From Opitutia bacterium ISCC 52 (GTDB lineage: Bacteria; Verrucomicrobiota; Verrucomicrobiia; Opitutales; UBA2995), in NCBI GenBank assembly GCA_014529675.2, contig CP076040.1:1426001-1490000 (forward strand): DNA of 64,000 nucleotides. The letters run 5' to 3'. Below are positions 1-64,000 of the stretch, piece by piece. Within the stretch, counting starts at the first letter, position 1. Each line of letters begins with the position of its first letter. Both the position numbers and the translations under genes were made by a program. A model generated the notes under the pieces. The model did no database searches. It worked only from the letters and a program-made list of their open reading frames with translations, and was not told the DNA's origin.

Positions 1-2
1 AC

Positions 3-110
3 CTTGGAGAAATGGTCGATCCAGTTAAAGCCGCAGGCCTATCAACTTTTAATGAGACAGTGATGAGTAAGGTTGAGGAAATGCACACGCAAGATTTCGG
101 AGCGGCTTAA
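3..110 (+). CDS. C-terminal tail of an unidentified protein (cut by window edge)
   Basis: An open frame enters from the left edge and ends at a TAA at 108-110, giving 35 residues that end in QDFGAA. It is codon-like and has no internal stop, whereas the other two forward frames close early, so it is probably the end of a real gene whose body lies outside the window. The tail is too short to assign a family. The next 217 bases to the broken dehydrogenase gene hold only a purine-rich stretch (about 213-250) and nothing I recognise. Confidence 0.5.
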   Translation, partial: LGEMVDPVKAAGLSTFNETVMSKVEEMHTQDFGAA

Positions 111-327
111 CGTTTTGTCTATGGTCTTTCGACCATCGCTACTTGTTGTAGCCCCGCTGGTGACAGCGTGGAAATGCTTTGGAAGGATTACTATTTACTG
201 AGAGTGCTGCACTGAGAGGAAGAGAAAGAGGAAGACGAAGAGAAAGATTTGTACAAGAATGTAGCCACGCTCCTTCACAACCTATGTGAGAAGGTCTGAC
301 AACAGCGAGGGTTTATTGGTTGCGGGT

Positions 328-1071
<744 letters not shown>

Positions 1072-1094
1072 AAAATATTATTTCCTGCTGATTT

Positions 1095-1188
1095 TAGGGG
1101 AGGGCGACCTCGCCGAGGGCGCCGATTCAGTAACTGCTCGTGGGTGATGTCGTCATTACATTCCTTGGTGCGGCGATCGAGCCCTACC
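1095..1188. repeat. REP-like palindromic element, family C (pair)
   Basis: An inverted pair with a left arm beginning GGGAGGGCGACCTCGCCGAG and a right arm ending CGGCGATCGAGCCCTA lies between the SDR and the BNR_4 gene. The same TAGGGCG...CGCCGA core recurs at 36267-36292 and 48931-49020. The paired opposite arrangement resembles REPIN elements moved by RAYT transposases; no such transposase is in the window. Confidence 0.6.
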
Positions 1189-1210
1189 ATTTTAAAGACT
1201 CAATTTTTCG

Positions 1211-2539
1211 TTATTGTTTTCCCGGTAACCAATAAACGCGATTACTAAGTGCGTCTCCAAGCCCTTCTCCTCTTACTCCGTCCGTATAGATCAGAGCTGG
1301 CTCTGCTGGCATCTCATTGAAGCCCGTCGGACGTTCGAGATTGGGCATCCATCGTGGTTCTTTATTGCTGGGGGAGTCGAAGGTTTCGCCGACAAAGGTC
1401 TCTCCCCCGTCCTGCGATCCAAAGCGCACCAATTCCGTGGTCTCTTCGCCCCAGTCGATGCCGTCTACGGCAATGTGCATCATCGTGGCGGCAACGGTAG
1501 GTTGGCCGGACGATCCAAACGATACGCCGCCGTGCATGAAGATATCCCAATCGCGGTATCCTTCGGGCAAGAATTGATTCATATGCAAATGCCGCCACTT
1601 AGCTTCACCTATCGGTGATGCTAGGTAGCTCTGACTCGTATCCTGTGTTCGAATACTGTAGGGTACGAATGGTTTTCCTTTGGGATCCACTCCAATTGAT
1701 CCTGCGTTAAGTACGCGTCCTTCTTTGGCGCGGCCACTGGCTATCGTATCAAATGTATCGGCTGTAGCAGGAAGTTTTACCGACTGGCCGTCGGAGCGGG
1801 TCCATGTAATCCCGCCGTCTGGGCTGGAAAGGTAGCCAACCGTTGTTAGAGGGGAAATCGATTCATCATCCGGCATCTCGTAGATACGGGCGGCTAGATG
1901 AAGCGTATTGTGATTCGGGCCCCAGGCGAGCGAGCCAGCAAATTGTGCATAATTTCCATGTCGGGAACTCAAGATAGCCCAGTTGCGAGTCCAGGCTTCA
2001 TTTGGCCTCTTCGACCACATCTCGAGCTCCCAGGGTTGATTCTCATAGCTACGTCGCGCTGTCATAATTAAGGTGCCGTCTTTGGCACAGACAAGGGCCG
2101 GGTAAGTTAGGTTGAGTCCAAATTCTTCGTAGGACGTCCACTCGGAGGCATCATTGGGTCTTACTGATTTTCGATACCGGAAGGGGTGATGGTGAGAGTA
2201 GAAAAGAATGTGCAGATAACCTTCTCCATCGATGGTGAGTGCCGGGCCACCGTGGTTATCAACTGCCTCGCCGATGGTCGAAGCCTCAGACCACTTATCG
2301 GTAGCGTGGTCTAGTGTCCGGATGCGAATACGAAACCCTTCCTTGGGTGTATCCAACCAGGCTACATGTGTTTTCCCCTGATAGGTGATGATCTTGGGGG
2401 ATTCCAGGTAGGCAGTCGCTCTTCCGGAACCTTTAGAAGACAAGAGAAAGCGGTCATCAGCAATGCATAGGATAGTGGCTGACAAGTACAGAAACCCCAA
2501 GGCGATCCATATCTTGGTTTTAGGAAATCGGCTTTTCAT
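1211..2539 (-). CDS. Secreted BNR_4-type beta-propeller protein
   Basis: This is a 442-residue protein with a Sec signal peptide when started at the ATG at 2539 (MKSRFPKTK, hydrophobic core, cleavage near ILCIA-DD). That start falls just after the stop of the upstream amidohydrolase, whereas the longer frame would overlap it. The body resembles the BNR_4 propeller family: an NHGGPALTIDGEGYLH block, a YSHHHPFRYRKS block and several Asp-box-like turns (SSPDGGITW, SQDGGETF). BNR_4 folds occur in ulvan-type polysaccharide lyases (PL24/PL25 relatives) and in sialidase-like proteins, so an extracellular role on a plant or algal glycan is plausible, but the substrate cannot be read from sequence. 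It is likely the third gene of an operon with the two amidohydrolases. Confidence 0.8.
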   Translation of the reverse strand: MKSRFPKTKIWIALGFLYLSATILCIADDRFLLSSKGSGRATAYLESPKIITYQGKTHVAWLDTPKEGFRIRIRTLDHATDKWSEASTIGEAVDNHGGPALTIDGEGYLHILFYSHHHPFRYRKSVRPNDASEWTSYEEFGLNLTYPALVCAKDGTLIMTARRSYENQPWELEMWSKRPNEAWTRNWAILSSRHGNYAQFAGSLAWGPNHNTLHLAARIYEMPDDESISPLTTVGYLSSPDGGITWTRSDGQSVKLPATADTFDTIASGRAKEGRVLNAGSIGVDPKGKPFVPYSIRTQDTSQSYLASPIGEAKWRHLHMNQFLPEGYRDWDIFMHGGVSFGSSGQPTVAATMMHIAVDGIDWGEETTELVRFGSQDGGETFVGETFDSPSNKEPRWMPNLERPTGFNEMPAEPALIYTDGVRGEGLGDALSNRVYWLPGKQ

Positions 2540-2549
2540 AGCTGTTGGA

Positions 2550-3308
2550 TTAAATATCGAAAAACGATTGGGCATTACACATGGCAACGGCATCTCGCTG
2601 TCCTCTGGGTAGCGATGATAACCTTACTTTGTCGAATTGTGCTTGCGCAACCTGCAAAGGGGAAAGTGAACCGAATAAGATTCGTGAAACCGGTATATCT
2701 GCTTTGAGCACACGAAGAGTGTCTTCCCACTCAGCGAAACTGGTATCGGTGGAGAACGCACCCTGTGTTGTTGAAAGCTCTTTAAGTTCGTGCACTCCCA
2801 AGCCTTGTATGAGCGGATGTAATTCAGGGGCTTTGTCTAAGAAGCCTTTTATTTGTGGAATGGATATCGGTTTAATGGAAAGGGCAGGATGTTCCTGCCT
2901 TTCGTCTACCAATCGTGCGGTTATGACCAACTTCAGTTTTTTCGCTGCGAGTTCCTCTATGAGCTTTTTAACGGAAGCTGAGCGCAAGGAGTAGCCATGA
3001 TAAGCCGGGAGCAAGCGAACCGCCACTACGCGGCCATGATCCGAAATCTCCTCCAGATGTTCTTTCCAGGCAGGCGTTGCTGGATTGAGAATGGGTAGCG
3101 GACGAAAGGAACGTAACATTGCCAGTGCTTTGAAGTTTGCTCGATTCCCAGGCATGGGGTCCGTTTGAAATACTGCGTCGAACGGGGATATGAGAGCTTC
3201 ATTGATCTCGTAACCTACACGACTCACTCTCGGGGCTTCAGAATTGACCGAAGAAACCGAGCCAAAAGGCCAGGAGCCACTCCACGCGTTTGTATCGATA
3301 AAATTCAT
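2550..3308 (-). CDS. Amidohydrolase_2-like protein lacking the HxH metal motif
   Basis: A 252-residue TIM-barrel-type protein related to the Amidohydro_2 family (family inferred). Its N-terminus reads FIDTNAWSGSWPFG, where active members have a DxHxH metal motif; here Asn and Ala/Trp replace the histidines. A C-terminal ILFGSLSP segment replaces the usual YGSDxP. This suggests altered metal chemistry or a non-catalytic partner. Its start overlaps the stop of the upstream amidohydrolase by four bases (ATGA, 3305-3308), which implies translational coupling and perhaps a heteromer with that canonical paralogue. No signal peptide is seen, so it is probably cytoplasmic. Confidence 0.65.
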   Translation of the reverse strand: MNFIDTNAWSGSWPFGSVSSVNSEAPRVSRVGYEINEALISPFDAVFQTDPMPGNRANFKALAMLRSFRPLPILNPATPAWKEHLEEISDHGRVVAVRLLPAYHGYSLRSASVKKLIEELAAKKLKLVITARLVDERQEHPALSIKPISIPQIKGFLDKAPELHPLIQGLGVHELKELSTTQGAFSTDTSFAEWEDTLRVLKADIPVSRILFGSLSPLQVAQAQFDKVRLSSLPRGQRDAVAMCNAQSFFDI

Positions 3309-4093
3309 ACGAGCTTTAATAGCTTGGCCGCGTTCTGGTAGAAAACGTTCTCTTTATCTCCGCTTGAGATGGGTGATCCCGATACTTGACCTATGGCTGC
3401 TGGGAGGTCTCGGATGGGGAGATCTGATCCATAGAGTACCCGTTTGGATCCGAGGTTGGTAACGGCATGCTCTACGATTCCCGCTTCGGGGGAGCCTCCG
3501 GACGTATCGACCCAGAGATTATCAATTCCACGCGCTGCCAAGACGCCCCGAAATCCGCAGCCGGTTAGGTGGGCCATGATCACTCGTGTATTGGGAAATC
3601 GTTTGGCCAAGAGGCAAGTATCCTCCGGATCCGAATGGAAAGAGCGCTTTTTAATTTTGGTTTGGCTCCAGGTGTGTTGAAGCACGGGAACATCGTAAGC
3701 TTCTCCAGCTTCCATGACGGGTTTCATGCAAGTATCGCGGGCGTTGTTGGCAATCTCGAGCTTCAGGCCCTTAAATCCTTTTCCGCCGACACAACGATCG
3801 ACTTCGTTTCGCACGGCACGTTCTCCGAGTGTGGGGTTGAGATAGCAGAAGCCAATGAAGAACCGAGGAGCGATGGAAACGATCTTCGCTGTTTCGTTGT
3901 TCAGTGTTTGGATTTGTTTTCGACTGGGAGAGGCTCCGTAGTAGAGGACATCTCCTAGGGCGATCATCTTCTGAATTCCAAATCGTTTGGCCCGTCTTAC
4001 TAGCGCTTTCACCTCCGTAGTAGATCTTCCATCGCCCATGAAAACAGGGTGGGTGTGGATATCGATGATCGGTTTGTTGTAGCTGAGTTCCAC
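3305..4093 (-). CDS. Amidohydrolase_2 family metal-dependent hydrolase
   Basis: A 262-residue amidohydrolase with the HxH motif at residues 13-15 (IIDIHTHP), a central LQHTW histidine, a MAHLTG histidine and a YGSDLP metal aspartate near residue 222, all in the expected order for the ACMS-decarboxylase/lactonase branch of the superfamily. It has no signal peptide. It is the first gene of a minus-strand set with the motif-poor paralogue (four-base overlap) and the BNR_4 protein. The context suggests a sugar lactone or related small substrate, but that is inference. Confidence 0.8.
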   Translation of the reverse strand: MELSYNKPIIDIHTHPVFMGDGRSTTEVKALVRRAKRFGIQKMIALGDVLYYGASPSRKQIQTLNNETAKIVSIAPRFFIGFCYLNPTLGERAVRNEVDRCVGGKGFKGLKLEIANNARDTCMKPVMEAGEAYDVPVLQHTWSQTKIKKRSFHSDPEDTCLLAKRFPNTRVIMAHLTGCGFRGVLAARGIDNLWVDTSGGSPEAGIVEHAVTNLGSKRVLYGSDLPIRDLPAAIGQVSGSPISSGDKENVFYQNAAKLLKLV

Positions 4094-4237
4094 GGTTGTG
4101 GGTGAGGAAAGCGGTTTTTTCTAATGACACTGAAAATTCGAACCTGAGATAAGGGCTGAAGGAGCTTACTGTAAAACCTGGCAGCTTCTCCTCAAGGCTT
4201 GCCGGATGTGGAAGACTTCATCACCCTCTCTATCATT

Positions 4238-4804
4238 ATGTTGCAATCCATTCGTTTCTTTTTCCTCAATTATCGCATTCTTTGCTCAGTAGGTGTCCTA
4301 GGTTTGATGGTTGGCCTTCAATTGCCTGTCCAGGCTGACGACTTTGATCCCGAAGGGGCTCTGGCCGACCGCAGCATCGAGCTTCCCACGCCAGCCAAAT
4401 CGATTGCCAATTATGTAGGTGCGACACGGATCGGGAACACCATCTTTTTATCCGGTCATTTGCCAAAGCAGGACGATGGTTCCTATGTGCTGGGAAAACT
4501 AGGAGAAGATCTCTCGGTGAAACAGGGCTACGATGCGGCTCGCCTTTCAGCCATTGCTTTGATGGCAACTCTCAAAGCTGAGATTGGTGACCTTTCCAAG
4601 GTTAAACGCGTCGCAAAAGTTTTCGGCATGGTAAATGCCACCGATTCCTTCAAGGATCATTCAAAGGTGATCAACGGTTGTTCAGATCTCCTCGTCGAAG
4701 TATTTGGTGATCGTGGACGTCACGCACGAGCGGCCTGTGGATTTAGCTCACTTCCGCTGGGTACTGCAGTTGAGATCGAAATGATTGTGGAAGTTGAGGA
4801 GTAG
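4238..4804 (+). CDS. Exported RidA (YjgF/YER057c/UK114) family enamine/imine deaminase
   Basis: The ATG at 4238 gives 188 residues with a clear signal peptide (basic N-terminus, hydrophobic VLGLMVGLQL, cleavage near VQA-DD). RidA features follow: IFLSGHLP, AARLSAIALMATLKAEIG, and the C-terminal RAACGFSSLPLGTAVEIE block holding the conserved arginine. RidA proteins hydrolyse reactive enamines/imines made by PLP enzymes; most are cytosolic, so an exported version is less usual. The gene converges on an exported PLP aminotransferase-fold lipoprotein with one base between the stop codons, suggesting both act on the same chemistry in the cell envelope. Confidence 0.85.
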   Translation: MLQSIRFFFLNYRILCSVGVLGLMVGLQLPVQADDFDPEGALADRSIELPTPAKSIANYVGATRIGNTIFLSGHLPKQDDGSYVLGKLGEDLSVKQGYDAARLSAIALMATLKAEIGDLSKVKRVAKVFGMVNATDSFKDHSKVINGCSDLLVEVFGDRGRHARAACGFSSLPLGTAVEIEMIVEVEE

Positions 4805-4805
4805 G

Positions 4806-6074
4806 CTATGCGCTCCTAGTGATCTCAGCCACCGCCTGAATGACGCGATCACAATCGTCATTGGAATTGAAAATGTGCGTGGATACCCGAACCGCGTTTA
4901 GTCCCTGTTCCGTTACTTGACGACACCTGAGGCGATACTCTCCCATCAGTCGGTTCGTCATTGTATTGAAAGCAATTTTAGAGCTACTGAAAGTGGTGAT
5001 CGAACGACGCATCTTTGGGTCGCGGGGAGTAAGGATCTTAATACTCGGGATCTCCATAAGCCCTTCCTGTAAATAGCTGGCGAGATCGGACCCATAGGCT
5101 TCGATACGATCTCGGCCAATTCGATTTTGAAATTCAATGGCGACTTTTAAGCCCTCCACGATCTCTGTGTTGCGGGTTCCATATTCGTGTCGCCGTGCAG
5201 CATCCACGAAATCAATTTGATCAGGAAATTTGTATGTTGGAGCCGAGTGAGCGCCTAAGTGACTGCATTCAACTTCTTCCAGCTTATCCTTGTTAATATA
5301 AAGAATTCCGGTTCCTCGTGGCCCGCCCATCCATTTGTGGCCACTGGTCGCGTAGGAATCGCAATCCATGGAGCTTAGGTCGACGGGAATCATTCCAGCC
5401 GTTTGCGCACCATCCACATGAAACCAGATTTCATGCTCCTTGGCTAAGGCACTGATGGCTGGGATATCGAATAAGATACCCGTGGGTGCGGTGATGTGGC
5501 TCACTTGTATTACACGAGTGCGAGGGGTGATCAAACTTCGGATGCGATCGACTGAAGCTTCCATCGTCTTTGAATCTGGATCAAAGACCTTAACCTTGAT
5601 TCCTTGGCGTTTTTGTCGGTTCAACCAGGGAAAGGAACCTCCTGGGTGAGCATGAGACTCGAAGATGACTTCATCGCCTTCTTTCAGTTTTAAACCTGCG
5701 GCAATGATGGAGTTCGATTCAGTGGCGTTGCGCGTAAAACAGATTTCGTCTGGGTTTGCCCCGAGGTAGCTTGCAGTTGTTTTACGTCCCTCATCCATGA
5801 TGGCGTAACCGGTCTCTGAGATACCTTGCAGTTCCATTGTTTTGGCTTGCACCGCATTTAGGACTACTGAAGGTGCGGGACCGAGACCTCCGCAATTTAG
5901 GTAGACACGATCATTAACCAATGGAAATTGTTGTCGCACTGCCGCCCAGTAGTCTGCGTTTGCTACGGATTCAAAATCTGGTAGCTCTGCTAATGAAGTT
6001 GCAGATTGGCATCCGGACGTAAACATGGCTGATGCACCCAGTCCGAGTGCGCCAATAAATTCCTTCCTATCCAT
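4806..6074 (-). CDS. Class V aminotransferase-fold PLP enzyme, predicted lipoprotein
   Basis: A 422-residue fold-type I PLP enzyme (cysteine desulfurase/isopenicillin-N epimerase group). The PLP lysine is Lys247 in SGHKWMGG, the cofactor aspartate is Asp221 in HVDGAQ, and ESHAHPGG precedes them. The N-terminus MDRKEFIGALGLG followed by TSGC (Cys22) looks like a lipoprotein signal, so the enzyme is probably tethered in the periplasm. It lies 18 bases downstream of an M28 peptidase gene on the same strand and faces an exported RidA. Reaction inferred: elimination or racemisation of an amino acid released by the peptidase. A paralogue at 45575-46831 sits beside a peptide transporter. Confidence 0.85.
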   Translation of the reverse strand: MDRKEFIGALGLGASAMFTSGCQSATSLAELPDFESVANADYWAAVRQQFPLVNDRVYLNCGGLGPAPSVVLNAVQAKTMELQGISETGYAIMDEGRKTTASYLGANPDEICFTRNATESNSIIAAGLKLKEGDEVIFESHAHPGGSFPWLNRQKRQGIKVKVFDPDSKTMEASVDRIRSLITPRTRVIQVSHITAPTGILFDIPAISALAKEHEIWFHVDGAQTAGMIPVDLSSMDCDSYATSGHKWMGGPRGTGILYINKDKLEEVECSHLGAHSAPTYKFPDQIDFVDAARRHEYGTRNTEIVEGLKVAIEFQNRIGRDRIEAYGSDLASYLQEGLMEIPSIKILTPRDPKMRRSITTFSSSKIAFNTMTNRLMGEYRLRCRQVTEQGLNAVRVSTHIFNSNDDCDRVIQAVAEITRSA

Positions 6075-6092
6075 GGCTTAATAAGTCTGCCC

Positions 6093-7523
6093 TTAATTGA
6101 TTTCGGAATCTTCAGCTCGAAAGTCATCCTCGATCTGAGCCGCCAGAAAAACGAAGGCTGCATAAGCTGCTACATTCTGAGCGAGTTCCTCAGGATTGAT
6201 TTTATCGAGCGTGTCGTTCGGTGTGTGGTGTAGATCAAAATAATCCCAACCATTCTGTTGCAGTGACACAATGGGAACTCCCTTTGCTTTCAAAGCTCCC
6301 ACGTCAGGTCCGCTGCTGGCTTTGTTATCGCCCTTAGCAATGCCCAGGGGACGTAACACGTCTGCGATTTCCGAGAGGTAGTTCAACTTCTCTTCTGCAA
6401 AGAAGCTGTTGAATTTCCAGATTTTCCCAGCTCCAAAATCGGATTCGGCAGCCACGATAAAGTTATGCAGTTCATCCGCATGGGCATCTGCGTAGGCTTT
6501 GGCACCTACCAGTCCGACTTCTTCGGATCCCCACATTACAATTCTGATGGTGCGTTTGAGTCCGTTGGGGTAGTGATCTTTGATGAGTCGGGCAGCAGCT
6601 ACAGTGATTCCGATTCCTGCGCCATCGTCAATGGCTCCTGTGCCCAAGTCCCAAGAGTCTAAGTGGCCTCCGATAATAATGACTTCCTCCGGCGATTCCG
6701 TACCGACAATTTCGCCAACTACATTCCCTGAAATAGAAGCGGGTTCGAATTTAGGGGTCAGTTGAAGTCTGATTTGAATGTTATCGGTTCGTTCCAATGC
6801 TCTGGTCAGTTGGTCAGCATCGGGAGCGGAAAGAGCAGCGGTAGGAACGCTATCAATTTCTTCTGTGATTTCGGTAATGGTTTTCATTTGCCCTGTGTGG
6901 GCGAAACGATGGCTGGACGTTCCAACGGATCGAATAAGTGCACCAGCGGCTCCTTTTTTATAGGCTTCGTAGGCGGTTTGGCGACGTTTGCCTACGGCAA
7001 CTCCGTAACCAGAACCATCTTGAGTGCGTGTCATGATTTCATCGATGAATACGATCTTCCCCTTCAGGCTTCCCTGTGGTTGGTTCTCCAGCTCTTTAAC
7101 GGAGGAAAATCTTATGAGCTCACCCACTACACCTTCTTCGGGTGTAGCCACACTTCCACCCAATGCTGTAACAGTAAGTTGTTGTGGGAATGGTGAAACA
7201 ATTTCTGCGCGTTCTATACCTCGTTCCCAAAGTGGGACTTCGAACGGTTCTACATGCACGTTTTCAAAGCCGAGTTCTTTCAGTTTGGCAACGGCCCAGG
7301 ATCGAGCCCGCTTTTCAGCTTCGCTACCAGCCAAGCGAGCTCCGACTTCAGTAGTAAGCGATTCCACCACCTCGTAAGCGATGTTCTCTTCCAGCGCTGC
7401 TTCCGATAACTGCTGAGCCTCCTTAGCGAGGGATTTTGAGATGCCTTTGCCTTGGACTGAAAGAAGGGGCATGCAAGCGAATCCTGCGAGGATTGGAGAT
7501 AGGAGAAACTTGGAGTATTTCAT
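6093..7523 (-). CDS. Secreted M28 family zinc aminopeptidase
   Basis: A 476-residue exopeptidase from the ATG at 7523, whose product starts with a signal peptide (MKYSKFLLSP... to SVQGKG); the longer frame upstream has no start features. It has a PA-like insert (GALIRSVGTSSHRFAHTG) and then the co-catalytic zinc site: GGHLDSWDLG (His, Asp), AIDDGAG (bridging Asp), SEEVGL (Glu), ESDFG (Asp) and LHHTPNDT (final His). All ligands are present, so it should be active. It releases N-terminal amino acids in the periplasm or outside, and is the first gene of a probable operon with the PLP lipoprotein. Confidence 0.9.
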   Translation of the reverse strand: MKYSKFLLSPILAGFACMPLLSVQGKGISKSLAKEAQQLSEAALEENIAYEVVESLTTEVGARLAGSEAEKRARSWAVAKLKELGFENVHVEPFEVPLWERGIERAEIVSPFPQQLTVTALGGSVATPEEGVVGELIRFSSVKELENQPQGSLKGKIVFIDEIMTRTQDGSGYGVAVGKRRQTAYEAYKKGAAGALIRSVGTSSHRFAHTGQMKTITEITEEIDSVPTAALSAPDADQLTRALERTDNIQIRLQLTPKFEPASISGNVVGEIVGTESPEEVIIIGGHLDSWDLGTGAIDDGAGIGITVAAARLIKDHYPNGLKRTIRIVMWGSEEVGLVGAKAYADAHADELHNFIVAAESDFGAGKIWKFNSFFAEEKLNYLSEIADVLRPLGIAKGDNKASSGPDVGALKAKGVPIVSLQQNGWDYFDLHHTPNDTLDKINPEELAQNVAAYAAFVFLAAQIEDDFRAEDSEIN

Positions 7524-7677
7524 AAAATTGTCTGTTGGGAGAACGATCCGAAACCTGCAAGGTAGTCGCAATTCTAATCTACCTGAAAGTGTCACATTCC
7601 CTTTGCTTTACTAAAAAGCGAGAGTTGGTATGGTCATCAGTGCTTCAATCCTCCTATAACATTAGTCGACTTACTTT

Positions 7678-8505
7678 ATGGATTTTCAAGTATATCAATC
7701 TTACTGGGGAATGACCGACTTGCCTTATATGGGCGAAGAATGGTCTAGGGAGGACAAGGTCGCTCAAATTGCGGAAGCAGATTTCGATGGAATCGAATTT
7801 ATGATGGAGGAGCCGGAGCATTTAAAGGTCATGATTCCTCTTACGGACAAGTTTGATCTCAAACGGGCAAACATCGTGTTTCCTTGGAGTTCTGAGGATT
7901 TCAAGGAGGATGTAAAGGCGGCCCAGGAGGGTGGGGCTACGCACATCAATCTCCAGCCTATGCCTATGCCACGCACGGTTGCAGAATGCGTGGATTATGT
8001 TCGGGAGTGTATCGATATTGCGGGTGAGGCAGGCATACCTCTCTTTTTCGAAACGCATAGGGATCGGATGACCACCGATATGTATTTCACATTGGATCTG
8101 ATCGAAGCGGTTCCAGAAATGAAACTGTGTGGAGATCTGTCACATTTCCTAGTCGGTCGTGAGTTTGCGGGTCCACCCATTTCTGCACAGAATCAAGCTT
8201 ACATGACTCAGATTGTGGAGCGCTGTGGACTCTTTCATGGCCGAGTGGCTTCTCGTGAACAGGCACAGGTGCCGATCTCATTTCCGCATAATCAAATTTG
8301 GGTCGACCTCTTTGCCGTTTGGTGGGAGCAGGGATTTAAAAACTTTAAAGCCACCGCACCTGAAGATGCCACGTTGACCTTTGTTGTCGAATTAGGACCT
8401 GCCGAATACGCCATGCAAGGTGCCGACGGCAATGAACTATCTGATCGTTGGGTAGAAGCAAAAAGGATTAAAGGTTTGGTCCGTGAAATTTGGGAACATT
8501 GTTAG
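7678..8505 (+). CDS. Sugar phosphate isomerase/epimerase (xylose isomerase-like TIM barrel)
   Basis: A 275-residue AP-endonuclease-2/xylose-isomerase-like barrel without signal peptide. Metal-site residues are visible as Glu125 and His127 (FFETHRDR), Asp153 and His156 (CGDLSHF), a later LFHGR histidine, and a VVELGP glutamate near residue 241. Such proteins isomerise or epimerise ketoses in cytosolic sugar catabolism; the exact sugar is unknown. It is followed directly (ATG right after TAG) by the stump of an NAD-dependent epimerase, so it was once part of an operon. Confidence 0.8.
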   Translation: MDFQVYQSYWGMTDLPYMGEEWSREDKVAQIAEADFDGIEFMMEEPEHLKVMIPLTDKFDLKRANIVFPWSSEDFKEDVKAAQEGGATHINLQPMPMPRTVAECVDYVRECIDIAGEAGIPLFFETHRDRMTTDMYFTLDLIEAVPEMKLCGDLSHFLVGREFAGPPISAQNQAYMTQIVERCGLFHGRVASREQAQVPISFPHNQIWVDLFAVWWEQGFKNFKATAPEDATLTFVVELGPAEYAMQGADGNELSDRWVEAKRIKGLVREIWEHC

Positions 8506-8682
8506 ATGTCGGATAAATTACGTCTGGGTATTACGGGTTCCGATGGAAATGTTGGAACTACACTTAGGGCGGGTCTTTCAGAAGACTATGATTTGCAGCT
8601 CAATACTCAGAATGCTGTCGATTATGAATCGACCAGGGCAGCCCCGAAAGCCAAGCCCAAGGATATTCCCAATGTCATGTAA
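8506..8682 (+). pseudogene. N-terminal stump of an NAD-dependent epimerase/dehydratase
   Basis: The ATG follows the isomerase stop with no gap. The first 30 or so residues (LRLGITGSDGNVGTTLRAGL) are a typical extended-SDR Rossmann start with GxxGxxG spacing. After about residue 40 the family pattern ends and a lysine/proline-rich tail runs to a TAA at 8680-8682. The remaining 200 or more residues are missing. The end overlaps the 3' end of a minus-strand gene (8622-8954) that may also be shortened, so two genes meet at a breakpoint near 8620-8640. Confidence 0.75.
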
Positions 8683-8954
8683 TATCCTTGAGGGATCAGT
8701 GAGAGACTTGCTCGTAAGAACTTAAGTAGTTGTTCCGTCCTTTGTTTTACCTCTCTAAAGGATGGAACAGGCTTAATATTCAAGTTGAGCTCATCGAGTT
8801 TCTCTTCGATGGAATGCCGTTCTTCTCCCGTAAGATTTCTTTCGTCCAAGCTGTTTAATATGCCTAGAATTCTATGATAGTATTTCTTCTCTGATCGTTT
8901 GGTGGATTGCTCCAGGAGTTCTTCGAAGATTTGCGATGATTGGTATATTTTCAT
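8622..8954 (-). CDS. Small protein with coiled-coil-like helices and a C-terminal membrane segment
   Basis: A 110-residue protein of unknown function. Residues 1-85 are charged and helical (KRSEKKYYHRILG, LTGEERHSIEEKLDEL); residues 89-110 form a glycine-rich hydrophobic stretch (YYMTLGISLGLAFGAALV) that ends abruptly at VDS. It resembles small Bacteroidota/PVC membrane-anchored proteins of about 150 residues that continue with a second glycine-rich helix (from memory, not searched), so this copy may be truncated at the breakpoint with the epimerase stump. Its upstream region carries the same two-block promoter motif as the TonB-like gene at 9111-9584. Confidence 0.55.
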   Translation of the reverse strand: MKIYQSSQIFEELLEQSTKRSEKKYYHRILGILNSLDERNLTGEERHSIEEKLDELNLNIKPVPSFREVKQRTEQLLKFLRASLSLIPQGYYMTLGISLGLAFGAALVDS

Positions 8955-8969
8955 GATGTTTTTGCCTAG

Positions 8970-9001
8970 TTAGTGCCAAAAATCAGAATTTATTACACCC
9001 T
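8970..9001 (-). promoter_or_regulatory. Putative ECF-type promoter, copy 1
   Basis: Read on the minus strand, AGGGTGTAATA (9001-8991) is followed after exactly 15 bases by CACTAA (8975-8970), upstream of the ATG at 8954. The same two blocks with the same spacing precede the gene at 9584. A conserved -35-like and -10-like pair suggests a shared alternative sigma factor. The start codon lies close to the downstream block, leaving a very short leader, which is a point against a simple reading. Confidence 0.45.
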
Positions 9002-9027
9002 TCACAAAAAAAAGTTCGAAATAGATG

Positions 9028-9065
9028 AAAAAAGACCCGTGAGCTACTGGGTAGCTGCACGGGTC
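9028..9065 (-). terminator. Rho-independent terminator after the TonB-like gene
   Basis: On the minus strand a hairpin has stem GACCCGTG(C)AGCTAC / GTAGCTCACGGGTC with loop CCA, one bulged base, and an immediate run of T (A tract at 9028-9033 on the plus strand). It lies about 45 bases beyond the stop codon at 9111, in the right place and orientation to end that transcript. Confidence 0.85.
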
Positions 9066-9110
9066 AAGTTACAATATCAGTTCAATAAGTCTTAAATTCA
9101 GGCTCAAAAT

Positions 9111-9584
9111 TTAATGGTTTGCTGAGGCAAGGATCGTAGGCTTCGAAAGGGCGATAGCCGCATAGTTCTTGGAATCCTTTGTTTTCTTTACGACTCGAAC
9201 AGGAAGGGAGACCTTCACATCGATTAGGTTTCCGTTTTGATCCTGCGCTGGCTCAAATCGCCAGTGTGGTAAAACTCTATGCATCGCAGCCTCGAGGCTT
9301 CTGAAATCATTCACTTGTGGACTAAACGCCCCTTTGATGATGTCGTAGGGGCGACCAGCGGTTCCAATTCTTAAAATCAGTTCGGCTTCTTGCCCTAAGG
9401 ACCGCCTGCTTATTCGTGGTGAGACTGCTTTCGACACGGTTGGCGTTGAAATTTCTTCTACCTGGAAGGTCGGGAGATCATGGCTTTTCTCAGCGCTGTT
9501 AAGTTTATTTTCATCTGTTGCGAAAACGCTTTGAGAAAATAAAATGGAGGACACGAGGGTGGTTATTAGGATGTGTTTTTTCAT
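9111..9584 (-). CDS. Secreted protein with TonB C-terminal-like domain
   Basis: A 157-residue protein with a signal peptide (MKKHILITTLVSSILFSQSVFA). The rest matches the pattern of a TonB C-terminal or energy-transducer-like domain: SLGQEAELILRIGTAGRPYDI, then HWRFEPAQDQNGNLIDVKVSLPVRV, the typical WxFxPxxxxGxxVxxxxxxPVxF layout. It lacks the usual membrane anchor and proline-rich span, so it is probably a soluble periplasmic protein rather than a working TonB. It is a single-gene transcript with its own terminator and a candidate ECF-type promoter. Confidence 0.65.
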   Translation of the reverse strand: MKKHILITTLVSSILFSQSVFATDENKLNSAEKSHDLPTFQVEEISTPTVSKAVSPRISRRSLGQEAELILRIGTAGRPYDIIKGAFSPQVNDFRSLEAAMHRVLPHWRFEPAQDQNGNLIDVKVSLPVRVVKKTKDSKNYAAIALSKPTILASANH

Positions 9585-9658
9585 GTTTTTAATTCCGTTA
9601 TTTTTGAGTAACCCGAGAGACTTACGACGAGTCGCAAAAATCTTTCGGTTTTTTCAAA

Positions 9659-9690
9659 TTAGTGGCGGAATTCTGGAAATATTACACCCT
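9659..9690 (-). promoter_or_regulatory. Putative ECF-type promoter, copy 2
   Basis: On the minus strand AGGGTGTAATA (9690-9680), 15 bases, then CACTAA (9664-9659), about 75 bases before the ATG at 9584. The blocks and spacing are identical to those upstream of the gene at 8954, while the intervening bases differ, as expected for a promoter. Confidence 0.5.
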
Positions 9691-9715
9691 AACGAGGATT
9701 TTTTTAAGATCGAGG

Positions 9716-10819
9716 CTATCGAGACCTCAGAGCTTTACGGATAATCGGTTCGAATACATCTGCCTGACGCATGAAACCTAAGTCGTTCGGGTGGGAGGCA
9801 TCTGTGGCACCTTCGCCATCCAGTCCCAGGAGCTTATCGCCCGGGATATAAAATAGCTTTTTCACGCCCTCTTTTTTAAGCGCTTTATAAGCTCGCTTAA
9901 GTGCCTCATGATTTTTGTCGTGATGCATATTTCTCGCATGAAGTATCCAGGAGTTTGTGTTCCTGCGGTCTTCAACTAGAATGATGGGAGTATCGGGACG
10001 TGCTTCTCTAAGCTGTTTTACGAGAGGTATACAACGTTCATCGATCTGCTCTGCCCTGAGATTTGGATTACAGTCGATTACATAAACGGCTGGATCGATC
10101 CGGGTTAGGTTAGCTCCGACTTCTGCTTCCATGCGTCCATTACCAGAAAAACCAAGATTTATGACCGGACGATCAAAGCGTCGGCCAAGGATAGCCGTGT
10201 GAACCATGCCCGGGCGAGAGGCGCAGGCGCCGTGGGTGATGGATGTGCCGTAAAAGACAATCGGTTTAGCCTTACGCGGTGAAAGGCCGTTAAATAATGC
10301 TCCTTTAGGGACGCCTATTTTTAGGCTATTTACTCCATTGAGCAGGGGGAGATAAGCCGCAAACTCACGCTTATCGGGCGACATCTCTTTTATGATATTA
10401 GTTAGGACATCCTGAGAGTCGGGCATGGTTACTTCTACCCAGCGCCACTTTCCTTTTTTATCCCGGGCATATAGATCGAGCCCGCTCACTCCAGTGGCGG
10501 GCATGTGTGGCATGGCGAGGTCTTCATCCAATAGTGTGTAGTCGACCCAGATTTCAGTAGCGTCGGTTTCGAAGCGAGCCATCATGCCCGTGCTGTCTCG
10601 GCTTAAATCCCAGACTTTCTCACGAACCTCCGATTCGGCAGAGGCGGGTAAGCGATCGAACCAACGAGCACGAGGTTCATTTTCCCATGCACGGCCTTCT
10701 ACGCCCCATTCAGTGACGTCATACCAATCAAGTTCGATTGGGATAGTTTCGCCTATAGGTTGAGCAAAGGAAAGTGAACTGAAAGTTATTACTAGTATTA
10801 TAATGAAAATGAATCGCAT
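9716..10819 (-). CDS. Secreted SGNH/GDSL hydrolase with N-terminal GxDLY domain
   Basis: A 367-residue esterase-like enzyme with a signal peptide (cleavage near SFA-QP, residue 19). The N-terminal beta-sandwich carries the GLDLY signature (113-117) of the GxDLY domain; the SGNH domain starts with FYGTSITHG, nucleophile Ser193, and ends with DASHPND (Asp340, His343). The Gly/Asn oxyanion blocks are INLGFSGNGR and DCNPN. Relatives deacetylate or de-esterify polysaccharides outside the cell, fitting a glycan-degradation region. It lies 15 bases downstream of the double-propeller protein and is probably co-transcribed with it. Confidence 0.85.
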   Translation of the reverse strand: MRFIFIIILVITFSSLSFAQPIGETIPIELDWYDVTEWGVEGRAWENEPRARWFDRLPASAESEVREKVWDLSRDSTGMMARFETDATEIWVDYTLLDEDLAMPHMPATGVSGLDLYARDKKGKWRWVEVTMPDSQDVLTNIIKEMSPDKREFAAYLPLLNGVNSLKIGVPKGALFNGLSPRKAKPIVFYGTSITHGACASRPGMVHTAILGRRFDRPVINLGFSGNGRMEAEVGANLTRIDPAVYVIDCNPNLRAEQIDERCIPLVKQLREARPDTPIILVEDRRNTNSWILHARNMHHDKNHEALKRAYKALKKEGVKKLFYIPGDKLLGLDGEGATDASHPNDLGFMRQADVFEPIIRKALRSR

Positions 10820-10834
10820 TCGTGTAGGGAGTTT

Positions 10835-13423
10835 TTAGTTGTTTGAAGAAGAGAAGTTTAACGAATACAGATCTGCATCCTTCAGCGAGATTCTGAGGCG
10901 CACAGGTTTACCAGCGAGTTTGTTTAAGGATGAATCACTATCCCACTCAATGGTGCGATCAAGTTCATCCCCAAAAACAGGAACAGACTGATCGAGTGTG
11001 AATCCAGGGATGGCTTTTCCGTACTCATCTTGGATTTCTACGCGAACTTCTCCGGCAGCAGAGCTAGCATAATTAATGGAAAGCCTATCTCCTTCGAAAG
11101 TAAATAATCGGGTGATCGCTTCGCCGCCTTCGTAAGGAGCGGAGAGGGATGCAAAACCATCGAGGCGTAAAGTATAGCGTGTTAGGTGTGAACTATCCTG
11201 CCCGTAGTGAGACATCCGGTACATAAACAATTCTCGTTCGTTGCCCTGGATGACACCGAGCGCAGGAGTGTTATCGCGAGCTACCCAGTCCTGGAGTGTT
11301 TTACCAGGACGTATGAAAGCTTCCATAAAGGTTCGATCGTAGCGGTGTCCACCGCGGGTGGTCATGAATATCGAGTCGCTGGAGGCTTTGCCATAGTCGG
11401 GATTGTCGACCAGCTTTTGGGACTGGCTCTTGCTTACAGCTGCTTTTTCAGGGAAGAATCGTTTGGCTAGAGCGATGTAGATGTGCGGTGCACGTTCGTA
11501 AGGGTGTGTTCCATTTGTATACAAATGCTCTTGGGCTGTACCGCCGTATGTCATTTCAACTCGAGGTCCCCAATTGATGAAATCCTTCGAAGTTGTTCGT
11601 GCAATCGTACGGAAACCAGAATACTCGGTTCCTGTCCAGGTTCGGAAATAACAAACGTATAGTTGCTCACTTTCTGACCAGAAAGCCACATTATGGGAAT
11701 CGAACATGCCATCGGTAAAAAAGAAGTCGTCGCTGTTTCGTTTCCAGCGTATTCCATCTGCGGATACGAAGGAAACAAGTCCATGTTTCTTATCGCTGGC
11801 AATCGCCTTATATCGCTCTGATTGTGGTATTCCAGATCGTGTGTCGAGGAAAGGGCTGAAGTTGTGACACCAGACCTCTTTCTCCTTCAGGATGACATTG
11901 TTATTCTTGGAGCCCATTAATTCAATGAGTCCCAGGTTTGGCTTGGTCCAGTTTATGCCATCCTTGGATTCGGCATAACAGGTCACGGCTCCGAATTCAT
12001 CACCGACTCCCGGAAGTCCTCGGTAATACATGCGCCAGATATCTCCATCCTTGATGATAGTCGGGTAGGCCGACCAATTTCCCTCCCAGGGCTTGTCGAA
12101 GGGCAGGGCGATGCCTTCCCGTTTTGGCTGGTGGAGTTGTTGACTCGCATTGTGGAGCTCATCGATTAAGAACTGATCGACAAAGAGTTCACGTCGCGAA
12201 CCGATGTCTACTACATCCGCTCGTCCTCCATCTCTGGTTGGTAAGTTCCAAATCGTTCCCAGGATTCCTGGTTTCTTTCGGTTGGGGTGAGGTGGTCCAG
12301 GTTCCAATATAGTGTCAGGAGCTACGTTGGGTTGGTAGTAAACAGAGAGGATCCTACCTGGTGACAGCTCGATTGATACCGGGTAACCCAAGTCTTTATT
12401 TAAGGCATCATCTCTCAGAATGTATTCATCGTCCAAACTCCAGTTGATTCCATCCTCACTAACTGCGGCCCGTTGTCCATAGGGAGGGCGGCGATGGCCA
12501 TAGGTCACCATGACGCGGTCGTCTGATAGCAGGGTGAGGTGTGGTGGAAAACCCCAGAGTGGAGTTTCATAGGGTTTTGCCCAGGTCTTACCATTATCAT
12601 CCGAATAACTTCCCCATAGTTTACAGAGTGGCGATTGGTCGTTGTAGGGTTTGGCCGTTGCACGCGTCATGAGGATGATGCGTCCACTCGGCAATTGAAG
12701 TATGTGCGGTTCTCCAAAACGAATTTTATCCGACACTTCCGGCGGAGCTTGAAGTGTCGCGATGTGATCCCAGGGAGTTTCTGGATTGGGAGTCGTGTAT
12801 ATTGCCAATTTCTCTGGATGCTCTCTATAAGATGCCACGAGTAGTGAGCCATTTTCTAACTGCAAACCTCCGTGGATCGAATCAGTGCCGTGCTCCGGAT
12901 CAGACCAAGTATAACCATTGTCCGAAGAAATAGTCTGAAAGGCACGATGAAGATGAGTCGCGTTTTTATATTCCTCCTTGTTGACGTAACCCTGCCACCG
13001 CTCGAGAAGCTCTCTTGGGTAGTTTCCTTCGTTCATTTCAGTATAAGTCGTTTCCGGAAATCGAACGGAACGCAGATGTGTGAGTAGACGACCGTCCCGT
13101 AGGACGGTGATGCCCGACTCCCGGTCGTCGACGATCGTATCAAATATGATGGTAGGGGGTGACCAGGTTTCGCCATTGTCGGTTGAGCGAACCATTAGGA
13201 TTTCACCATTGGGCCCCATGTGTTCGTCCGTCCGCGTGAAGAGAATCAGAAGGTCACCGTTTTCCGCTCGGGCTATTGCCGGCCATGCAGAATAGGCGTC
13301 CCGCTTTTCGTAGATGCTTATATGTTTCTCGATCTCAGGATAGTTGGAAGCGGAGGCTGTGAAATGGCTGCCAAGCAAAGCTATGAAAAGGGAAGAGGAG
13401 AGTAAACGCACAATGGTATTCAT
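10835..13423 (-). CDS. Secreted two-propeller fusion: sialidase/BNR plus GH32/43-like propeller
   Basis: An 862-residue protein if started at the ATG at 13423, which gives a signal peptide ending near FTASA; the frame extends 13 codons upstream without support. Residues 25-400 form an exo-sialidase-like propeller with Asp boxes (STDNGETW, SSDNGYTW, YSDDNGKTW). After a linker near 400-420 a second five-bladed-type propeller begins (RRELFVDQFLIDEL) with GH32/43-like blocks (WSAYPTIIKDGDIWRMYYRG, ESKDGINWTKP). The pairing suggests two activities, or catalysis plus binding, on one complex glycan. It is the first gene of an operon with the SGNH hydrolase. The substrate is unknown. Confidence 0.8.
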   Translation of the reverse strand: MNTIVRLLSSSLFIALLGSHFTASASNYPEIEKHISIYEKRDAYSAWPAIARAENGDLLILFTRTDEHMGPNGEILMVRSTDNGETWSPPTIIFDTIVDDRESGITVLRDGRLLTHLRSVRFPETTYTEMNEGNYPRELLERWQGYVNKEEYKNATHLHRAFQTISSDNGYTWSDPEHGTDSIHGGLQLENGSLLVASYREHPEKLAIYTTPNPETPWDHIATLQAPPEVSDKIRFGEPHILQLPSGRIILMTRATAKPYNDQSPLCKLWGSYSDDNGKTWAKPYETPLWGFPPHLTLLSDDRVMVTYGHRRPPYGQRAAVSEDGINWSLDDEYILRDDALNKDLGYPVSIELSPGRILSVYYQPNVAPDTILEPGPPHPNRKKPGILGTIWNLPTRDGGRADVVDIGSRRELFVDQFLIDELHNASQQLHQPKREGIALPFDKPWEGNWSAYPTIIKDGDIWRMYYRGLPGVGDEFGAVTCYAESKDGINWTKPNLGLIELMGSKNNNVILKEKEVWCHNFSPFLDTRSGIPQSERYKAIASDKKHGLVSFVSADGIRWKRNSDDFFFTDGMFDSHNVAFWSESEQLYVCYFRTWTGTEYSGFRTIARTTSKDFINWGPRVEMTYGGTAQEHLYTNGTHPYERAPHIYIALAKRFFPEKAAVSKSQSQKLVDNPDYGKASSDSIFMTTRGGHRYDRTFMEAFIRPGKTLQDWVARDNTPALGVIQGNERELFMYRMSHYGQDSSHLTRYTLRLDGFASLSAPYEGGEAITRLFTFEGDRLSINYASSAAGEVRVEIQDEYGKAIPGFTLDQSVPVFGDELDRTIEWDSDSSLNKLAGKPVRLRISLKDADLYSLNFSSSNN

Positions 13424-13745
13424 TCTAATGAGATTAGTTGAGAGACCCGCCAACACAATCAAGGACGCGGTTTACAATACAAAATAATCCAAATGTAGCG
13501 AATGGATCCGTTGGTGAACTATTCGCTTTTGAGGTAGACCCGTTTCTCCCTGCTCGCTTTTCGTCCAAATTGAGCGCGCCGTATCTAAGCGATTACCAAC
13601 GCTCAAGTCTCCCATAGGAGGTTCCAAATCCGCAATTGTGAGCAGGTCTACTGTCATACTATTCAAAGCTTCTCAGCTTCAGGTGTAAGTCAAACCTTGG
13701 AATCCATCCACAGTCTTTGCTTCGTATTTAAAGTAAAGATTTGGC
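13424..13745. other. Intergenic stretch without a recognisable gene
   Basis: The 322 bases between the double-propeller start and the PhyH stop hold only short, unconvincing frames. The base pattern around 13500-13660 is mildly coding-like on the minus strand (64 codons open) but matches nothing I know. It may hold the promoter of the downstream double-propeller operon. No hairpin or repeat stands out. Confidence 0.4.
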
Positions 13746-14639
13746 TTAGAAATTTTCAGGAACGGCAGCCATGCAAGAGGCCGGTGTTCCATCTGCTTCC
13801 TTGAAGACTTTGAAATATTCTTCGGTGGAGATCACCGAATTCTGCGAACTTCGGTAGTGATATTGTAGTGCCCGTCTGCGCTCCGAGGAATTGTTTACCG
13901 GTGTTTGGTGGGGGAGATTGCTATGGAACAACAGCATGCCACCTGCCTTGAGCTCGATAGGCAGAGCCTCAGTTCGATCAAACCGATCAGGAAGGATTTC
14001 GCAGTCGAAAGTATGATGGTGTTTGAGTGGCCCTAAGCGATGTCCTTTGGCCAGCACATGCATGCATCCATTTTCAGCGCTCGCGTCATCCAAGGCTATC
14101 CAGACACCAACTACCTGATCTAGGCTTTCAACACAGAAGTAAGCGTTGTCCTGGTGCCAGGGTTTTTCCACGCCACCATTGGCTGGTTTTACTAGGGCCA
14201 TCGATTGGTAAAGTTCTAGTGCATTTCCTAGAACACTTTTAACGGTCCCCATGACTTTCGGATGAGACGTGTAAAGCGATTTAAACAGTACTGATTCATC
14301 CTGAAAGTGAGCTGTCTTTCTGACCTTCTGTTCTACTTCTTCGACATTATTAGGATCGGGGTCGAATCCTGGTTCCAATAGTACCCAGCAAGGACTGGTC
14401 TTCGATTTAAAGGAAGCACCTGAATAGTTAGTCTTCTCTTTGGATGCCGGGTTAAATTCGGCTACATCCTCATTGAAAGCGTAACTGAGAAATAGAGTAC
14501 GTAAGTCTTCACGGGCTTGTTCAACTTCTTCTGGGCTCAGTGCATTCTCAAATGCCAAGTATCCGGTCTCCCAGTACTCATTTAGCTGTTCCTCGCTAAG
14601 TGCTGTTGGGCAGTCAGGGTATGTGGGACTGTTTTTCAT
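13746..14639 (-). CDS. Phytanoyl-CoA dioxygenase (PhyH) family Fe(II)/2-oxoglutarate oxygenase
   Basis: A 297-residue protein from the ATG at 14639; a longer frame would run into the 3' end of the redoxin gene. The iron triad is His162-x-Asp164 (KPWHQDNAYF) and the histidine of SNLPHQTP near residue 241, followed by the 2-oxoglutarate arginine in RRRALQYHY. PhyH enzymes hydroxylate small molecules such as lipids, ectoine or natural products in the cytosol; many PVC genomes hold several of unknown substrate. It starts 74 bases after the redoxin stop on the same strand. Confidence 0.85.
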   Translation of the reverse strand: MKNSPTYPDCPTALSEEQLNEYWETGYLAFENALSPEEVEQAREDLRTLFLSYAFNEDVAEFNPASKEKTNYSGASFKSKTSPCWVLLEPGFDPDPNNVEEVEQKVRKTAHFQDESVLFKSLYTSHPKVMGTVKSVLGNALELYQSMALVKPANGGVEKPWHQDNAYFCVESLDQVVGVWIALDDASAENGCMHVLAKGHRLGPLKHHHTFDCEILPDRFDRTEALPIELKAGGMLLFHSNLPHQTPVNNSSERRRALQYHYRSSQNSVISTEEYFKVFKEADGTPASCMAAVPENF

Positions 14640-14712
14640 GGCTGGGGAGCCTTTGGATTCGAGTCCTATTTGTCCAAACTTGTGAATGCTTTCCGTAAGA
14701 CAGGTTGAACTT

Positions 14713-15276
14713 CTAGCTCCCCATCTTTTTTGCAGCTTCCACAATTGCCTCGATGGTTGGGCGTTCGCGGAAGTTTTCTTCGCGGAGCTTGGCGGTAATG
14801 GTGCCTTCCTTATTTACCAGAAAAATGGTGGGGTGAGGAATACCTTCCGCTCGTCCGGCGCGCACCTTGGTATTGCGGATCTTGTAAGCATCGATCGCGG
14901 TGCTACTGGGATCTGAGAGCATGGTGAACCCAATGGATTTCTCTTTGGAAAAGCGTTCGATCACATTGACGGAGTCGTAGCTTATGCCGACCAGGGTTAT
15001 TCCGGCTGCTTCCAGAGCCGCTCGATTTTCTTCGAGACCGACCACCTGATTTTTACAATAAGGGCACCAGTCAGCAGAGCGTTAGAACACCAGGGCCAGA
15101 TTGCCATGTTCGGCGGTGAGATCCGCCAGGGATACTTTGTTGCCGGCTTGGCCATTGAGGTTGAATGGAGCTGCTTGATCGCCAACCGCGAAGCCAACTT
15201 CATCGGCCTGTAAATGACCAGCAAAGCCCAGTGTAGATATAAAAAGGATAATTTTGAGGAATGTTTGCGTTTTCAT
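14713..15276 (-). pseudogene. Exported thioredoxin-fold redoxin (AhpC/TSA-like) interrupted by in-frame TAA
   Basis: The signal peptide (MKTQTFLKIILF... HLQA) is followed by a peroxiredoxin-like domain: VGDQAAPFNLNG, VSLADL, LALVF. A TAA (15082-15084) stands at codon 65, directly before RSADWCPYC, so the CxxC active site (residues 71-74) lies behind the stop. The frame continues unbroken to AKKMGS at 14713 with normal redoxin features (GISYDS, FTMLSDP, HPTIFLVNKEG). Relatives have Tyr or Phe at the stop position, so one base change from TAT/TAC explains it. Total length would be 187 residues. Reinitiation at the GTG at 15045 would start after the active site and make no useful protein. Confidence 0.85.
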
Positions 15277-15421
15277 AATAAGTGATTCGGTTTAATCTAC
15301 TAGGCAGAACTGTTAGGACGCAGTAATTAAATGCGTATTCCTGACAATACCGTACTGATGCGCCCATACTACCGTACTAGTCCGAATATCCAGTCGATGG
15401 GTGGTCTGTTAGGATGGGGCC

Positions 15422-16075
15422 ATGAAAACACAAATATCTAACCCATCTATTGTTTCTAACATCTCTCGATTAAATAACACGCACATCGAAGAGGCGGCAG
15501 CGGTTCTGCGAGAAGCCTTTGCGGAATACCCGATCACTCAATACATGTTTGAGGGAACTGACGACGGTCCTGACCGATTTGGCGTGATGTTTAAGTATCT
15601 CATTCAATCACGGCTGGTTCAGAAATCTCCTGTCCTGGGCTACCGAATCGATGGTGAGCTGGTCTGTGTCGCCGTTCTAAGTGAACCTGGCGAGGGATAC
15701 ACTACTCCCGAGCTCGATGCTATGTGGGACCATGCATCTGGAGTCATGGGTGACGTAGCTATGGAACGATTTAACAAATATGGTGATATTTGCGATGAGA
15801 CCATTCCTTCTGGACCCTACCACTACTTGGGTATTTTAGGCGTTTTGCCAAAATGTCAGGGACAAGGCATCGGTCGCCGGTTGTTAGAAGTCGTTTTATA
15901 AGAAGTGGGAAGTCACCCCGAATCGCGAGGTGTATGCCTCAATACGGAGACTAAACGAAATCTACCTTTCTACAACCGATCTGGCTTCAATGTTTTCAAA
16001 AATACACCAGTCGATAACATTCACACTTGGGGCATGGTCTGGGAAAAGGATTTGGATATGGCCAGACTCAGATAG
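15422..16075 (+). pseudogene. GNAT-family N-acetyltransferase interrupted by in-frame TAA
   Basis: A GCN5-related acetyltransferase. Motif A, with the acetyl-CoA loop GQGIGRRL, is intact, but a TAA (15899-15901, codon 160) follows at LLEVVL. The frame continues in register with typical motif B sequence: EVGSHPESRGVCLNTET, NLPFYNRSGF, then TWGMVWEKD, ending at a TAG at 16073-16075. Full length would be 217 residues. A glutamate or lysine codon at the stop would fit the family. The truncated product lacks the C-terminal fold needed to complete the CoA site. Confidence 0.85.
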
Positions 16076-16125
16076 ACTTGCCAGCGGGTTGTCGGTTCTT
16101 AATGCTGGTGGGCGATTTTCAATCT

Positions 16126-16911
16126 ATGAAGACAACTACCCAAAGATTAATCGTACCGACAGCGCTTTATCTCATCCTTTGTCTCCTTACGAATACCGCA
16201 ACGGCTCAGGAGAACTGGAAGGAGCTCTATTTCCCGATTGAGGATACCGAGATTCCTTATCGATTGATGACGCCTTATGGTTTCGATGAGAGGGAAAGCT
16301 ATCCGGTAATCGTATCATTGCATGGTGGCGGCGGACGTGGCACGGACAACCAAAAGCAATTGAAGGTATGGAACCAACAGTTGGCCGACGAACAGCGACG
16401 GAAGGACTTTCCTTGTTATGTGGTAGCCCCTCAATCAACCGAATTGTGGAATGAAAATCATCTGAATAAAATCAAAGCTATTATCGCCGATCTACCTTCG
16501 GCTGATAGCAAACGGATTTACGTGATGGGGCACTCAATGGGCGGGCACGGAATAAATATTCTTTTGCAAGTGGATCCCCATTACTTTGCTGCCGCGGCTC
16601 CTTCGGCCGGAACAGGTCGGACCGATGACAATGATTTCATCGAAGCTAAAATCATTAAAGATATCCCCGTTTGGGCATTTCATGGTGATAAGGATACGGT
16701 GTGTCCCTACGGGCCTCAGCAGAAATTATTTGCTGAGATGCAAGCCCTTGGCGGAAATATGAAGCTCAGCACGTTTTCTGGAGACGGTCACGGCATCTCT
16801 GGTAAATTTATCACTGGAGCCGATAATGGTACCACCCAAAGTGCGAGTGACCGCTGCGATCCTGAGGCTGATTTTATGACCTGGTTATTTAGTCACTCGT
16901 TGGATCACTAA
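16126..16911 (+). CDS. Secreted alpha/beta-hydrolase esterase (PHB depolymerase/LpqC-like)
   Basis: The ATG at 16126 gives 261 residues with a signal peptide ending ATAQ-EN; the frame upstream overlaps the GNAT gene and has no signal. Features are an oxyanion loop HGGGGRG, the nucleophile elbow GHSMGGHG (Ser137), an acid in HGDKDTVCP and a histidine in GDGHGIS. The layout matches esterases of the feruloyl/acetyl-xylan or PHB-depolymerase-like group that act on polysaccharide side chains. Its 3' end overlaps the facing sulfatase gene by 23 bases. Confidence 0.85.
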   Translation: MKTTTQRLIVPTALYLILCLLTNTATAQENWKELYFPIEDTEIPYRLMTPYGFDERESYPVIVSLHGGGGRGTDNQKQLKVWNQQLADEQRRKDFPCYVVAPQSTELWNENHLNKIKAIIADLPSADSKRIYVMGHSMGGHGINILLQVDPHYFAAAAPSAGTGRTDDNDFIEAKIIKDIPVWAFHGDKDTVCPYGPQQKLFAEMQALGGNMKLSTFSGDGHGISGKFITGADNGTTQSASDRCDPEADFMTWLFSHSLDH

Positions 16912-18253
16912 TCTGGTTGGCTTCCCAGGTCTGAACCAATTTAGCGAGTATCTCTGGGTGCTGTTTGCTCAGGTCCTTGGTTTCGCTGACATCATCGGTA
17001 AGATTGAATAATTCGTCTTCGTTGTTCTCGCGCACGAGTTTCCAATCACCCATGCGCAAGGCCTTGGTGAAGAACAGAAACTCGTGCTGCTCTTGTGGGC
17101 CTTTTTGAAACAGGGAAGGGAGCATGGAAATCCCACTGGTAGGAATGGTCGCTGGTTTTCCGGCTAGTTCGGTAAATGTTGGCAACATATCTGGAAAGTA
17201 GGAGATGTGATCCGAAGTTGAACCGGGCTGAATTTTTCCGGGCCATCGTGCAATCATGGGCACGCGCAATCCGCCCTCGTAATGGGTGAATTTGGTTTCG
17301 CGGTAAGGACCGTTTCCATCAAAGAACTCAACATCGTTTCCGCCCTTGCTTGGTAGGACACCGTTGTCGCTGGAAAATATGACCAGGGTATTGTCGTCCA
17401 GTCCGAGCTCTTTCAATCGCTGCATTATGGTACCGATATCCCGATCCATGCGCGTAATCATTGCCGCACGTGTCGACAGGGGTGCATCGACCGCAGCATA
17501 GCCCCATCCGTCGTAGAAGTTACCTTTAGCGGGAGGTGCCGGTTTCTCCGGCCATTGGCCTAAATACTCGTTCAGCGAATCTTCGGGAACGACAAACTCC
17601 AAGTGAGGAATGGTGTAGGGTAGATAGAGAAAGAAGGGTTGCTCCTGATTCTCATCTATGAATCGCAAAGCGTTGTTCGTAAATTCGTCGTGTATATACA
17701 CGCCCTTGCTGATGTCTCCGTAGTGGCCGTCTTTGCGCAGCCCTCGATTTTCCGGAATCTCAATTTGCTCTGTGTTTTTCCAGATGCGTTCAGGATAGTA
17801 GTAATGAGCGTAGGTCTGGTCGACAAAGCCGTACCAATCATCAACCCCCTGAGCATTTGGGTCAGTGCCCAGGCCCCATTTTCCAAAGGCACCGGTGGTG
17901 TAACCCGCTTGCTGCATCAGTCTTGGCAAGGTCTGTGTATTGGGCTGGAGCCTTTGCTTCTGGCTGTAGGTATCGGAATTGCCGATATGCAAACCGGTAA
18001 TCAAAGTGAAGCGGGCCGGCGCGCAAATGGCGGCTCCCGAGTAGTGCTGGGTAAAGCGCATACCTTCCAGGGCCAGGCGATCGATAAAAGGCGTTTTGAT
18101 TTTCGTTTGCCCATAACAACCGACTTCTCCAATACCTAAATCGTCTGCCAGGATATAGATGATATTAGGTCGCTTGGCTTCGTCTTTGGTCGGTGAGCAA
18201 GCGACAAACAGGAGTGTGAACAGGGAGAATAGGGGCAATAAAATATGCTTCAT
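16889..18253 (-). CDS. Sulfatase, predicted lipoprotein (FGly motif CAPAR)
   Basis: A 454-residue type I sulfatase. A lipobox-like FVAC (Cys19) follows the hydrophobic start, so it is probably lipid-anchored in the envelope. The metal pair is ADDLG, the formylglycine cysteine is Cys77 in CAPAR, GKWGLG replaces the common GKWHLG, and the SSDNG metal site is present. The C-terminal WKLVRENNEDELFNL block is the usual substrate-side subdomain. It needs formylglycine maturation; no maturation enzyme is in the window. First of a run of five sulfatase genes in mixed orientation. Confidence 0.92.
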   Translation of the reverse strand: MKHILLPLFSLFTLLFVACSPTKDEAKRPNIIYILADDLGIGEVGCYGQTKIKTPFIDRLALEGMRFTQHYSGAAICAPARFTLITGLHIGNSDTYSQKQRLQPNTQTLPRLMQQAGYTTGAFGKWGLGTDPNAQGVDDWYGFVDQTYAHYYYPERIWKNTEQIEIPENRGLRKDGHYGDISKGVYIHDEFTNNALRFIDENQEQPFFLYLPYTIPHLEFVVPEDSLNEYLGQWPEKPAPPAKGNFYDGWGYAAVDAPLSTRAAMITRMDRDIGTIMQRLKELGLDDNTLVIFSSDNGVLPSKGGNDVEFFDGNGPYRETKFTHYEGGLRVPMIARWPGKIQPGSTSDHISYFPDMLPTFTELAGKPATIPTSGISMLPSLFQKGPQEQHEFLFFTKALRMGDWKLVRENNEDELFNLTDDVSETKDLSKQHPEILAKLVQTWEANQISDPTSD

Positions 18254-18396
18254 TGAGGAGATGCTTTAGACCCCGCGCGAACTTCCTTCAATAGGAAATC
18301 TGTAAGTCCAATGTATATGGGCAATATAGGAGTAGATAGTCCTCATTGGTGAAAACGCATTGCATTCTCGTAGTTAGCCGTTGTTTCCTCTCAGCA

Positions 18397-19857
18397 ATGA
18401 CTAGAAAACTCTACCCGATTCTTGCCGCTCTACTGGGAATGGCTCTCTTTTCAAGCTCGACCTTTGCACAAGGAGATAACTCTCATGTGCCCATCATCAA
18501 GGAAGGGCCAGGCCAACCCAACATCCTCTGGATCTGCATCGAAGACACCAATGCCTGGATGAGCTGCTATGGGGATAACGTGGTCGATACCAAACACATT
18601 GATAAGTTGGCCTCAGAAGGAATTCGTTTTGATCGTGCCTATATGAATTCGGGGGTATGCTCGCCAACACGCTCAGCCATCATCACCGGTATGTATCAAA
18701 CATCGATCGGTGCACACGAGCATTATAGCTCCTTCTCCAAGTGGAGAGGAAATGTGATGGAGAATTGGGCGTCGAATCATCTCGGTGTGAAGACTGTTCC
18801 AGAAATCATGAAAGCGGCTGGGTATTACACCTTCAATGAAGGCAAATTTCACTACAACTTCGTCTTTGATCCGGATACCCTTTATGATCGTCACGGGGGC
18901 AACGGATATAAAGGTGCGAAAGAAGGCACGGAGTGGAGTGACCGCAAGCCGGGACAACCGTTTTTTGGGCAAATCCAACTCGTGGGTGGGAAGTTTAAGA
19001 ACGCGAAACCGGTCGTTAAGAATAAAGACGTTCCAGTTCCATCCATTTATCCGGACCATCCGATCATAAGGAAAAATATTGCCTACCATTACAACACTAT
19101 CCTGGAGCTCGACCGTGAGCTGAGTGAGATTGTAGCCGGATTGAAACGGGATGGTCTCTACGATAACACAGTCATATTCTTCTTTTCCGACCATGGTAGT
19201 TTGATGCCGCGCAGTAAGCAGTTTCTATACGAGGAGGGGATTCGTGTGCCGTTCATTTTGCGCGGCCCCGATGTTCCTGTTGGTGAAGTCCGGGATGACC
19301 TGGTGAGTGGTATCGATATCTCGGCCACGACCTTGGCTATGGCAAACATTCCGATTCCCAACAACATGCACGGCATGAATATGATGGCGGACGATTTTCA
19401 TCGGGATTACATCCTGGCTGCTCGGGATCGTTGTGATTACACGATTGATCGTATCCGCGCTATCAATACAGGTAGGTATAAATACATTCGGAACTTCATG
19501 ACGGATAAACCGTACATGCAGCCCAACTACCGCTCAGAATCAGAACTCATGAAGTTTATGCACGACGCGTATGAGGCCGGAAACCTAAATGAAACGCAGG
19601 CCCGCTTCTTCAGCGATCACCGTCCCGCGGAAGAACTCTACGATTTGAAGAATGATCCAGGCGAAAAGAACAACCTGGCTCACTCTTACAAACGCGAGCA
19701 TGCCATTCAATTGGCCAAACACCGTGATATCCTCTATAACTGGATCATTGAAACGGATGATAAAGGACGTTTTCCAGAAGCAGATGATGCCTTACGCGCC
19801 GTTCTCGACCGTTGGGGCGACGATGCAGTGAATAAGGAATATGAGCGTGTGCGTTGA
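18397..19857 (+). CDS. Secreted sulfatase, heparan N-sulfatase-like subgroup (CSPTR)
   Basis: From the ATG at 18397 (signal peptide ending STFAQ) the protein is 486 residues; the longer frame adds 17 residues without signal character. The N-terminus ILWICIEDTNAWMSCYGD is typical of the sulfamidase-like branch, with formylglycine Cys88 in CSPTR, an EGKFHYN block and FFFSDHGS. The C-terminal half has ELYDLKNDPGEKNNLA. Relatives act on N- or 6-sulfated glucosamine, but the substrate here is inference. It is divergent from the lipoprotein sulfatase and reads in the same direction as the next sulfatase. Confidence 0.9.
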   Translation: MTRKLYPILAALLGMALFSSSTFAQGDNSHVPIIKEGPGQPNILWICIEDTNAWMSCYGDNVVDTKHIDKLASEGIRFDRAYMNSGVCSPTRSAIITGMYQTSIGAHEHYSSFSKWRGNVMENWASNHLGVKTVPEIMKAAGYYTFNEGKFHYNFVFDPDTLYDRHGGNGYKGAKEGTEWSDRKPGQPFFGQIQLVGGKFKNAKPVVKNKDVPVPSIYPDHPIIRKNIAYHYNTILELDRELSEIVAGLKRDGLYDNTVIFFFSDHGSLMPRSKQFLYEEGIRVPFILRGPDVPVGEVRDDLVSGIDISATTLAMANIPIPNNMHGMNMMADDFHRDYILAARDRCDYTIDRIRAINTGRYKYIRNFMTDKPYMQPNYRSESELMKFMHDAYEAGNLNETQARFFSDHRPAEELYDLKNDPGEKNNLAHSYKREHAIQLAKHRDILYNWIIETDDKGRFPEADDALRAVLDRWGDDAVNKEYERVR

Positions 19858-19988
19858 TTCGTAAGTACTTTTGAGACCAATTTTATCTGATTCGTAGGAT
19901 AGCAGGAAGTATTTCTCTTTGCCTGTCTCAATCTAAATTTGTTTTTTGTGGCCCCGTTAGAGGTAAGGCTAAACAATTCCTGTAATCT

Positions 19989-21449
19989 ATGAAGTTTTTA
20001 ATTATCTTTCGCAGTCTTGCTACCTGTATTTTTCTACTTATCGGGATAACTTTAACGCTTGTCGCAGAACGTCCCAATATTGTTCTTATTGTATCCGATG
20101 ATCATGGAACGGATGCGCTGGGTTGTTATGGAAATCCGGTGATTCAAACGCCGGTCCTGGATACGCTGGCCGCTGATGGTACGATCTTTACTGATGCTAA
20201 TTGCACCACTGCCAGTTGTAGTCCCAGTCGATCAGTTATCTTGAGTGGCTTGCACAATCATAGGAATGGTCAGTACGGACTTGAACACACGTTTCACCAC
20301 TATCAGTCGTTTGACGATATTAAGAGCCTTCCAGTAGCGCTTTCTGAAAATGGCTACCTCACAGCCCGGATCGGAAAATTTCATGTTGCGCCTGAATCAG
20401 TCTACAAATTTGACGTCGTTCTTTCCGCAGGTGCTGCGAACGATCCTAAAACGATTGGGCGTAGTCCCTGGGAAATGTCGGAGGAATCGAGACCCATTAT
20501 TGAAAGTGAAGATTCCAAACCTTTTTTCCTCTATTGGGCATCTGATGATCCGCATAGGTCGAATGCTTTTCTTCCCAATGGTCTTCCCACATTCGATACC
20601 TATCCGGAGCCGAATAAGTTTGGCAATCGTGAGGAAGGTTATCCGGGAATTCATCCTGTGGTTTATGATTCCGATGATGTTATCGTGCCACCTTTTCTAC
20701 CGGACACGGCGGCCTCTCGTGCTGAGATTACGGAGTATTATCAATCGGTGTCCCGACTCGATGAAGGTATTGGGCATTTGATAGATATACTCAAAAAGTC
20801 AGGGAAGTACGATAACACGGTTATCATGTATATTTCTGATAACGGCATTGCCTTTGCTGGAGCCAAAACGACCTTGTACGAGCCTGGCATGCGACTGCCT
20901 CTTATCGTTCGTGAACCTGGCCAATCTAAAACAGGAAATGTTCAGGACGCGATGATCTCCTGGGTGGATCTTGCTCCAACTATTTTGGATTATGCCGGTG
21001 TCGACGTATCCGATATGGAATTACATGGTAGATCTTTCAGGAAAGGCGTTAGCGGAGTGTTGTCTGGCTGGAATGCCGTTTATGCTTCCCACACGAATCA
21101 TGAGGCCACGATGTATTACCCGATGCGTGTTTTGAAAACGCGCCAGTACAAATTGATTTTCAATATCGCCCATGGATTGGAGTTTCCTCTGGCGAAAGAC
21201 CTTCTGCAATCTCCCACCTGGGTATCGATTCAAAAGGAAGGTCTTGATCTCTATGGGAAACGTTCGCCACAGGCGCTTCTGCATCGTCCACGTTTTGAAC
21301 TTTACGATATGGAGAATGATCCAGACGAAGTTAACAATCTAGCAGGACTCGCAAAATACCAGACCATTCAGCGCGACATGGAAGCTAAGCTAAAGGCTTT
21401 CCAAGACAGTACTAAAGATCCCTGGAATGTGAAATGGGAGCGGGAGTAG
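19989..21449 (+). CDS. Secreted sulfatase, sulfamidase-like (CSPSR)
   Basis: 486 residues with a signal peptide (core CIFLLIGITLTLVA). Metal pair SDDHG, formylglycine Cys77 in CSPSR, GKFHV, and YISDNG. The overall pattern (DDHGTDALGCYGNP, HHYQSFDDIKSLPVAL) resembles heparan N-sulfatase relatives. A C-terminal FELYDMENDPDEVNNLAG block is present. It lies 131 bases after the preceding sulfatase on the same strand and converges on the next one with 70 bases between. Confidence 0.9.
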   Translation: MKFLIIFRSLATCIFLLIGITLTLVAERPNIVLIVSDDHGTDALGCYGNPVIQTPVLDTLAADGTIFTDANCTTASCSPSRSVILSGLHNHRNGQYGLEHTFHHYQSFDDIKSLPVALSENGYLTARIGKFHVAPESVYKFDVVLSAGAANDPKTIGRSPWEMSEESRPIIESEDSKPFFLYWASDDPHRSNAFLPNGLPTFDTYPEPNKFGNREEGYPGIHPVVYDSDDVIVPPFLPDTAASRAEITEYYQSVSRLDEGIGHLIDILKKSGKYDNTVIMYISDNGIAFAGAKTTLYEPGMRLPLIVREPGQSKTGNVQDAMISWVDLAPTILDYAGVDVSDMELHGRSFRKGVSGVLSGWNAVYASHTNHEATMYYPMRVLKTRQYKLIFNIAHGLEFPLAKDLLQSPTWVSIQKEGLDLYGKRSPQALLHRPRFELYDMENDPDEVNNLAGLAKYQTIQRDMEAKLKAFQDSTKDPWNVKWERE

Positions 21450-21519
21450 TCGTAGGGTGAGGCAGACGGAATTTATTCTGCTGATAGCGCAAAGAGTAAT
21501 CGATTGATTGAAACGTGTC

Positions 21520-23040
21520 CTAGCGTTTGCCGCGGACCGGTTTACCCATTGTAGCTCGCCATTCGGTGTACCGTTGTTTCATCGCGGTTACCCGTTCCGG
21601 GAACTGGTCGATGAGGTTGGTGGTTTCACCTACGTCTTCTTCTAGATTGTAAAGCGCATAGCCTTCTTTGAGCCAGGTCCGTTCGAGTGGGTCTATAACT
21701 AGCCCGTCCTCGCCCAATTGGTAATATTCATACTCCTTGTCGAAATGGAGCAGGAGTTTCCAATTGCCTTCTCGATAAGCCCAGGAATCTTTGCCGGTAT
21801 CCCAGAACTGTTCCAGGTGAAGTTTATCCACCTCGCCTTTGATGAGGGGAAGAAGACTCTTTGAGTCTAAAGCTTTCTTAGGCTGCGCTCCAGTGATGTC
21901 AGCGATCGTAGCAAATATATCGCGATGGGTAACGAGCGAGTCCTTACGTTTTCCTCCAGAAAAGCCCTCTGGCCAACTGACAAACATGGGGACTTTGATT
22001 CCTCCATCGGCGATACAGTATTTGTATACACTCAATGGACCGTTGTTTGCATAGGATTGGTGGGAACCTCCGTTGTCGGATGAGAAAAATATAAAGGTGT
22101 TTTCTAATTGTCCGGTTTCTTTGAGCGCTTGGGTAATTTGTGCGATGGCTTTGTCTACCATTTCCAAGTGCGCGAGGTATTTTTTTCGACCGTAGGGATC
22201 GACTTTCACCAAGTGTGCTACATCGCTGTACCAGGATTTGTAATCCTGCTTTTGAGGATCCCAGTAGGGGTAGTTCCAGGACTCTGCTTCCGGATCGCGA
22301 TTGAATGGGTATTTAGGAATATCGTATTTATCCGCATATTCATTAGGCACAGCGGTCAGGAGAGTATGCACTGCATTGAGCTCAAGTTGCAGATAGAAAG
22401 GTTTATCAGCGCTACGTTCGATAAAGGCCATCGACTCCTCGGCGAATACTTCCGTGGTTGATGTATTTTCATAAGACACCTTTTCACGTCCACGGGTGAG
22501 GGGGCCCATCCAGAAGAAATTGGGTCTTTCTGTGCTCCCGGGTTTGCGTGCTTCATAGACAGCCTTGTCTTTTTCGCTCAGCAGAAAGAAATCCCAGGAG
22601 TGATGTTCGAACCCCAGGTATTCATCGAAGCCATGATCGAGGGGAAATTCTTTGACTCCTCCATTTAGGTGCGTCTTTCCGACCTTCATGGTTTGGTAGC
22701 CTTGGTCGCGAAGCATTTCGGCTATGGTTTGTTCATCCTGAGGCAGTCCTCCTTGTCCATACCAATAGGCACCCCAACGAGTCTGGTAGCGACCGGTCGA
22801 GAATCCTAGGCGTGACGTGCTGCAAATGGGCGAGCTTGCGTAGGCATCGGTGAAGACCACCCCGGATTCAGCTAGGCGGTCGATGTTGGGTGTTCGGACA
22901 TCTTCAGCGACAACGTCTTGAAAGCTCACATCTGCATAACCGAGGTCATCAACCAGGATACAGATGAAATTGGGTTTTTGTGTTTCGCCTGAAAGGCTAA
23001 GCGCACAAATGAAGGTTACGAATATTCTTAGGTAGTTCAT
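21520..23040 (-). CDS. Secreted sulfatase with unusual CSTSR formylglycine motif
   Basis: 506 residues, signal peptide ending near LSLSGE. It shows VDDLGYADV metal residues, GKTHLNGG and FSSDNGGS. The formylglycine site reads C73-S-T-S-R77, with Thr where the maturation motif C-x-[P/A]-x-R normally has Pro or Ala. All other active-site blocks look intact, so it may be a subgroup with relaxed maturation or a poorly matured enzyme. The C-terminus carries a WKLLLHFDKE strand and YALYNLEEDVGETTNL. Substrate unknown. Confidence 0.88.
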   Translation of the reverse strand: MNYLRIFVTFICALSLSGETQKPNFICILVDDLGYADVSFQDVVAEDVRTPNIDRLAESGVVFTDAYASSPICSTSRLGFSTGRYQTRWGAYWYGQGGLPQDEQTIAEMLRDQGYQTMKVGKTHLNGGVKEFPLDHGFDEYLGFEHHSWDFFLLSEKDKAVYEARKPGSTERPNFFWMGPLTRGREKVSYENTSTTEVFAEESMAFIERSADKPFYLQLELNAVHTLLTAVPNEYADKYDIPKYPFNRDPEAESWNYPYWDPQKQDYKSWYSDVAHLVKVDPYGRKKYLAHLEMVDKAIAQITQALKETGQLENTFIFFSSDNGGSHQSYANNGPLSVYKYCIADGGIKVPMFVSWPEGFSGGKRKDSLVTHRDIFATIADITGAQPKKALDSKSLLPLIKGEVDKLHLEQFWDTGKDSWAYREGNWKLLLHFDKEYEYYQLGEDGLVIDPLERTWLKEGYALYNLEEDVGETTNLIDQFPERVTAMKQRYTEWRATMGKPVRGKR

Positions 23041-23375
23041 TGTTTAAATTCTGTGATTCAAATTTTGGGGAGATCCGGCAGAATTTGTTGGACGCACGCA
23101 ATGTAGAAATAATTAGTCAAAAGACTGCAGTCGCATTAGATCGGCATTCAATCTGAATTTCAGAAGGCAGGCTAATGAGCTACGCATTTCAATCATGACA
23201 AGCTTGGCCGTTCAGGATATGAATGCCAACCTTATACCCGCACGGTGCGGGAGAATCTCTTGGCTGTTTGACCCAAGTATTAGCACATCTATCGAATAGA
23301 TATGTCAGTGATACTTATGAGGTATTGGACTCCTATTAGTCCCAATACAGAGTAACTAATTGAGAATGAGTTCTC
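23041..23375. other. Intergenic region with one perfect short palindrome
   Basis: About 335 bases without a supported gene, upstream of the sulfatase at 21520-23040. The only clear structure is CCCGCACGGTGCGGG at 23237-23251, a seven-base-arm palindrome around a single base, which could be an operator or a tight hairpin. The sequence is otherwise AT-richer than the genes and likely holds the sulfatase promoter. Confidence 0.4.
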
Positions 23376-23528
23376 TTAATCTTCAGACTCTTCTTTAGCT
23401 GAATCTTGGTCGGAAACTCTCTGCTCTTCCGCTTTGGCAGCTTTTGCCTGCTCGCGTTCTAACCGCTTATCGCGCTTTCTCTGTTCACGCTCCCGGCGTT
23501 TGTAGTCTTTGCTTGGTGTATAAGCCAT
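23376..23528 (-). CDS. Small highly charged protein of 50 residues
   Basis: A frame from the ATG at 23528 to a TAA at 23376 encodes MAYTPSKDYK followed by a long run of Arg, Lys and Glu (RREREQRKRDKRLEREQAKA) and an acidic end. It should form one amphipathic, strongly charged helix. I did not identify a family, but the even codon use, the clean start and the compositional design argue for a real gene. It lies alone between two sulfatase genes, 237 bases beyond the stop of the next one. Confidence 0.6.
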   Translation of the reverse strand: MAYTPSKDYKRREREQRKRDKRLEREQAKAAKAEEQRVSDQDSAKEESED

Positions 23529-23765
23529 CGTAATTCCTATTGGTTGGGATTCAGTTTTGGATTATCTGATTTTGGATACTGAGTCAGCTGCCTCGCTGAA
23601 CTCAAAAATTTGATCTTCGAACTAAGGCATAGGTGACTGGCAAGAGCGTCAAGACCGTAAATAATCTCCAGGGAATAGAATTGATGCTCTAATTGGCCAT
23701 TGAATCCAGAACTGGGGCTTCTGGTGGGCGCTGATTCTTCGCCTATTCCTCTTAGCTTGCTAGCT

Positions 23766-25109
23766 TCACCCTTTTCCCGTTTCCCAGCCCCAGCCTTTGG
23801 GGACCTGTCCTCCGCCTTTGTAATCAATGCTGGGCTTAACAGGAGGGAGCGTTGCCACAAATGCCTCATAATGCTCTCGCATGCGATTCACAACTTTAGG
23901 GTTTTTAGCGGCCTGGTTCTTAGTTTCTTTAGGATCCTTTTTCAGATCGTATAGATGCCAGCCATCTGGGTGCTTGACCATTCGCCAATCCTTCCAGCGC
24001 ACTGCATATAGGTTGCGGCGTGGTTCGTCAGTGGGATCGGCGTTGTGCCAAAAAATAAATTCGTGGGCATCGCCTTTCTTTTTACCATTTAGATAGGGCA
24101 AAAGATTTTCACCGTCACAGCCGTCCGGCAAGGGTTTGCCGATGGCAGCGGCCATGGTGGCGTAGAAATCAATCGTGGCTGTCAGACCATCATAGGTGAC
24201 CCCGGGTTTGATGGTGCCAGGCCAGGTTATAATGGTGGGAGTATGAACCCAGCCTTCCTGTTGAGTGTCAGGTCCTTTGCCACCTCGATAGGGCTCTGAA
24301 CTTCCTCCGTGCCCACGGTTTGCTCCGTTGTCACCCGTGAAGAAAATCAGTGTGTCTTCCTCGAGGTCGTGTTTCTTGAGCATTGCTAACAGTTTCCCGA
24401 CGGCATCATCGACTGCGAGAACGGCGCCTTCATAAGCGGTTCCTTTTCCGCCTGGTATGCGATCCCGATAGTGCTGTGGTGTGTTTTTGACGTTGGAGTG
24501 AACGGCGAAAGGAGAGAAATAAAGAAAGAAAGGATTGTTCGCGTTCCGATCTACAAACTCAGCCATGTAGTCGCCATCAAGGTCCGTCAGATAAGCATAG
24601 CTGCCATCTTCTCGCTCGCGATCGTATTGAAAGCCGGGTGCATTCTTCGCCACTTCCGTAAAACCCCGTTGGTGAGGTCCTTGACCGTTCGCACCGATAT
24701 CCCATTTGCCCACTTGTCCTGTCACGTATCCAGCATCTCGCATAAATTCGCCCATGGTGGGGTGGTCTTCTGGTATGGGCAGTCCGCGCGCCATTCCTGA
24801 CTTACCGAAGCGCTGGGCATACATACCGGTTATCAGACTGCATCGACTGGGAGAGCAGGGTGGATTCGTGATGTACGACATGGTGCACTTGGCTCCCTCA
24901 TCGGCCAGTGAATCGATGTGCGGTGTAGGAATCCGTTTATTCCCAAAACAGGCAATATCTCCAAAACCCAGATCATCAATGAATAGTACTACTACGTTGG
25001 GCTTCTTTTTAGCGACCTGTTGTCCTAGGCTTAAAGTTGGGCTCAAGCTGACCGCCATTGCACCCGCTGCAGTTGTTTTAAGGAATTCTCTTCGGTTCGG
25101 ATGTTTCAT
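23766..25109 (-). CDS. Tat-exported sulfatase (CSPSR) with GKWDIG variant
   Basis: 447 residues with a twin-arginine signal (NRREFLKTTAAGA). It shows IDDLGFGD, formylglycine Cys85 in CSPSR and FTGDNGANRG. Where most relatives have GKWHLG this one has GKWDIG, replacing the histidine that contacts the formylglycine; active subgroups with this change may exist. The C-terminus carries WRMVKHPDGWHLYDLKKDP. It is followed by no other gene for 237 bases, and the DUF1080 gene lies 52 bases upstream on the same strand, so the two are probably co-transcribed. Confidence 0.9.
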   Translation of the reverse strand: MKHPNRREFLKTTAAGAMAVSLSPTLSLGQQVAKKKPNVVVLFIDDLGFGDIACFGNKRIPTPHIDSLADEGAKCTMSYITNPPCSPSRCSLITGMYAQRFGKSGMARGLPIPEDHPTMGEFMRDAGYVTGQVGKWDIGANGQGPHQRGFTEVAKNAPGFQYDREREDGSYAYLTDLDGDYMAEFVDRNANNPFFLYFSPFAVHSNVKNTPQHYRDRIPGGKGTAYEGAVLAVDDAVGKLLAMLKKHDLEEDTLIFFTGDNGANRGHGGSSEPYRGGKGPDTQQEGWVHTPTIITWPGTIKPGVTYDGLTATIDFYATMAAAIGKPLPDGCDGENLLPYLNGKKKGDAHEFIFWHNADPTDEPRRNLYAVRWKDWRMVKHPDGWHLYDLKKDPKETKNQAAKNPKVVNRMREHYEAFVATLPPVKPSIDYKGGGQVPKGWGWETGKG

Positions 25110-25161
25110 TATTGTAGGGTAGTGGTTGTATCAAATCGGGCGTGCGATATCGTATCTGGTT

Positions 25162-25854
25162 TTAACGTATTTCTCGAATCCGTACTGTTCGAAACTCAAT
25201 AGGGGTCTCTTTGCTTTGTAGACCTATGTGTCCGGTTGAACGGAGTAACCCAGGATGCTCTATTAGAATGTCCTTCGGACATTGGGACAGCTGAACATCC
25301 TGAACTGAAATACCGTTCACGCTTACCTGGCAGTGCTCAGCTTTGCAAAAAACAGTCATTCGTTGCCACTTTCCCGGTTTCTTTGCTGCTTCTTTGGAGG
25401 GAGGCGAAACCGTGTAAAGGGCACCCATGTGGCGATCGTGCGACAGCTTTTCCTTCAATTGCGCGTCATGCATGTCAGCGATTTGAATTTCGTTCCCCAG
25501 GTAGGCAGGACTTTTCTTTACCAGGGGCGTGCGGAAAAAGACGCCGCTGTTACAGCCCGGTTCGAACTTAAACTCTACTTCCAATTCGAAATCAGAAAAT
25601 TCTCTTTCATGAGCGATCCAACTGGCATTGCCGCTTTTTCTTCCTGTATTGACCAGCGTTCCGTCTTTTACCTCCCAATTGTGCGAAGTGCCATTGACGC
25701 CTTCCCAGCCGGTTAGGTCCTCGCTATTAAAAAGTGATATCCAGGGACCGTAGCTTTCTTTTGCTACAAGTTTTAAAGCAGGAAGTAGGGAGGCCGCGAC
25801 TAAGTGGATACTAAGGCTTTTGATGAACTGTCGACGTGGGAGATCTGAAGTCAT
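25162..25854 (-). CDS. DUF1080 (3-keto-disaccharide hydrolase fold) protein with Tat-like signal
   Basis: 230 residues. PRRQFIKSLS is a twin-arginine-like signal. The concanavalin-like DUF1080 domain shows ISLFNSEDLTGWEG at the start, a SGVFFRTP block, GNEIQIAD, GKWQRMTVFCKA and a closing GHIGLQSKETPIEFRTVRI, the standard order for the family. Members include 3-keto-glycoside hydrolases; many are of unknown function and abundant in Planctomycetota and Verrucomicrobiota. It lies upstream of a sulfatase on the same strand. Confidence 0.88.
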   Translation of the reverse strand: MTSDLPRRQFIKSLSIHLVAASLLPALKLVAKESYGPWISLFNSEDLTGWEGVNGTSHNWEVKDGTLVNTGRKSGNASWIAHEREFSDFELEVEFKFEPGCNSGVFFRTPLVKKSPAYLGNEIQIADMHDAQLKEKLSHDRHMGALYTVSPPSKEAAKKPGKWQRMTVFCKAEHCQVSVNGISVQDVQLSQCPKDILIEHPGLLRSTGHIGLQSKETPIEFRTVRIREIR

Positions 25855-26060
25855 GGTGTGCTGCGGGTAGATGAATGGAACGGTAGTTTAAGTACTTTGG
25901 CAAGTGCCGGTTTTATTGAATTCAGATTATTTTTTGTATTCACAAAGTGAGCACGGGGATGTGTTAGTCGGATGGTCGTTCGTCTCGGTGGCAGATTATT
26001 ACTCGTTGCTTCGGTGCTGATAGTTGGATTTCTTATTAAACGAATCCCTAGTGAAATTTG

Positions 26061-26906
26061 ATGACACGATCAGAAGAGATACGAAACTTATTGAGTCTGA
26101 CTCCGGATGAGGTCCGAGAAAAAGCAGAGGGCAGGCTAGTCGTTTTTCCCTCTATTGATCAGCTATACCGGCATTGTGCCGACTCTATCGCGGATGAGAT
26201 AATAAAAAATAACAAGGCAGGCAGATCCACAAAGCTCATCCTTCCTGTGGGCCCTGTTGGCCAATATCCGATTCTGGCCCAGCGAGTGAAGGAGGAGGAG
26301 ATAAGCCTGGCGACCTGCTGGTTCTTTATGATGGACCAGCAATGCGACCAAGATGGCGTTTGTTTGCCTTCTGATCATCCTCTCAGTTTTCGTCGAGTAT
26401 TCGATGAGTCTTTCACGCAGCATCTGGATGAGCCTTTGCGCATACCTGTCGAGCAGTTGATTTTTCCATGTCGTGAAAATTTGCCTGATTTGGTCGGAAT
26501 GATCGCGGACCTCGGAGGGATCCATATAACCTATGGCGGTATCGGGATTCACGGTCATCTGGCTTTTAATGAGCCTGAACCCAATGTGAGTGAAACAGAT
26601 CCTCGCATAGTTGAGCTAAACTCATTTACACGCACCATTAATGCCGTTCGATCGAAGGTGGGAGGGAATCTGGAAAATTTCCCTCGCTTCGGAATCACGC
26701 TTGGCATGCGACAGTTATTAGGAGCAAAGCGCATACGGCTTTATTGTCGAAATGGCATTGATCTGGATTGGGCGAATACAGTATTGAGAGTTTCTGTATT
26801 AGGTTCGCCTGGAGATGATTACCCAGTGACTCACATTCGTAATCATCCGGATTATCAGGTCATGACAGATTCGGATACGCTGAAACAGCCGCAGGTTATA
26901 TTATAG
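26061..26906 (+). CDS. Divergent NagB/6-phosphogluconolactonase-fold protein
   Basis: A 281-residue cytosolic protein of the glucosamine-6-phosphate deaminase family (ATG at 26061; a TTG lies one codon earlier). The key block reads GGIGIHGHLAFNEPEP: His164 stands where E. coli NagB has the ring-opening-related Asp141, while the following His166 and Glu171 are kept. The MDEYVG block is changed to MDQQ with an insertion, keeping only the aspartate (Asp92). The fold is therefore preserved but the active site is altered, so a different sugar phosphate or reaction is likely. Its 3' end overlaps the facing DUF3604 gene by 11 bases. Confidence 0.75.
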   Translation: MTRSEEIRNLLSLTPDEVREKAEGRLVVFPSIDQLYRHCADSIADEIIKNNKAGRSTKLILPVGPVGQYPILAQRVKEEEISLATCWFFMMDQQCDQDGVCLPSDHPLSFRRVFDESFTQHLDEPLRIPVEQLIFPCRENLPDLVGMIADLGGIHITYGGIGIHGHLAFNEPEPNVSETDPRIVELNSFTRTINAVRSKVGGNLENFPRFGITLGMRQLLGAKRIRLYCRNGIDLDWANTVLRVSVLGSPGDDYPVTHIRNHPDYQVMTDSDTLKQPQVIL

Positions 26907-28440
26907 GCTGCTTGGACTCATGCTTCAAGAAAACCGGTGAACTCCAACCCCATTGGTCATTGCGCTGTCTTACTCGCATATAATAATTATGCCCTTCTTT
27001 ACTCTCATCTTCCCATTCACCGTTCCATTTCCACTGGTTTGGTTCTGGTGCTCGATTGAAGCGGTAGGCGGGTGAATCAATGTCCTTTAATACACCTGAG
27101 CGCGCGCCCTTCATGAGCTTTGCCAGCGGCCATTCAACTTTTTTGCCGTTAAGATTTGCCCACACCATTCCGTTGCGAGGCATCTTTACTTCTATGCAGA
27201 CCCCTTGAGACATATTGGTGGAATTATTGGGGTTTCCACTAGTTACTGTTTCGAATGTTACGGCCTGGCTTCCTGACTCAATGATTTTACTGGTGTAGTA
27301 ACTGCTCATAGCATCTGCCTCTACGGGGGAGACTACCTCCTGTCCACGGAAACGGGGCTCGACGGCCAAAATTTCGCCATCTCCTATACCTAGTTCTGCT
27401 AGCCAGTTGCAGGATTTGTGGCGTGCTCCCCATCCCAATTCTAAATAAATTTTGGTGTGAACCATTTCATTGGCTGATGGATTGGGAGTATCCATTTCAT
27501 ATTGTGAAAAGCGTTTCACCAGAACGCCGTCTCGCAAAATGTCCACGCAGTCAATGGCCCCACCGGCTTGCAGTGCCAATTCGATCTTTCGTTGTTCTTC
27601 AGCATCGATTACCGAGCCCATTGGCGTACCATTTACCTGGAAACGCAGATCCATACGGTCACCCGTGAGTGCAAACATGCGGCGTTGTAATAGTGCCTCC
27701 CATACATCTTCTCGATTACCCGATGCTGCCCAGAGTCCAGTCATGCCATGTCCATAGCTTCCAGGGTGAGCGCTATGATGATCGGTGCCTCCTGAAAATC
27801 CAATAACATGCCCCTGCTGTAACCCGTATTGGATGGTGCTTTCCCAATCACTGGGTCCCATCGAATGGAGAAACGGTTTGATGTTTTCCGAAGACTCGGA
27901 GCAACCGTGCATGGAGAGCATTTCTACGAACGGTGCAAACTCCGGATTAAATGTGTTCCAGTCGATACCGCGTGTTCCCTTGAGATATCCAACATGGTGG
28001 GGTTGTGCGATTGAATCTTTTCCTTGCTCACGCAGTGTCCTAAGTTGGTTGTGGAGGTCGTCCAAGTCTTTTGGATACAGGATGTCTCCATCGAAATCCT
28101 TGTAGAGCATGTTTCTGTCGCCGTCGGAGCAGTAATGGACTTCGAAGCCTGGAAACACGACAAAGTTTCCTTCGTCATTATACTCTTTCAAAGTTTCCAT
28201 CATCTTAGGCCAGCCTTTCTTTAGCTTGGCAAATCCCTCTTCATGGAAGTCGATGATGTATTGAATATCTTCGTTGGGTTTCGGCATGTCCGGCCAGTGA
28301 GCATGACCTGTGATGCTTACAAAATCCAATCGCTCGCGAGCATTGCAAAGTGCGTCCTCCAACGAGCCATGTGCGTAGGAAATACCGCAATGGTTATGCA
28401 TGTCACCGAAGAGCAGTTTAAAATCACTGAATGAAATCAT
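26896..28440 (-). CDS. DUF3604/PHP-like metal-dependent protein
   Basis: The ATG at 28440 gives 514 residues and places the start 16 bases after the MFS stop; the longer frame overlaps the transporter. The N-terminus has the PHP-type metal motif GDMHNHCGISYAHG, then a second histidine block (SITGHAHWPD), AQPHHVGYL, FSGGTDHHSAHPGSYG and RRMFALTGDRMDLRF, as in DUF3604. The C-terminal third has a beta-sandwich-like part ending in YYMRVRQRNDQWGWSSP. No signal peptide. Possibly a phosphoesterase or hydrolase acting on material imported by the adjacent transporter; function unproven. Confidence 0.75.
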   Translation of the reverse strand: MISFSDFKLLFGDMHNHCGISYAHGSLEDALCNARERLDFVSITGHAHWPDMPKPNEDIQYIIDFHEEGFAKLKKGWPKMMETLKEYNDEGNFVVFPGFEVHYCSDGDRNMLYKDFDGDILYPKDLDDLHNQLRTLREQGKDSIAQPHHVGYLKGTRGIDWNTFNPEFAPFVEMLSMHGCSESSENIKPFLHSMGPSDWESTIQYGLQQGHVIGFSGGTDHHSAHPGSYGHGMTGLWAASGNREDVWEALLQRRMFALTGDRMDLRFQVNGTPMGSVIDAEEQRKIELALQAGGAIDCVDILRDGVLVKRFSQYEMDTPNPSANEMVHTKIYLELGWGARHKSCNWLAELGIGDGEILAVEPRFRGQEVVSPVEADAMSSYYTSKIIESGSQAVTFETVTSGNPNNSTNMSQGVCIEVKMPRNGMVWANLNGKKVEWPLAKLMKGARSGVLKDIDSPAYRFNRAPEPNQWKWNGEWEDESKEGHNYYMRVRQRNDQWGWSSPVFLKHESKQPII

Positions 28441-28456
28441 GAAATTATTCTTAGGG

Positions 28457-29842
28457 TTATTCGGGTAAGTCCTCACCTTGGGTCTCAGGTGCGTATCGTA
28501 CAATGATCAAGCCCAAGAGAAAGAACACGCTCAGCCAAGCGGCCGTTTGATTGGTTGTAAACCCCATAGATCCCTGCATCCATGCTGTTAGGAACAACAC
28601 CGGCGCAGCTATGATACGTCCCAGGTTAAAACACAAGCCGCCTCCCGTTCCTCGCAATCTGGATGGAAATAATTCAGGAAAGTAAATCGCGTAACCGGCA
28701 TGTATGCCACTCACCAGAAATCCGAACACCGGCAGGGCCCACCAATAAAAGCCAATACTCATATCGGTAAATAATCCAAACAAGAGGGCACTGCTTGCGA
28801 ATCCTCCAATGAAGAAAAAGGAAAACGCTCCTCGACGCCCGATTCGCTCACTGACGGGCCCAAATGCGAGCATGCCTAACAGCCCCCCTGTCATGACTAG
28901 GAAGTGGCCTTTCATTTCGGTCTTTTTGATCTCGCTGAAATTCGCTTCCAGTGCGGCCGCATTATCGACCATAGATCCTTCGTTCTGAGAAACGACTTCT
29001 CGCTCCGCAGCGCTTCTCATCAGGTTCCTTCCATAGATCTTTACACCCCAAAAGGTGGCCAGACCGATCGCTGCTAGAGCGACGCCGACTAAGGTTCGCC
29101 TTCGAAGTTCACCTTTAAATAAATCACCAATTCTCCCAGTGCGTTTAGTCGGATCCGTTTTCGCGATCTCGCGCGCTTTCTTCCAGCTCTCCGGTTCCTT
29201 CAATTTTACACGAATCCAAATGGTCAACAACGCGGGAAGGACACCAATCCCAAAAGCCAGCCGCCAGTTTAGATCCGGAATCGCTTCCGTATTCAGTGCA
29301 GGATTTCCCACAATGAAAGCACCTGCAGCAATAGCCAAATAGGAGCCCAAAGTGCTGGTTGCATGAAAAATCCCCAACGAACGGACGCGTGCCCATTTTG
29401 GAAAAACCTCTGCCACCATCGCGCTGGCCACGGCCCATTCTCCGCCCACGCCCATAGCAACAAAGAAGCGCAATACGATCACTTGCCAGGCCTCTTGGGC
29501 AAAAGCGGTCATGCAGGTAAATATAGAATACACCAGGATCGTAATGACCATGGTGCGTGCCCGGCCAATGCGGTCACTTAGCATTCCGAAAAATACGCCG
29601 CCCACTGCACCGCCAACTAGGAATACCCCCAATGCAATTTTCGCTACGGCATCTCGATTATCTGCCGGAACGTCTGGGGGTAGGAGGGACGCCATCATTT
29701 CGTTCATACTGGTAACGAAAATCTGACCTTCGAAAATATCGAAGATCCAACCCAATGACGCGATCAAGAGTACCAGCCATTGATAGCGGGTTACGCCTTT
29801 CCACCACGGGCTGTCCTTTGTGCGTTTGGTAGATTCGCTCAT
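28457..29842 (-). CDS. MFS transporter (metabolite:H+ symporter-like), 12 membrane helices
   Basis: 461 residues with repeated hydrophobic segments and the two MFS signature loops, FGMLSDRIGRARTM after helix 2 and GPVSERIGRRGAF after helix 8. An acidic WIFDIFEGQIF in the first helix and a periplasmic insert around residues 270-300 are notable. It belongs to the sugar or organic-acid symporter branch; the substrate is unknown. It is the first gene of a tight operon with the DUF3604 protein. Confidence 0.88.
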   Translation of the reverse strand: MSESTKRTKDSPWWKGVTRYQWLVLLIASLGWIFDIFEGQIFVTSMNEMMASLLPPDVPADNRDAVAKIALGVFLVGGAVGGVFFGMLSDRIGRARTMVITILVYSIFTCMTAFAQEAWQVIVLRFFVAMGVGGEWAVASAMVAEVFPKWARVRSLGIFHATSTLGSYLAIAAGAFIVGNPALNTEAIPDLNWRLAFGIGVLPALLTIWIRVKLKEPESWKKAREIAKTDPTKRTGRIGDLFKGELRRRTLVGVALAAIGLATFWGVKIYGRNLMRSAAEREVVSQNEGSMVDNAAALEANFSEIKKTEMKGHFLVMTGGLLGMLAFGPVSERIGRRGAFSFFFIGGFASSALLFGLFTDMSIGFYWWALPVFGFLVSGIHAGYAIYFPELFPSRLRGTGGGLCFNLGRIIAAPVLFLTAWMQGSMGFTTNQTAAWLSVFFLLGLIIVRYAPETQGEDLPE

Positions 29843-29907
29843 GGTTTGAACCTTGTGGCTAAAACCGCATATGACTTAAATGATAAATCCTTCAAGCGAT
29901 GCTTCTT

Positions 29908-31188
29908 TTAATCTAAAGTAATCTTTCTGCTATCTGCATGATAGCGAGAGCGCCTACCTGATTCGTAAGACATTTGAGCCATGATGGTTGCTACAGCATG
30001 GCGATAGCCGGCTTCCAATGGAGCATGGGGCTCTGCATTTCCGCGCAAGGCTTGGAACCAATTTTGAAAATGGTCCGGGCGCTTAATATCCTCGACCTCG
30101 TTTTTGCCTCGGATGGATCCATCGCGATTGATGCCACCTTCAGCGGTGTAAATTGCCGTGCCGCGGCGCTCAAGTTCAAGGGTTCCTTTTTCGCCGAGTA
30201 GTCGGGTTCGATTGCCGCTACTGTTTCCAAAATTGGTTGTATAGGTAACCACCGTGTCTTCGGGGTAACTCCATATCGCATCGATCTGGTCTGGAGCAGT
30301 GAATTTGTAGTCATCTTTCCAGGTGTAAGTACCCCCGTGGCAATTACAGGTTTTCGGTATGCTGAGACCGGTCAGGTAATGAACGAGGTCGATATAGTGA
30401 CTGCCCCATTGTGGCACCGGTCCTTGGCAAAATTCATAGTAGCCATACCAGCCCGTATAGAGAACGGGGTCGAAAGGTTTGTCCGTTCTTCCATTGGTGA
30501 ATTCATCCCAATCAAGGTCTTCCTTTCTGACAGTTCGATCGACTCGTTTGTACCAATAAGGTTCGGCCGCATTGCGTACCTGTTCCACACGAGAGAGGTG
30601 ACCCAGAATACCTGTTTCCATCAGTTTTTGTACCCCCACGTTGGAAGGCTCGGTGCGTTGTTGCGTACCGACTTGCACGATGATCTTGGCTTCTTGGGCG
30701 GCATCTACCGCCCGCTTAAGTGCATCGAACTCAATACCCAGTGGCTTTTCCGCATAACAATGTTTGCCAGCCTCGGCCACCGCTTCCAGGTGAAGCGTAT
30801 GAACATGATCAGGAGAAGCGATCATCACCGCGTCCAGATCTTTCATCTCCAACATGTCCCGGTAGGTCGAAAATTGCTTGGGACTTTTTCCAGTGTAATC
30901 CTTTACATTGGCTGCAGCTTTTTCTCGAGCCGGTTTGTAAGGATCGCATACCGCTACGACTACGAGGTTCTCTCCTTGGGCATGCTGTTTCACATAGCGC
31001 TGGTGAGTTCCGAAACCACGTTGTCCACAACCGATTTGGCCGATGCGAATGCGGTCGTTGGCTCCTACACTGCGCGTGTAGGAAGAGGCCGAAGCTTTGA
31101 GTGGCAATGCACCTAGCGCAGAGGCAGCAGCATGGCCTAGAAAAGTGCGACGTGAGATAGAGTAGGGTGATTCTTTATCTTGTTTCAT
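29908..31188 (-). CDS. Tat-exported Gfo/Idh/MocA oxidoreductase
   Basis: 426 residues from the ATG at 31188, where the product begins with a Tat signal (SISRRTFLGHAAASALGALPL); 22 further upstream codons add nothing. The Rossmann motif is IGQIGCGQRG near residue 50, and the family's EKPLG lysine block (YAEKPLGIEF) is present, followed by WGSHYIDLVHY. Exported NAD(P)-binding Gfo/Idh proteins with tightly held cofactor are common in this phylum and include glycoside hydrolase families such as GH109 (alpha-N-acetylgalactosaminidase). It lies 65 bases upstream of the MFS gene on the same strand. Confidence 0.88.
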   Translation of the reverse strand: MKQDKESPYSISRRTFLGHAAASALGALPLKASASSYTRSVGANDRIRIGQIGCGQRGFGTHQRYVKQHAQGENLVVVAVCDPYKPAREKAAANVKDYTGKSPKQFSTYRDMLEMKDLDAVMIASPDHVHTLHLEAVAEAGKHCYAEKPLGIEFDALKRAVDAAQEAKIIVQVGTQQRTEPSNVGVQKLMETGILGHLSRVEQVRNAAEPYWYKRVDRTVRKEDLDWDEFTNGRTDKPFDPVLYTGWYGYYEFCQGPVPQWGSHYIDLVHYLTGLSIPKTCNCHGGTYTWKDDYKFTAPDQIDAIWSYPEDTVVTYTTNFGNSSGNRTRLLGEKGTLELERRGTAIYTAEGGINRDGSIRGKNEVEDIKRPDHFQNWFQALRGNAEPHAPLEAGYRHAVATIMAQMSYESGRRSRYHADSRKITLD

Positions 31189-31371
31189 GGGGTTTAGACT
31201 TGGGTTCGAAGAAACGACTAATTCAGATTCAAAAACCTTATCCGAATTGAGCAACCTCTAAACTAGGTTCCACAGAGGATCACCTAGACTCCCTTCGCCT
31301 ATCAAAATGAAATCAGCTCCGCGCCAACAACGTCTTATTCTGCCGCATGGATTACAAAAATAATCTATGAA

Positions 31372-31569
31372 CTAACGCTTTGGCTCCCAGTGAAACGTCT
31401 CACCTGTCGTCACAACCTTGAGGTCGGTGAACGAAGTTCCTAAGGGTGCGAAGGTTTTAGGCGCTTGAGAAATCAACTGGCTCATGGTTTTTACATAAGC
31501 TGCGTCATCGGCCAGGTTCTGCCATTCTTCCGGATCCTCATTCAGATCATAGAGTTCTTCAGAGCCTTC
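31372..31569 (-). pseudogene. C-terminal remnant of a sulfatase
   Basis: A frame closing at TAG 31372-31374 encodes about 64 residues with the sulfatase C-terminal signature: HEGSEELYDLNEDPEEWQNLA, then TSQL-like helix, and the closing GETFHWEPKR typical of iduronate-sulfatase relatives. The first 400 residues are missing. It joins within about 20 bases to the 5' part of a polyphosphate-kinase-2-like gene on the same strand, so two unrelated genes are fused here. Confidence 0.75.
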
Positions 31570-31775
31570 ATGAGCTCCGCTTGAAGTTGGGCTTTGTTCA
31601 CTTCGTATTCCTTTCTCCGCATGGGCTTTTCATACGGATAGATGCCACTCTTGTACAGCTTTTTCAGGGTAGCCTTTTTAGATTCACATGGAGCTACTTC
31701 AATGGATCCATGTACGAGGTCTGGAGCTACCTGTTCGGATAAGTCTTCAGGTAACTCTATTGACTTCTTAGGCAT
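31570..31775 (-). pseudogene. N-terminal fragment of a polyphosphate kinase 2-like protein
   Basis: From an ATG at 31775 about 68 residues read in the style of PPK2 N-termini: LKKLYKSGIYPYEKPMRRKE then YEVNKAQLQAEL, where PPK2 continues into WVKxTG and the Walker motif FEGRDAAGKG. Here the frame instead enters the sulfatase remnant out of phase and stops at 31542 after MKALKNSMI. The kinase domain is absent. The family call rests on the YE..LxxLQxEL pattern and is moderate. Confidence 0.6.
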
Positions 31776-31797
31776 GGCGGGGAGGAGGTGTTTCTTC

Positions 31798-32078
31798 TAT
31801 TCTTTCTCAGATGATTCTTTTTCGGTCTTTTTCATCTTGCTGTGTCCGAAGGCCTCGATCATTCCCAAGTCTGTTTGTAGTCGAGGGTGATTCGAGCGTA
31901 GTTGTGGAAGGTTGGGTCGGTCATTATGGTTCGGTAAAAAGCGTAATCTTCTTCGCACTTAGGACAAGTCGTAATGCTCGCAAAATTGAAGATACCTTCC
32001 CTTAAATGGCTCCCCCGTAGATGGATCTAAAATGTGGTGAAATTTTTTAGCCCGTTCAAAGCGAGTATTGATCCAAAG
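31798..32078 (-). pseudogene. Frameshifted remnant of an unidentified gene
   Basis: Three overlapping minus-strand frames carry coding-like sequence in sequence order: TRFERAKKFHHILDPSTG with GRYLQFCEHYDLS, then EEDYAFYRTIMTDPTF with HNYARITLDYKQTW, then GMIEAFGHSKMKKTEK to a TAG at 31798. At least two indels would be needed to join them. I do not recognise the family. Its 5' end is cut by the divergent sulfatase gene that starts at 32104, and its 3' end is 22 bases from the PPK2 stump. Confidence 0.5.
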
Positions 32079-32103
32079 TCATTTTTTCGTAACCCTAAAT
32101 AAA

Positions 32104-33489
32104 ATGAACGATTTCCGAATGAATAAGTTGAGCTCAATGTTCAGCACTTGCCTGCTCTTTCTGTTAATGGCGGCCGTGGGATTGTTCAAAATCCCGGCAT
32201 TTGCAGAGCCCCAAAACATCCTGATCATCACGGCCGACAATCTCGGGTATGGGGATATTAAGAGCTACAATCCGGACTCGATGATCCTAACTCCACGGCT
32301 GGACCGCCTGGCAACAGAGAGTGCACGATTAACAAGTTTCTATACGGCATCTTCCACTTGCACGGTGTCGCGAGCCTGTTTGTTAACGGGGCGTATTCCG
32401 CAACGTCATGGCTTGGACTATCAACTGCCAGGCTTGGAAGGTAATTATGGTGTGGGCTTGAATCAGAATGAGGTGCTGATTCCTCAGGTGTTGAAGGCCG
32501 CACCCGAGCCCTACGTCACGGGGTGCTTTGGAAAATGGAATATTGGTTTCGCCGCAGGATCGCGTCCGACGGAGCGAGGATTTGATGAATTTGTCGGGCA
32601 TGCTTCAGGCAACATGGACTACTATACACATAACTACCGTTTGAAGCACGACCTCTATGAAGGCACCGAGGAGTTGGACCGGATAGGCGAGTACGCTACG
32701 GACATCTTTGCCGATGCTGCGATTGATTTTATTGAACGACGTTCAAAAGAAGAGCAGCCCTGGTTCTGTTACTTACCCTTTAATGCCCCTCACTTTCCCA
32801 GTGCCAGAAACAAGCAGCCTGGGGAACCGAATATTTGGCAGGCTCCGGATAGGGCTTTTGAAGCCTACGGTTGGTCGCCCGAGGAACAGAATTATGAGAA
32901 GCGGTATGCCGCTGTGGTGACTGCTCTCGATCAGGCGATTGGTCGTGTGCTCGATGCATTGAATGAGGCAGGAGTCGCAGATAACACCTTTGTCTTCTTC
33001 ATGTCTGACAACGGCGGCTTTCGACTCGATCGTGAAGGCATCGACATAGGCATCAACGACCCATTGAGGTCGGGGGGTGTCACCTGTTGGGAGGGTGGTA
33101 TCCGTGTGGTCGCCATGGCTCGCTGGCCTGGGCAGATTCAAGAAGGCAGTATCATCGATGAAACCCTCTGGTCCCCTGATTTGATGACTGCTTGTGCGGA
33201 GCTCTCTGGAGCTGATTTGCCGAGTGGGGTTGTATTCGATGGTAAAGATCCTCTCCCTATTCTGATGGAGGGAGCCGAGTCAGAGCATGAGTCCTTGTTT
33301 TTTGTGTATCGCAATCATGCCGCTTTGAGGGCGGGTCACTGGAAGATTGTGAGAGTCGATCCTGAACATCCCTGGCAGCTGTACAATTTGAAAGAGGATC
33401 TTTCAGAGTCGAATGATTTGGCGCAACAGAGGCCTGAAAGGGTAGCGAAGTTGGAGGAGTTGTTCAGGGAGTGGGGAGATTCATTTTAG
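32104..33489 (+). CDS. Sulfatase with three altered active-site motifs (CTVSR)
   Basis: 461 residues from the ATG at 32104 (another ATG at 32119), with a signal peptide ending PAFA. Family blocks are present, but three differ from the norm: the metal pair is ADNLG rather than ADDLG (Asp46 to Asn), the formylglycine site is C86-T-V-S-R with Val at the Pro/Ala position, and GKWNIG replaces GKWHLG. The later FMSDNGGF is normal. The C-terminus is complete (LRAGHWKIVRV, WQLYNLKEDLSE). It may be a specialised subgroup or a pseudoenzyme. The stop codon is part of the palindrome that follows. Confidence 0.85.
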   Translation: MNDFRMNKLSSMFSTCLLFLLMAAVGLFKIPAFAEPQNILIITADNLGYGDIKSYNPDSMILTPRLDRLATESARLTSFYTASSTCTVSRACLLTGRIPQRHGLDYQLPGLEGNYGVGLNQNEVLIPQVLKAAPEPYVTGCFGKWNIGFAAGSRPTERGFDEFVGHASGNMDYYTHNYRLKHDLYEGTEELDRIGEYATDIFADAAIDFIERRSKEEQPWFCYLPFNAPHFPSARNKQPGEPNIWQAPDRAFEAYGWSPEEQNYEKRYAAVVTALDQAIGRVLDALNEAGVADNTFVFFMSDNGGFRLDREGIDIGINDPLRSGGVTCWEGGIRVVAMARWPGQIQEGSIIDETLWSPDLMTACAELSGADLPSGVVFDGKDPLPILMEGAESEHESLFFVYRNHAALRAGHWKIVRVDPEHPWQLYNLKEDLSESNDLAQQRPERVAKLEELFREWGDSF

Positions 33490-33586
33490 GAGCAAATTGT
33501 GTTTCGCATCGCTGTCGGTCAAAGCCTCGGTAGTTCGCGATCTCTATGTCTTAGAATATTCGGGTCGCGAATAAATTTGCTCCTAC
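33487..33586. repeat. REP-like inverted pair (TAGGAGCAAAT family)
   Basis: TAGGAGCAAAT at the left and ATTTGCTCCTA at the right flank about 78 bases, with partial inner complementarity around TTCGCGA. It lies between two convergent sulfatase genes and its left end supplies the TAG stop of the first. Related to the TAGGAG-type repeats elsewhere in the window. Confidence 0.6.
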
Positions 33587-33601
33587 AGAAGAAATGACGG
33601 G

Positions 33602-35158
33602 CTACAGTTTCAACTCCGCCTTCAGCGCCGCGAAACTAGACGGATCGATCTTTGTCTCACCTTCGTTCGTTTGCTTGGGGCCAGGAGTACTTCTGCCATT
33701 TTCAACGTACGCTTTCAGTAGCTGATAAAGCTCTCTTACCTTGTCGTGATTCGTTGAATACACGTTGGTCGTTTCGCTCGGATCGTTTTTAAGGTTGAAA
33801 AGTTGAATGGGAGGTAGGCCAAGGTCTCTGGTTTCATTGGGTCGTGGATAACTCCAGCCTCCGGAACCAGGGCAGAGCAGTAGCTTCCAGTCGCCCTTAC
33901 GAATGGCAAAGGATCCATTGATTGAGTGGTGGACCGTTCCCTCGCGCACTTGTTTGGCTTTGCCTTCGAGAGCGGGAAGGAAACTGACACTATCTTCGGC
34001 GGCGTTGGCAGGAGTGCTGGAATTCGTGATATCGGCCATGGTCGCAAACAAGTCTGTCAGACAGATAGTGGCGTCAGAGGTTTGACCTCCCTTAATGCCA
34101 TTGGGCCAGTTCGTGATAAAGGGCACCCGGTGTCCGGCCTCATAGGCATCAGCTTTGTTGCCTCGGTAGATGCCGCCCGGTTTGTGACCCGCATTTTCGA
34201 GTTCTTCGAATTCAGCTCGAGGAGAACAACCGTTGTCACTCGTGAAGATAAACAGGGTATTGTCGGCCACACCTGCCTTCTCCAGGGTTTCCATAATCTG
34301 ACCCATGTGCCAATCGACTTGCATGACAAAATCGCCATACATGTTGGTGTTACTCAGTCCCATGAATTCTGTAATGGGAAGGATCGGTGTGTGTGGGCTA
34401 GGTAAAGGCAGATAGAGAAAGAAAGGTTCTCCAGTCTCGGCCCGCTCTTCGATGTAGGTTTGGGCACGCTCTACGAAATTAGGGGTCACCAAGGTGTGAT
34501 TGAAATCGGATGCAGTGGGACCTTCGCGCCAGAACCCTTTATAGTCGTGGTTGACGGTGATACGATTGGGTGGGGCAGTAATTTTGCCGTTTTCCACATA
34601 GACATAGGGCGCCATATCGAGTGAGCCGCAGTGACCATAGTAGTAATCAAACCCAATCGCGTCCGGTCCATTGGTCACAGGTGCGCTGTAATCAATAACT
34701 TCTCCGTTCTTTAAATCAAACCGGTCACTGGCCGTTCCTTCTTTAAACACAAAATCCCAACCCAGGTGCCATTTGCCTATCATGGCGGTATGGTAGCCTT
34801 GGTCCTTCAGCAAATCGGCCACGGTGTATCGGTCGGTGTCTATGAGGTGTGTCGATGAGCCGCCGAGCACGCCACGTTTCAGCCGACTGCGCCAACTGTA
34901 TCGCCCTGTGACCACTCCGTAGCGAGTCGGTGTGCAAACACCGGATCCTGAATGAGCGTCGGTAAAACGCATGCCTGCTTCGGCAATGCGATCTAGATGG
35001 GGCGTATGAATTTTCGATTCGGGATTATTGCAGCTCAAGTCTCCCCAGCCAAGATCATCGGCTAAAACGTAGACCACGTTTGGCTTGGCTGCGGAAAGAC
35101 CAAGCGAGAGAAGGAGGAGTGAAAAGAAGCTCAGGAATAGTTTAATCAGGGTATTCAT
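33602..35158 (-). CDS. Secreted sulfatase, arylsulfatase-A-like (CTPTR)
   Basis: 518 residues from the ATG at 35158, giving a signal peptide (MNTLIKLFLSFFSLLLLSLGLSA-AK is the likely cut). All signature blocks are standard: ADDLGWGD, Cys75 in CTPTR, GKWHLG, FTSDNGCSP. A long insert (about residues 150-215) gives the family-typical YYYGHCGSLDMAPY. The C-terminus IRKGDWKLLLCPGSGGW is typical of the arylsulfatase A or N-acetylgalactosamine-6-sulfatase side; the substrate is unproven. It diverges from the NHL propeller with 51 bases between starts. Confidence 0.92.
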   Translation of the reverse strand: MNTLIKLFLSFFSLLLLSLGLSAAKPNVVYVLADDLGWGDLSCNNPESKIHTPHLDRIAEAGMRFTDAHSGSGVCTPTRYGVVTGRYSWRSRLKRGVLGGSSTHLIDTDRYTVADLLKDQGYHTAMIGKWHLGWDFVFKEGTASDRFDLKNGEVIDYSAPVTNGPDAIGFDYYYGHCGSLDMAPYVYVENGKITAPPNRITVNHDYKGFWREGPTASDFNHTLVTPNFVERAQTYIEERAETGEPFFLYLPLPSPHTPILPITEFMGLSNTNMYGDFVMQVDWHMGQIMETLEKAGVADNTLFIFTSDNGCSPRAEFEELENAGHKPGGIYRGNKADAYEAGHRVPFITNWPNGIKGGQTSDATICLTDLFATMADITNSSTPANAAEDSVSFLPALEGKAKQVREGTVHHSINGSFAIRKGDWKLLLCPGSGGWSYPRPNETRDLGLPPIQLFNLKNDPSETTNVYSTNHDKVRELYQLLKAYVENGRSTPGPKQTNEGETKIDPSSFAALKAELKL

Positions 35159-35209
35159 AATATCTCCATTAAGTTGACCCCTCATCCCGACGGTGGCTAG
35201 TCTTTAAAT

Positions 35210-36238
35210 ATGCGTATTGTTTTTGTAATTCTTATTATGGGCATTGGGCCGTTTATCCTGTTCGGGCAAACCTACCCAAATCCCTACCGGGCGGTGGATA
35301 CTTGGGCAACATTTCCAGATGGTCGGAAAATTGGGGCCGTTGGGGATGTGCAAGTCGATCCCGATGGTGTGCATATCTGGGCCGTCGTTCGTTGCGATAG
35401 TGCTGAGCGGGGTCGCTTTGGGAATGAGTGCCTCGACTCCGACCTGGATCCCATTGTGAAGTTCGACGCCGAGGGTAACGCGGTGGAGAGCTTTGGAGGA
35501 GGCATGTTTATTTGGCCACATGGACTCTTTGTTGATGAGGAGAGTAATGTGTGGGTGACCGATGCAGTGAAACCATCTCGCACTCCGGAAGGCACGCGTG
35601 GGCACCAAGTGATTAAATTTAGTTCCACCGGTGAAGAGCTCATGCGGCTCGGCATCCCTGGAAAGGCCGGGAAAGGCGATTATCAGTTCAATTCTCCAGC
35701 TGATGTGGTGATCGGGGACAATGGAAATATCTTCATCGCCGATGGTCACAACCCCGACGGCAACAATCGGGTCATGGTTTATAATAAGGACGGAGAGTTT
35801 CTGCGCAGCTGGGGACAAACGGGTTACGCTCCTGGTGAGTTCCATGCTTTACATGCAATGGCTATTGATAAGAAGGGCCGGCTGTTTATTGCAGATCGTT
35901 TTAATAACCGGCTTCAGATCTTTGACCAAGATGGAACCTTTATTGCTCAATGGACGCAGTTTGGTCGTCCGAGTGGTGTATTCTTTGATGATCATGGAAA
36001 TATCTATGTCTCCGATTCCGAATCCGACAATGTGCAGAATCCTGGGTATGAGATGGGTATACGCATAGGCGATGCAGAAACTGGGTGGGTCAACTACTTC
36101 ATTATGCTGCCCAATGGAGATCCACGTTTTACAAATGGTAATGGAGCGGAATTTGTAACGGTCGATGCCGCAGGCAATGTGTATGGAGGTGAGCCTTTTT
36201 CACGAACCGTTCAGAAATATGTGCGCGTGCGCCCTTGA
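35210..36238 (+). CDS. Secreted NHL-repeat six-bladed beta-propeller
   Basis: 342 residues with a signal peptide ending LFG-QT. NHL-type repeats recur: MFIWPHGLFVDEESNVWVTD, FNSPADVVIGDNGNIFIAD, FHALHAMAIDKKGRLFIADR and GRPSGVFFDDHGNIYVSD. This pattern fits peptidyl-alpha-hydroxyglycine alpha-amidating-lyase-like or SMP-30-like propellers; in bacteria such proteins often have unknown extracellular roles. No obvious catalytic set can be assigned. It shares a divergent promoter region with a sulfatase. Confidence 0.8.
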   Translation: MRIVFVILIMGIGPFILFGQTYPNPYRAVDTWATFPDGRKIGAVGDVQVDPDGVHIWAVVRCDSAERGRFGNECLDSDLDPIVKFDAEGNAVESFGGGMFIWPHGLFVDEESNVWVTDAVKPSRTPEGTRGHQVIKFSSTGEELMRLGIPGKAGKGDYQFNSPADVVIGDNGNIFIADGHNPDGNNRVMVYNKDGEFLRSWGQTGYAPGEFHALHAMAIDKKGRLFIADRFNNRLQIFDQDGTFIAQWTQFGRPSGVFFDDHGNIYVSDSESDNVQNPGYEMGIRIGDAETGWVNYFIMLPNGDPRFTNGNGAEFVTVDAAGNVYGGEPFSRTVQKYVRVRP

Positions 36239-36266
36239 TTTTGAGGGAGATAATATGCCAGTTAAA

Positions 36267-36292
36267 GGTAGGGCGTGATCGCCGAGCGCGCC
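36267..36292. repeat. REP-like element, family C (single)
   Basis: GGTAGGGCGTGATCGCCGAG followed by CGCGCC is a single copy of the palindrome also paired at 1095-1188 and 48931-49020. It stands between the NHL gene and a small hypothetical gene. Confidence 0.5.
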
Positions 36293-36318
36293 GTAGTTCA
36301 CTTACTTCCTAATCAAAC

Positions 36319-36729
36319 ATGCAAACTCCAAATATAGCTACTTTTGATTCTTCCTTGCCCGATGACTCGGTTGAAGAAGAGGGAGAGATCGCAAAACCCA
36401 ATGGGTCTGTGCTCGGTGAGCTTATTGCCGCTGAACTTCGTGAAAGTGGATGGAGTATATCAGTCGTCGAGCAACGCGGTAATACCGGGTGGTCATTCTG
36501 GGGGAAGCACAAAGGAATTAAGTTTTGGTGTCTACTCGGGTATACGGATCCATGGATTATGATTGCTGTGGATCGTCGTTTTTTCCTTCGCCGTTGGATC
36601 GGAGGAAGTAGCGCATTCCTGACCTTACTTCACGAGATGAACCAAGTGCTGCAAGGTATTGAGGAGATCTCCAAGCTCGTTTGGCTTACTGAATCGGAAT
36701 ATGAAGCGGCCAGAGCATCTCCAGTTTAA
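36319..36729 (+). CDS. Hypothetical protein, 136 residues
   Basis: No family recognised. The first 30 residues are acidic and probably disordered (DDSVEEEGEIAKPNGS). The rest alternates helices and strands with many tryptophans (SGWSISVVEQRGNTGWSFWG, KFWCLLGYTDPWIMIAVD), followed by an amphipathic helix (LLHEMNQVLQGIEEI). No signal peptide or membrane segment is clear. Standard codon use and a clean frame support a real gene. It is monocistronic between two REP-like elements. Confidence 0.65.
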   Translation: MQTPNIATFDSSLPDDSVEEEGEIAKPNGSVLGELIAAELRESGWSISVVEQRGNTGWSFWGKHKGIKFWCLLGYTDPWIMIAVDRRFFLRRWIGGSSAFLTLLHEMNQVLQGIEEISKLVWLTESEYEAARASPV

Positions 36730-36830
36730 ATAGACACATTGGTGAGAGCAGACCGCGAAGCAGTGGAAGGCTCTGGGGAAGATTCCCAAGCCGAGAGCTT
36801 TTAAGATTTTCATTTTCTCTATCCTTTCTA

Positions 36831-36857
36831 GAGTCTCGGCTTAGCCGAGATTCCTAC
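36831..36857. repeat. Palindrome GAGTCTCGGCTTAGCCGAGATTCCTAC
   Basis: A perfect stem TCTCGGCT/AGCCGAGA with TTCCTAC at one end, like a solitary REP unit of a fourth sequence type. It lies just upstream of the broken sulfatase at 36907 and could also act as a terminator for the plus strand, though no T run follows. Confidence 0.5.
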
Positions 36858-36906
36858 TCGCATTTAATCTACCCTAAGAAAATTCACCGAATTCACTCGG
36901 TTCCCT

Positions 36907-38446
36907 ATGGAAGGCCTTTTTATTACTTGGTGCCCTCAGCTCTGCGCTCGTTGCTTCTCAGCCGAACGTCCTTTTTATCTCCATCGATGATTTGAACGAT
37001 TGGGTAGGTGGCTTGGACGGCCATCCGCAGGCTATCACACCGAATATGGACAAGCTCTTCGAGCAAGGCCTTTTGTTCAGCAATGCCCATTGTTCTCAGG
37101 CCGTTTGTACGGCTTCTCGTAACTCGCTGCTGAGCGGGCTCCATCCATCCTCGTCCGGTTGGTATGGATCAACCTCGGCGATGCGAAGGTCCTTCGACGA
37201 CGTCATGGGCGACCACAAGATGCTGCCTCAACATTTTAAGGATGCCGGTTATAAAACAATGGCGATTGGAAAGATCTTTCACAGTGGAGTCTCTGATTAC
37301 AAAGACCGCACCGATGACTTTTGGGATGAGTATGCGTCCGATTACAAAGTACCCAAAGAGCTAAAGAAACGAGGAGACGGTTACGGCGGGACGAAGTTTT
37401 ATCCATTCCCGAAAGAGGGGAGCCAGATCGTAAATCACTACGGTGAAGCATTCGCTGATGGTCATTCGCTTTGTTATGGAGCTCTCGAACGCGACGACAT
37501 GCCCGATGGTAAGATGTTTGATGAACTCATATCGGATTGGGCGGTCGACAAGCTCTCTGAAGATCACGAAAAGCCATTCTTTTTGGCGGTAGGCTTTGTA
37601 CGCCCCCACGTTCCTTACACGGCACCCAAAGAATTCTTCGATTTGTATGATTTGGATAACATCCAAGTGCCATCTTTTCCGAATAACGAAATGGCGGACA
37701 TACCCATCATGGGGAAATCGGTGGCCTACGGAACGATCAAGACGGGTGATTACTATGCGGTTGTTAATTTGAGTGATAGCTACTGGAGGGAACTGGTTTA
37801 TGGATACTTAGCCTGTGTCTCCTTCGTCGATCACGAGCTTGGGAAGGTGTTAAAAGCGCTGGAGGACAGTCGCTACGCCGACAACACGATTGTGGTACTC
37901 TGGTCGGATCACGGTCAGCACTTGGATGAAAAAAAACACTGGCGCAAACAAGCCCTGTGGGAGGAGTCGACGAAAATACCGTTCTTTATAAAAGCTCCCG
38001 GGGTAAGGGATGCCAAAGTGATGACCAATCAAGCGGTCAGCCTGCTGGATATTTATCCCACTTTAGTTGACTTGTGCGGACTGCCTGCGGCACCGAAACT
38101 GGAAGGCAACAGTCTACGTCCTTTACTTGAGAATCTAAATGCCTCCTGGGATAAACCTGTTCTCAGTACCTGGTATTACGGAAATCACTCCGTGCGCAGC
38201 AATGATTGGCGCTACATTCGTTAACGCGATGGAGGGGAAGAGCTCTACAATCACCAAACCGATCCAGGTGAGCATGATAATCTGGCTAAAAACCCGAAGT
38301 ATGCGTCAGTCATTGAGGCTCACAGAAGTTGGTTGCCTAAGAAAGACGAGTTACCCGCTGGAACCACCGAATGGAAACCAGACAAATTGGATAGGCGGGT
38401 AGCAACTTGGCAGGAAAACAATTCCGTACCTGAGTGGTTGCGGTAA
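36907..38446 (+). pseudogene. Iduronate-2-sulfatase-like sulfatase with 5' frameshift and in-frame TAA
   Basis: The mature part reads VLFISIDDLND, CTASR (formylglycine motif), GKIFHSG, SDHGQHL and RNSLLSG, all typical of the iduronate-2-sulfatase branch. Two defects are visible. The only ATG before the signal peptide (36907) is followed by one extra G; removing it would give KAFLLLGALSSALVAS-QPN, a good signal peptide. Near the end, TAA at 38222-38224 interrupts RYIR-x-RDGGEELYN, where relatives have Tyr; the frame then runs 73 more codons to TAA 38444-38446 (LAKNPKYA, WLPKKDELPAG). Starting at the TTG at 36992 would skip the metal-binding aspartates, so this gene is most likely dead or misread. 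Confidence 0.85.
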
Positions 38447-38488
38447 GAAAATCAGTCTGAAGTGGATTTGAATGTCGTTGATATTCTA

Positions 38489-38556
38489 TTCGGCAGCAAG
38501 CCACCTCCTGTATTAAAATTTACGATACGAAGTGTAGGAGGTAGCTTGCTGCCGAA
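38489..38556. repeat. REP-like inverted pair, family A
   Basis: TTCGGCAGCAAGCCACCTCC at the left and GTAGGAGGTAGCTTGCTGCC plus GAA at the right enclose about 20 bases. It is nearly identical to the elements at 40566-40634 and 49899-49966. Located between the broken sulfatase and the broken aldo/keto reductase. Confidence 0.8.
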
Positions 38557-38602
38557 TTGGAATTCCCGGATAGTAATCATCTAATACAAACAACTTACAT
38601 TT

Positions 38603-39571
38603 ATGGAGCGCATAACACTAGGAGACAGCGGCTTGTCCGTTTCACCCATTTCATTTGGGACCTGGCAATTGAGCCCGCGGTTCTGGGGGGAGCAATCGAA
38701 AGACGATGCCATTTCGGCCATGAAGCTGGCTTTCGATAATGGTATTAATTTTATCGATACAGCGGAAGCCTATGGTGACGGGTACGCGGAGACGGTGGTA
38801 GGAGAAACCATCAAGGAGCTGCCCCGTGATGAGTTGGCCGTAGCGACGAAAGTTTTTAATCATTTTAATTCAGACGGATCCCGTTATCCTGACCTGTCTG
38901 CTGAGCATATTGCGAAGCGCTGTGAGTTATCCTTGAAGCGGATGGGAGTCGATACCATCGACCTTTACTTTCTGCATCTCTACGACCCACTAACTCCCTA
39001 TGCTGAAATTGCGGGCGCCCTCGAGAAATTAAAAGAGCAGGGGAAGGTTCGGGCGTTTGGTCTAAGTAATCATTCCGTTGAACAATGTCGCGGACAACGT
39101 CGGTTTGCTCCCTATACCGTGGTTCAGCCTCCTTACAGTCTGATCGATCCAGAGGGAGAAACGGATATGCTTCCCTACTGTCAGTCATAAAATATAGGGG
39201 TTATGATTTATTCACCGATGCACAAAGGATTGCTCACTGGTAAATATACCGGAAATGAAACCTTCTCCGACTTTCGATCTAATCATCCCGATTTTCAAGG
39301 CGAACGATTTCAAGAGTTGTGCGCCAAGGTCAGGAGTTTGAAGCTGATTGCGGATAAGTATGATCTGAGCATCTACCAATTAGTTCTAGCTACCACCCTT
39401 ATGCACCCTGCCATTCAGGTGGCCATCTGCGTAATCAAAACACCAGACCAGATTGAAGAAGCGTTTGGAGTGGCCGGTAAAGTGCTATCGCGCGAAGATT
39501 ACTTCGCCGTTCGCAATACAGTGGGTCCAGGTAGTCCCAAGCCCAAGGATGCCAGTGGTACCCGGGAATAA
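38603..39571 (+). pseudogene. Aldo/keto reductase interrupted by in-frame TAA
   Basis: An NADPH-dependent AKR of about 322 residues. The catalytic Asp52 and Tyr57 (IDTAEAYGDG), Lys83 (VATKV) and the LYFLHLYDP histidine are present, as is the FGLSNHSVEQ block. A TAA at 39188-39190 (codon 196) interrupts LPYCQS-x-NIGVMIYSPMHKGLLTGKY, a stretch that is continuous in relatives, usually with Glu or a similar residue there. The frame continues 126 codons to a TAA at 39571 with normal cofactor-binding sequence (LVLATTLMHPAIQVAICVIKTPDQIEE). The short product lacks the cofactor-binding C-terminus. Confidence 0.88.
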
Positions 39572-39577
39572 GCGTTC

Positions 39578-39742
39578 CTAAACCCTATCATGCCTCTCTG
39601 TCACGGGTGTGTCAGGAGCGTCTGGCAGTTGAGATTTTGAAAGACCGGCTTCTTCTCGCTCGATGAGCGCATTGATATCCGGGTGGGGATATAAGGTGAG
39701 TGCTATGGTCTGCATCAGGCCGCCTGTATCGACGCTCGGACA
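39578..39742 (-). pseudogene. C-terminal remnant of an unidentified protein
   Basis: A minus-strand frame of 54 codons with convincing protein texture (VDTGGLMQTIALTLYPHPD, NALIEREEAGL, then a Pro/Asp-rich tail to RHDRV) closes at TAG 39578-39580, seven bases from the facing AKR stop. A TAA at 39743-39745 closes it upstream and no start is near. It may be the end of a decayed gene; the family is not recognised. The 169 bases from here to the YceI start hold no other feature. Confidence 0.35.
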
Positions 39743-39911
39743 TTAGAAGTACTGGATGTTTATGGGAGATGGAGGCAGTCGATTATCGTTTGTTAGACAA
39801 CCTGCTTAGGTGATGACGAATATATGAATCATTTAAGACTGATGCAATTGATCGAATATTCTCGTTCATGATGGATCTTGATCATCTGATAGTAACTATC
39901 AATCACATCTT

Positions 39912-40529
39912 ATGAAATCATCTTCCCGTAATCTACTCTTACTTTCTTTAACCGCTTGCTCTCTCGTTGTTACCGGATGTTCTAACCCTGCTGACAAAAC
40001 GGAGTCGGCCACCGTCTCTGAAGCGGTTGAAGCTGTTAAGGCCGTTGCAGAGGCCAAAACCTACTCCATCAGTGCTGATTCTACGATTGGTTTTGTTGGA
40101 TCAAAAGTATCTGGCAGTCATGACGGCGGTTTCAAAAGCTTTGATGGCACCCTTGCTGTAGCAGACGGCAAGATTGTCGCGCCGAGTGCAGTGACTATTC
40201 AGATGGATTCGCTGTGGTCTGACAGTGATCGCCTAACAGGCCATCTGAAGAACGAAGACTTCTTTGAAGTAGAGACTTTCCCAACCGCGATGTTTGCTAT
40301 CACCTCTATGAATGGATCTGAAATGACAGGTAACCTTACATTACACGGGGTTACCAAAAGCATATCCTTTACGCCTGAAGTAATCATCTCGGATTCAGAA
40401 GTAACTTTAAAGGCCGAGTTTGACATCATGCGCTTCGACTGGGGTATCGTTTACAAAGGTAAGGCAGATAACCTGATCCGCGACGAAGTCGTCATCAAGC
40501 TTGGCGTAAAAGCAACAGCAGATAGCTGA
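39912..40529 (+). CDS. YceI-family lipoprotein
   Basis: 205 residues with a lipobox VTGC (Cys23) after a signal peptide. The YceI lipocalin-like domain starts after an Ala/Glu/Lys-rich linker (TYSISADSTIGFVGSKVSG) and shows GGFKSFDGTLAV, the conserved DRLTGHLKNEDFFEVETFPTA and GNLTLHGVTKSISF, closing with DNLIRDEVVIKL. YceI proteins bind isoprenoid or other hydrophobic ligands in the envelope; the role here is unknown. It converges on the cupredoxin fusion gene with a REP-like pair between. Confidence 0.9.
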   Translation: MKSSSRNLLLLSLTACSLVVTGCSNPADKTESATVSEAVEAVKAVAEAKTYSISADSTIGFVGSKVSGSHDGGFKSFDGTLAVADGKIVAPSAVTIQMDSLWSDSDRLTGHLKNEDFFEVETFPTAMFAITSMNGSEMTGNLTLHGVTKSISFTPEVIISDSEVTLKAEFDIMRFDWGIVYKGKADNLIRDEVVIKLGVKATADS

Positions 40530-40565
40530 GTTATAATATCTTCGGTTAAACCTTCAGAGATTTTT

Positions 40566-40634
40566 TTCGGCAGCAAGCCACTTCCTATGAAAGGCGTGTC
40601 GAAAGCTCAAATGTAAGAGGTGGCTTGCTGCCGA
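40566..40634. repeat. REP-like inverted pair, family A
   Basis: TTCGGCAGCAAGCCACTTCC and GAGGTGGCTTGCTGCCGA flank about 30 bases between two convergent genes (YceI and the cupredoxin fusion). Same family as 38489-38556 and 49899-49966. It could form a long hairpin that ends both transcripts. Confidence 0.8.
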
Positions 40635-40645
40635 TTTCTAATCCT

Positions 40646-43521
40646 TTAAGGTTCCACATAAATCCGCCCCTGCATCATGGTAAAGTGGCCTGAATAGGTA
40701 CAGATGTAGGGATAAACTCCAGCTTGGTCCGGAGTAAATTCTATGACGACCGTATCTCCAGGATAGGCCAAATTAGAGGCTGCAAGGATGCGGTCCTGCT
40801 CTTGGCTGGAATAGGCTTTGGGATTTAAGTTCTGGGGAATGAAGTCATCCGCCATGGCGGAAAGGGCGGCAATGCCAACGGGTTGGATGTCGGCTTCGTT
40901 TTTCACGATCACCATATTGTGAGACATCTCACTGGCATTCTTGTAGCGTATAACTAAGCGTTCACCTGCTTTCATCCGAATCTCAGTCACATCGTAGCTT
41001 AAGTTGATGCCGCTCGAACTCATGCTCGCGACTTTAGCTCCCGTAAGGTCTGTTGTTTCGACTTTGGGTGTCGTTGCCGCAGATTCAGCAGTTGCGCTTG
41101 CGACTACGGAAGAAAGATGAGCGCTGTGAGAGCTTGCCGGTTGGGTCGCTTGATCGCCTGCCACTCGGTGGATGGTCTTATGGATGAATTGTTTCACTTC
41201 TGAGCCGTCTGCTGCTTTGAGCGTGTAATCGATCGCCATAACAAGCCCCATCGGCGTGTTGATTATGTCTGGTAGACCAGGCAACAATCCCAGGCTCGTT
41301 TGGACCAGGTCCTGACGAAGGCTTGGGATATGGAATGTTACGGTCTTTAGATCCTTGGAAAGCTGTATGGATTCAATGGTGACAGGGTCATGCGATGGTT
41401 TTCCTACTTGGTCAGCTGAGAATACTTTACCGCGCGTCCCGTACTGACTCGACCAGGGGTAGGTCCACTGATTGAGCGAATAATTGCTGGTATCCGTGGC
41501 AGACGCCTCATCGAATGGTTCGGCGAACTGAAGTTTTAACCCACCTTTCTGAGTGTCGATGGCGACCGGCATGTGCAGCGGCTTCCCCTTATAACGAATA
41601 CGATTGAAGGTGCCCCAACCGCCACCATGACTGACTGATTGCCAGCTGGTTAACCCTGCTACATAAAGATGCCCGTCAGTGTGAAAGCGACCATGAATGG
41701 TGCCAGACTGGAATTTTAGCGGGAGGGTAAAATGGGATCCTTGCCACTGATCTTCGACCTCTTCATTCAGGACCATGGACAGAGTGCCCCGTCCATAGGA
41801 AGTTACTAGCAGGTTACCATGCAGTTCTTCAGGCCAGGAGGAGCTAGTTATGAAAATCGGCGCTGACGTTGAGTTGTCCTTAAAGTGCGGCACCCAGGCT
41901 ATGGGTTTTTCAAAATTGGTGGGTGTGGGTGTTTGGTGGGCAGATGGAATGAAACCGTGGAAGCCACCTTCGCGAATCCGGTGTACTTTGCTGGTGTGTA
42001 CCCAGTTTCCTTCGTTGTCACTATAAACGATTTCATCATCCGGGCCAATGGAAAGGCCGTTGGGGTTGCGCAAGCCGCTAGCGATGATATCCAGGCGACT
42101 ACCATCCGGAGGCAGGCGAAATAAAACGCCATGGTGCGGGGTGACCTCTGCATTCACTCCGTTCCGGAAGGGTGGCCAGGGAGTGGCTTTGGCGAAGTAA
42201 AAGTTCCCTTTCGAATCAGTGTCCAGATTCATGGTGAAGGTGTGGAAGTTGGTCGCAGCCATCACCTGGTTGTTGAAGTTTTCGTAGAAGTCAGCTTCGC
42301 CATCTCCATTACTATCATTTAGGATGGTGATTTGATCTCGGCCAGTAACATAGATTCTATCATCGACCACCTTCACCCCGTGCGGTTGGTTAAGACCGGT
42401 CGCATAGCGCTTCCACTTAAGTGTATCGGTATCACCTTGCAAACCATCGACAATCCACACCTCACCACTGAAGCAACTCAGGACGGCACGACCATCTGAA
42501 AGAAAATCGACACCCGAAAAGCGAAGGAATGAATTCCAGGGATTGTCAATGGGTAAGGTGAGTTCATCAGAAACGAAGGGCCCTTCGTCAGTCCCTGGTT
42601 TGATTTTGGTTTCGAGGATTTCCCATTGTGCATTTCCTGGCTTCTTGAGTTCGCTTAAGGTAGGGACCGCTTTGTTGCGGGAGATAAAAGTTCCCATGTA
42701 GCCAACTTTATTTCCAAATTGAACGGGACCCATGGCGAGTTCTATACGGGATGGCTTGTCTGAGGTAGGTAGGTCGAGAATGAGGTGGCGATTGTCTATT
42801 CTCCATCGGGCGTTTTTCAGAGGACCACGATATCCAATCAGACGGGTTTGTTTACCGGTACGAATGTCGATGATTCCATGGTGCTCGGATAGTTTATGTC
42901 TGGCGAGTGTCGTGTTTGAACCATCCGGCACTTGAATTATCTGGAGCGATTGCCGTTCTTTGAGTGGCCTCAGATTCAAGGTTCGTGTGAAAATCGCACG
43001 ATCCTCAAAACGTTTATATCCCGGAGATTCCAGGACTTCTGTTTCACCAATCGTGTAGGCAAAGACCACCTGGTCATTTTGCAGATACATACCTTTGTAT
43101 GCTCCTTGGCTTTTCGGAATGGGGCCATATTTCCAGGGACGAGGATCGGAAAAATTGCCATCCTTGGACCAACCTGGACGTTGTGCGGTCATGAAATGCA
43201 TATAACCATCCGGGCTTGGCCATTTCTCATAGCCATCTCTGGCCGGATACCATTTGAGAAAGCCTCCCGTCCAAGCTGAAGCAACTCTCAATAGATCCGT
43301 ATCGAAAACCATCACTGCCCCCTCATCTTTGCCCACTCTAACTGCGATACCTTTGTAGACGAAAATACTCCGAATGGACATAGGATCAGTCGAAATAGTC
43401 GAAGAGACAAAGGGGCCATGCTCCATCTCGTTGAGAGGGCTGGGCGGACTTTGAGCTTGGGCCTGGCTAAGTAGCAGAAGCCCTAGGAGAATAGAAAAGA
43501 TCTAAAATTTGTGTGGGGCAT
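40646..43521 (-). CDS. DUF6797-like propeller dehydrogenase protein fused to a C-terminal blue-copper domain
   Basis: The clear frame is 926 residues from ATG 43426. Residues 1-320 form a DUF6797-like domain (KWYPARDGYEKW, DPRPWKYGPIPKSQGAYKGMYL). Residues 330-700 form a PQQ/membrane-dehydrogenase-like propeller (NQPHGVKVVDDRIYVTG, GLRNPNGLSIGPD, IRYKGKPL). The last 110 residues are a cupredoxin with azurin-like ligands: His in SHNMVIV, Cys909-x4-His914-x3-Met918. The copper domain implies export, and a signal-like IFSILLGLLLLSQAQA is in frame upstream of ATG 43426, but a TAG precedes it and no start codon follows. An ATG at 43519-43521 in another frame (MPHTNFR) suggests a one-base indel near 43500. 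Probably an electron-transferring sugar or alcohol oxidase partner. Confidence 0.75.
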
Positions 43522-43586
43522 GGAGACGTGCCATAAACTAGTGTTTATCCATACATACTTATGAGGCAACAAAATCCTCCGATAGC

Positions 43587-45515
43587 TTACTTAAGGGCCT
43601 GTTTATATAAGTAAAGCGCTACGGCAATGAGTAAGGAAAAGCCTATCCATGGCCCCATCGTACACAGTGTCTCGGCACACCAAGAGGTTAGGCCGTTGTA
43701 AGTATCACCCAGTGACACCCATTGCTGAGCGGCCACGATAAGGCCCGCTACCATAATGCCCATGAGAGCCTCACCGGTTATTAGTCCACTGGCGACCATT
43801 ATACCTTTGTCTGACTCTTCATTCGAGGCAGGCCTTTTACGTTTTACAAAGTAACTAAGGAGACCGCCGGCAAAGATAGGGACGGCGAGTTCGATGGGTA
43901 AGTAGATACCGACAGCAACTGCCAGGACCGGTGCTCTGATATTCGCTTTTTTGGCTTCGAGAATTTTATCGATGATGATGATGACCACCGCAATGGCGGC
44001 TCCCAGGCCCACGAGTCCCCAGGGTAGTCCAGCCGAGTTCGTGTCGAGTATGCCTTTAGTCACCGAAGCCATCAGGCTGGCCTGAGGTGCACTAAGTTCA
44101 GGAGATCCAATGGTGTAAGCCTGGTGAAGCAAAGTTAGGACAATGGGAATAGAGGCGGCACCGATAATGACCCCGATGAATTCCATAACCTGTTGCTTCC
44201 AGGGAGTCGCTTTGACCAAGTGCCCGCACTTGAGGTCCTGCAAGGTATCGCCAGCAATTGCCGCGGCGCAACAAACGACAGCACCTACAAAAATGGCAGC
44301 GGCAGGAGCCATTTCGCTTTTGCCCATCAGGAAAAGCAGGACAAAGGAGGTAAACAGAAGCGTGGCGATGGTAACTCCACTGATTGGGTTGTTTGTCGAA
44401 CCAACCAGGCCGGCCATGTAAGCAGCAACAGAGGCAAAGACAAATCCTGCAACCAGCATGATGGCGGTCATGACCAAAGCGATAATCGGTTGGTCGATCA
44501 CTCCCCAATAGTACCCAAAAAGAGGTACGGTAAGCACACCGACTCCCGCGAGCACCCAAGGCATGGGGATATCGCGTTGCTCCCGATCGATGCCGGCTTC
44601 ACTGGCACCCATTTTCTTATAAACTTCAATTCCCGATTTAATGCCATTGAGGACCGGTTTCCAAAGACTTAACAAGGCATAGACGCCACCGGTTGCCATA
44701 GCGCCGACTCCCAAGTAGCGGATCTTGGTACTCCAAAGTGTCCAGGCTGCACCGGCCGGATCGGTCGTCATCATCGAGCTTACGGTTTGATCGCCGATCA
44801 TGGTGTCCGGGTTTAATATCGCATAAAGGGGGATGCCGATTGTCCAGGAGATCATTCCGCCGATAAGAACCAGGCTTCCGATATTCAACCCCACTATATA
44901 ACCAACTCCGATCAGGGCAGGAGACAGATTGGTTCCTGCATAACCGATCCACTTGCCAGCCAGAAGTTTCGCGCCTTCCAACGCTTCGCCCCAGATGTGT
45001 AGACCAGATTGTAGGAATTTAAAGAGCGCTCCGATGGCGGCTCCGATGGCAATGATCTTGGCTCCATCGCCTCCTCTTTCTCCTTCCTTGAGAACTTCAG
45101 CAGTAGCAAGACCCTCGGGGAATTTGAGATCCGTGCTTTCAACGATAAAGGCACGCCTTAGTGGGATACAGAAAAGCACTCCGAGGAAACCACCAAGACA
45201 AGCGATGAGTGCAACCTGCCAATAATTAAAGGTATCCCAACGACCTAGCAGGATAAGTGCGGGAATCGTAAAGATGACACCCGCGGCCAATGACTCTCCT
45301 GCACTCGCCGCGGTTTGAGCCATGTTGTTCTCGTGTATATTGGTTCCTTTGTTACGACCTCGCAGCAAGGTAAGGATGCCCATCGAAATAACGGCAGCGG
45401 GAATACTGGCGCTCACTGTCATTCCGACCTTAAGGCCGAGGTAGGCATTGGCACTGGCGAGCGCTGCGGTGATAAAGATACTTATTACTATGGCGCGGAG
45501 TGTGATCTCTTTCAT
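43587..45515 (-). CDS. OPT family oligopeptide transporter
   Basis: 642 residues with about 15 hydrophobic segments. The OPT signatures are NIHENNMAQTAASAGESLAAGVIFTIPAL-type text near residue 60-90 (NENN-like NNMAQT), KFPEGLATAEVLKEG around 133 and NPISGVTIATLL near 380. OPT carriers import small peptides or metal chelates by proton symport across the inner membrane. It lies 59 bases downstream of an exported PLP enzyme gene on the same strand, which suggests the pair handles peptides or amino acids. Confidence 0.92.
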   Translation of the reverse strand: MKEITLRAIVISIFITAALASANAYLGLKVGMTVSASIPAAVISMGILTLLRGRNKGTNIHENNMAQTAASAGESLAAGVIFTIPALILLGRWDTFNYWQVALIACLGGFLGVLFCIPLRRAFIVESTDLKFPEGLATAEVLKEGERGGDGAKIIAIGAAIGALFKFLQSGLHIWGEALEGAKLLAGKWIGYAGTNLSPALIGVGYIVGLNIGSLVLIGGMISWTIGIPLYAILNPDTMIGDQTVSSMMTTDPAGAAWTLWSTKIRYLGVGAMATGGVYALLSLWKPVLNGIKSGIEVYKKMGASEAGIDREQRDIPMPWVLAGVGVLTVPLFGYYWGVIDQPIIALVMTAIMLVAGFVFASVAAYMAGLVGSTNNPISGVTIATLLFTSFVLLFLMGKSEMAPAAAIFVGAVVCCAAAIAGDTLQDLKCGHLVKATPWKQQVMEFIGVIIGAASIPIVLTLLHQAYTIGSPELSAPQASLMASVTKGILDTNSAGLPWGLVGLGAAIAVVIIIIDKILEAKKANIRAPVLAVAVGIYLPIELAVPIFAGGLLSYFVKRKRPASNEESDKGIMVASGLITGEALMGIMVAGLIVAAQQWVSLGDTYNGLTSWCAETLCTMGPWIGFSLLIAVALYLYKQALK

Positions 45516-45574
45516 CTGTGCTGAAGAGTGGACGGGCGCCTATGGGGGGTCAAACCGGAATCAGGGCCAAATAC

Positions 45575-46831
45575 CTAGGCCATGCTCTTGAGAGCATTCA
45601 CCAAAACATCCATGTCCTGAGTCGAAGTGAACAGGTTCGGGGATATGCGGCAGCCGTGAACATCGTTGCGGTTGATGGCGACGGTAAAGATCTTATGTTT
45701 CTCAATGAGAATTTCGGCCATCTCCTGTGGTTCCATGCCTTTAATACCGGCTGTGGCGATTCCGCAGGATCTATGTCTTTCAATCGGCGTGTATACTTCC
45801 ACGTGATCCATTTCCCGTGCCTGATCGGTCCAGTAATTTTGAATGAAGCGAAGACGCGCTTCTTTTCGTTCGATTCCTATCTTGTTCTGAAATTCGATTG
45901 CATTGCCTATGGCCACATCTGTATGGGCTGGGTGGGTACCGGTGTGGTTCAGTTTCAGGATGTCATCTTCGCCTGTTGGTTTTTCTGCAAAGGCCGGCCA
46001 GACGTTTAAAGCCTTCCCTTTCCTTGCGAAAAGGAAACCAGCTCCGAGAGGTGCGCTCAACCACTTGTGCAGACTGGTGCCATAGTAATCGCAATCCAGA
46101 TCCTTGATGGAGAACTGAAAATGTCCGAATGCATGCGCTCCATCAACTAGCACATCCACGCCTCGTGCATGAGCCATATCGCATACTTTCTTGATCGGTA
46201 AAATGTGACCTGTAAAATTGATGATGTGGGGGACCATCAGTAAGCGAGTTCTGGGTGTGATGGCCTTCGCATAAGCATCCACGATATCCTGGTCGGACGA
46301 TGGGTGCATGGGAATATCGATGACTTTACGAACGACCCCGTATCGCTTCTCTACCAACTCAAACATATACTGCATGGCCATGTAATCCTGGCCCGCGTAG
46401 ATCGCCTCATCTCCGAATGACCAATCAATGCCTCCGGTCACGGTATCGAGGGATTCGGTCGTGTTTCGAGTGATGATAAGTTCGTCCGGAGTGCAATCAG
46501 CCATCTCGGCCAGCTTGGCAGTTACCCGGGCTTTATTCTCCAAACGATAATTTCGCATGTAGTAGGAGCCGTGGTAATTTACTTCGCGAACATGCTTGAT
46601 GAAATGCTCCAGTGTCTCCTCCGGTTGTATGCAGTAGAACCCGCTCTCTAAATTGATATAATCGGGCTTCAGTCTGTAGGATGCTCGTATCTCACTCCAG
46701 AAGTCTTCGTCTTTGGCAAGGGATTGAGCGTTGCTGCTTTCAGCCGCTGCCAGAATGGAACCCAGACGACCCCATACCGGGGCGGAAAGACCGAGCAGTG
46801 TCAGGCTTTTGATAAACTTACGTTTGTTCAT
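45575..46831 (-). CDS. Exported class V aminotransferase-fold PLP enzyme
   Basis: 418 residues with a Tat/Sec-like signal (NKRKFIKSLTLLGLSAPVW ... LAAAES). The PLP lysine is Lys256 (SLHKWLSAP) and the cofactor aspartate is Asp230 (LVDGAHAFGHF). It resembles isopenicillin-N epimerase relatives and is a clear paralogue of the protein at 4806-6074. Most such enzymes are cytosolic, so two exported copies in one region are notable. It is the first gene of an operon with the OPT transporter. Confidence 0.88.
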   Translation of the reverse strand: MNKRKFIKSLTLLGLSAPVWGRLGSILAAAESSNAQSLAKDEDFWSEIRASYRLKPDYINLESGFYCIQPEETLEHFIKHVREVNYHGSYYMRNYRLENKARVTAKLAEMADCTPDELIITRNTTESLDTVTGGIDWSFGDEAIYAGQDYMAMQYMFELVEKRYGVVRKVIDIPMHPSSDQDIVDAYAKAITPRTRLLMVPHIINFTGHILPIKKVCDMAHARGVDVLVDGAHAFGHFQFSIKDLDCDYYGTSLHKWLSAPLGAGFLFARKGKALNVWPAFAEKPTGEDDILKLNHTGTHPAHTDVAIGNAIEFQNKIGIERKEARLRFIQNYWTDQAREMDHVEVYTPIERHRSCGIATAGIKGMEPQEMAEILIEKHKIFTVAINRNDVHGCRISPNLFTSTQDMDVLVNALKSMA

Positions 46832-46905
46832 GAAGGATTATCTGGGAGCATCTTGGATCTTATTATTTCAGATTGCCATAACAGAATCTTGAAATGGATG
46901 GGTTG

Positions 46906-46978
46906 TGTAGGAGAGGAGCTTGCTCCCGAATCGACTGCTCAAAGACTTTTCTAATCGGGAGCAAGCTCCCTTCCTACA
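46906..46978. repeat. REP-like inverted pair (TGTAGGAGAGGAGCTTGCTC)
   Basis: TGTAGGAGAGGAGCTTGCTC at the left and GGGAGCAAGCTCCCTTCCTA at the right enclose about 25 bases in the divergent region between the PLP enzyme and the PepE-like gene. Core resembles family A with GGGAGC in place of GGCAGC. Confidence 0.75.
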
Positions 46979-47049
46979 TTTTATTTTACAGAAAACGTCT
47001 TTCGGCTTGGAACCTAACATGGCAGCAACACACAGTATAACTTTGTAAT

Positions 47050-47850
47050 ATGATATTTCGCCGACTTTCCATTTCTTTCATTCTTATTTTTATTCCTATG
47101 ATTGCTGCATACGCGACTCCTGAGCTATTAACCTCCCCACAAGCTAAGATCCTCGTTTGTGGCGGAGCCATGATGAATGGAAATCACTTTGCTGATTCGG
47201 TGATCCCGGCAATGACGGAGCACTACGGTGAATCCCAGCATGTAGCTCTGGTTTTGCACGCAAATCATCCGGGCGATCGAGATAAGATGGAACGGCGCTT
47301 GAAAGAGGCATTTGCTCACATAGGAGTTCCACAAGCGACCTCACTCCATCAGATGGAAGTGTCGAGGACCCTGGATTTTCTCCGAGAAGTGGATGCGATC
47401 TTCATTGGAGGAGGGGATACCTTTGCATTACTTCGGGATATGAGAACGACAGGTCAGCTGGAAGTCATTCAGCAGCAGGCTTTAAAAGGAATACCGACAG
47501 GAGGAACGAGTGCAGGAGCCAATGTGCAAGGACCCGTTATTGGTACCACAAATGACTTTCCGGTTAATGATATTGCTACACGTGATGCCTTGTCTTTATT
47601 TCCGGCTTTGATCAATCCCCACCATCCTCAGTCAGAAGACGAACAGAGATTTGCCAGCCGTGAGTGGAAGATTCACAACTACCGACGTTGGCATCCAAAC
47701 GAAATTGTTTTGGCCTTAGGAGATCGTTCGATTGCCGTATTGAAGAATGGCAAAGTGACTCTTCCCTTGGGCCCCGCCTGGCTTTATAACTCTGAGGAAG
47801 CTCGCTACCTGGTATCCGGAGACGCGATACCGGAGTTGGATGTGAAGTAA
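47050..47850 (+). CDS. Secreted peptidase E/cyanophycinase-like serine hydrolase (S51)
   Basis: 266 residues with a signal peptide (ISFILIFIPMIAAYA). The nucleophile is Ser154 in GGTSAGANV, preceded by the FIGGGDTFALL strand-turn, with TTNDFPVND and a PHHP histidine downstream, as in the S51 aspartyl-dipeptidase/cyanophycinase family. PepE cleaves Asp-Xaa dipeptides and is usually cytosolic; here it is exported. It is monocistronic, flanked by REP-like pairs on both sides. Confidence 0.85.
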   Translation: MIFRRLSISFILIFIPMIAAYATPELLTSPQAKILVCGGAMMNGNHFADSVIPAMTEHYGESQHVALVLHANHPGDRDKMERRLKEAFAHIGVPQATSLHQMEVSRTLDFLREVDAIFIGGGDTFALLRDMRTTGQLEVIQQQALKGIPTGGTSAGANVQGPVIGTTNDFPVNDIATRDALSLFPALINPHHPQSEDEQRFASREWKIHNYRRWHPNEIVLALGDRSIAVLKNGKVTLPLGPAWLYNSEEARYLVSGDAIPELDVK

Positions 47851-47870
47851 ATCGTTTGGTATTTGGGAAC

Positions 47871-47988
47871 TGTAGGAGCGGGTTTACCCCGCGATCATTC
47901 AATAGCCTTTATTCAATCGGGGGATTACCGAGGAGGATTACGACGACACCTCAACAAGTGGAGCGCGGAATAACAACCCCCTCCTACA
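47871..47988. repeat. REP-like inverted pair, family B
   Basis: TGTAGGAGCGGGTTTACCCC then GCGAT at the left, with a distant right arm (GAGCGCGGAATAACAACCCC then CTCCTACA). The left unit is very like the classic Pseudomonas REP core GTAGGAGCGGGCTTGCCCGCGA-type unit. It sits between two convergent genes and ends one base before the fuconolactonase-like stop. Confidence 0.8.
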
Positions 47989-47989
47989 A

Positions 47990-48883
47990 TTAAATCCTAT
48001 AAAACTTCTCCGCGTTATCGTGAAAGAGCATCGCCCGCTCTGCATCTGAGAAATCAGCTGTGATCGCATCGTAAGCATTCCATACCGTTTGGTAGTCGCT
48101 GAAGAGGCAATCTACTGGAAAGTTACTGGCGAACATACAGCGGTCAGCTCCGAAGGATTCTATGAGATCGATCACGAATGGTTGAATGCTCTCCGTAGTC
48201 CATTGATGGTCGCACATACCAAGACCGGATATCTTGGCAGCGACATTGTTACAGGAGGCAAGCTGCTTCATGGCTGATCGCCAGGCGTCGATGTTCTCAG
48301 GATCCCGATCGGCTGGCATCCCTGCATGATTCAGAATGATCGGAATGTTTGGGTAGCGTTGGGCGAGTCGGATCGCGACCGGGACTTGATGATAGAAGAT
48401 TTGTAGATCAAAGCTGAGGTTGTGGGCTTCCAGAAGGCCATAATTAGAGCACCAACTTTCGTCCTTCATGAAATCTCGTTCGGACATGTGCCACGCTTCA
48501 TTGGGATGTCGATTGAGGATCTGTCGAATACCGCGAACGTTTTTGTATTGGCAATGTTGTGACAGGGTTTCTCCTACATTAGGATCCGCCAGGTCCGCGA
48601 AGGCTACAATCGCATGGGGATATCCTGGCGATTCGGGATCATCAGCCAGGCTCTGCAACCACCGTGACTCTTCAACAGGATCGGATGGATCTCGAAAGCA
48701 CTGAAGATGTACGGACTTCGCGAGTTCCCAGGGTCCGGCCTCTGAGACAATATCCGGTGGAAAGTAATCGCGTGGAAGTTGGGATGGTTTTCCCCACAGT
48801 AATTCCAGACTCTCGTCTGCGAGCCAGGTGTATTTGTCGTTGGTTACGTTCCAGAAGTGATGATGTGTGTCGATAATTTTCAT
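47990..48883 (-). CDS. Amidohydrolase, L-fuconolactonase-like (COG3618)
   Basis: 297 residues, no signal peptide. The motif IIDTHHHFWN opens the protein, then the WLQSLADDP and NVRGIRQILNRHP blocks, LSFDLQIFYHQ, ILNHAGMP and FASNFPVDCL near the end, the full order of COG3618. Relatives open sugar lactones (L-fuconate, rhamnonate, pyrone-dicarboxylate). With the adjacent SDR and DapA-like lyase it could form a cytosolic oxidative deoxy-sugar route: dehydrogenase, lactonase, then aldolase. The SDR lies upstream on the same strand. Confidence 0.85.
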   Translation of the reverse strand: MKIIDTHHHFWNVTNDKYTWLADESLELLWGKPSQLPRDYFPPDIVSEAGPWELAKSVHLQCFRDPSDPVEESRWLQSLADDPESPGYPHAIVAFADLADPNVGETLSQHCQYKNVRGIRQILNRHPNEAWHMSERDFMKDESWCSNYGLLEAHNLSFDLQIFYHQVPVAIRLAQRYPNIPIILNHAGMPADRDPENIDAWRSAMKQLASCNNVAAKISGLGMCDHQWTTESIQPFVIDLIESFGADRCMFASNFPVDCLFSDYQTVWNAYDAITADFSDAERAMLFHDNAEKFYRI

Positions 48884-48930
48884 TGGAGTATTAGTTCTCT
48901 AAATTGAATTTATTTTTCGCCATGCTTGAT

Positions 48931-49020
48931 GGGTAGGGCGATTTCGCCGAAAGCGCTGTTCTCGTTACGGCCCGTGTTGGTGTCTCACTCCGTTCCTCGA
49001 AACGGCGATTGAGCCCTACC
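48931..49020. repeat. REP-like inverted pair, family C
   Basis: GGGTAGGGCGATTTCGCCGA with AAGCGC at the left and CGGCGATTGAGCCCTACC at the right, separated by about 40 bases. It is the clearest family C pair and lies between the fuconolactonase-like gene and the SDR gene. Confidence 0.75.
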
Positions 49021-49080
49021 TTTTTCAGCGTATTTATGTATGGTTTAATCAGTATTCCAAATTCGTAACAAAGATTGAGA

Positions 49081-49842
49081 TCATTGGGCAGTAAATCCTC
49101 CGTCTACTGGCACGAGGGCGCCAGTCATAAAAGAAGCTTCAGTTGAATTGAGAAAGTAGACGACATTAGCAATCTCTTCAGGAGATGCAATTCGTCCGAG
49201 AGGGATCGTATCCGTCTCGGCTTTCCAGGCCGTTTCCTTATCGCCATCGTAGTGTTTATTACCGAGGTCCGTGAAAATCTTTTCTTTCAGAGGTGTCTTA
49301 ACAGTAGCCGGGCAGATGGCATTTACACGAATACCAAGTGGACTCAACTCCACTGAGAGAGACTTTGCCAGTTGTGCGACTCCTCCCTTCGATGCTCCAT
49401 AGGCAATCGAACCTGGTTTGCCTGCGAACACTTGGTCTGAAGCCATCAAGACCATGCTACCTTCTCCAGCGTCGCGCATGTAAGGAGCCACTGCTGCCAC
49501 CACGTAGAGTGTTCCTTTCAGGTTAATATCGATGATTGCGTCGATATCTTCATCTTTAAGATCAAAGAGACTCGATAGGCGTTGGATGCCGGCATTTGAA
49601 AACAACACCGAGGGTGGGCCGAATGATTCAACTGCGCTTGTTACGGAAGCTTCCACCGCTTTTCGGTTTCGAACATCGGTTTCAAAAAAGGTGACAGTTC
49701 CGTGATGATCTTCCTGGCACAGTTTCAGACTGGCTTCTTTTTCAATATCGAGTAGTGCCACATCAAAGCCCTCTGAGGCATACTTTCTTACTGCGGCAGC
49801 TCCAATACCAGTGGCACCGCCTGTGATTATGGCTAAAGGCAT
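49081..49842 (-). CDS. Short-chain dehydrogenase/reductase
   Basis: 253 residues, a complete classical SDR: TGGATGIG (7-14), SNAG (82-85), Ser135, Tyr148 and Lys152 (YGASKGG), and the standard C-terminus (GRIASPEEIANVVYFL, SFMTGALVPVDGG). It probably oxidises a sugar or polyol hydroxyl with NAD(P). It resembles L-fucose/L-rhamnose dehydrogenase-type enzymes in context only. Flanked by REP-like pairs; same strand as the lactonase and the lyase. Confidence 0.9.
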   Translation of the reverse strand: MPLAIITGGATGIGAAAVRKYASEGFDVALLDIEKEASLKLCQEDHHGTVTFFETDVRNRKAVEASVTSAVESFGPPSVLFSNAGIQRLSSLFDLKDEDIDAIIDINLKGTLYVVAAVAPYMRDAGEGSMVLMASDQVFAGKPGSIAYGASKGGVAQLAKSLSVELSPLGIRVNAICPATVKTPLKEKIFTDLGNKHYDGDKETAWKAETDTIPLGRIASPEEIANVVYFLNSTEASFMTGALVPVDGGFTAQ

Positions 49843-49898
49843 GGTTATTTTTGTGTCAGTTCTTGAGATGAGTTTGTTGGTTTAGCCAACGATACAAA

Positions 49899-49966
49899 TC
49901 GACAGCAAGCTACCTCCTACACACGAAGTTCGAAACTCAATTGTAGGAGGTAGCTTGCGGCCGAAT
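49899..49966. repeat. REP-like inverted pair, family A
   Basis: GACAGCAAGCTACCTCCTAC and TGTAGGAGGTAGCTTGCGGC enclose about 20 bases. Same family as 38489-38556 and 40566-40634. It lies between the SDR and the lyase gene. Confidence 0.8.
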
Positions 49967-49982
49967 TTAATATCTACGGGTT

Positions 49983-50915
49983 TCATTTGTTCGTAAAAAG
50001 GAAAGCCAGCTCTTTCTGGAAAATGTCTGTTATGCGTTCCACTTCTTCCCCGGGAACTCGCGACAGCGGCCAACGAACATCGGGCGTCATGGGTCCCCAA
50101 CCACCTGCAGTTGCCAACGTTTTGTCCAACGCGCAATCGGCATACCTGCCGCGGATGTGGGCTATGGCTTTATCGAATACATCGAAAATGTGGGCTTGCT
50201 CTTGAAGGGCTTTTTCAGGATTGGATTGAATGAGATGTCCAAGGCGAACAGCGCCCTTTGGAGAGAGGCAGGCCAGGTTGGAATAGCTGCCACTGGCACA
50301 TCCATGGATGATTCCTGTGGGAAGTCGTACCCCAGCAACAAATACACTTACCTGGTCTGCTACCTTTTGCATCTCCTTGTGCCAGGCATCGTCGCCCCCT
50401 GCCACCTTGATGCCGATGATGCCATCAATGGTCGAAACCAATTCAAACCACTCTTTGTGGTTCAATACTTTGCGGGCGTTAGGTGGATTGTAGACGACAA
50501 TTGGGATGGGTGCGGCCTCAGCCACCATTCGAATTAGAAAAGCTGCGATCTCCTCTTGTGTGTGGGGAATCCGCTCAGGCAGGATGACTTGGAACGCGCC
50601 TGGTAGCAGGTCGCGAGTCTGTCGGATTCTTTGCAACGATCCACTTGCATGGGCATGGGAAGCACCGATTTGAAAAGGGATACTTCGCGCTTCACAGAAG
50701 TTGGCAATCGTTCTTGCCAGTTTCAGGAACTCCTCCTCACTTTGGCTAAAGAATTCTCCAGCTGTTCCATTGAAATAGATGCCGTCAACTCCGGCTTCCG
50801 CAAATATGTCCAACTGTTCATCCACGTGCTTCCAAATGATCTCGTTTCGCTCATCGAGCGGGAGAAGAATGGTAGCCCAGGTGCCTTTGAGAGTTTGCGG
50901 GGTGAGTGGATTCAT
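49983..50915 (-). CDS. DapA/N-acetylneuraminate lyase family aldolase
   Basis: 310 residues. The carboxylate-binding loop GTAGE is at 50-54, the catalytic tyrosine is Tyr143 (VVYNPP) and the Schiff-base lysine is Lys171 (GIKVAGG). The class I pyruvate aldolase fold is complete. The family includes sialic acid lyase, dihydrodipicolinate synthase and 2-keto-3-deoxy-sugar aldolases; residues do not settle which. Nearby sialidase-like proteins and an SSS transporter would fit sialic acid, while the SDR and lactonase would fit a keto-deoxy acid. Confidence 0.85.
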   Translation of the reverse strand: MNPLTPQTLKGTWATILLPLDERNEIIWKHVDEQLDIFAEAGVDGIYFNGTAGEFFSQSEEEFLKLARTIANFCEARSIPFQIGASHAHASGSLQRIRQTRDLLPGAFQVILPERIPHTQEEIAAFLIRMVAEAAPIPIVVYNPPNARKVLNHKEWFELVSTIDGIIGIKVAGGDDAWHKEMQKVADQVSVFVAGVRLPTGIIHGCASGSYSNLACLSPKGAVRLGHLIQSNPEKALQEQAHIFDVFDKAIAHIRGRYADCALDKTLATAGGWGPMTPDVRWPLSRVPGEEVERITDIFQKELAFLFTNK

Positions 50916-51136
50916 AGCTGATTAATAATCTGAGCTCGAAATGACACCTTCCATGCTCTCACGAGCATGGCTACTTTGTAGCATCGGTTCGTGTTCACGA
51001 CCGGAGGGAGAAGGCCTGACAACCGATGACCGATTGACTGAATCGTTTCATCTATTCTGTTCATATACCACTACTCCAAAAATTCCTCGCTGTCGAACTG
51101 TAGGCGAACGATATCCGGTGAATTTCCAAAGAGTGC

Positions 51137-52210
51137 TCAATAGGTGAAAATGTTTAAGAGTTTTCTGTCATCTTTTTCCACAAGAACAGGAGCTGTATAA
51201 TACCCGTCGGTCACTTCGCCTCGTTCCTCATTATCTAATACAAAGTGTTTTTCGACCTTGAAGGTTTCAGGGTCAAAACGAAGCAGTGCCATTTCCATCG
51301 GGATCTCACGGTAAGGAGGTGGAAAATTCCGCCCCATCAGAAAATAGGCTCCGTCGTAGGTCATGAGTCGTGGACGTCCGATGTAGGCACCGATGGACTC
51401 GTTGTTCTCGGTTAGGTTGGACTCCTTAATCAGTTTGAAATGCTCATCAACCTGGTGGAGGGGCACCATCAAGTCGTAACCTCTTGTCGCCACTAGAAAA
51501 CCGCCCTCGTAAGGAAGCAGACTGCTTTCGTTAATACGGATATCTCCAAACTCTTTGCTCAGGTTGTTAATGAAGTTCCAAGTCTTTCCATTGTCGTCCG
51601 TATAAAGGGCATCCACCGTGCGTCTGCCTCCTGCCAGATACTCGAAAGTCATTATCAAAGCATACAGGCTTTTCCCTATGATCACTGAATCGAACAAGTA
51701 TCCGTATTCCACGCCGTCAATGATACCGACGCGTTCGAGTGGGCCAAAGCTCTCGCCATTATCTCGACTGATAGCACCGAGTAAGCCCATGCGGAAATGC
51801 TTCCCCTCTTTATCCAGATGCTGTGCGTCGATGTAGTTCCCCAGTGATCCATCAGGAAAACGTACCCATTGTCCCATTTCCATGATACCTTCGGGGACGC
51901 CTAGGTGAATGGGGGCTTGAATGGCTTTACCGCTTATGAGGTCGAAACGTACGATCTCAATTTGGGAACCTGGATCCCAGCCATGATCGGTCCCTCGCTT
52001 ATAGGCCAGCATGATCTCATCTTCGCCGGAGGAAACGATTTAAGGGAACGCCAGGTAGTCCATCGTTCCCGTTCCACGGTAGGAGGCGATGGTTTCTTCG
52101 ATCTTATAGTTTGGCGTGAGCGGAACCGGCGCCCTTGGTTCTGCAGCAGTCAGCCATTTTGAGGCCAATAGGAAAATGACTATGTTGGAGGATTTGTTTC
52201 GAAATGTCAT
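51137..52210 (-). pseudogene. Sialidase-like BNR protein, tandem copy broken by in-frame TAA
   Basis: A second copy of the gene at 52212-53342, starting at an ATG one base after that gene's stop. A signal peptide (IVIFLLASKWLTAAE) is visible. A TAA (52040-52042, codon 57) interrupts MDYLAFP-x-IVSSGEDEIMLAYKRG, aligned with HYVAFPAIVPVNEDEILISYKRG in the intact copy, so alanine or a similar residue is expected. The frame then runs clean to a TAG-type end at 51137, with Asp boxes (SRDNGESF, TDDNGKTW). Identity to the upstream paralogue is high and collinear. Losing one copy after duplication is ordinary. Confidence 0.9.
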
Positions 52211-52211
52211 C

Positions 52212-53342
52212 TCACTTCAGAAAGTCAGCGCTGTCGAATTGCAATCGAATCAGATCCGGAGAACCACCGAAGATAGCCCGGTAGTCAAAAACGTTCAGGA
52301 GGGTGCGGTCAGGCCCTTCAAATATAATAGGGCAGGGATAATATCCGTCGGTCACCTTAGCGCGTTCAATGTTATCCAAGACAAAGTGTTTTTCGACTTT
52401 AAGGTCTTCGGGATCGATTCGGAAGAGTCCCAACTCCATGGGGATCTCGCGGGTTATCGTTCTCCAGTTGCGGCCAATCAGGAAATACTCACTACCATAA
52501 CTGAATAGTCGTGGCCTGCCAACGTAAGAGTCCATGGTAGGCGTATCGGTTGTTAGGTTACGTTCCTTGATAAGATTGAACTCACGGTCCACTCGATGCA
52601 ATCGCTGCTGGTTATCGTAACCACGCGTCGCTACCAGGAACCCATCATCATAGGCAATCAGGCTGCTTTCGTTGATTCGAATGTCTCCAAATTCTTCGCT
52701 CAGGTTTTTAATGAAATGCCAGGTGCCTCCATTGTCATCGGTGTATAGTGCATCGACCGTTCGTCGACCGCCCTCCAAGTATTCAAAAGTCATGATGAGG
52801 GCATAGACACGTTGCCCCAAAGTCACGGAGTCAAAGAGGTAACCGTACTCCACGTCTTCGATAGTACCGACTGGTTTGAGAGCATCAAAGGTCTTCCCGT
52901 TATCCTTGGTAATCGCTTGCTGTAAACCGATGCGCGTATGTTTTCCGTCTTCTACAATCTGAGCGTCTATGTACGTGCGAAGCGATCCGTCCGGAAACCG
53001 GATCCATTCACCCATTTGCATGATAGTGTTGGGAATGCCCAGTTGGATGGGTTCCCGAGTCCTCTTTCCGCTTTCCAGATTAAAGTGAATGACTTCAAGG
53101 ACAGCCCCTATGTCTCGAGCATGAGCATTGCCTCGTTTGTAAGAGATGAGAATCTCGTCTTCGTTAACTGGAACAATGGCGGGGAAGGCGACGTAGTGGT
53201 TGGTTTCCTCTCCTCGGTAGCTTACCAGTGCCTCTTCTTTGATAAACAAAGGACTGGAGGGCATAGGTGGCTTCGGCTTGGTCGCATGGGAGCAAAGAGG
53301 GATTAAGAAGAGAGTGGGTAAAACCGATTTCCAGGGTATCAT
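52212..53342 (-). CDS. Secreted sialidase-like BNR propeller protein
   Basis: 376 residues with a signal peptide ending near CSHATK. Asp boxes TKDNGKTFD and YTDDNGGTWHF, with several propeller-blade repeats (EILISYKRGNAHARD, RIGLQQAI, VALIMTFEYLEGGRRTVDALY), fit the exo-sialidase-like BNR family. The classic sialidase arginine triad is not obvious, so the substrate is open. It is the first gene of a tandem pair with the broken copy and is divergent from the truncated SSS transporter, sharing a control region with it. Confidence 0.85.
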   Translation of the reverse strand: MIPWKSVLPTLFLIPLCSHATKPKPPMPSSPLFIKEEALVSYRGEETNHYVAFPAIVPVNEDEILISYKRGNAHARDIGAVLEVIHFNLESGKRTREPIQLGIPNTIMQMGEWIRFPDGSLRTYIDAQIVEDGKHTRIGLQQAITKDNGKTFDALKPVGTIEDVEYGYLFDSVTLGQRVYALIMTFEYLEGGRRTVDALYTDDNGGTWHFIKNLSEEFGDIRINESSLIAYDDGFLVATRGYDNQQRLHRVDREFNLIKERNLTTDTPTMDSYVGRPRLFSYGSEYFLIGRNWRTITREIPMELGLFRIDPEDLKVEKHFVLDNIERAKVTDGYYPCPIIFEGPDRTLLNVFDYRAIFGGSPDLIRLQFDSADFLK

Positions 53343-53347
53343 GAATA

Positions 53348-53418
53348 GGTGATACCATAAAACGAATGAGGGTTGTCAGCAAAACTTATTGTTCTGTAAG
53401 TTAAATAACGGTGATACC
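53348..53418. promoter_or_regulatory. Two GGTGATACC repeats in the divergent sialidase/transporter promoter
   Basis: GGTGATACC occurs at 53348-53356 and again at 53410-53418, 62 bases apart. The second copy is part of a perfect palindrome, AACGGT-GAT-ACCGTT; the first has weaker arms. The GGTnnnACC layout fits FadR/UxuR-type GntR operators. The region is the only promoter space for the sialidase pair and the transporter, so a shared sugar-responsive repressor is plausible. Confidence 0.5.
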
Positions 53419-53421
53419 GTT

Positions 53422-54420
53422 ATGTGTCTTGCCTTTTTTCTCCAGATTCTTCCAAGCCCCATACTATTGATTGTTTCTACACGTCTTTTCCTGAGTAGGC
53501 CATTTTGGTCTTTCGTTGTATTTCTATTCTTTCCACTGCTCGCTCAGGCGGCTGAAAGTGGGCCAGCTGTGAGCAATCCAAGTTCAAGCGGACTGGCCGT
53601 TATCGATTGGGTGATTATTGTTGGTTATGCCTGCTCGACACTTTTTCTGGGCTGGTGGTTCGCGCGGAAGCAGAAAAACACCAAGGAATATTTTGTAGGC
53701 TCGGGAAATATGAATCCGTTGCTGATTGGCGTTTCGCTGTTCGCCACTCTGCTTAGCACGATCACTTACCTGGCTGCGCCTGGAGAGTCGTTGGGTAAGG
53801 GGCCGGTTTATATGACCAATCTACTTGCTTACCCGTTTATTTTCCTGGTGGTAGGTTTTATCCTCTTGCCGATTTATATGCGGCAAAAGGTAACCAGTGC
53901 CTACGAGCTGCTTGAAAACAAACTCGGGATCAGTATTCGTTTGTTGGGTGCCTTCTTGTTTCTGGCGCTTCGCTTATTCTGGATGTCGTTACTGATTTTC
54001 CTGACCGCCAAGGCCATCACCATTATGATCGGGGTAGATGAGAGCTACATTCCCTGGATTGTTGTGGTGACTGGGGCCTTTGCGATTACCTACACCTCCT
54101 TAGGCGGATTGCGCGCTGTTGTCATCACCGATCTTATGCAGACGCTCCTACTCTATGGAGGGGCGCTATTGGTTATAGGAACGATTACCGTGAAGATGGG
54201 CGGCTTTGGTTGGTTTCCCATGAAATGGCAAACAGACATCTGGGACTCTCAACCCTTGTTTAGTCTCGATCCTTCCACGCGTATCACCGTGTTTGGTACC
54301 ATTTTGTCAGTATTTATTTGGTACTGCTGTACTTCAGGCGGAGATCAGGTCTCCATCCAGCGTTTTATGGCGACCAAGGATGTCAAAGCAGCTCGAAAGG
54401 CGATCGCAAACTTGCGATGA
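53422..54420 (+). pseudogene. Truncated sodium:solute symporter (SSS family)
   Basis: The N-terminal 330 or so residues of an SSS transporter, with the signature KEYFVGSGNMNPLLIGVSLFA-type sodium-site region, LLSTITYLAAPGE, and DLMQTLLLYGGALLV. It ends after helix 8 or so at KAARKAIANLR with a TGA at 54418-54420; the family needs about 480-560 residues and 13-15 helices. At the end it runs into the antisense 5' end of another gene, so the 3' half has been lost by a rearrangement or misassembly. SSS members import sialic acid, sugars or solutes. Confidence 0.8.
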
Positions 54421-54506
54421 TGTGGATGAGCAATCCGCAACACCATGATGAGGAAGGCTCCCGCTGCGCAGAGGGTTGCGAGAAGCAGCAAGCGTTGATA
54501 GGTCAT
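54345..54506 (-). pseudogene. 5' stump of a fourth gene in the sulfatase operon
   Basis: Immediately after the sulfatase stop (TAG 54507-54509) an ATG at 54506 opens a frame starting MTYQRLLLLATLCAAGAFLI, a clean signal-peptide-like start. Within about 30 residues it enters the antisense of the SSS gene and ends meaninglessly at TGA 54345. It is therefore probably the beginning of an exported protein whose body is missing, joined to the SSS fragment near 54410-54425. Confidence 0.5.
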
Positions 54507-55880
54507 CTATACCGGTGACGGCAAGCGGATCGGATCCGGAAGTATACCATTAAGAGGTAGGTCTTCACCCAATTTGGAGCGTAGGGCCTCGAGCTCTTTT
54601 CTTAGTTCATTGCGCTTGGCCTTGTAGTTGGATTGGCCCACCAGATTGTTTAGCTGATACGGATCCTTCTTTAAGTCGTATAGAATCCAGTCACCCTCCA
54701 TGTGATAGGCGTAAACCCAATCCTTGGTGCGGATGCCACGCCAATCACAGCCGGGGCCACCTCCGTTGTGGGTGTTGAAGAGGAAAGCCGAATCACGTGT
54801 CTCTTTGCTTTTACCATAGAAGACCTGTGATTGATCAATGCCTTGGACCTGTTTAGGAATATTGGCTCCGGAAAGGCCGAGTAGGGTCGGCATCAAGTCG
54901 ACGGATGACACGATCCAGTCGCGCTTTTGACCGGCTTTGATTTTTTCTGGATAACGTATGATAAAGGGAACGTTGATCGATTCCTCCCAGGGGCGCTGTT
55001 TCAGGCGGTGGCCCTGCGAACCCAGCATATCCCCGTGGTCGGAGGTGAAGACGAGGATGGTATTGTCAGTCAGCCCATGCTCTTCCAGTTCGGCTGAAAT
55101 ACGGCCAACGCATTCATCAAGGCTTGTGACCATCGCGTCGTAATGGAGCAGCTGGTCTTCATCTTTTTTGGCGCGAGGGGGCACGTTGGGTCGATCTTCT
55201 AGGGCTCGCCCTTCATACTGTTTAACAAAACGATCGGGTGCTTTGTATGGATTGTGAGGTGGACCGTAAGAGACCGCTAAAAAAAACGGATCTTCGCGAT
55301 GCTTTCTAATATACTCAATCGCTACATCGGTTTGCACATCGGGTTCCCAGTCGTCGACAACGACGGGTTCAGTGTCGTCATTGATCCAATACTCCGTATC
55401 GAAATGTTTGTGAGAGCAATTCCGTACGGCCCAGAAATTCCAATTGCGGCGATCTTCCTTGGCGACCGGGTTGTTACGGTGTCCTGCCAGGTGCCATTTG
55501 CCGATGTAGCCCGTGTGGAAACCAGCTTCCACCATTTGATCGGCAATGGTGGTTTCGGAATTGGGTAGCTTTATGTCGTTATGAACGACGCCCGTGGCAT
55601 GACCGTATCGACCTGTCATCAATTGCCCACGGTAAGGGGTGCAGACGGGCGAAGCGGCAATCATATTGGTTACCAGTAACCCGTCGTCCGCGAGTTTATC
55701 CAAGTTGGGTGTGATGACCTGTGAATTGCCCATGCAGCCCATATCGTGAGCTCTCATTTGGTCGGAAAAGAGAAAGATGACGTTAGGGCGCGAGTGATGA
55801 TCGGCACGCAATAGGGCAGGAGTGGTTGCTGTTGCTGCGATGCCAGCTGCGGCCGTTTTAAAGAAATCTCTTCGTTTCAT
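54507..55880 (-). CDS. Tat-exported sulfatase, choline-sulfatase/PMH-like (CTPYR)
   Basis: 457 residues with a twin-arginine signal (KRRDFFKTAAAGIAATATT). The metal site FSDQMRAHD, with Gln in place of the second Asp, is typical of the choline-sulfatase/phosphonate monoester hydrolase side of the family. The formylglycine site is Cys80 in CTPYR, with GKWHLAG and FTSDHGDML. Third gene of a three-sulfatase operon, nine bases after the previous stop. Substrate unknown. Confidence 0.92.
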   Translation of the reverse strand: MKRRDFFKTAAAGIAATATTPALLRADHHSRPNVIFLFSDQMRAHDMGCMGNSQVITPNLDKLADDGLLVTNMIAASPVCTPYRGQLMTGRYGHATGVVHNDIKLPNSETTIADQMVEAGFHTGYIGKWHLAGHRNNPVAKEDRRNWNFWAVRNCSHKHFDTEYWINDDTEPVVVDDWEPDVQTDVAIEYIRKHREDPFFLAVSYGPPHNPYKAPDRFVKQYEGRALEDRPNVPPRAKKDEDQLLHYDAMVTSLDECVGRISAELEEHGLTDNTILVFTSDHGDMLGSQGHRLKQRPWEESINVPFIIRYPEKIKAGQKRDWIVSSVDLMPTLLGLSGANIPKQVQGIDQSQVFYGKSKETRDSAFLFNTHNGGGPGCDWRGIRTKDWVYAYHMEGDWILYDLKKDPYQLNNLVGQSNYKAKRNELRKELEALRSKLGEDLPLNGILPDPIRLPSPV

Positions 55881-55889
55881 TTTTGGGTA

Positions 55890-57866
55890 TTAGGGATGTA
55901 TGGACTGAATAGTGATTCCATCAGGCGGATTGGGTAAAGCTATCGAATCAGTCAAGTTTCCTGTATAGATCGTAATCTTGTCCCCCGGAGAGGATTTGTA
56001 AATAGCTTCTTCGACTGGGTCTTCATAGCCGTTTGAAGTGGCTTGTTTTGAAATCCACGAACTATACCAGGCTTGTGTGATGCCTTGTTTATTCTCTCTT
56101 CTGACAGCGGTAGGCATTTTAGCGTCCACCCGTTTTAACCAATTCAATAAAATCGATTCGAGTTCGGCCTCCACAGATGAATGCGCTCCTGTTAGATCCT
56201 TCTCTCCAGTTTCGCCTAAATTGTCTTGGAGGTTGTATAGTTCCTTTTCCGACATGAAGTAGCCATCTTCTTTTTCTCGTCGGGATTGTAAACTGTCATG
56301 GTCTTCCCAATACCGGATGTATTTGTAGTTATCTTTGATGACGGCGCTGTAGGGAGCTGAATGTTTGTAATGGGGGACATGCCAGAAAATGGCCCCGTCG
56401 TCGTTAGCTGTAATGGGATCGTTTTCACGATGGACATCTGATTCTGCAGCTTGGAGTAGTGGCACCAAGCTCACACCATCGATTTCTTCGCTCGAAAACC
56501 CAACGGTAGAAGCTTCCTCAACGACAGCCATTTCAATATGCGCCAATTCCAGGATGGTTGGAAAGAAGTCAGGGCCGGTGACAGCAAGCTTACTTGTTCT
56601 ATTCGCGTGTACGCCTGGCCCACGGGCAATTAAAGGAACCCGCGTTCCACCTTCGTAGGCGTGAGTCTTTTCGCTACGCAATGGATTATTGCAGGTGTAA
56701 CCATTTCGTTCTACGCCACCATTGTCTGAGTAAAAGAAAATGATGGTGTTTTCTGCCAAACTTTTGCTTTCAAGATGGCTCATGATTTGCCCAAGGCTTT
56801 CGTCGATACTCTTTACCATAGATGCATAGGTAAACGATGTATGGAAACTGCTGCTACCGGAAGGAGGCTCAATCTCATGTCGCTCATCGCTTCCCCAACG
56901 AGCTTTGAAGAGATCCGCGTGAACTTCCTTGTCCTTGCTTGTTATCCGTCTATCACCGTCGGAATCCCATCGTTTGGCCTTCATGGGACTATGCACGCCA
57001 TAATGTGACATATAGAGGAAGAAGGGGCGAGACTGGTCACTGGCCAAATCGATAAACTCTAAGGCCCTGTAGGTAAGCGCATCTGATAGGTAGGTAAGTT
57101 CCTTAAAGTCGTCGGCCTTGGTTGAGCCTTGAGGCCAATTCTGCGGGTAGCGTTTTTCCGGTGATTCCAGGTTTGGAAAATAAACGTCGCTCCAGTCAGA
57201 GCCTCGGTAGAAGTCCCAGCCAGGTCTATCACCTCCTGCCGGTGCTCCTCGGAAGCTACCGCCGATATTGTAATCGAATCCGTGAGCTTCAGGTTCGAAG
57301 CCAGTCGCTCCTTCGCTGTAAACATGCCATTTGCCTATGGTACAGGAAAGGTAGTCTTTGCCATTGCTCGAATTCGATTTCAGGGCTCGTGCAATAGAGG
57401 TTTCCTTTTGTGGATCCAAATTTCTTATGAGGTCCGGTTCTACGGGTTCAGCGAATTTCATTTCCTCGACCTTAAACGGTCCCATGCCTTGTTTCTGGTC
57501 ATGAGTATTGTTGTTGGTGAATCCGATTCTTGTGGGATACTTTCCGGTCAGAATGCTCGCTCGTGAGGGTCCGCAAAAAGGGCAGGCTGCGTAGGCGTTG
57601 GTAAATCGAATACCTTCGTTCGCTAGTTTTGCGATATTAGGTGTGTAATAATAACGACTATCGAATTCACCTCCTACGTTTTCGTAGGTTTCACCATTGG
57701 GTCCCTCAAAACCATTGATGTCGGTCCATCCAAGATCATCCACCAGAAAGAAAATGATATTGGGTCTTTCCGGTGGATCTTCTGCTTCTGCATTTTGATA
57801 TGCGAGAAGGCTGACCCCAAGAACCAGGGCCGCACAAATTCCTGAAAAGCTGTGGAAAGCCCTCAT
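55890..57866 (-). CDS. Long secreted sulfatase (CGPSR)
   Basis: 658 residues from the ATG at 57866, one base after the stop of the previous sulfatase; signal peptide ending NAEA. It shows VDDLGWTDI, formylglycine Cys98 in CGPSR (after another Cys, CPFCGPSR), GKWHVYSEG and YSDNGGVE. It is about 150 residues longer than its neighbours: an insert near 250-370 holds DSDGDRRITSKD, a possible EF-hand-like calcium loop, and the C-terminus extends past ELYNLQDNLGE with TAVRRENKQGIT and a small strand-rich end. Second gene of the operon. Confidence 0.9.
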   Translation of the reverse strand: MRAFHSFSGICAALVLGVSLLAYQNAEAEDPPERPNIIFFLVDDLGWTDINGFEGPNGETYENVGGEFDSRYYYTPNIAKLANEGIRFTNAYAACPFCGPSRASILTGKYPTRIGFTNNNTHDQKQGMGPFKVEEMKFAEPVEPDLIRNLDPQKETSIARALKSNSSNGKDYLSCTIGKWHVYSEGATGFEPEAHGFDYNIGGSFRGAPAGGDRPGWDFYRGSDWSDVYFPNLESPEKRYPQNWPQGSTKADDFKELTYLSDALTYRALEFIDLASDQSRPFFLYMSHYGVHSPMKAKRWDSDGDRRITSKDKEVHADLFKARWGSDERHEIEPPSGSSSFHTSFTYASMVKSIDESLGQIMSHLESKSLAENTIIFFYSDNGGVERNGYTCNNPLRSEKTHAYEGGTRVPLIARGPGVHANRTSKLAVTGPDFFPTILELAHIEMAVVEEASTVGFSSEEIDGVSLVPLLQAAESDVHRENDPITANDDGAIFWHVPHYKHSAPYSAVIKDNYKYIRYWEDHDSLQSRREKEDGYFMSEKELYNLQDNLGETGEKDLTGAHSSVEAELESILLNWLKRVDAKMPTAVRRENKQGITQAWYSSWISKQATSNGYEDPVEEAIYKSSPGDKITIYTGNLTDSIALPNPPDGITIQSIHP

Positions 57867-57867
57867 G

Positions 57868-59232
57868 TCAATCCAACCAAGGTCTCCAAATCTTGGGCAT
57901 AGTAAATTCCTCGGGTACGGATGTTTCTGAATTACCAGCAAAGCCGTGAGGAGGGTAGGAGGCCGCACGGTAGGCTTCGATTTTGGCCACCATCTTCTTT
58001 AGCACTTCTGGGTGACGGTCTTTAAGATCCGTTTTTTCGTAGGGATCTGCTTCGATATCAAACAGGTGTATCAACATTGATGATACGCCGTTGACGGGTT
58101 CCTCTGCGCTTATGACTAACTTCCACTTGCCGTCGAGTAACGCAGCTCGTGTGGGTGCAATGTGGAGCGGGACCTCCTTGCGCGATTGTTTGGCTCCCTT
58201 TAGAATGGGGAGCACATCCATGCCGTCGATGTCTGAAACGTCTTGATCTATGATTCCGGCAAGTGTAGGTAGGATATCTACCATATGAATGACTTCATTG
58301 ATTTTCTTTCCGCCCTCCAAATGGTCGGGCCAATGGATCACGGTAGGTACACGGATGCCGCCTTCAAAGAGTTCCTTTTTGCCGCCCCGGAGTTTGCCGT
58401 TGCGCGCGCCGAATCGGATACGTCCTCCGTTGTCCGATGTGAACATCGCCAAGGTGTTTTGTCGCATTTCTTTTGATTCCAATGCTTTGATGACTCGTCC
58501 GATTGCGACATCCATGGCATCAACCATACCGGCAAAAATCCTTCGACTTTCATCTTCGATGTGCGCGTATTTCTTCACGTATTTGTCAGGTGCCTGCAGT
58601 GGAGTGTGGGGTGCGTTAAAGGGCACGTAGAGAAAAAGTGGTTGATCGGGATCGTGTTGTTCGATGACGCGGACGGCTTCATCACCCATCAGGTCTGTTG
58701 TGTAGCCTTCCTCCTTCAGCATCGCGCCGTTGCGGTGCCAGTCAATGCCGCCCAAACGATCGTGAGTGAAATAATCTATCATACCGAGGTAATGACCATA
58801 CTGGTGATCAAATCCGCGATTCTGTGGCAGGAATGCCTGTTGGCTCAACCCCAGATGCCACTTGCCTACGATGGCCGTAGCATAACCCGCGTCCTTGAAA
58901 TACTGGGGGAGCGTCTTTTCATTCAGATTTAATCCATAGACATCCCAAGGGCGAATCACGTCGACTTGTAGACCGAGGGTAAAAGGATACTTTCCGCTCA
59001 TGAGTGCACCCCGTGTGGGTGAGCAGATGGGCTGCACATAAAAGCGATCTAGTTCCAATCCCTGGCTAGCTAAGCGATCCAGGTTCGGTGTTTCGATCAC
59101 ACTGTCGTGAAACCCAACGTCCTTCCAGCCGAGATCGTCCGCCAGAAAGATAACAACATGAGGTTTTTCAGCAGCCGCTAGCAAGGGAAGAAGTAGCAGG
59201 CAGATAATGGAGGCAAATTTCTTCAATACCAT
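57868..59232 (-). CDS. Secreted sulfatase, N-acetylgalactosamine-4-sulfatase (ARSB)-like (CSPTR)
   Basis: 454 residues with a signal peptide ending AAAE. It has ADDLGWKDVGFH, Cys70 in CSPTR, GKWHLGL and FTSDNGGRIRFGARNGKLRG, the last block being characteristic of arylsulfatase B-like enzymes that desulfate GalNAc-4-sulfate in chondroitin or dermatan; substrate inferred. It is the first gene of a three-gene operon, with stop and next ATG one base apart, which ties the three sulfatases to one regulated substrate. Confidence 0.92.
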   Translation of the reverse strand: MVLKKFASIICLLLLPLLAAAEKPHVVIFLADDLGWKDVGFHDSVIETPNLDRLASQGLELDRFYVQPICSPTRGALMSGKYPFTLGLQVDVIRPWDVYGLNLNEKTLPQYFKDAGYATAIVGKWHLGLSQQAFLPQNRGFDHQYGHYLGMIDYFTHDRLGGIDWHRNGAMLKEEGYTTDLMGDEAVRVIEQHDPDQPLFLYVPFNAPHTPLQAPDKYVKKYAHIEDESRRIFAGMVDAMDVAIGRVIKALESKEMRQNTLAMFTSDNGGRIRFGARNGKLRGGKKELFEGGIRVPTVIHWPDHLEGGKKINEVIHMVDILPTLAGIIDQDVSDIDGMDVLPILKGAKQSRKEVPLHIAPTRAALLDGKWKLVISAEEPVNGVSSMLIHLFDIEADPYEKTDLKDRHPEVLKKMVAKIEAYRAASYPPHGFAGNSETSVPEEFTMPKIWRPWLD

Positions 59233-59331
59233 ATTATTGTTCTGACTCTAGCTTCCGCTTAAGTCGATCTCGATTTATATCACTCAATTGAACTGGCGCA
59301 GGAAGTTGATTTGCATGCATAGTGTGTGCTC

Positions 59332-60060
59332 ATGAAAAGGTGCTTTGTCTTATGGCTGTGTTGTCCGATGTTTTGCTTGCTGACCGCTTGTCAGGAATCT
59401 TCGACTGACCCGGTTTATAAAGCGATATCTCTCCTAGGTGTTACCATGGTTGTGGATGGCCAATTGACTGAGAAGATCTGGGAAGACGCCTATTGGGAGA
59501 GAGGGTTTGAATTTCCCTGGCTGGCGATGGAAACACCAACGACAGAATTCTGTAGTTTGAAGAGTGATGACCGTTTGTATTTCGCTTATAAGGTAAAAGA
59601 TGACGATATCGTGTTTGCTTCTGGCCCATTCGAAGACGAAAGAGGCGTTGCGAAAGGGGATCGCGTGGAGATCTTTTTTGCCAAAGACGAATCCTTGGCA
59701 AAATACTATTGTCTTGAAATCAGCCCGAAGGGCCGAGTGATGGATTATCGGGCATCCCATTATCGACAGTTTGACCATTCTTGGACTTGCGAAGGATTAG
59801 AGGTCGCTGCTCAGGTATTGGACGATGGCTATGTAGTAGAAGGAGCCATCCCTTTGGAAACCTTGAGGTCATTGGGACTGATAACACCGGGAGAGAATAA
59901 TCGCATTCATACAGGTTTATTTCGCGGAGAGTTTAGTCATGGTGTCGGTGATTCGATCGAACAACGTTGGATCAGTTGGATCAGGCCCGCATCTGAGGAG
60001 CCCGACTTTCATATTCCTTCTGCCTTTGGGCATTTTGAAGTCTCTGGGGGTGAAAAATAG
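59332..60060 (+). CDS. CBM9-like carbohydrate-binding lipoprotein
   Basis: 242 residues from the ATG at 59332 (a GTG two codons earlier is less likely). Lipobox LTAC gives Cys20. The rest follows the carbohydrate-binding family 9-like fold: VVDGQLTEKIWEDAYW near the start, DDRLYFAYKVKDDDI, GDRVEIFFA, GYVVEGAIPLETL and RTHTGLFRGEF-like text before IPSAFGHFE. Such proteins bind glycan ends on the cell surface. It is 120 bases upstream of the AGE-NagA-NagB operon and divergent from the sulfatase operon. Confidence 0.8.
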   Translation: MKRCFVLWLCCPMFCLLTACQESSTDPVYKAISLLGVTMVVDGQLTEKIWEDAYWERGFEFPWLAMETPTTEFCSLKSDDRLYFAYKVKDDDIVFASGPFEDERGVAKGDRVEIFFAKDESLAKYYCLEISPKGRVMDYRASHYRQFDHSWTCEGLEVAAQVLDDGYVVEGAIPLETLRSLGLITPGENNRIHTGLFRGEFSHGVGDSIEQRWISWIRPASEEPDFHIPSAFGHFEVSGGEK

Positions 60061-60180
60061 CTTTTTAATCCAGTCATTTTACCGTCCAAGAACTTCGCGT
60101 TGAGTAATGGCTCTAGATTGTGAAAGAATAAACAATCTTTTTGAGCCAAGATTACTTGGTCTAAGAGACAGCTAATCATC

Positions 60181-61467
60181 ATGAACCGCAGAAATTTTTT
60201 AAGCACTTCCATCGCTATGGGATTGAGTGGTGCCAGTGTGCCACAGCTATTTGGGCAATCGAAGCGGAGCCGTTCATTAGATCAGCTATTAGAAGACTGT
60301 CGCTCTCAGTTGTTTGATAAGTATCTGCCTTTTTGGGAGAAAGGGGGAATTGATGAGGCAAATGGCGGATTCATGTGTTACCTTTATGAAGATGGTTCGG
60401 TGGAGAATGACCGAAAAGATATTTGGTACCAGGGGCGCGGTATTTGGGTGTACGCCTACCTTTACAATGAGATTGAGAAGAATCCCAAATGGCTCGGGAT
60501 TGCTCGCAAGGCTCGAAACTTCATGGTGGAGCACATGCATCGGGGAGACGGAACCTGGCTCGACACGGTGGATAGGATTGGGAAGCCGGTGAGCTCTATT
60601 GCGATTGATCGAACGAACAATATCTACGGTGCCCTTTTTGCAGCAGTGGGTTTGATTCAGTATGCTAAAGCAACTGGCAGTGAGGAGGACATCGAGCTGG
60701 CTCGTCTCTCGATTCGTAAATCAGTGAAGCGGTATGAAGATCCTGGTTATCTGGGCGTGCCCGTTCAGGGAATCGAGGCCAGTGGCCTGCGCGCACAAGG
60801 GCATTCGTTTATGCTGGTTTGGGTGGTACCGCAATTATTGGAATTGATTTCGGATCCGTGGTTGGAAGCTCTCGTTGAAGAGCACCTCGATGCCGTTGAG
60901 AATAAATTTTGGCATCCGGACTATGGAATATCAAATGAGTATTTATATCATGACTATTCACGGATTCCTTCACAGGAAGGATTTATGGTTCCTGGTCACA
61001 GTATCGAAACCCAATGGATGTGTATGAATGAAGCGCTCCGACAAGGTGAGGAAGGGAGACGCGACGTATTCAAGAATCGGATGCGAAGGCTGGTCGAAAT
61101 GAGTTGGGATTATGTTTACGACGGAACTTGTGATACCGCTTATCAGGCGGTCACCGTTGGTGATACACCCGCTGGATCCGTTCTGGATGTTAAAACGATG
61201 TGGGCCCAATCCGAAGTAGCACTTGGTTGCTTATTTGCTTATGAACAAACGGGTGAAGTCTGGGCTCGAGAATGGTTTGATCGGAGCTGGAACTATCTCC
61301 AGCGAACCATGCTGACTGACCATGGAGTGTGGAGACAGGCGGTGGATCGTCGGGGAAGGGATAAGCAACGGGCGGGTATTTCAAATGTCCGTCGTGGGAA
61401 TTTTCATCAACCTCGTTGTTTGATGTATATGATGAAGTCACTTGAACGAATGAGTGCACAGCCATGA
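60181..61467 (+). CDS. Exported N-acylglucosamine 2-epimerase (AGE) family protein
   Basis: 428 residues. The start MNRRNFLSTSIAMGLSG is a Tat-like signal, so the enzyme is probably exported, unlike typical AGE enzymes. The alpha6/alpha6-barrel family blocks are present: GGFMCYLYEDG, WYQGRGIWVYAYLYNE, GHSFMLVW, then PGHSIETQW, the block holding a catalytic histidine. The family also includes cellobiose and mannose 2-epimerases. It overlaps the next gene (short NagA) by four bases (ATGA 61464-61467) and begins an operon with NagA and NagB. Confidence 0.85.
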   Translation: MNRRNFLSTSIAMGLSGASVPQLFGQSKRSRSLDQLLEDCRSQLFDKYLPFWEKGGIDEANGGFMCYLYEDGSVENDRKDIWYQGRGIWVYAYLYNEIEKNPKWLGIARKARNFMVEHMHRGDGTWLDTVDRIGKPVSSIAIDRTNNIYGALFAAVGLIQYAKATGSEEDIELARLSIRKSVKRYEDPGYLGVPVQGIEASGLRAQGHSFMLVWVVPQLLELISDPWLEALVEEHLDAVENKFWHPDYGISNEYLYHDYSRIPSQEGFMVPGHSIETQWMCMNEALRQGEEGRRDVFKNRMRRLVEMSWDYVYDGTCDTAYQAVTVGDTPAGSVLDVKTMWAQSEVALGCLFAYEQTGEVWAREWFDRSWNYLQRTMLTDHGVWRQAVDRRGRDKQRAGISNVRRGNFHQPRCLMYMMKSLERMSAQP

Positions 61468-62375
61468 AGCTATTTGATTTTCAGGTGAATGGATTCGGCG
61501 GGGTCGATTTTCAATCGGACTCGCTAAGCTTGGAAGAAATGCAACACGCGGTGGATGTGCTGCATGAGTATAAGATGACTTCTGTCTTTCTGACTTTGAT
61601 AACCGATCGAGTTGATTCGATGTGCCGGAAGTTAGAGCAAATAGAGCGGATGCGCGGTCATGATCGACGAATCGCCGACACTCTTTCTGGCTATCACGTC
61701 GAGGGCCCTTGGATATCGACAGAAGCTGGATATCATGGGGCGCACCCAGTGGAGCTGGCCTGTAAGCCGACTTTGCAGGATTACCGCGCGCTGCGTGATG
61801 CGGCCGGAGGCCATTTAAAACTCATCACCCTGGCCCCCGAAGTCGATGGTTGTGAGCCGATCATTGAAGCGGCGTGTGCCGATGGCGTTCGCATTAGTCT
61901 AGGGCATACCAATGCTTCTGAAAGCGATATTGATAGGGCCATCAAAGGAGGAGCAACGCTGGCAACCCATGTAGGGAATGCCGTTCCTGCTCAGATGCAC
62001 CGGCACGATAATGTAGTTCAGCGGTTATTGGCTAGGGATGAGCTCATCTGCTGTTTGATTCCAGATGGCATTCACCTGCCACCCTTTGTCTTACAAAACT
62101 TCTTTCGAGCGAAACCTGAAGGTAAGGTATTCTTTACTACGGACTGCATGGCTGCAGCTGGGTCTCCTCCTGGAAGGTATACGATCGGTCCGCATGAACT
62201 GGAAGTAGGGGAGGATGGTATTGTTCGTTTACCTGGAGACACTCGATTTGCTGGTTCATCGCTAACGCTCGATCAAGGAGTTGAAAATATTATTGATTGG
62301 CTCGGCCTGGATCGGGAAGAAGCAATACGTCTTTGTTCGACACATGCCGCTGAGCATTTTGGAATTAGCTTATAA
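61464..62375 (+). CDS. nagA: N-acetylglucosamine-6-phosphate deacetylase, short form
   Basis: 303 residues, about 75 shorter than usual NagA: it begins at FDFQVNGFGG and lacks the N-terminal beta-sandwich half. The catalytic barrel is complete: Glu80 (YHVEGPW), His148 (LGHTNAS), His169 (ATHVGNAVPAQMHRHD), His204 (DGIHLPP) and the catalytic Asp227 (TTDCMAAAG). It hydrolyses GlcNAc-6-phosphate to glucosamine-6-phosphate in the cytosol. It is translationally coupled to AGE and six bases before NagB, so the substrate chain is consistent. Confidence 0.85.
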   Translation: MKLFDFQVNGFGGVDFQSDSLSLEEMQHAVDVLHEYKMTSVFLTLITDRVDSMCRKLEQIERMRGHDRRIADTLSGYHVEGPWISTEAGYHGAHPVELACKPTLQDYRALRDAAGGHLKLITLAPEVDGCEPIIEAACADGVRISLGHTNASESDIDRAIKGGATLATHVGNAVPAQMHRHDNVVQRLLARDELICCLIPDGIHLPPFVLQNFFRAKPEGKVFFTTDCMAAAGSPPGRYTIGPHELEVGEDGIVRLPGDTRFAGSSLTLDQGVENIIDWLGLDREEAIRLCSTHAAEHFGISL

Positions 62376-62380
62376 CTTTT

Positions 62381-63175
62381 ATGTCAGACTCGAATCATCC
62401 TTCACCTATTCGTGAGCTCTCATCCGATGCTCTTAACTCGGCCGTTTATCCTAACCGTGATGACATGGGGAAAGCGGCGGCTCTTTATGCCATAGATTAC
62501 CTGAAATCGATTCAGGACTCGAAAGATGAAATTCGCATCGTTGTGGGTAGCGCTCCTTCGCAAGATGAATTTTATCATCATCTGTCCTCGTTGCCTGAAT
62601 CCGAGGAGATTCAATGGTCCAAGTTCACTGTTTTCCACATGGATGAGTATGTAGGGATTAGCGCTGATCATTCTGCCAGTTTTCGAGCTTACCAGCGCGC
62701 GCATTTTGTGAGCAAAGTTCCCCTCAAGGCATTTCATGAAATCAGAGGGGAATCGGAAGACCCTGAAGCTGAATGCAAGCGATTGAGTGGGCTACTCTCA
62801 GAGGCGCCGATCGATTTGGCTTGTTGTGGAATAGGAGAAAACGGGCACTTGGCCTTTAACGATCCTCCGGTCGCTGACTTTGACGACCCGGTGGAAGCCA
62901 AGGTGGTGGCGTTGGATGATATTTGTCGTCAGCAGCAGGTGAATGATGGTTGTTTCCCTGATTTTGATTCAGTGCCGACCCATGCCATTACGCTTACCTT
63001 GAAAGTCTTCAAGGAAGCTAAGGTTCTGAGCTGTGTAGTTCCGTCACCGACCAAAGCAAAGGCGGTAGCAGCCACTATTAACGGTCCCATCTCAACCGAT
63101 TGTCCTGCTACCTTGATGCGTTTGCATCCGAATGCTCGGATGTTTTTAGAACCGGACTCAGCGGCGTTGGTTTGA
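62381..63175 (+). CDS. nagB: Glucosamine-6-phosphate deaminase
   Basis: 264 residues with the NagB signature blocks DEYVG (88-92) and GIGENGHLAFNDPP (Asn154, His156, Asp161). Compared with E. coli NagB, Asn replaces Asp141 and Asp replaces Glu148; this variant is widespread in related phyla. It converts glucosamine-6-phosphate to fructose-6-phosphate and ammonia. Last gene of the AGE-NagA-NagB operon. A second, more divergent NagB-like gene lies at 26061-26906. Confidence 0.85.
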   Translation: MSDSNHPSPIRELSSDALNSAVYPNRDDMGKAAALYAIDYLKSIQDSKDEIRIVVGSAPSQDEFYHHLSSLPESEEIQWSKFTVFHMDEYVGISADHSASFRAYQRAHFVSKVPLKAFHEIRGESEDPEAECKRLSGLLSEAPIDLACCGIGENGHLAFNDPPVADFDDPVEAKVVALDDICRQQQVNDGCFPDFDSVPTHAITLTLKVFKEAKVLSCVVPSPTKAKAVAATINGPISTDCPATLMRLHPNARMFLEPDSAALV

Positions 63176-63186
63176 TTTGTTTTAGC

Positions 63187-63265
63187 TGTAGGAGCGGATT
63201 TATCCCGCGATTATCCTGATGCTTATTGGTTAAAAAATCCATCGAGGGCTAAGCCCGCTCTTACA
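63187..63265. repeat. REP-like inverted pair, family B
   Basis: TGTAGGAGCGGATTTATCCC then GCGA at the left and GGGCTAAGCCCGCTCTTACA at the right enclose about 35 bases between convergent genes. The right end supplies the TAA stop of the minus-strand gene at 63261. Confidence 0.8.
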
Positions 63266-64000
63266 GTTTCAATTTTTCCAGTTGAACTAACTGAATCTCG
63301 TAAGCGATCTCATCGGTCTCAGCTGGACCTGCTTGTCTCCGAGCAGCACGAATCTTTTTTCCCTGAGTCGGATCTATAGTTTCGACCCATGCCACGGTGT
63401 AGAGGTGGCCATCGGCGCCCATCGCAATGCTCTCGGTAAAGAAAATGCGACGTCCGGTTTCCAAAGTAAGCGGACCATGGTCCATGAAGCTTTTTGAATC
63501 AATTTGGTAGGTGAGCAAATGTACGGACGATTTTAAGTCTACTCTGCCTTGGACCTTTTGGCCAGGAGCATGCCCCAGGTAGTAGAGGGTGTTGTTCGGT
63601 CCGAGCATGAACCCAAGTTGAGTCCGCATAGGATTTCTTTGAGAATCTTGAGATACCCCATCTGCTTTGAAGGAGTGAATCGACGATAAAGAGTTCTTGG
63701 AGGGTGAATACTCGAAGAGTTGTGTGCTGCCTCCGTGTAATCCCCAGAAGCTGTTCGTTTTTTCATTCCATAAAATGGTTCTCCAGCCCTGCCAGTAATA
63801 GTGGGGTTCTGGAAGGATTTTAAAGGCTGGATCCCGATCGGGAACGACTGAGTTGAGATCAAGGTCGGTGCTGTAGTAAATCGGACGCTGCTTACTAGTA
63901 TTCAAATTCCAAACACGGCCTCTGTCCGTGGATCCGTATAACGTCCCTTGTCCATCAATCCCCAGCTTCCGGCAAATGAAACTCCATTCACTTCCCAGGT
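63261..64000 (-). CDS. Beta-propeller-like protein, 5' end outside the window
   Basis: An open frame enters from the right edge and ends at TAA 63261-63263, giving about 245 residues. The text has propeller-like repeats (GIDGQGTLYGSTDRGRVWNL, LGFMLGPNNTLYYLGHAPG, ESIAMGADGHLYTVAWVE) and ends in a charged helix (VQLEKLKL). No catalytic motif is visible and the family is not assigned. A TTG at 63905 could be mistaken for a start, but the coding pattern continues upstream of it. Confidence 0.65.
   Translation of the reverse strand, partial: LGSEWSFICRKLGIDGQGTLYGSTDRGRVWNLNTSKQRPIYYSTDLDLNSVVPDRDPAFKILPEPHYYWQGWRTILWNEKTNSFWGLHGGSTQLFEYSPSKNSLSSIHSFKADGVSQDSQRNPMRTQLGFMLGPNNTLYYLGHAPGQKVQGRVDLKSSVHLLTYQIDSKSFMDHGPLTLETGRRIFFTESIAMGADGHLYTVAWVETIDPTQGKKIRAARRQAGPAETDEIAYEIQLVQLEKLKL

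Follow-up and report, generated by a model that had tools for sequence, protein, structure and literature searches.

In the window, by which we mean the whole 64,000-nucleotide stretch of Opitutia bacterium ISCC 52 DNA that was analyzed, two small neighboring genes on the minus strand are each preceded by the same pair of sequence blocks. An exact pattern match, AGGGTGTAATA followed by 15 bases and CACTAA, occurs at positions 8970-9001 and again at 9659-9690, both on the minus strand. The upstream block, a putative -35 element, occupies 8991-9001 in the first copy and 9680-9690 in the second, and CACTAA, the putative -10 element, lies at 8970-8975 and 9659-9664, respectively. A preliminary description of this DNA had reported identical motifs at differing distances from the start codon, and both observations hold: 15 nucleotides separate the motif from the ATG of a 110-amino-acid open reading frame (ATG at 8954), versus 74 nucleotides for a TonB-like gene (ATG at 9584). 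The intervening bases had been called unrelated, and although the two spacers do differ, they are identical at 7 of 15 positions.

The gene behind the second copy (9111-9584, minus strand) encodes a protein of 157 amino acids with an N-terminal hydrophobic segment. Its label as a TonB-C-terminal-like protein comes from a family profile (A1) that matches TonB C-terminal structures with a best E value of 5.7e-5. The window protein alone gave no significant Pfam match, and two homologs scored 17.2 and 23.1 bits against TonB_C, both below the curated cut-off of 24.6. Relatives were found in seven of 53 genomes (own included) at E <= 0.001. The leader of this gene (9585-9658, minus strand) has a predicted fold of -16.4 kcal/mol (z -2.4). 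On the 3' side of the gene, at 9029-9065 on the minus strand, a T run comes after a hairpin with a folding energy of -23.4 kcal/mol (z -7.8), making a probable intrinsic terminator that a simple consensus terminator scan did not report. Because this terminator lies between the TonB-like gene and the first motif copy, that copy probably begins its own transcription unit, and the two sites probably serve separate units.

The 110-amino-acid open reading frame behind the first copy (8622-8954, minus strand) appears to be a 3'-truncated relative of a protein encoded in G086, a genome from another family. The relative has two transmembrane-like segments, and the two proteins are about 41-42% identical over residues 1-107 of the window protein. 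The earlier label of membrane protein suits this relative, but the window frame is a remnant in which no transmembrane-like 19-mer was found at the threshold used. On the plus strand, a 58-residue remnant of a gene resembling SDR/epimerase proteins (8506-8682; the SDR label was assigned by reading the sequence) converges on it, and the counterpart in the closest species, G005, has 250 residues. Homology to the G005 SDR protein ends at 8641, and homology of the 110-amino-acid protein to its G086 relative ends at residue 107, which corresponds to 8634. The simplest reading of these end points is that a single deletion with its junction at 8634-8641 cut both converging genes, in which case it also would have removed the second transmembrane-like segment.

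Two conserved blocks with a fixed spacing of about 15 bases upstream of a gene are the arrangement found in ECF sigma factor promoters. That the copies are exact, intergenic, and on the same strand, and that the two units they precede seem to have a terminator between them, argues for such promoters. The minus strand of 8400-9900 contains no sigma-70-type consensus site, which points the same way and led us to reject a sigma-70 promoter. An RNA element also was considered and rejected, given that the window has no Rfam family match. Against the ECF reading stand the very short 5' leader that it would leave for the 110-amino-acid gene and the blocks themselves, TGTAATA and CACTAA, from which the AAC (-35) and CGT (-10) trinucleotides are absent. 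This AAC/CGT signature is described in one review (PMC8103513) as an early ECF hallmark, with the definition later restricted to the sigma2/sigma4 architecture.

Rarity of the motif in the genome

Exact coincidences of this kind can arise readily in a long stretch of DNA, and the significance of the pair must be judged with care. When exact pairs of an 11-base and a 6-base block with a gap of 8-24 bases were counted, the 64-kb window yielded 66 redundant pairs, against a simulated mean of 13.3. An exact two-block coincidence somewhere in 64 kb is not rare. Same-strand pairs less than 1 kb apart are rare, however, with 0.125 expected per simulated window, and shuffles of the window gave 0.09 matches to the motif at up to three mismatches. 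The pair of sites by itself is suggestive, and comparison with other genomes decides.

In the single-contig genome of 4,815,747 bases, the two window sites are the sole matches at up to two mismatches. At up to three mismatches there are eight matches (two at zero and six at exactly three), compared with 11 for a reversed control pattern. These counts indicate two real sites with no wider set visible. A genome-wide scan for enrichment upstream of other genes had been proposed as a check on the promoter reading; it was negative at this threshold, which counts against that reading. A wide regulon was rejected because none was seen.

A putative sigma operon in another family

Homologs of the 110-amino-acid protein are scarce. 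Among 53 genomes (own included) it was found in its own genome only, and a search of 372 order-level genomes (own included) produced one homolog elsewhere, the G086 protein (E 1.1e-18, 42% identity, 157 amino acids). Thirteen nucleotides before the ATG of the G086 gene lies TGTAATA-AATCCTGATTTCCGC-CACTAA, in which the CACTAA block and the TGTAATA portion of the -35 block are exactly those of the window sites. The chance of finding these 13 fixed bases within 100 nucleotides is about 1e-6. The 28-bp core shares 24 of 28 bases with each window copy, whereas the 20 bases upstream share 3 and 8. The cross-family case comes from the single genome G086, which counts against the promoter reading, as does the absence of the site from other homologous loci described below.

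Conservation in G086 extends into the spacer, which matches each window spacer at 11 of 15 positions (P 0.00024 each). Taken with the 7 of 15 positions shared by the window spacers, this agreement indicates that the spacers are related too, so the earlier view of them survives only insofar as they differ. Partial spacer conservation exceeds what a plain sigma site needs and counts against the ECF reading; it could mean that the 28-bp element carries information beyond its two blocks and serves as an operator for some transcription factor, instead of being recognized by a sigma factor. We regard an operator as unlikely. No palindrome is apparent by eye in the 28-bp element, the site stands right in front of a start codon in two genomes, and in G086 it heads a run of genes that includes an ECF sigma gene. 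In addition, the distance between the blocks fits the -35/-10 geometry of ECF promoters.

The gene order in G086, all on the same strand, is the site, the 157-amino-acid gene, an ECF sigma gene beginning 60 nucleotides past its stop codon, and an overlapping gene for a protein of 217 amino acids. The sigma factor (163 amino acids) matches PF04542 with 49.5 bits, PF08281 with 47.4 bits, and TIGR02937 with 88.1 bits, all above cut-off, and consists of the Sigma70_r2 and r4_2 regions only, as is characteristic of ECF sigma factors. The 217-amino-acid protein has transmembrane-like segments and matched no Pfam or NCBIfam family, including any anti-sigma family. No significant fold was found in the gap between the 157-amino-acid gene and the sigma gene. 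The recurrence of the exact motif across families, with an ECF sigma gene as the next gene after the one it precedes, supports the view put forward in the preliminary description that these are ECF-type promoters. By position, the site also heads the same-strand run that contains the sigma gene, as an autoregulated promoter would.

The putative deletion junction in the window sits just before the spot where the sigma gene comes next in G086. The gene behind the first window promoter has been cut just upstream of that position, and the operon looks truncated in the window genome; a sigma gene may have been lost here.

In G005, the site before the ortholog of the TonB-like gene is kept with one change: the -35 block is intact and the -10 block reads CACTCA. 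Retention of this site argues for a promoter, while the altered -10 and the truncation of the G005 TonB-like gene count against one, and the 110-amino-acid gene is absent from this species. A hairpin-like repeat (TAGGAGGGGCTTTGTGCCCC...) is present at the truncation point (L025, G005:C250, ~7590-7690). Inverted repeat elements of the form CTACCTCCTACA/TGTAGGAGG recur in the window at 49906-49957 and ~38542 and may be related to it. The motif is absent upstream of the TonB-like homologs in G001 and G002, which counts against the ECF reading. These homologs adjoin TIGR02999/PF07638 ECF sigma genes (L026 4834-5953 in G001, L027 1176-2382 in G002), and the G001 locus also includes a Ser/Thr kinase-like gene. 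A link to ECF sigma factors through these neighbors was considered and dropped because the upstream regions lack the site, and an apparent MKIY start in G002:C296 was discarded as a frame of just 28 codons.

So much truncation raises the concern that the motif is a product of chance or a relic that no longer has a function, the leftover of a locus that was duplicated and then decayed. The damaged 110-amino-acid and SDR genes, the truncated TonB-like gene in G005, and the lack of other genome copies are all compatible with such an origin. Exact conservation of both blocks across families whose proteins are ~42% identical argues for selection over most of this history, however, and makes a relic very improbable, though a recent loss of function in the window genome could have escaped this comparison.

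Candidate sigma factors and a probably truncated operon

Two candidates for the sigma factor that reads these sites emerge from the window genome. A tree built from 23 sigma rows groups the G086 sigma with L048 of the window genome and L081 of genome G010 (support 98/98), which are its closest relatives among the sigmas fetched. Upstream of the L081 and L048 starts are TGTAAGG-N17-CACTGA and TGTAAGA-N17-TACTAA, respectively, or TGTAAG-N18-[CT]ACT[AG]A in common. The supported grouping of factors that carry this related sequence favors ECF promoters in the window, although a spacing two bases longer than that of the window and G086 sites counts against them. The looser pattern TGTAA-N16..22-ACTRA, for which the chance is 0.00035 per 100 nucleotides, was found in one of 18 sigma upstream regions tested in the window genome (L048; the other 17 lack it) and in one of 30 fetched sigma loci (L081). 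The 18 regions derive from 19 Sigma70_r2 matches, one of which was left out because it lies in a 692-amino-acid frame.

L048 (G000:C1:~4645765-4646283) is the one member of the G086 sigma clade in the window genome, and region 2 of its reading frame is interrupted near its beginning by an in-frame stop, which reflects either a pseudogene or a sequence error. This stop weakens the case for an ECF promoter, leaving L048 as a candidate cognate sigma. L048 is followed by genes for a 193-amino-acid membrane protein and two ExbD/TolR proteins (L139 5273-6789, G000:C1 ~4646273-4647789). The regulon visible in the window genome is at most the two window genes, possibly with the stop-bearing sigma gene. 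The small regulon predicted earlier accordingly finds weak support in two genes, one of them truncated, and possibly this third, but none in enrichment elsewhere.

The second candidate is L046 (G000:C1:1796012-1796548), a TIGR02989-like ECF sigma (122.5 bits against a cut-off of 124.55) encoded before PSCyt1/PSCyt2/PSD1 and DUF1501 genes. Its upstream region contains GGTGTAATA-N15-CTATAT, and thus has a 9-base -35 block and an exact 15-base spacing in common with the window sites. TGTAATW-N15-YTATAT is kept upstream of all five genus orthologs found (L046 and four others); a genus scan with this pattern gave six hits, five of them these sigma genes, against two control hits. A T-rich tract lies above the L046 pattern (L046/L129, G000:C1:1796012-1796601). 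GGTGTAATA occurs 34 times in the genome, compared with 23 for the control, and by ORF-based sorting rather than gene prediction only four copies lie between genes and ahead of an ORF on the same strand: the two at the window sites, the one at L046, and one before a 154-amino-acid ORF that has no fitting -10. A genus scan with TGTAATA-N15-CWMTAW gave eight hits in six genomes against five for the control. The window sites account for two of the eight and promoters of L046-type sigma genes for three; of the rest, two (L088 and L090) overlap ORFs and one (L089) precedes a SAM-methyltransferase-like ORF, so labeled by reading the sequence.

The shared -35 block, spacing, and intergenic placement make L046 a serious rival, and it was our first choice as the cognate sigma until the G086 homolog shifted weight to the L048/L081 clade. 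Its -10 element differs, however, with YTATAT rather than CACTAA conserved across five orthologs, and the tree places L046 and the G086 sigma far apart. Moreover, its promoter could be read by the housekeeping sigma instead. We therefore consider it doubtful, if still a reasonable contender, that the window sites are ECF promoters read by L046.

The best reading is that the sites are ECF-type promoters, probably autoregulated in origin. On the sequence comparisons above, it is fairly likely that TGTAATA and CACTAA are the -35 and -10 elements of two ECF-sigma-dependent promoters, one for the 110-amino-acid gene and one for the TonB-like gene, the first of which would have headed an ancestral self-driven operon that now looks truncated. 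The ancestral operon would have resembled that of G086, with a promoter, the 157-amino-acid protein with two transmembrane-like segments, the ECF sigma, and the 217-amino-acid protein as a candidate anti-sigma factor. A sigma of the G086 type would read the promoter heading its own operon. In the window genome, this operon would have been cut at 8634-8641, and the TonB-like gene would have kept the other copy of its promoter. The present reader of both sites might be L048 or a less related ECF sigma.

Promoters of E. coli sigma-E (RpoE) have the form GGAACTT-N15-GTCTAA. When promoter sequence alone is compared, the window motif resembles them in its 15-base gap and in a -10 block that ends in CTAA, but its -35 block is TGTAATA rather than GGAACTT. 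According to PMC8103513, about 55% of ECFs with predictable promoters are autoregulated. The autoregulated operons with membrane anti-sigma factors described there share with the present case a short -35/-10 pair at fixed spacing, a two-domain sigma, and a membrane protein, here that of G086. Unlike them, the motif is TGTAATA/CACTAA rather than AAC/CGT, the first gene in G086 encodes a 157-amino-acid protein without a confident family, and the 217-amino-acid protein has no anti-sigma match. A further parallel involves TIGR02989 ECF sigmas of Rhodopirellula and Verrucomicrobium near PSCyt/PSD1 genes; in R. baltica, PMC2754498 suggests ECF RB10049 as the regulator of the PSD1/PSC2 protein RB10051. 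L046 resembles this group in its place before PSCyt1/PSCyt2/PSD1, and it has the -35 block and spacing of the window. The window -10 element differs, the G086 sigma belongs to another clade, and the window genes lie outside such a cluster. Literature searches found no published work on the window motif, and in one paper that turned up for TGTAATA the string is part of a primer.

The mechanism is ordinary in kind. More speculatively, TGTAATA-N15-CACTAA might be the signature of an undescribed Opitutales-type ECF clade that links a glycine-rich membrane protein with two transmembrane segments and a TonB-like periplasmic protein (plus ExbD/TolR at the L048 locus) in one envelope response, with a tiny regulon being lost gene by gene in the genus and leaving orphan promoters. 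What the analysis provides is a promoter signature that can be tested for an ECF clade, in bacteria on whose sigma factors our literature searches turned up little. It also offers a possible case of a shrinking sigma regulon, in which an exact promoter has been kept across family distance while the neighboring genes have been truncated.
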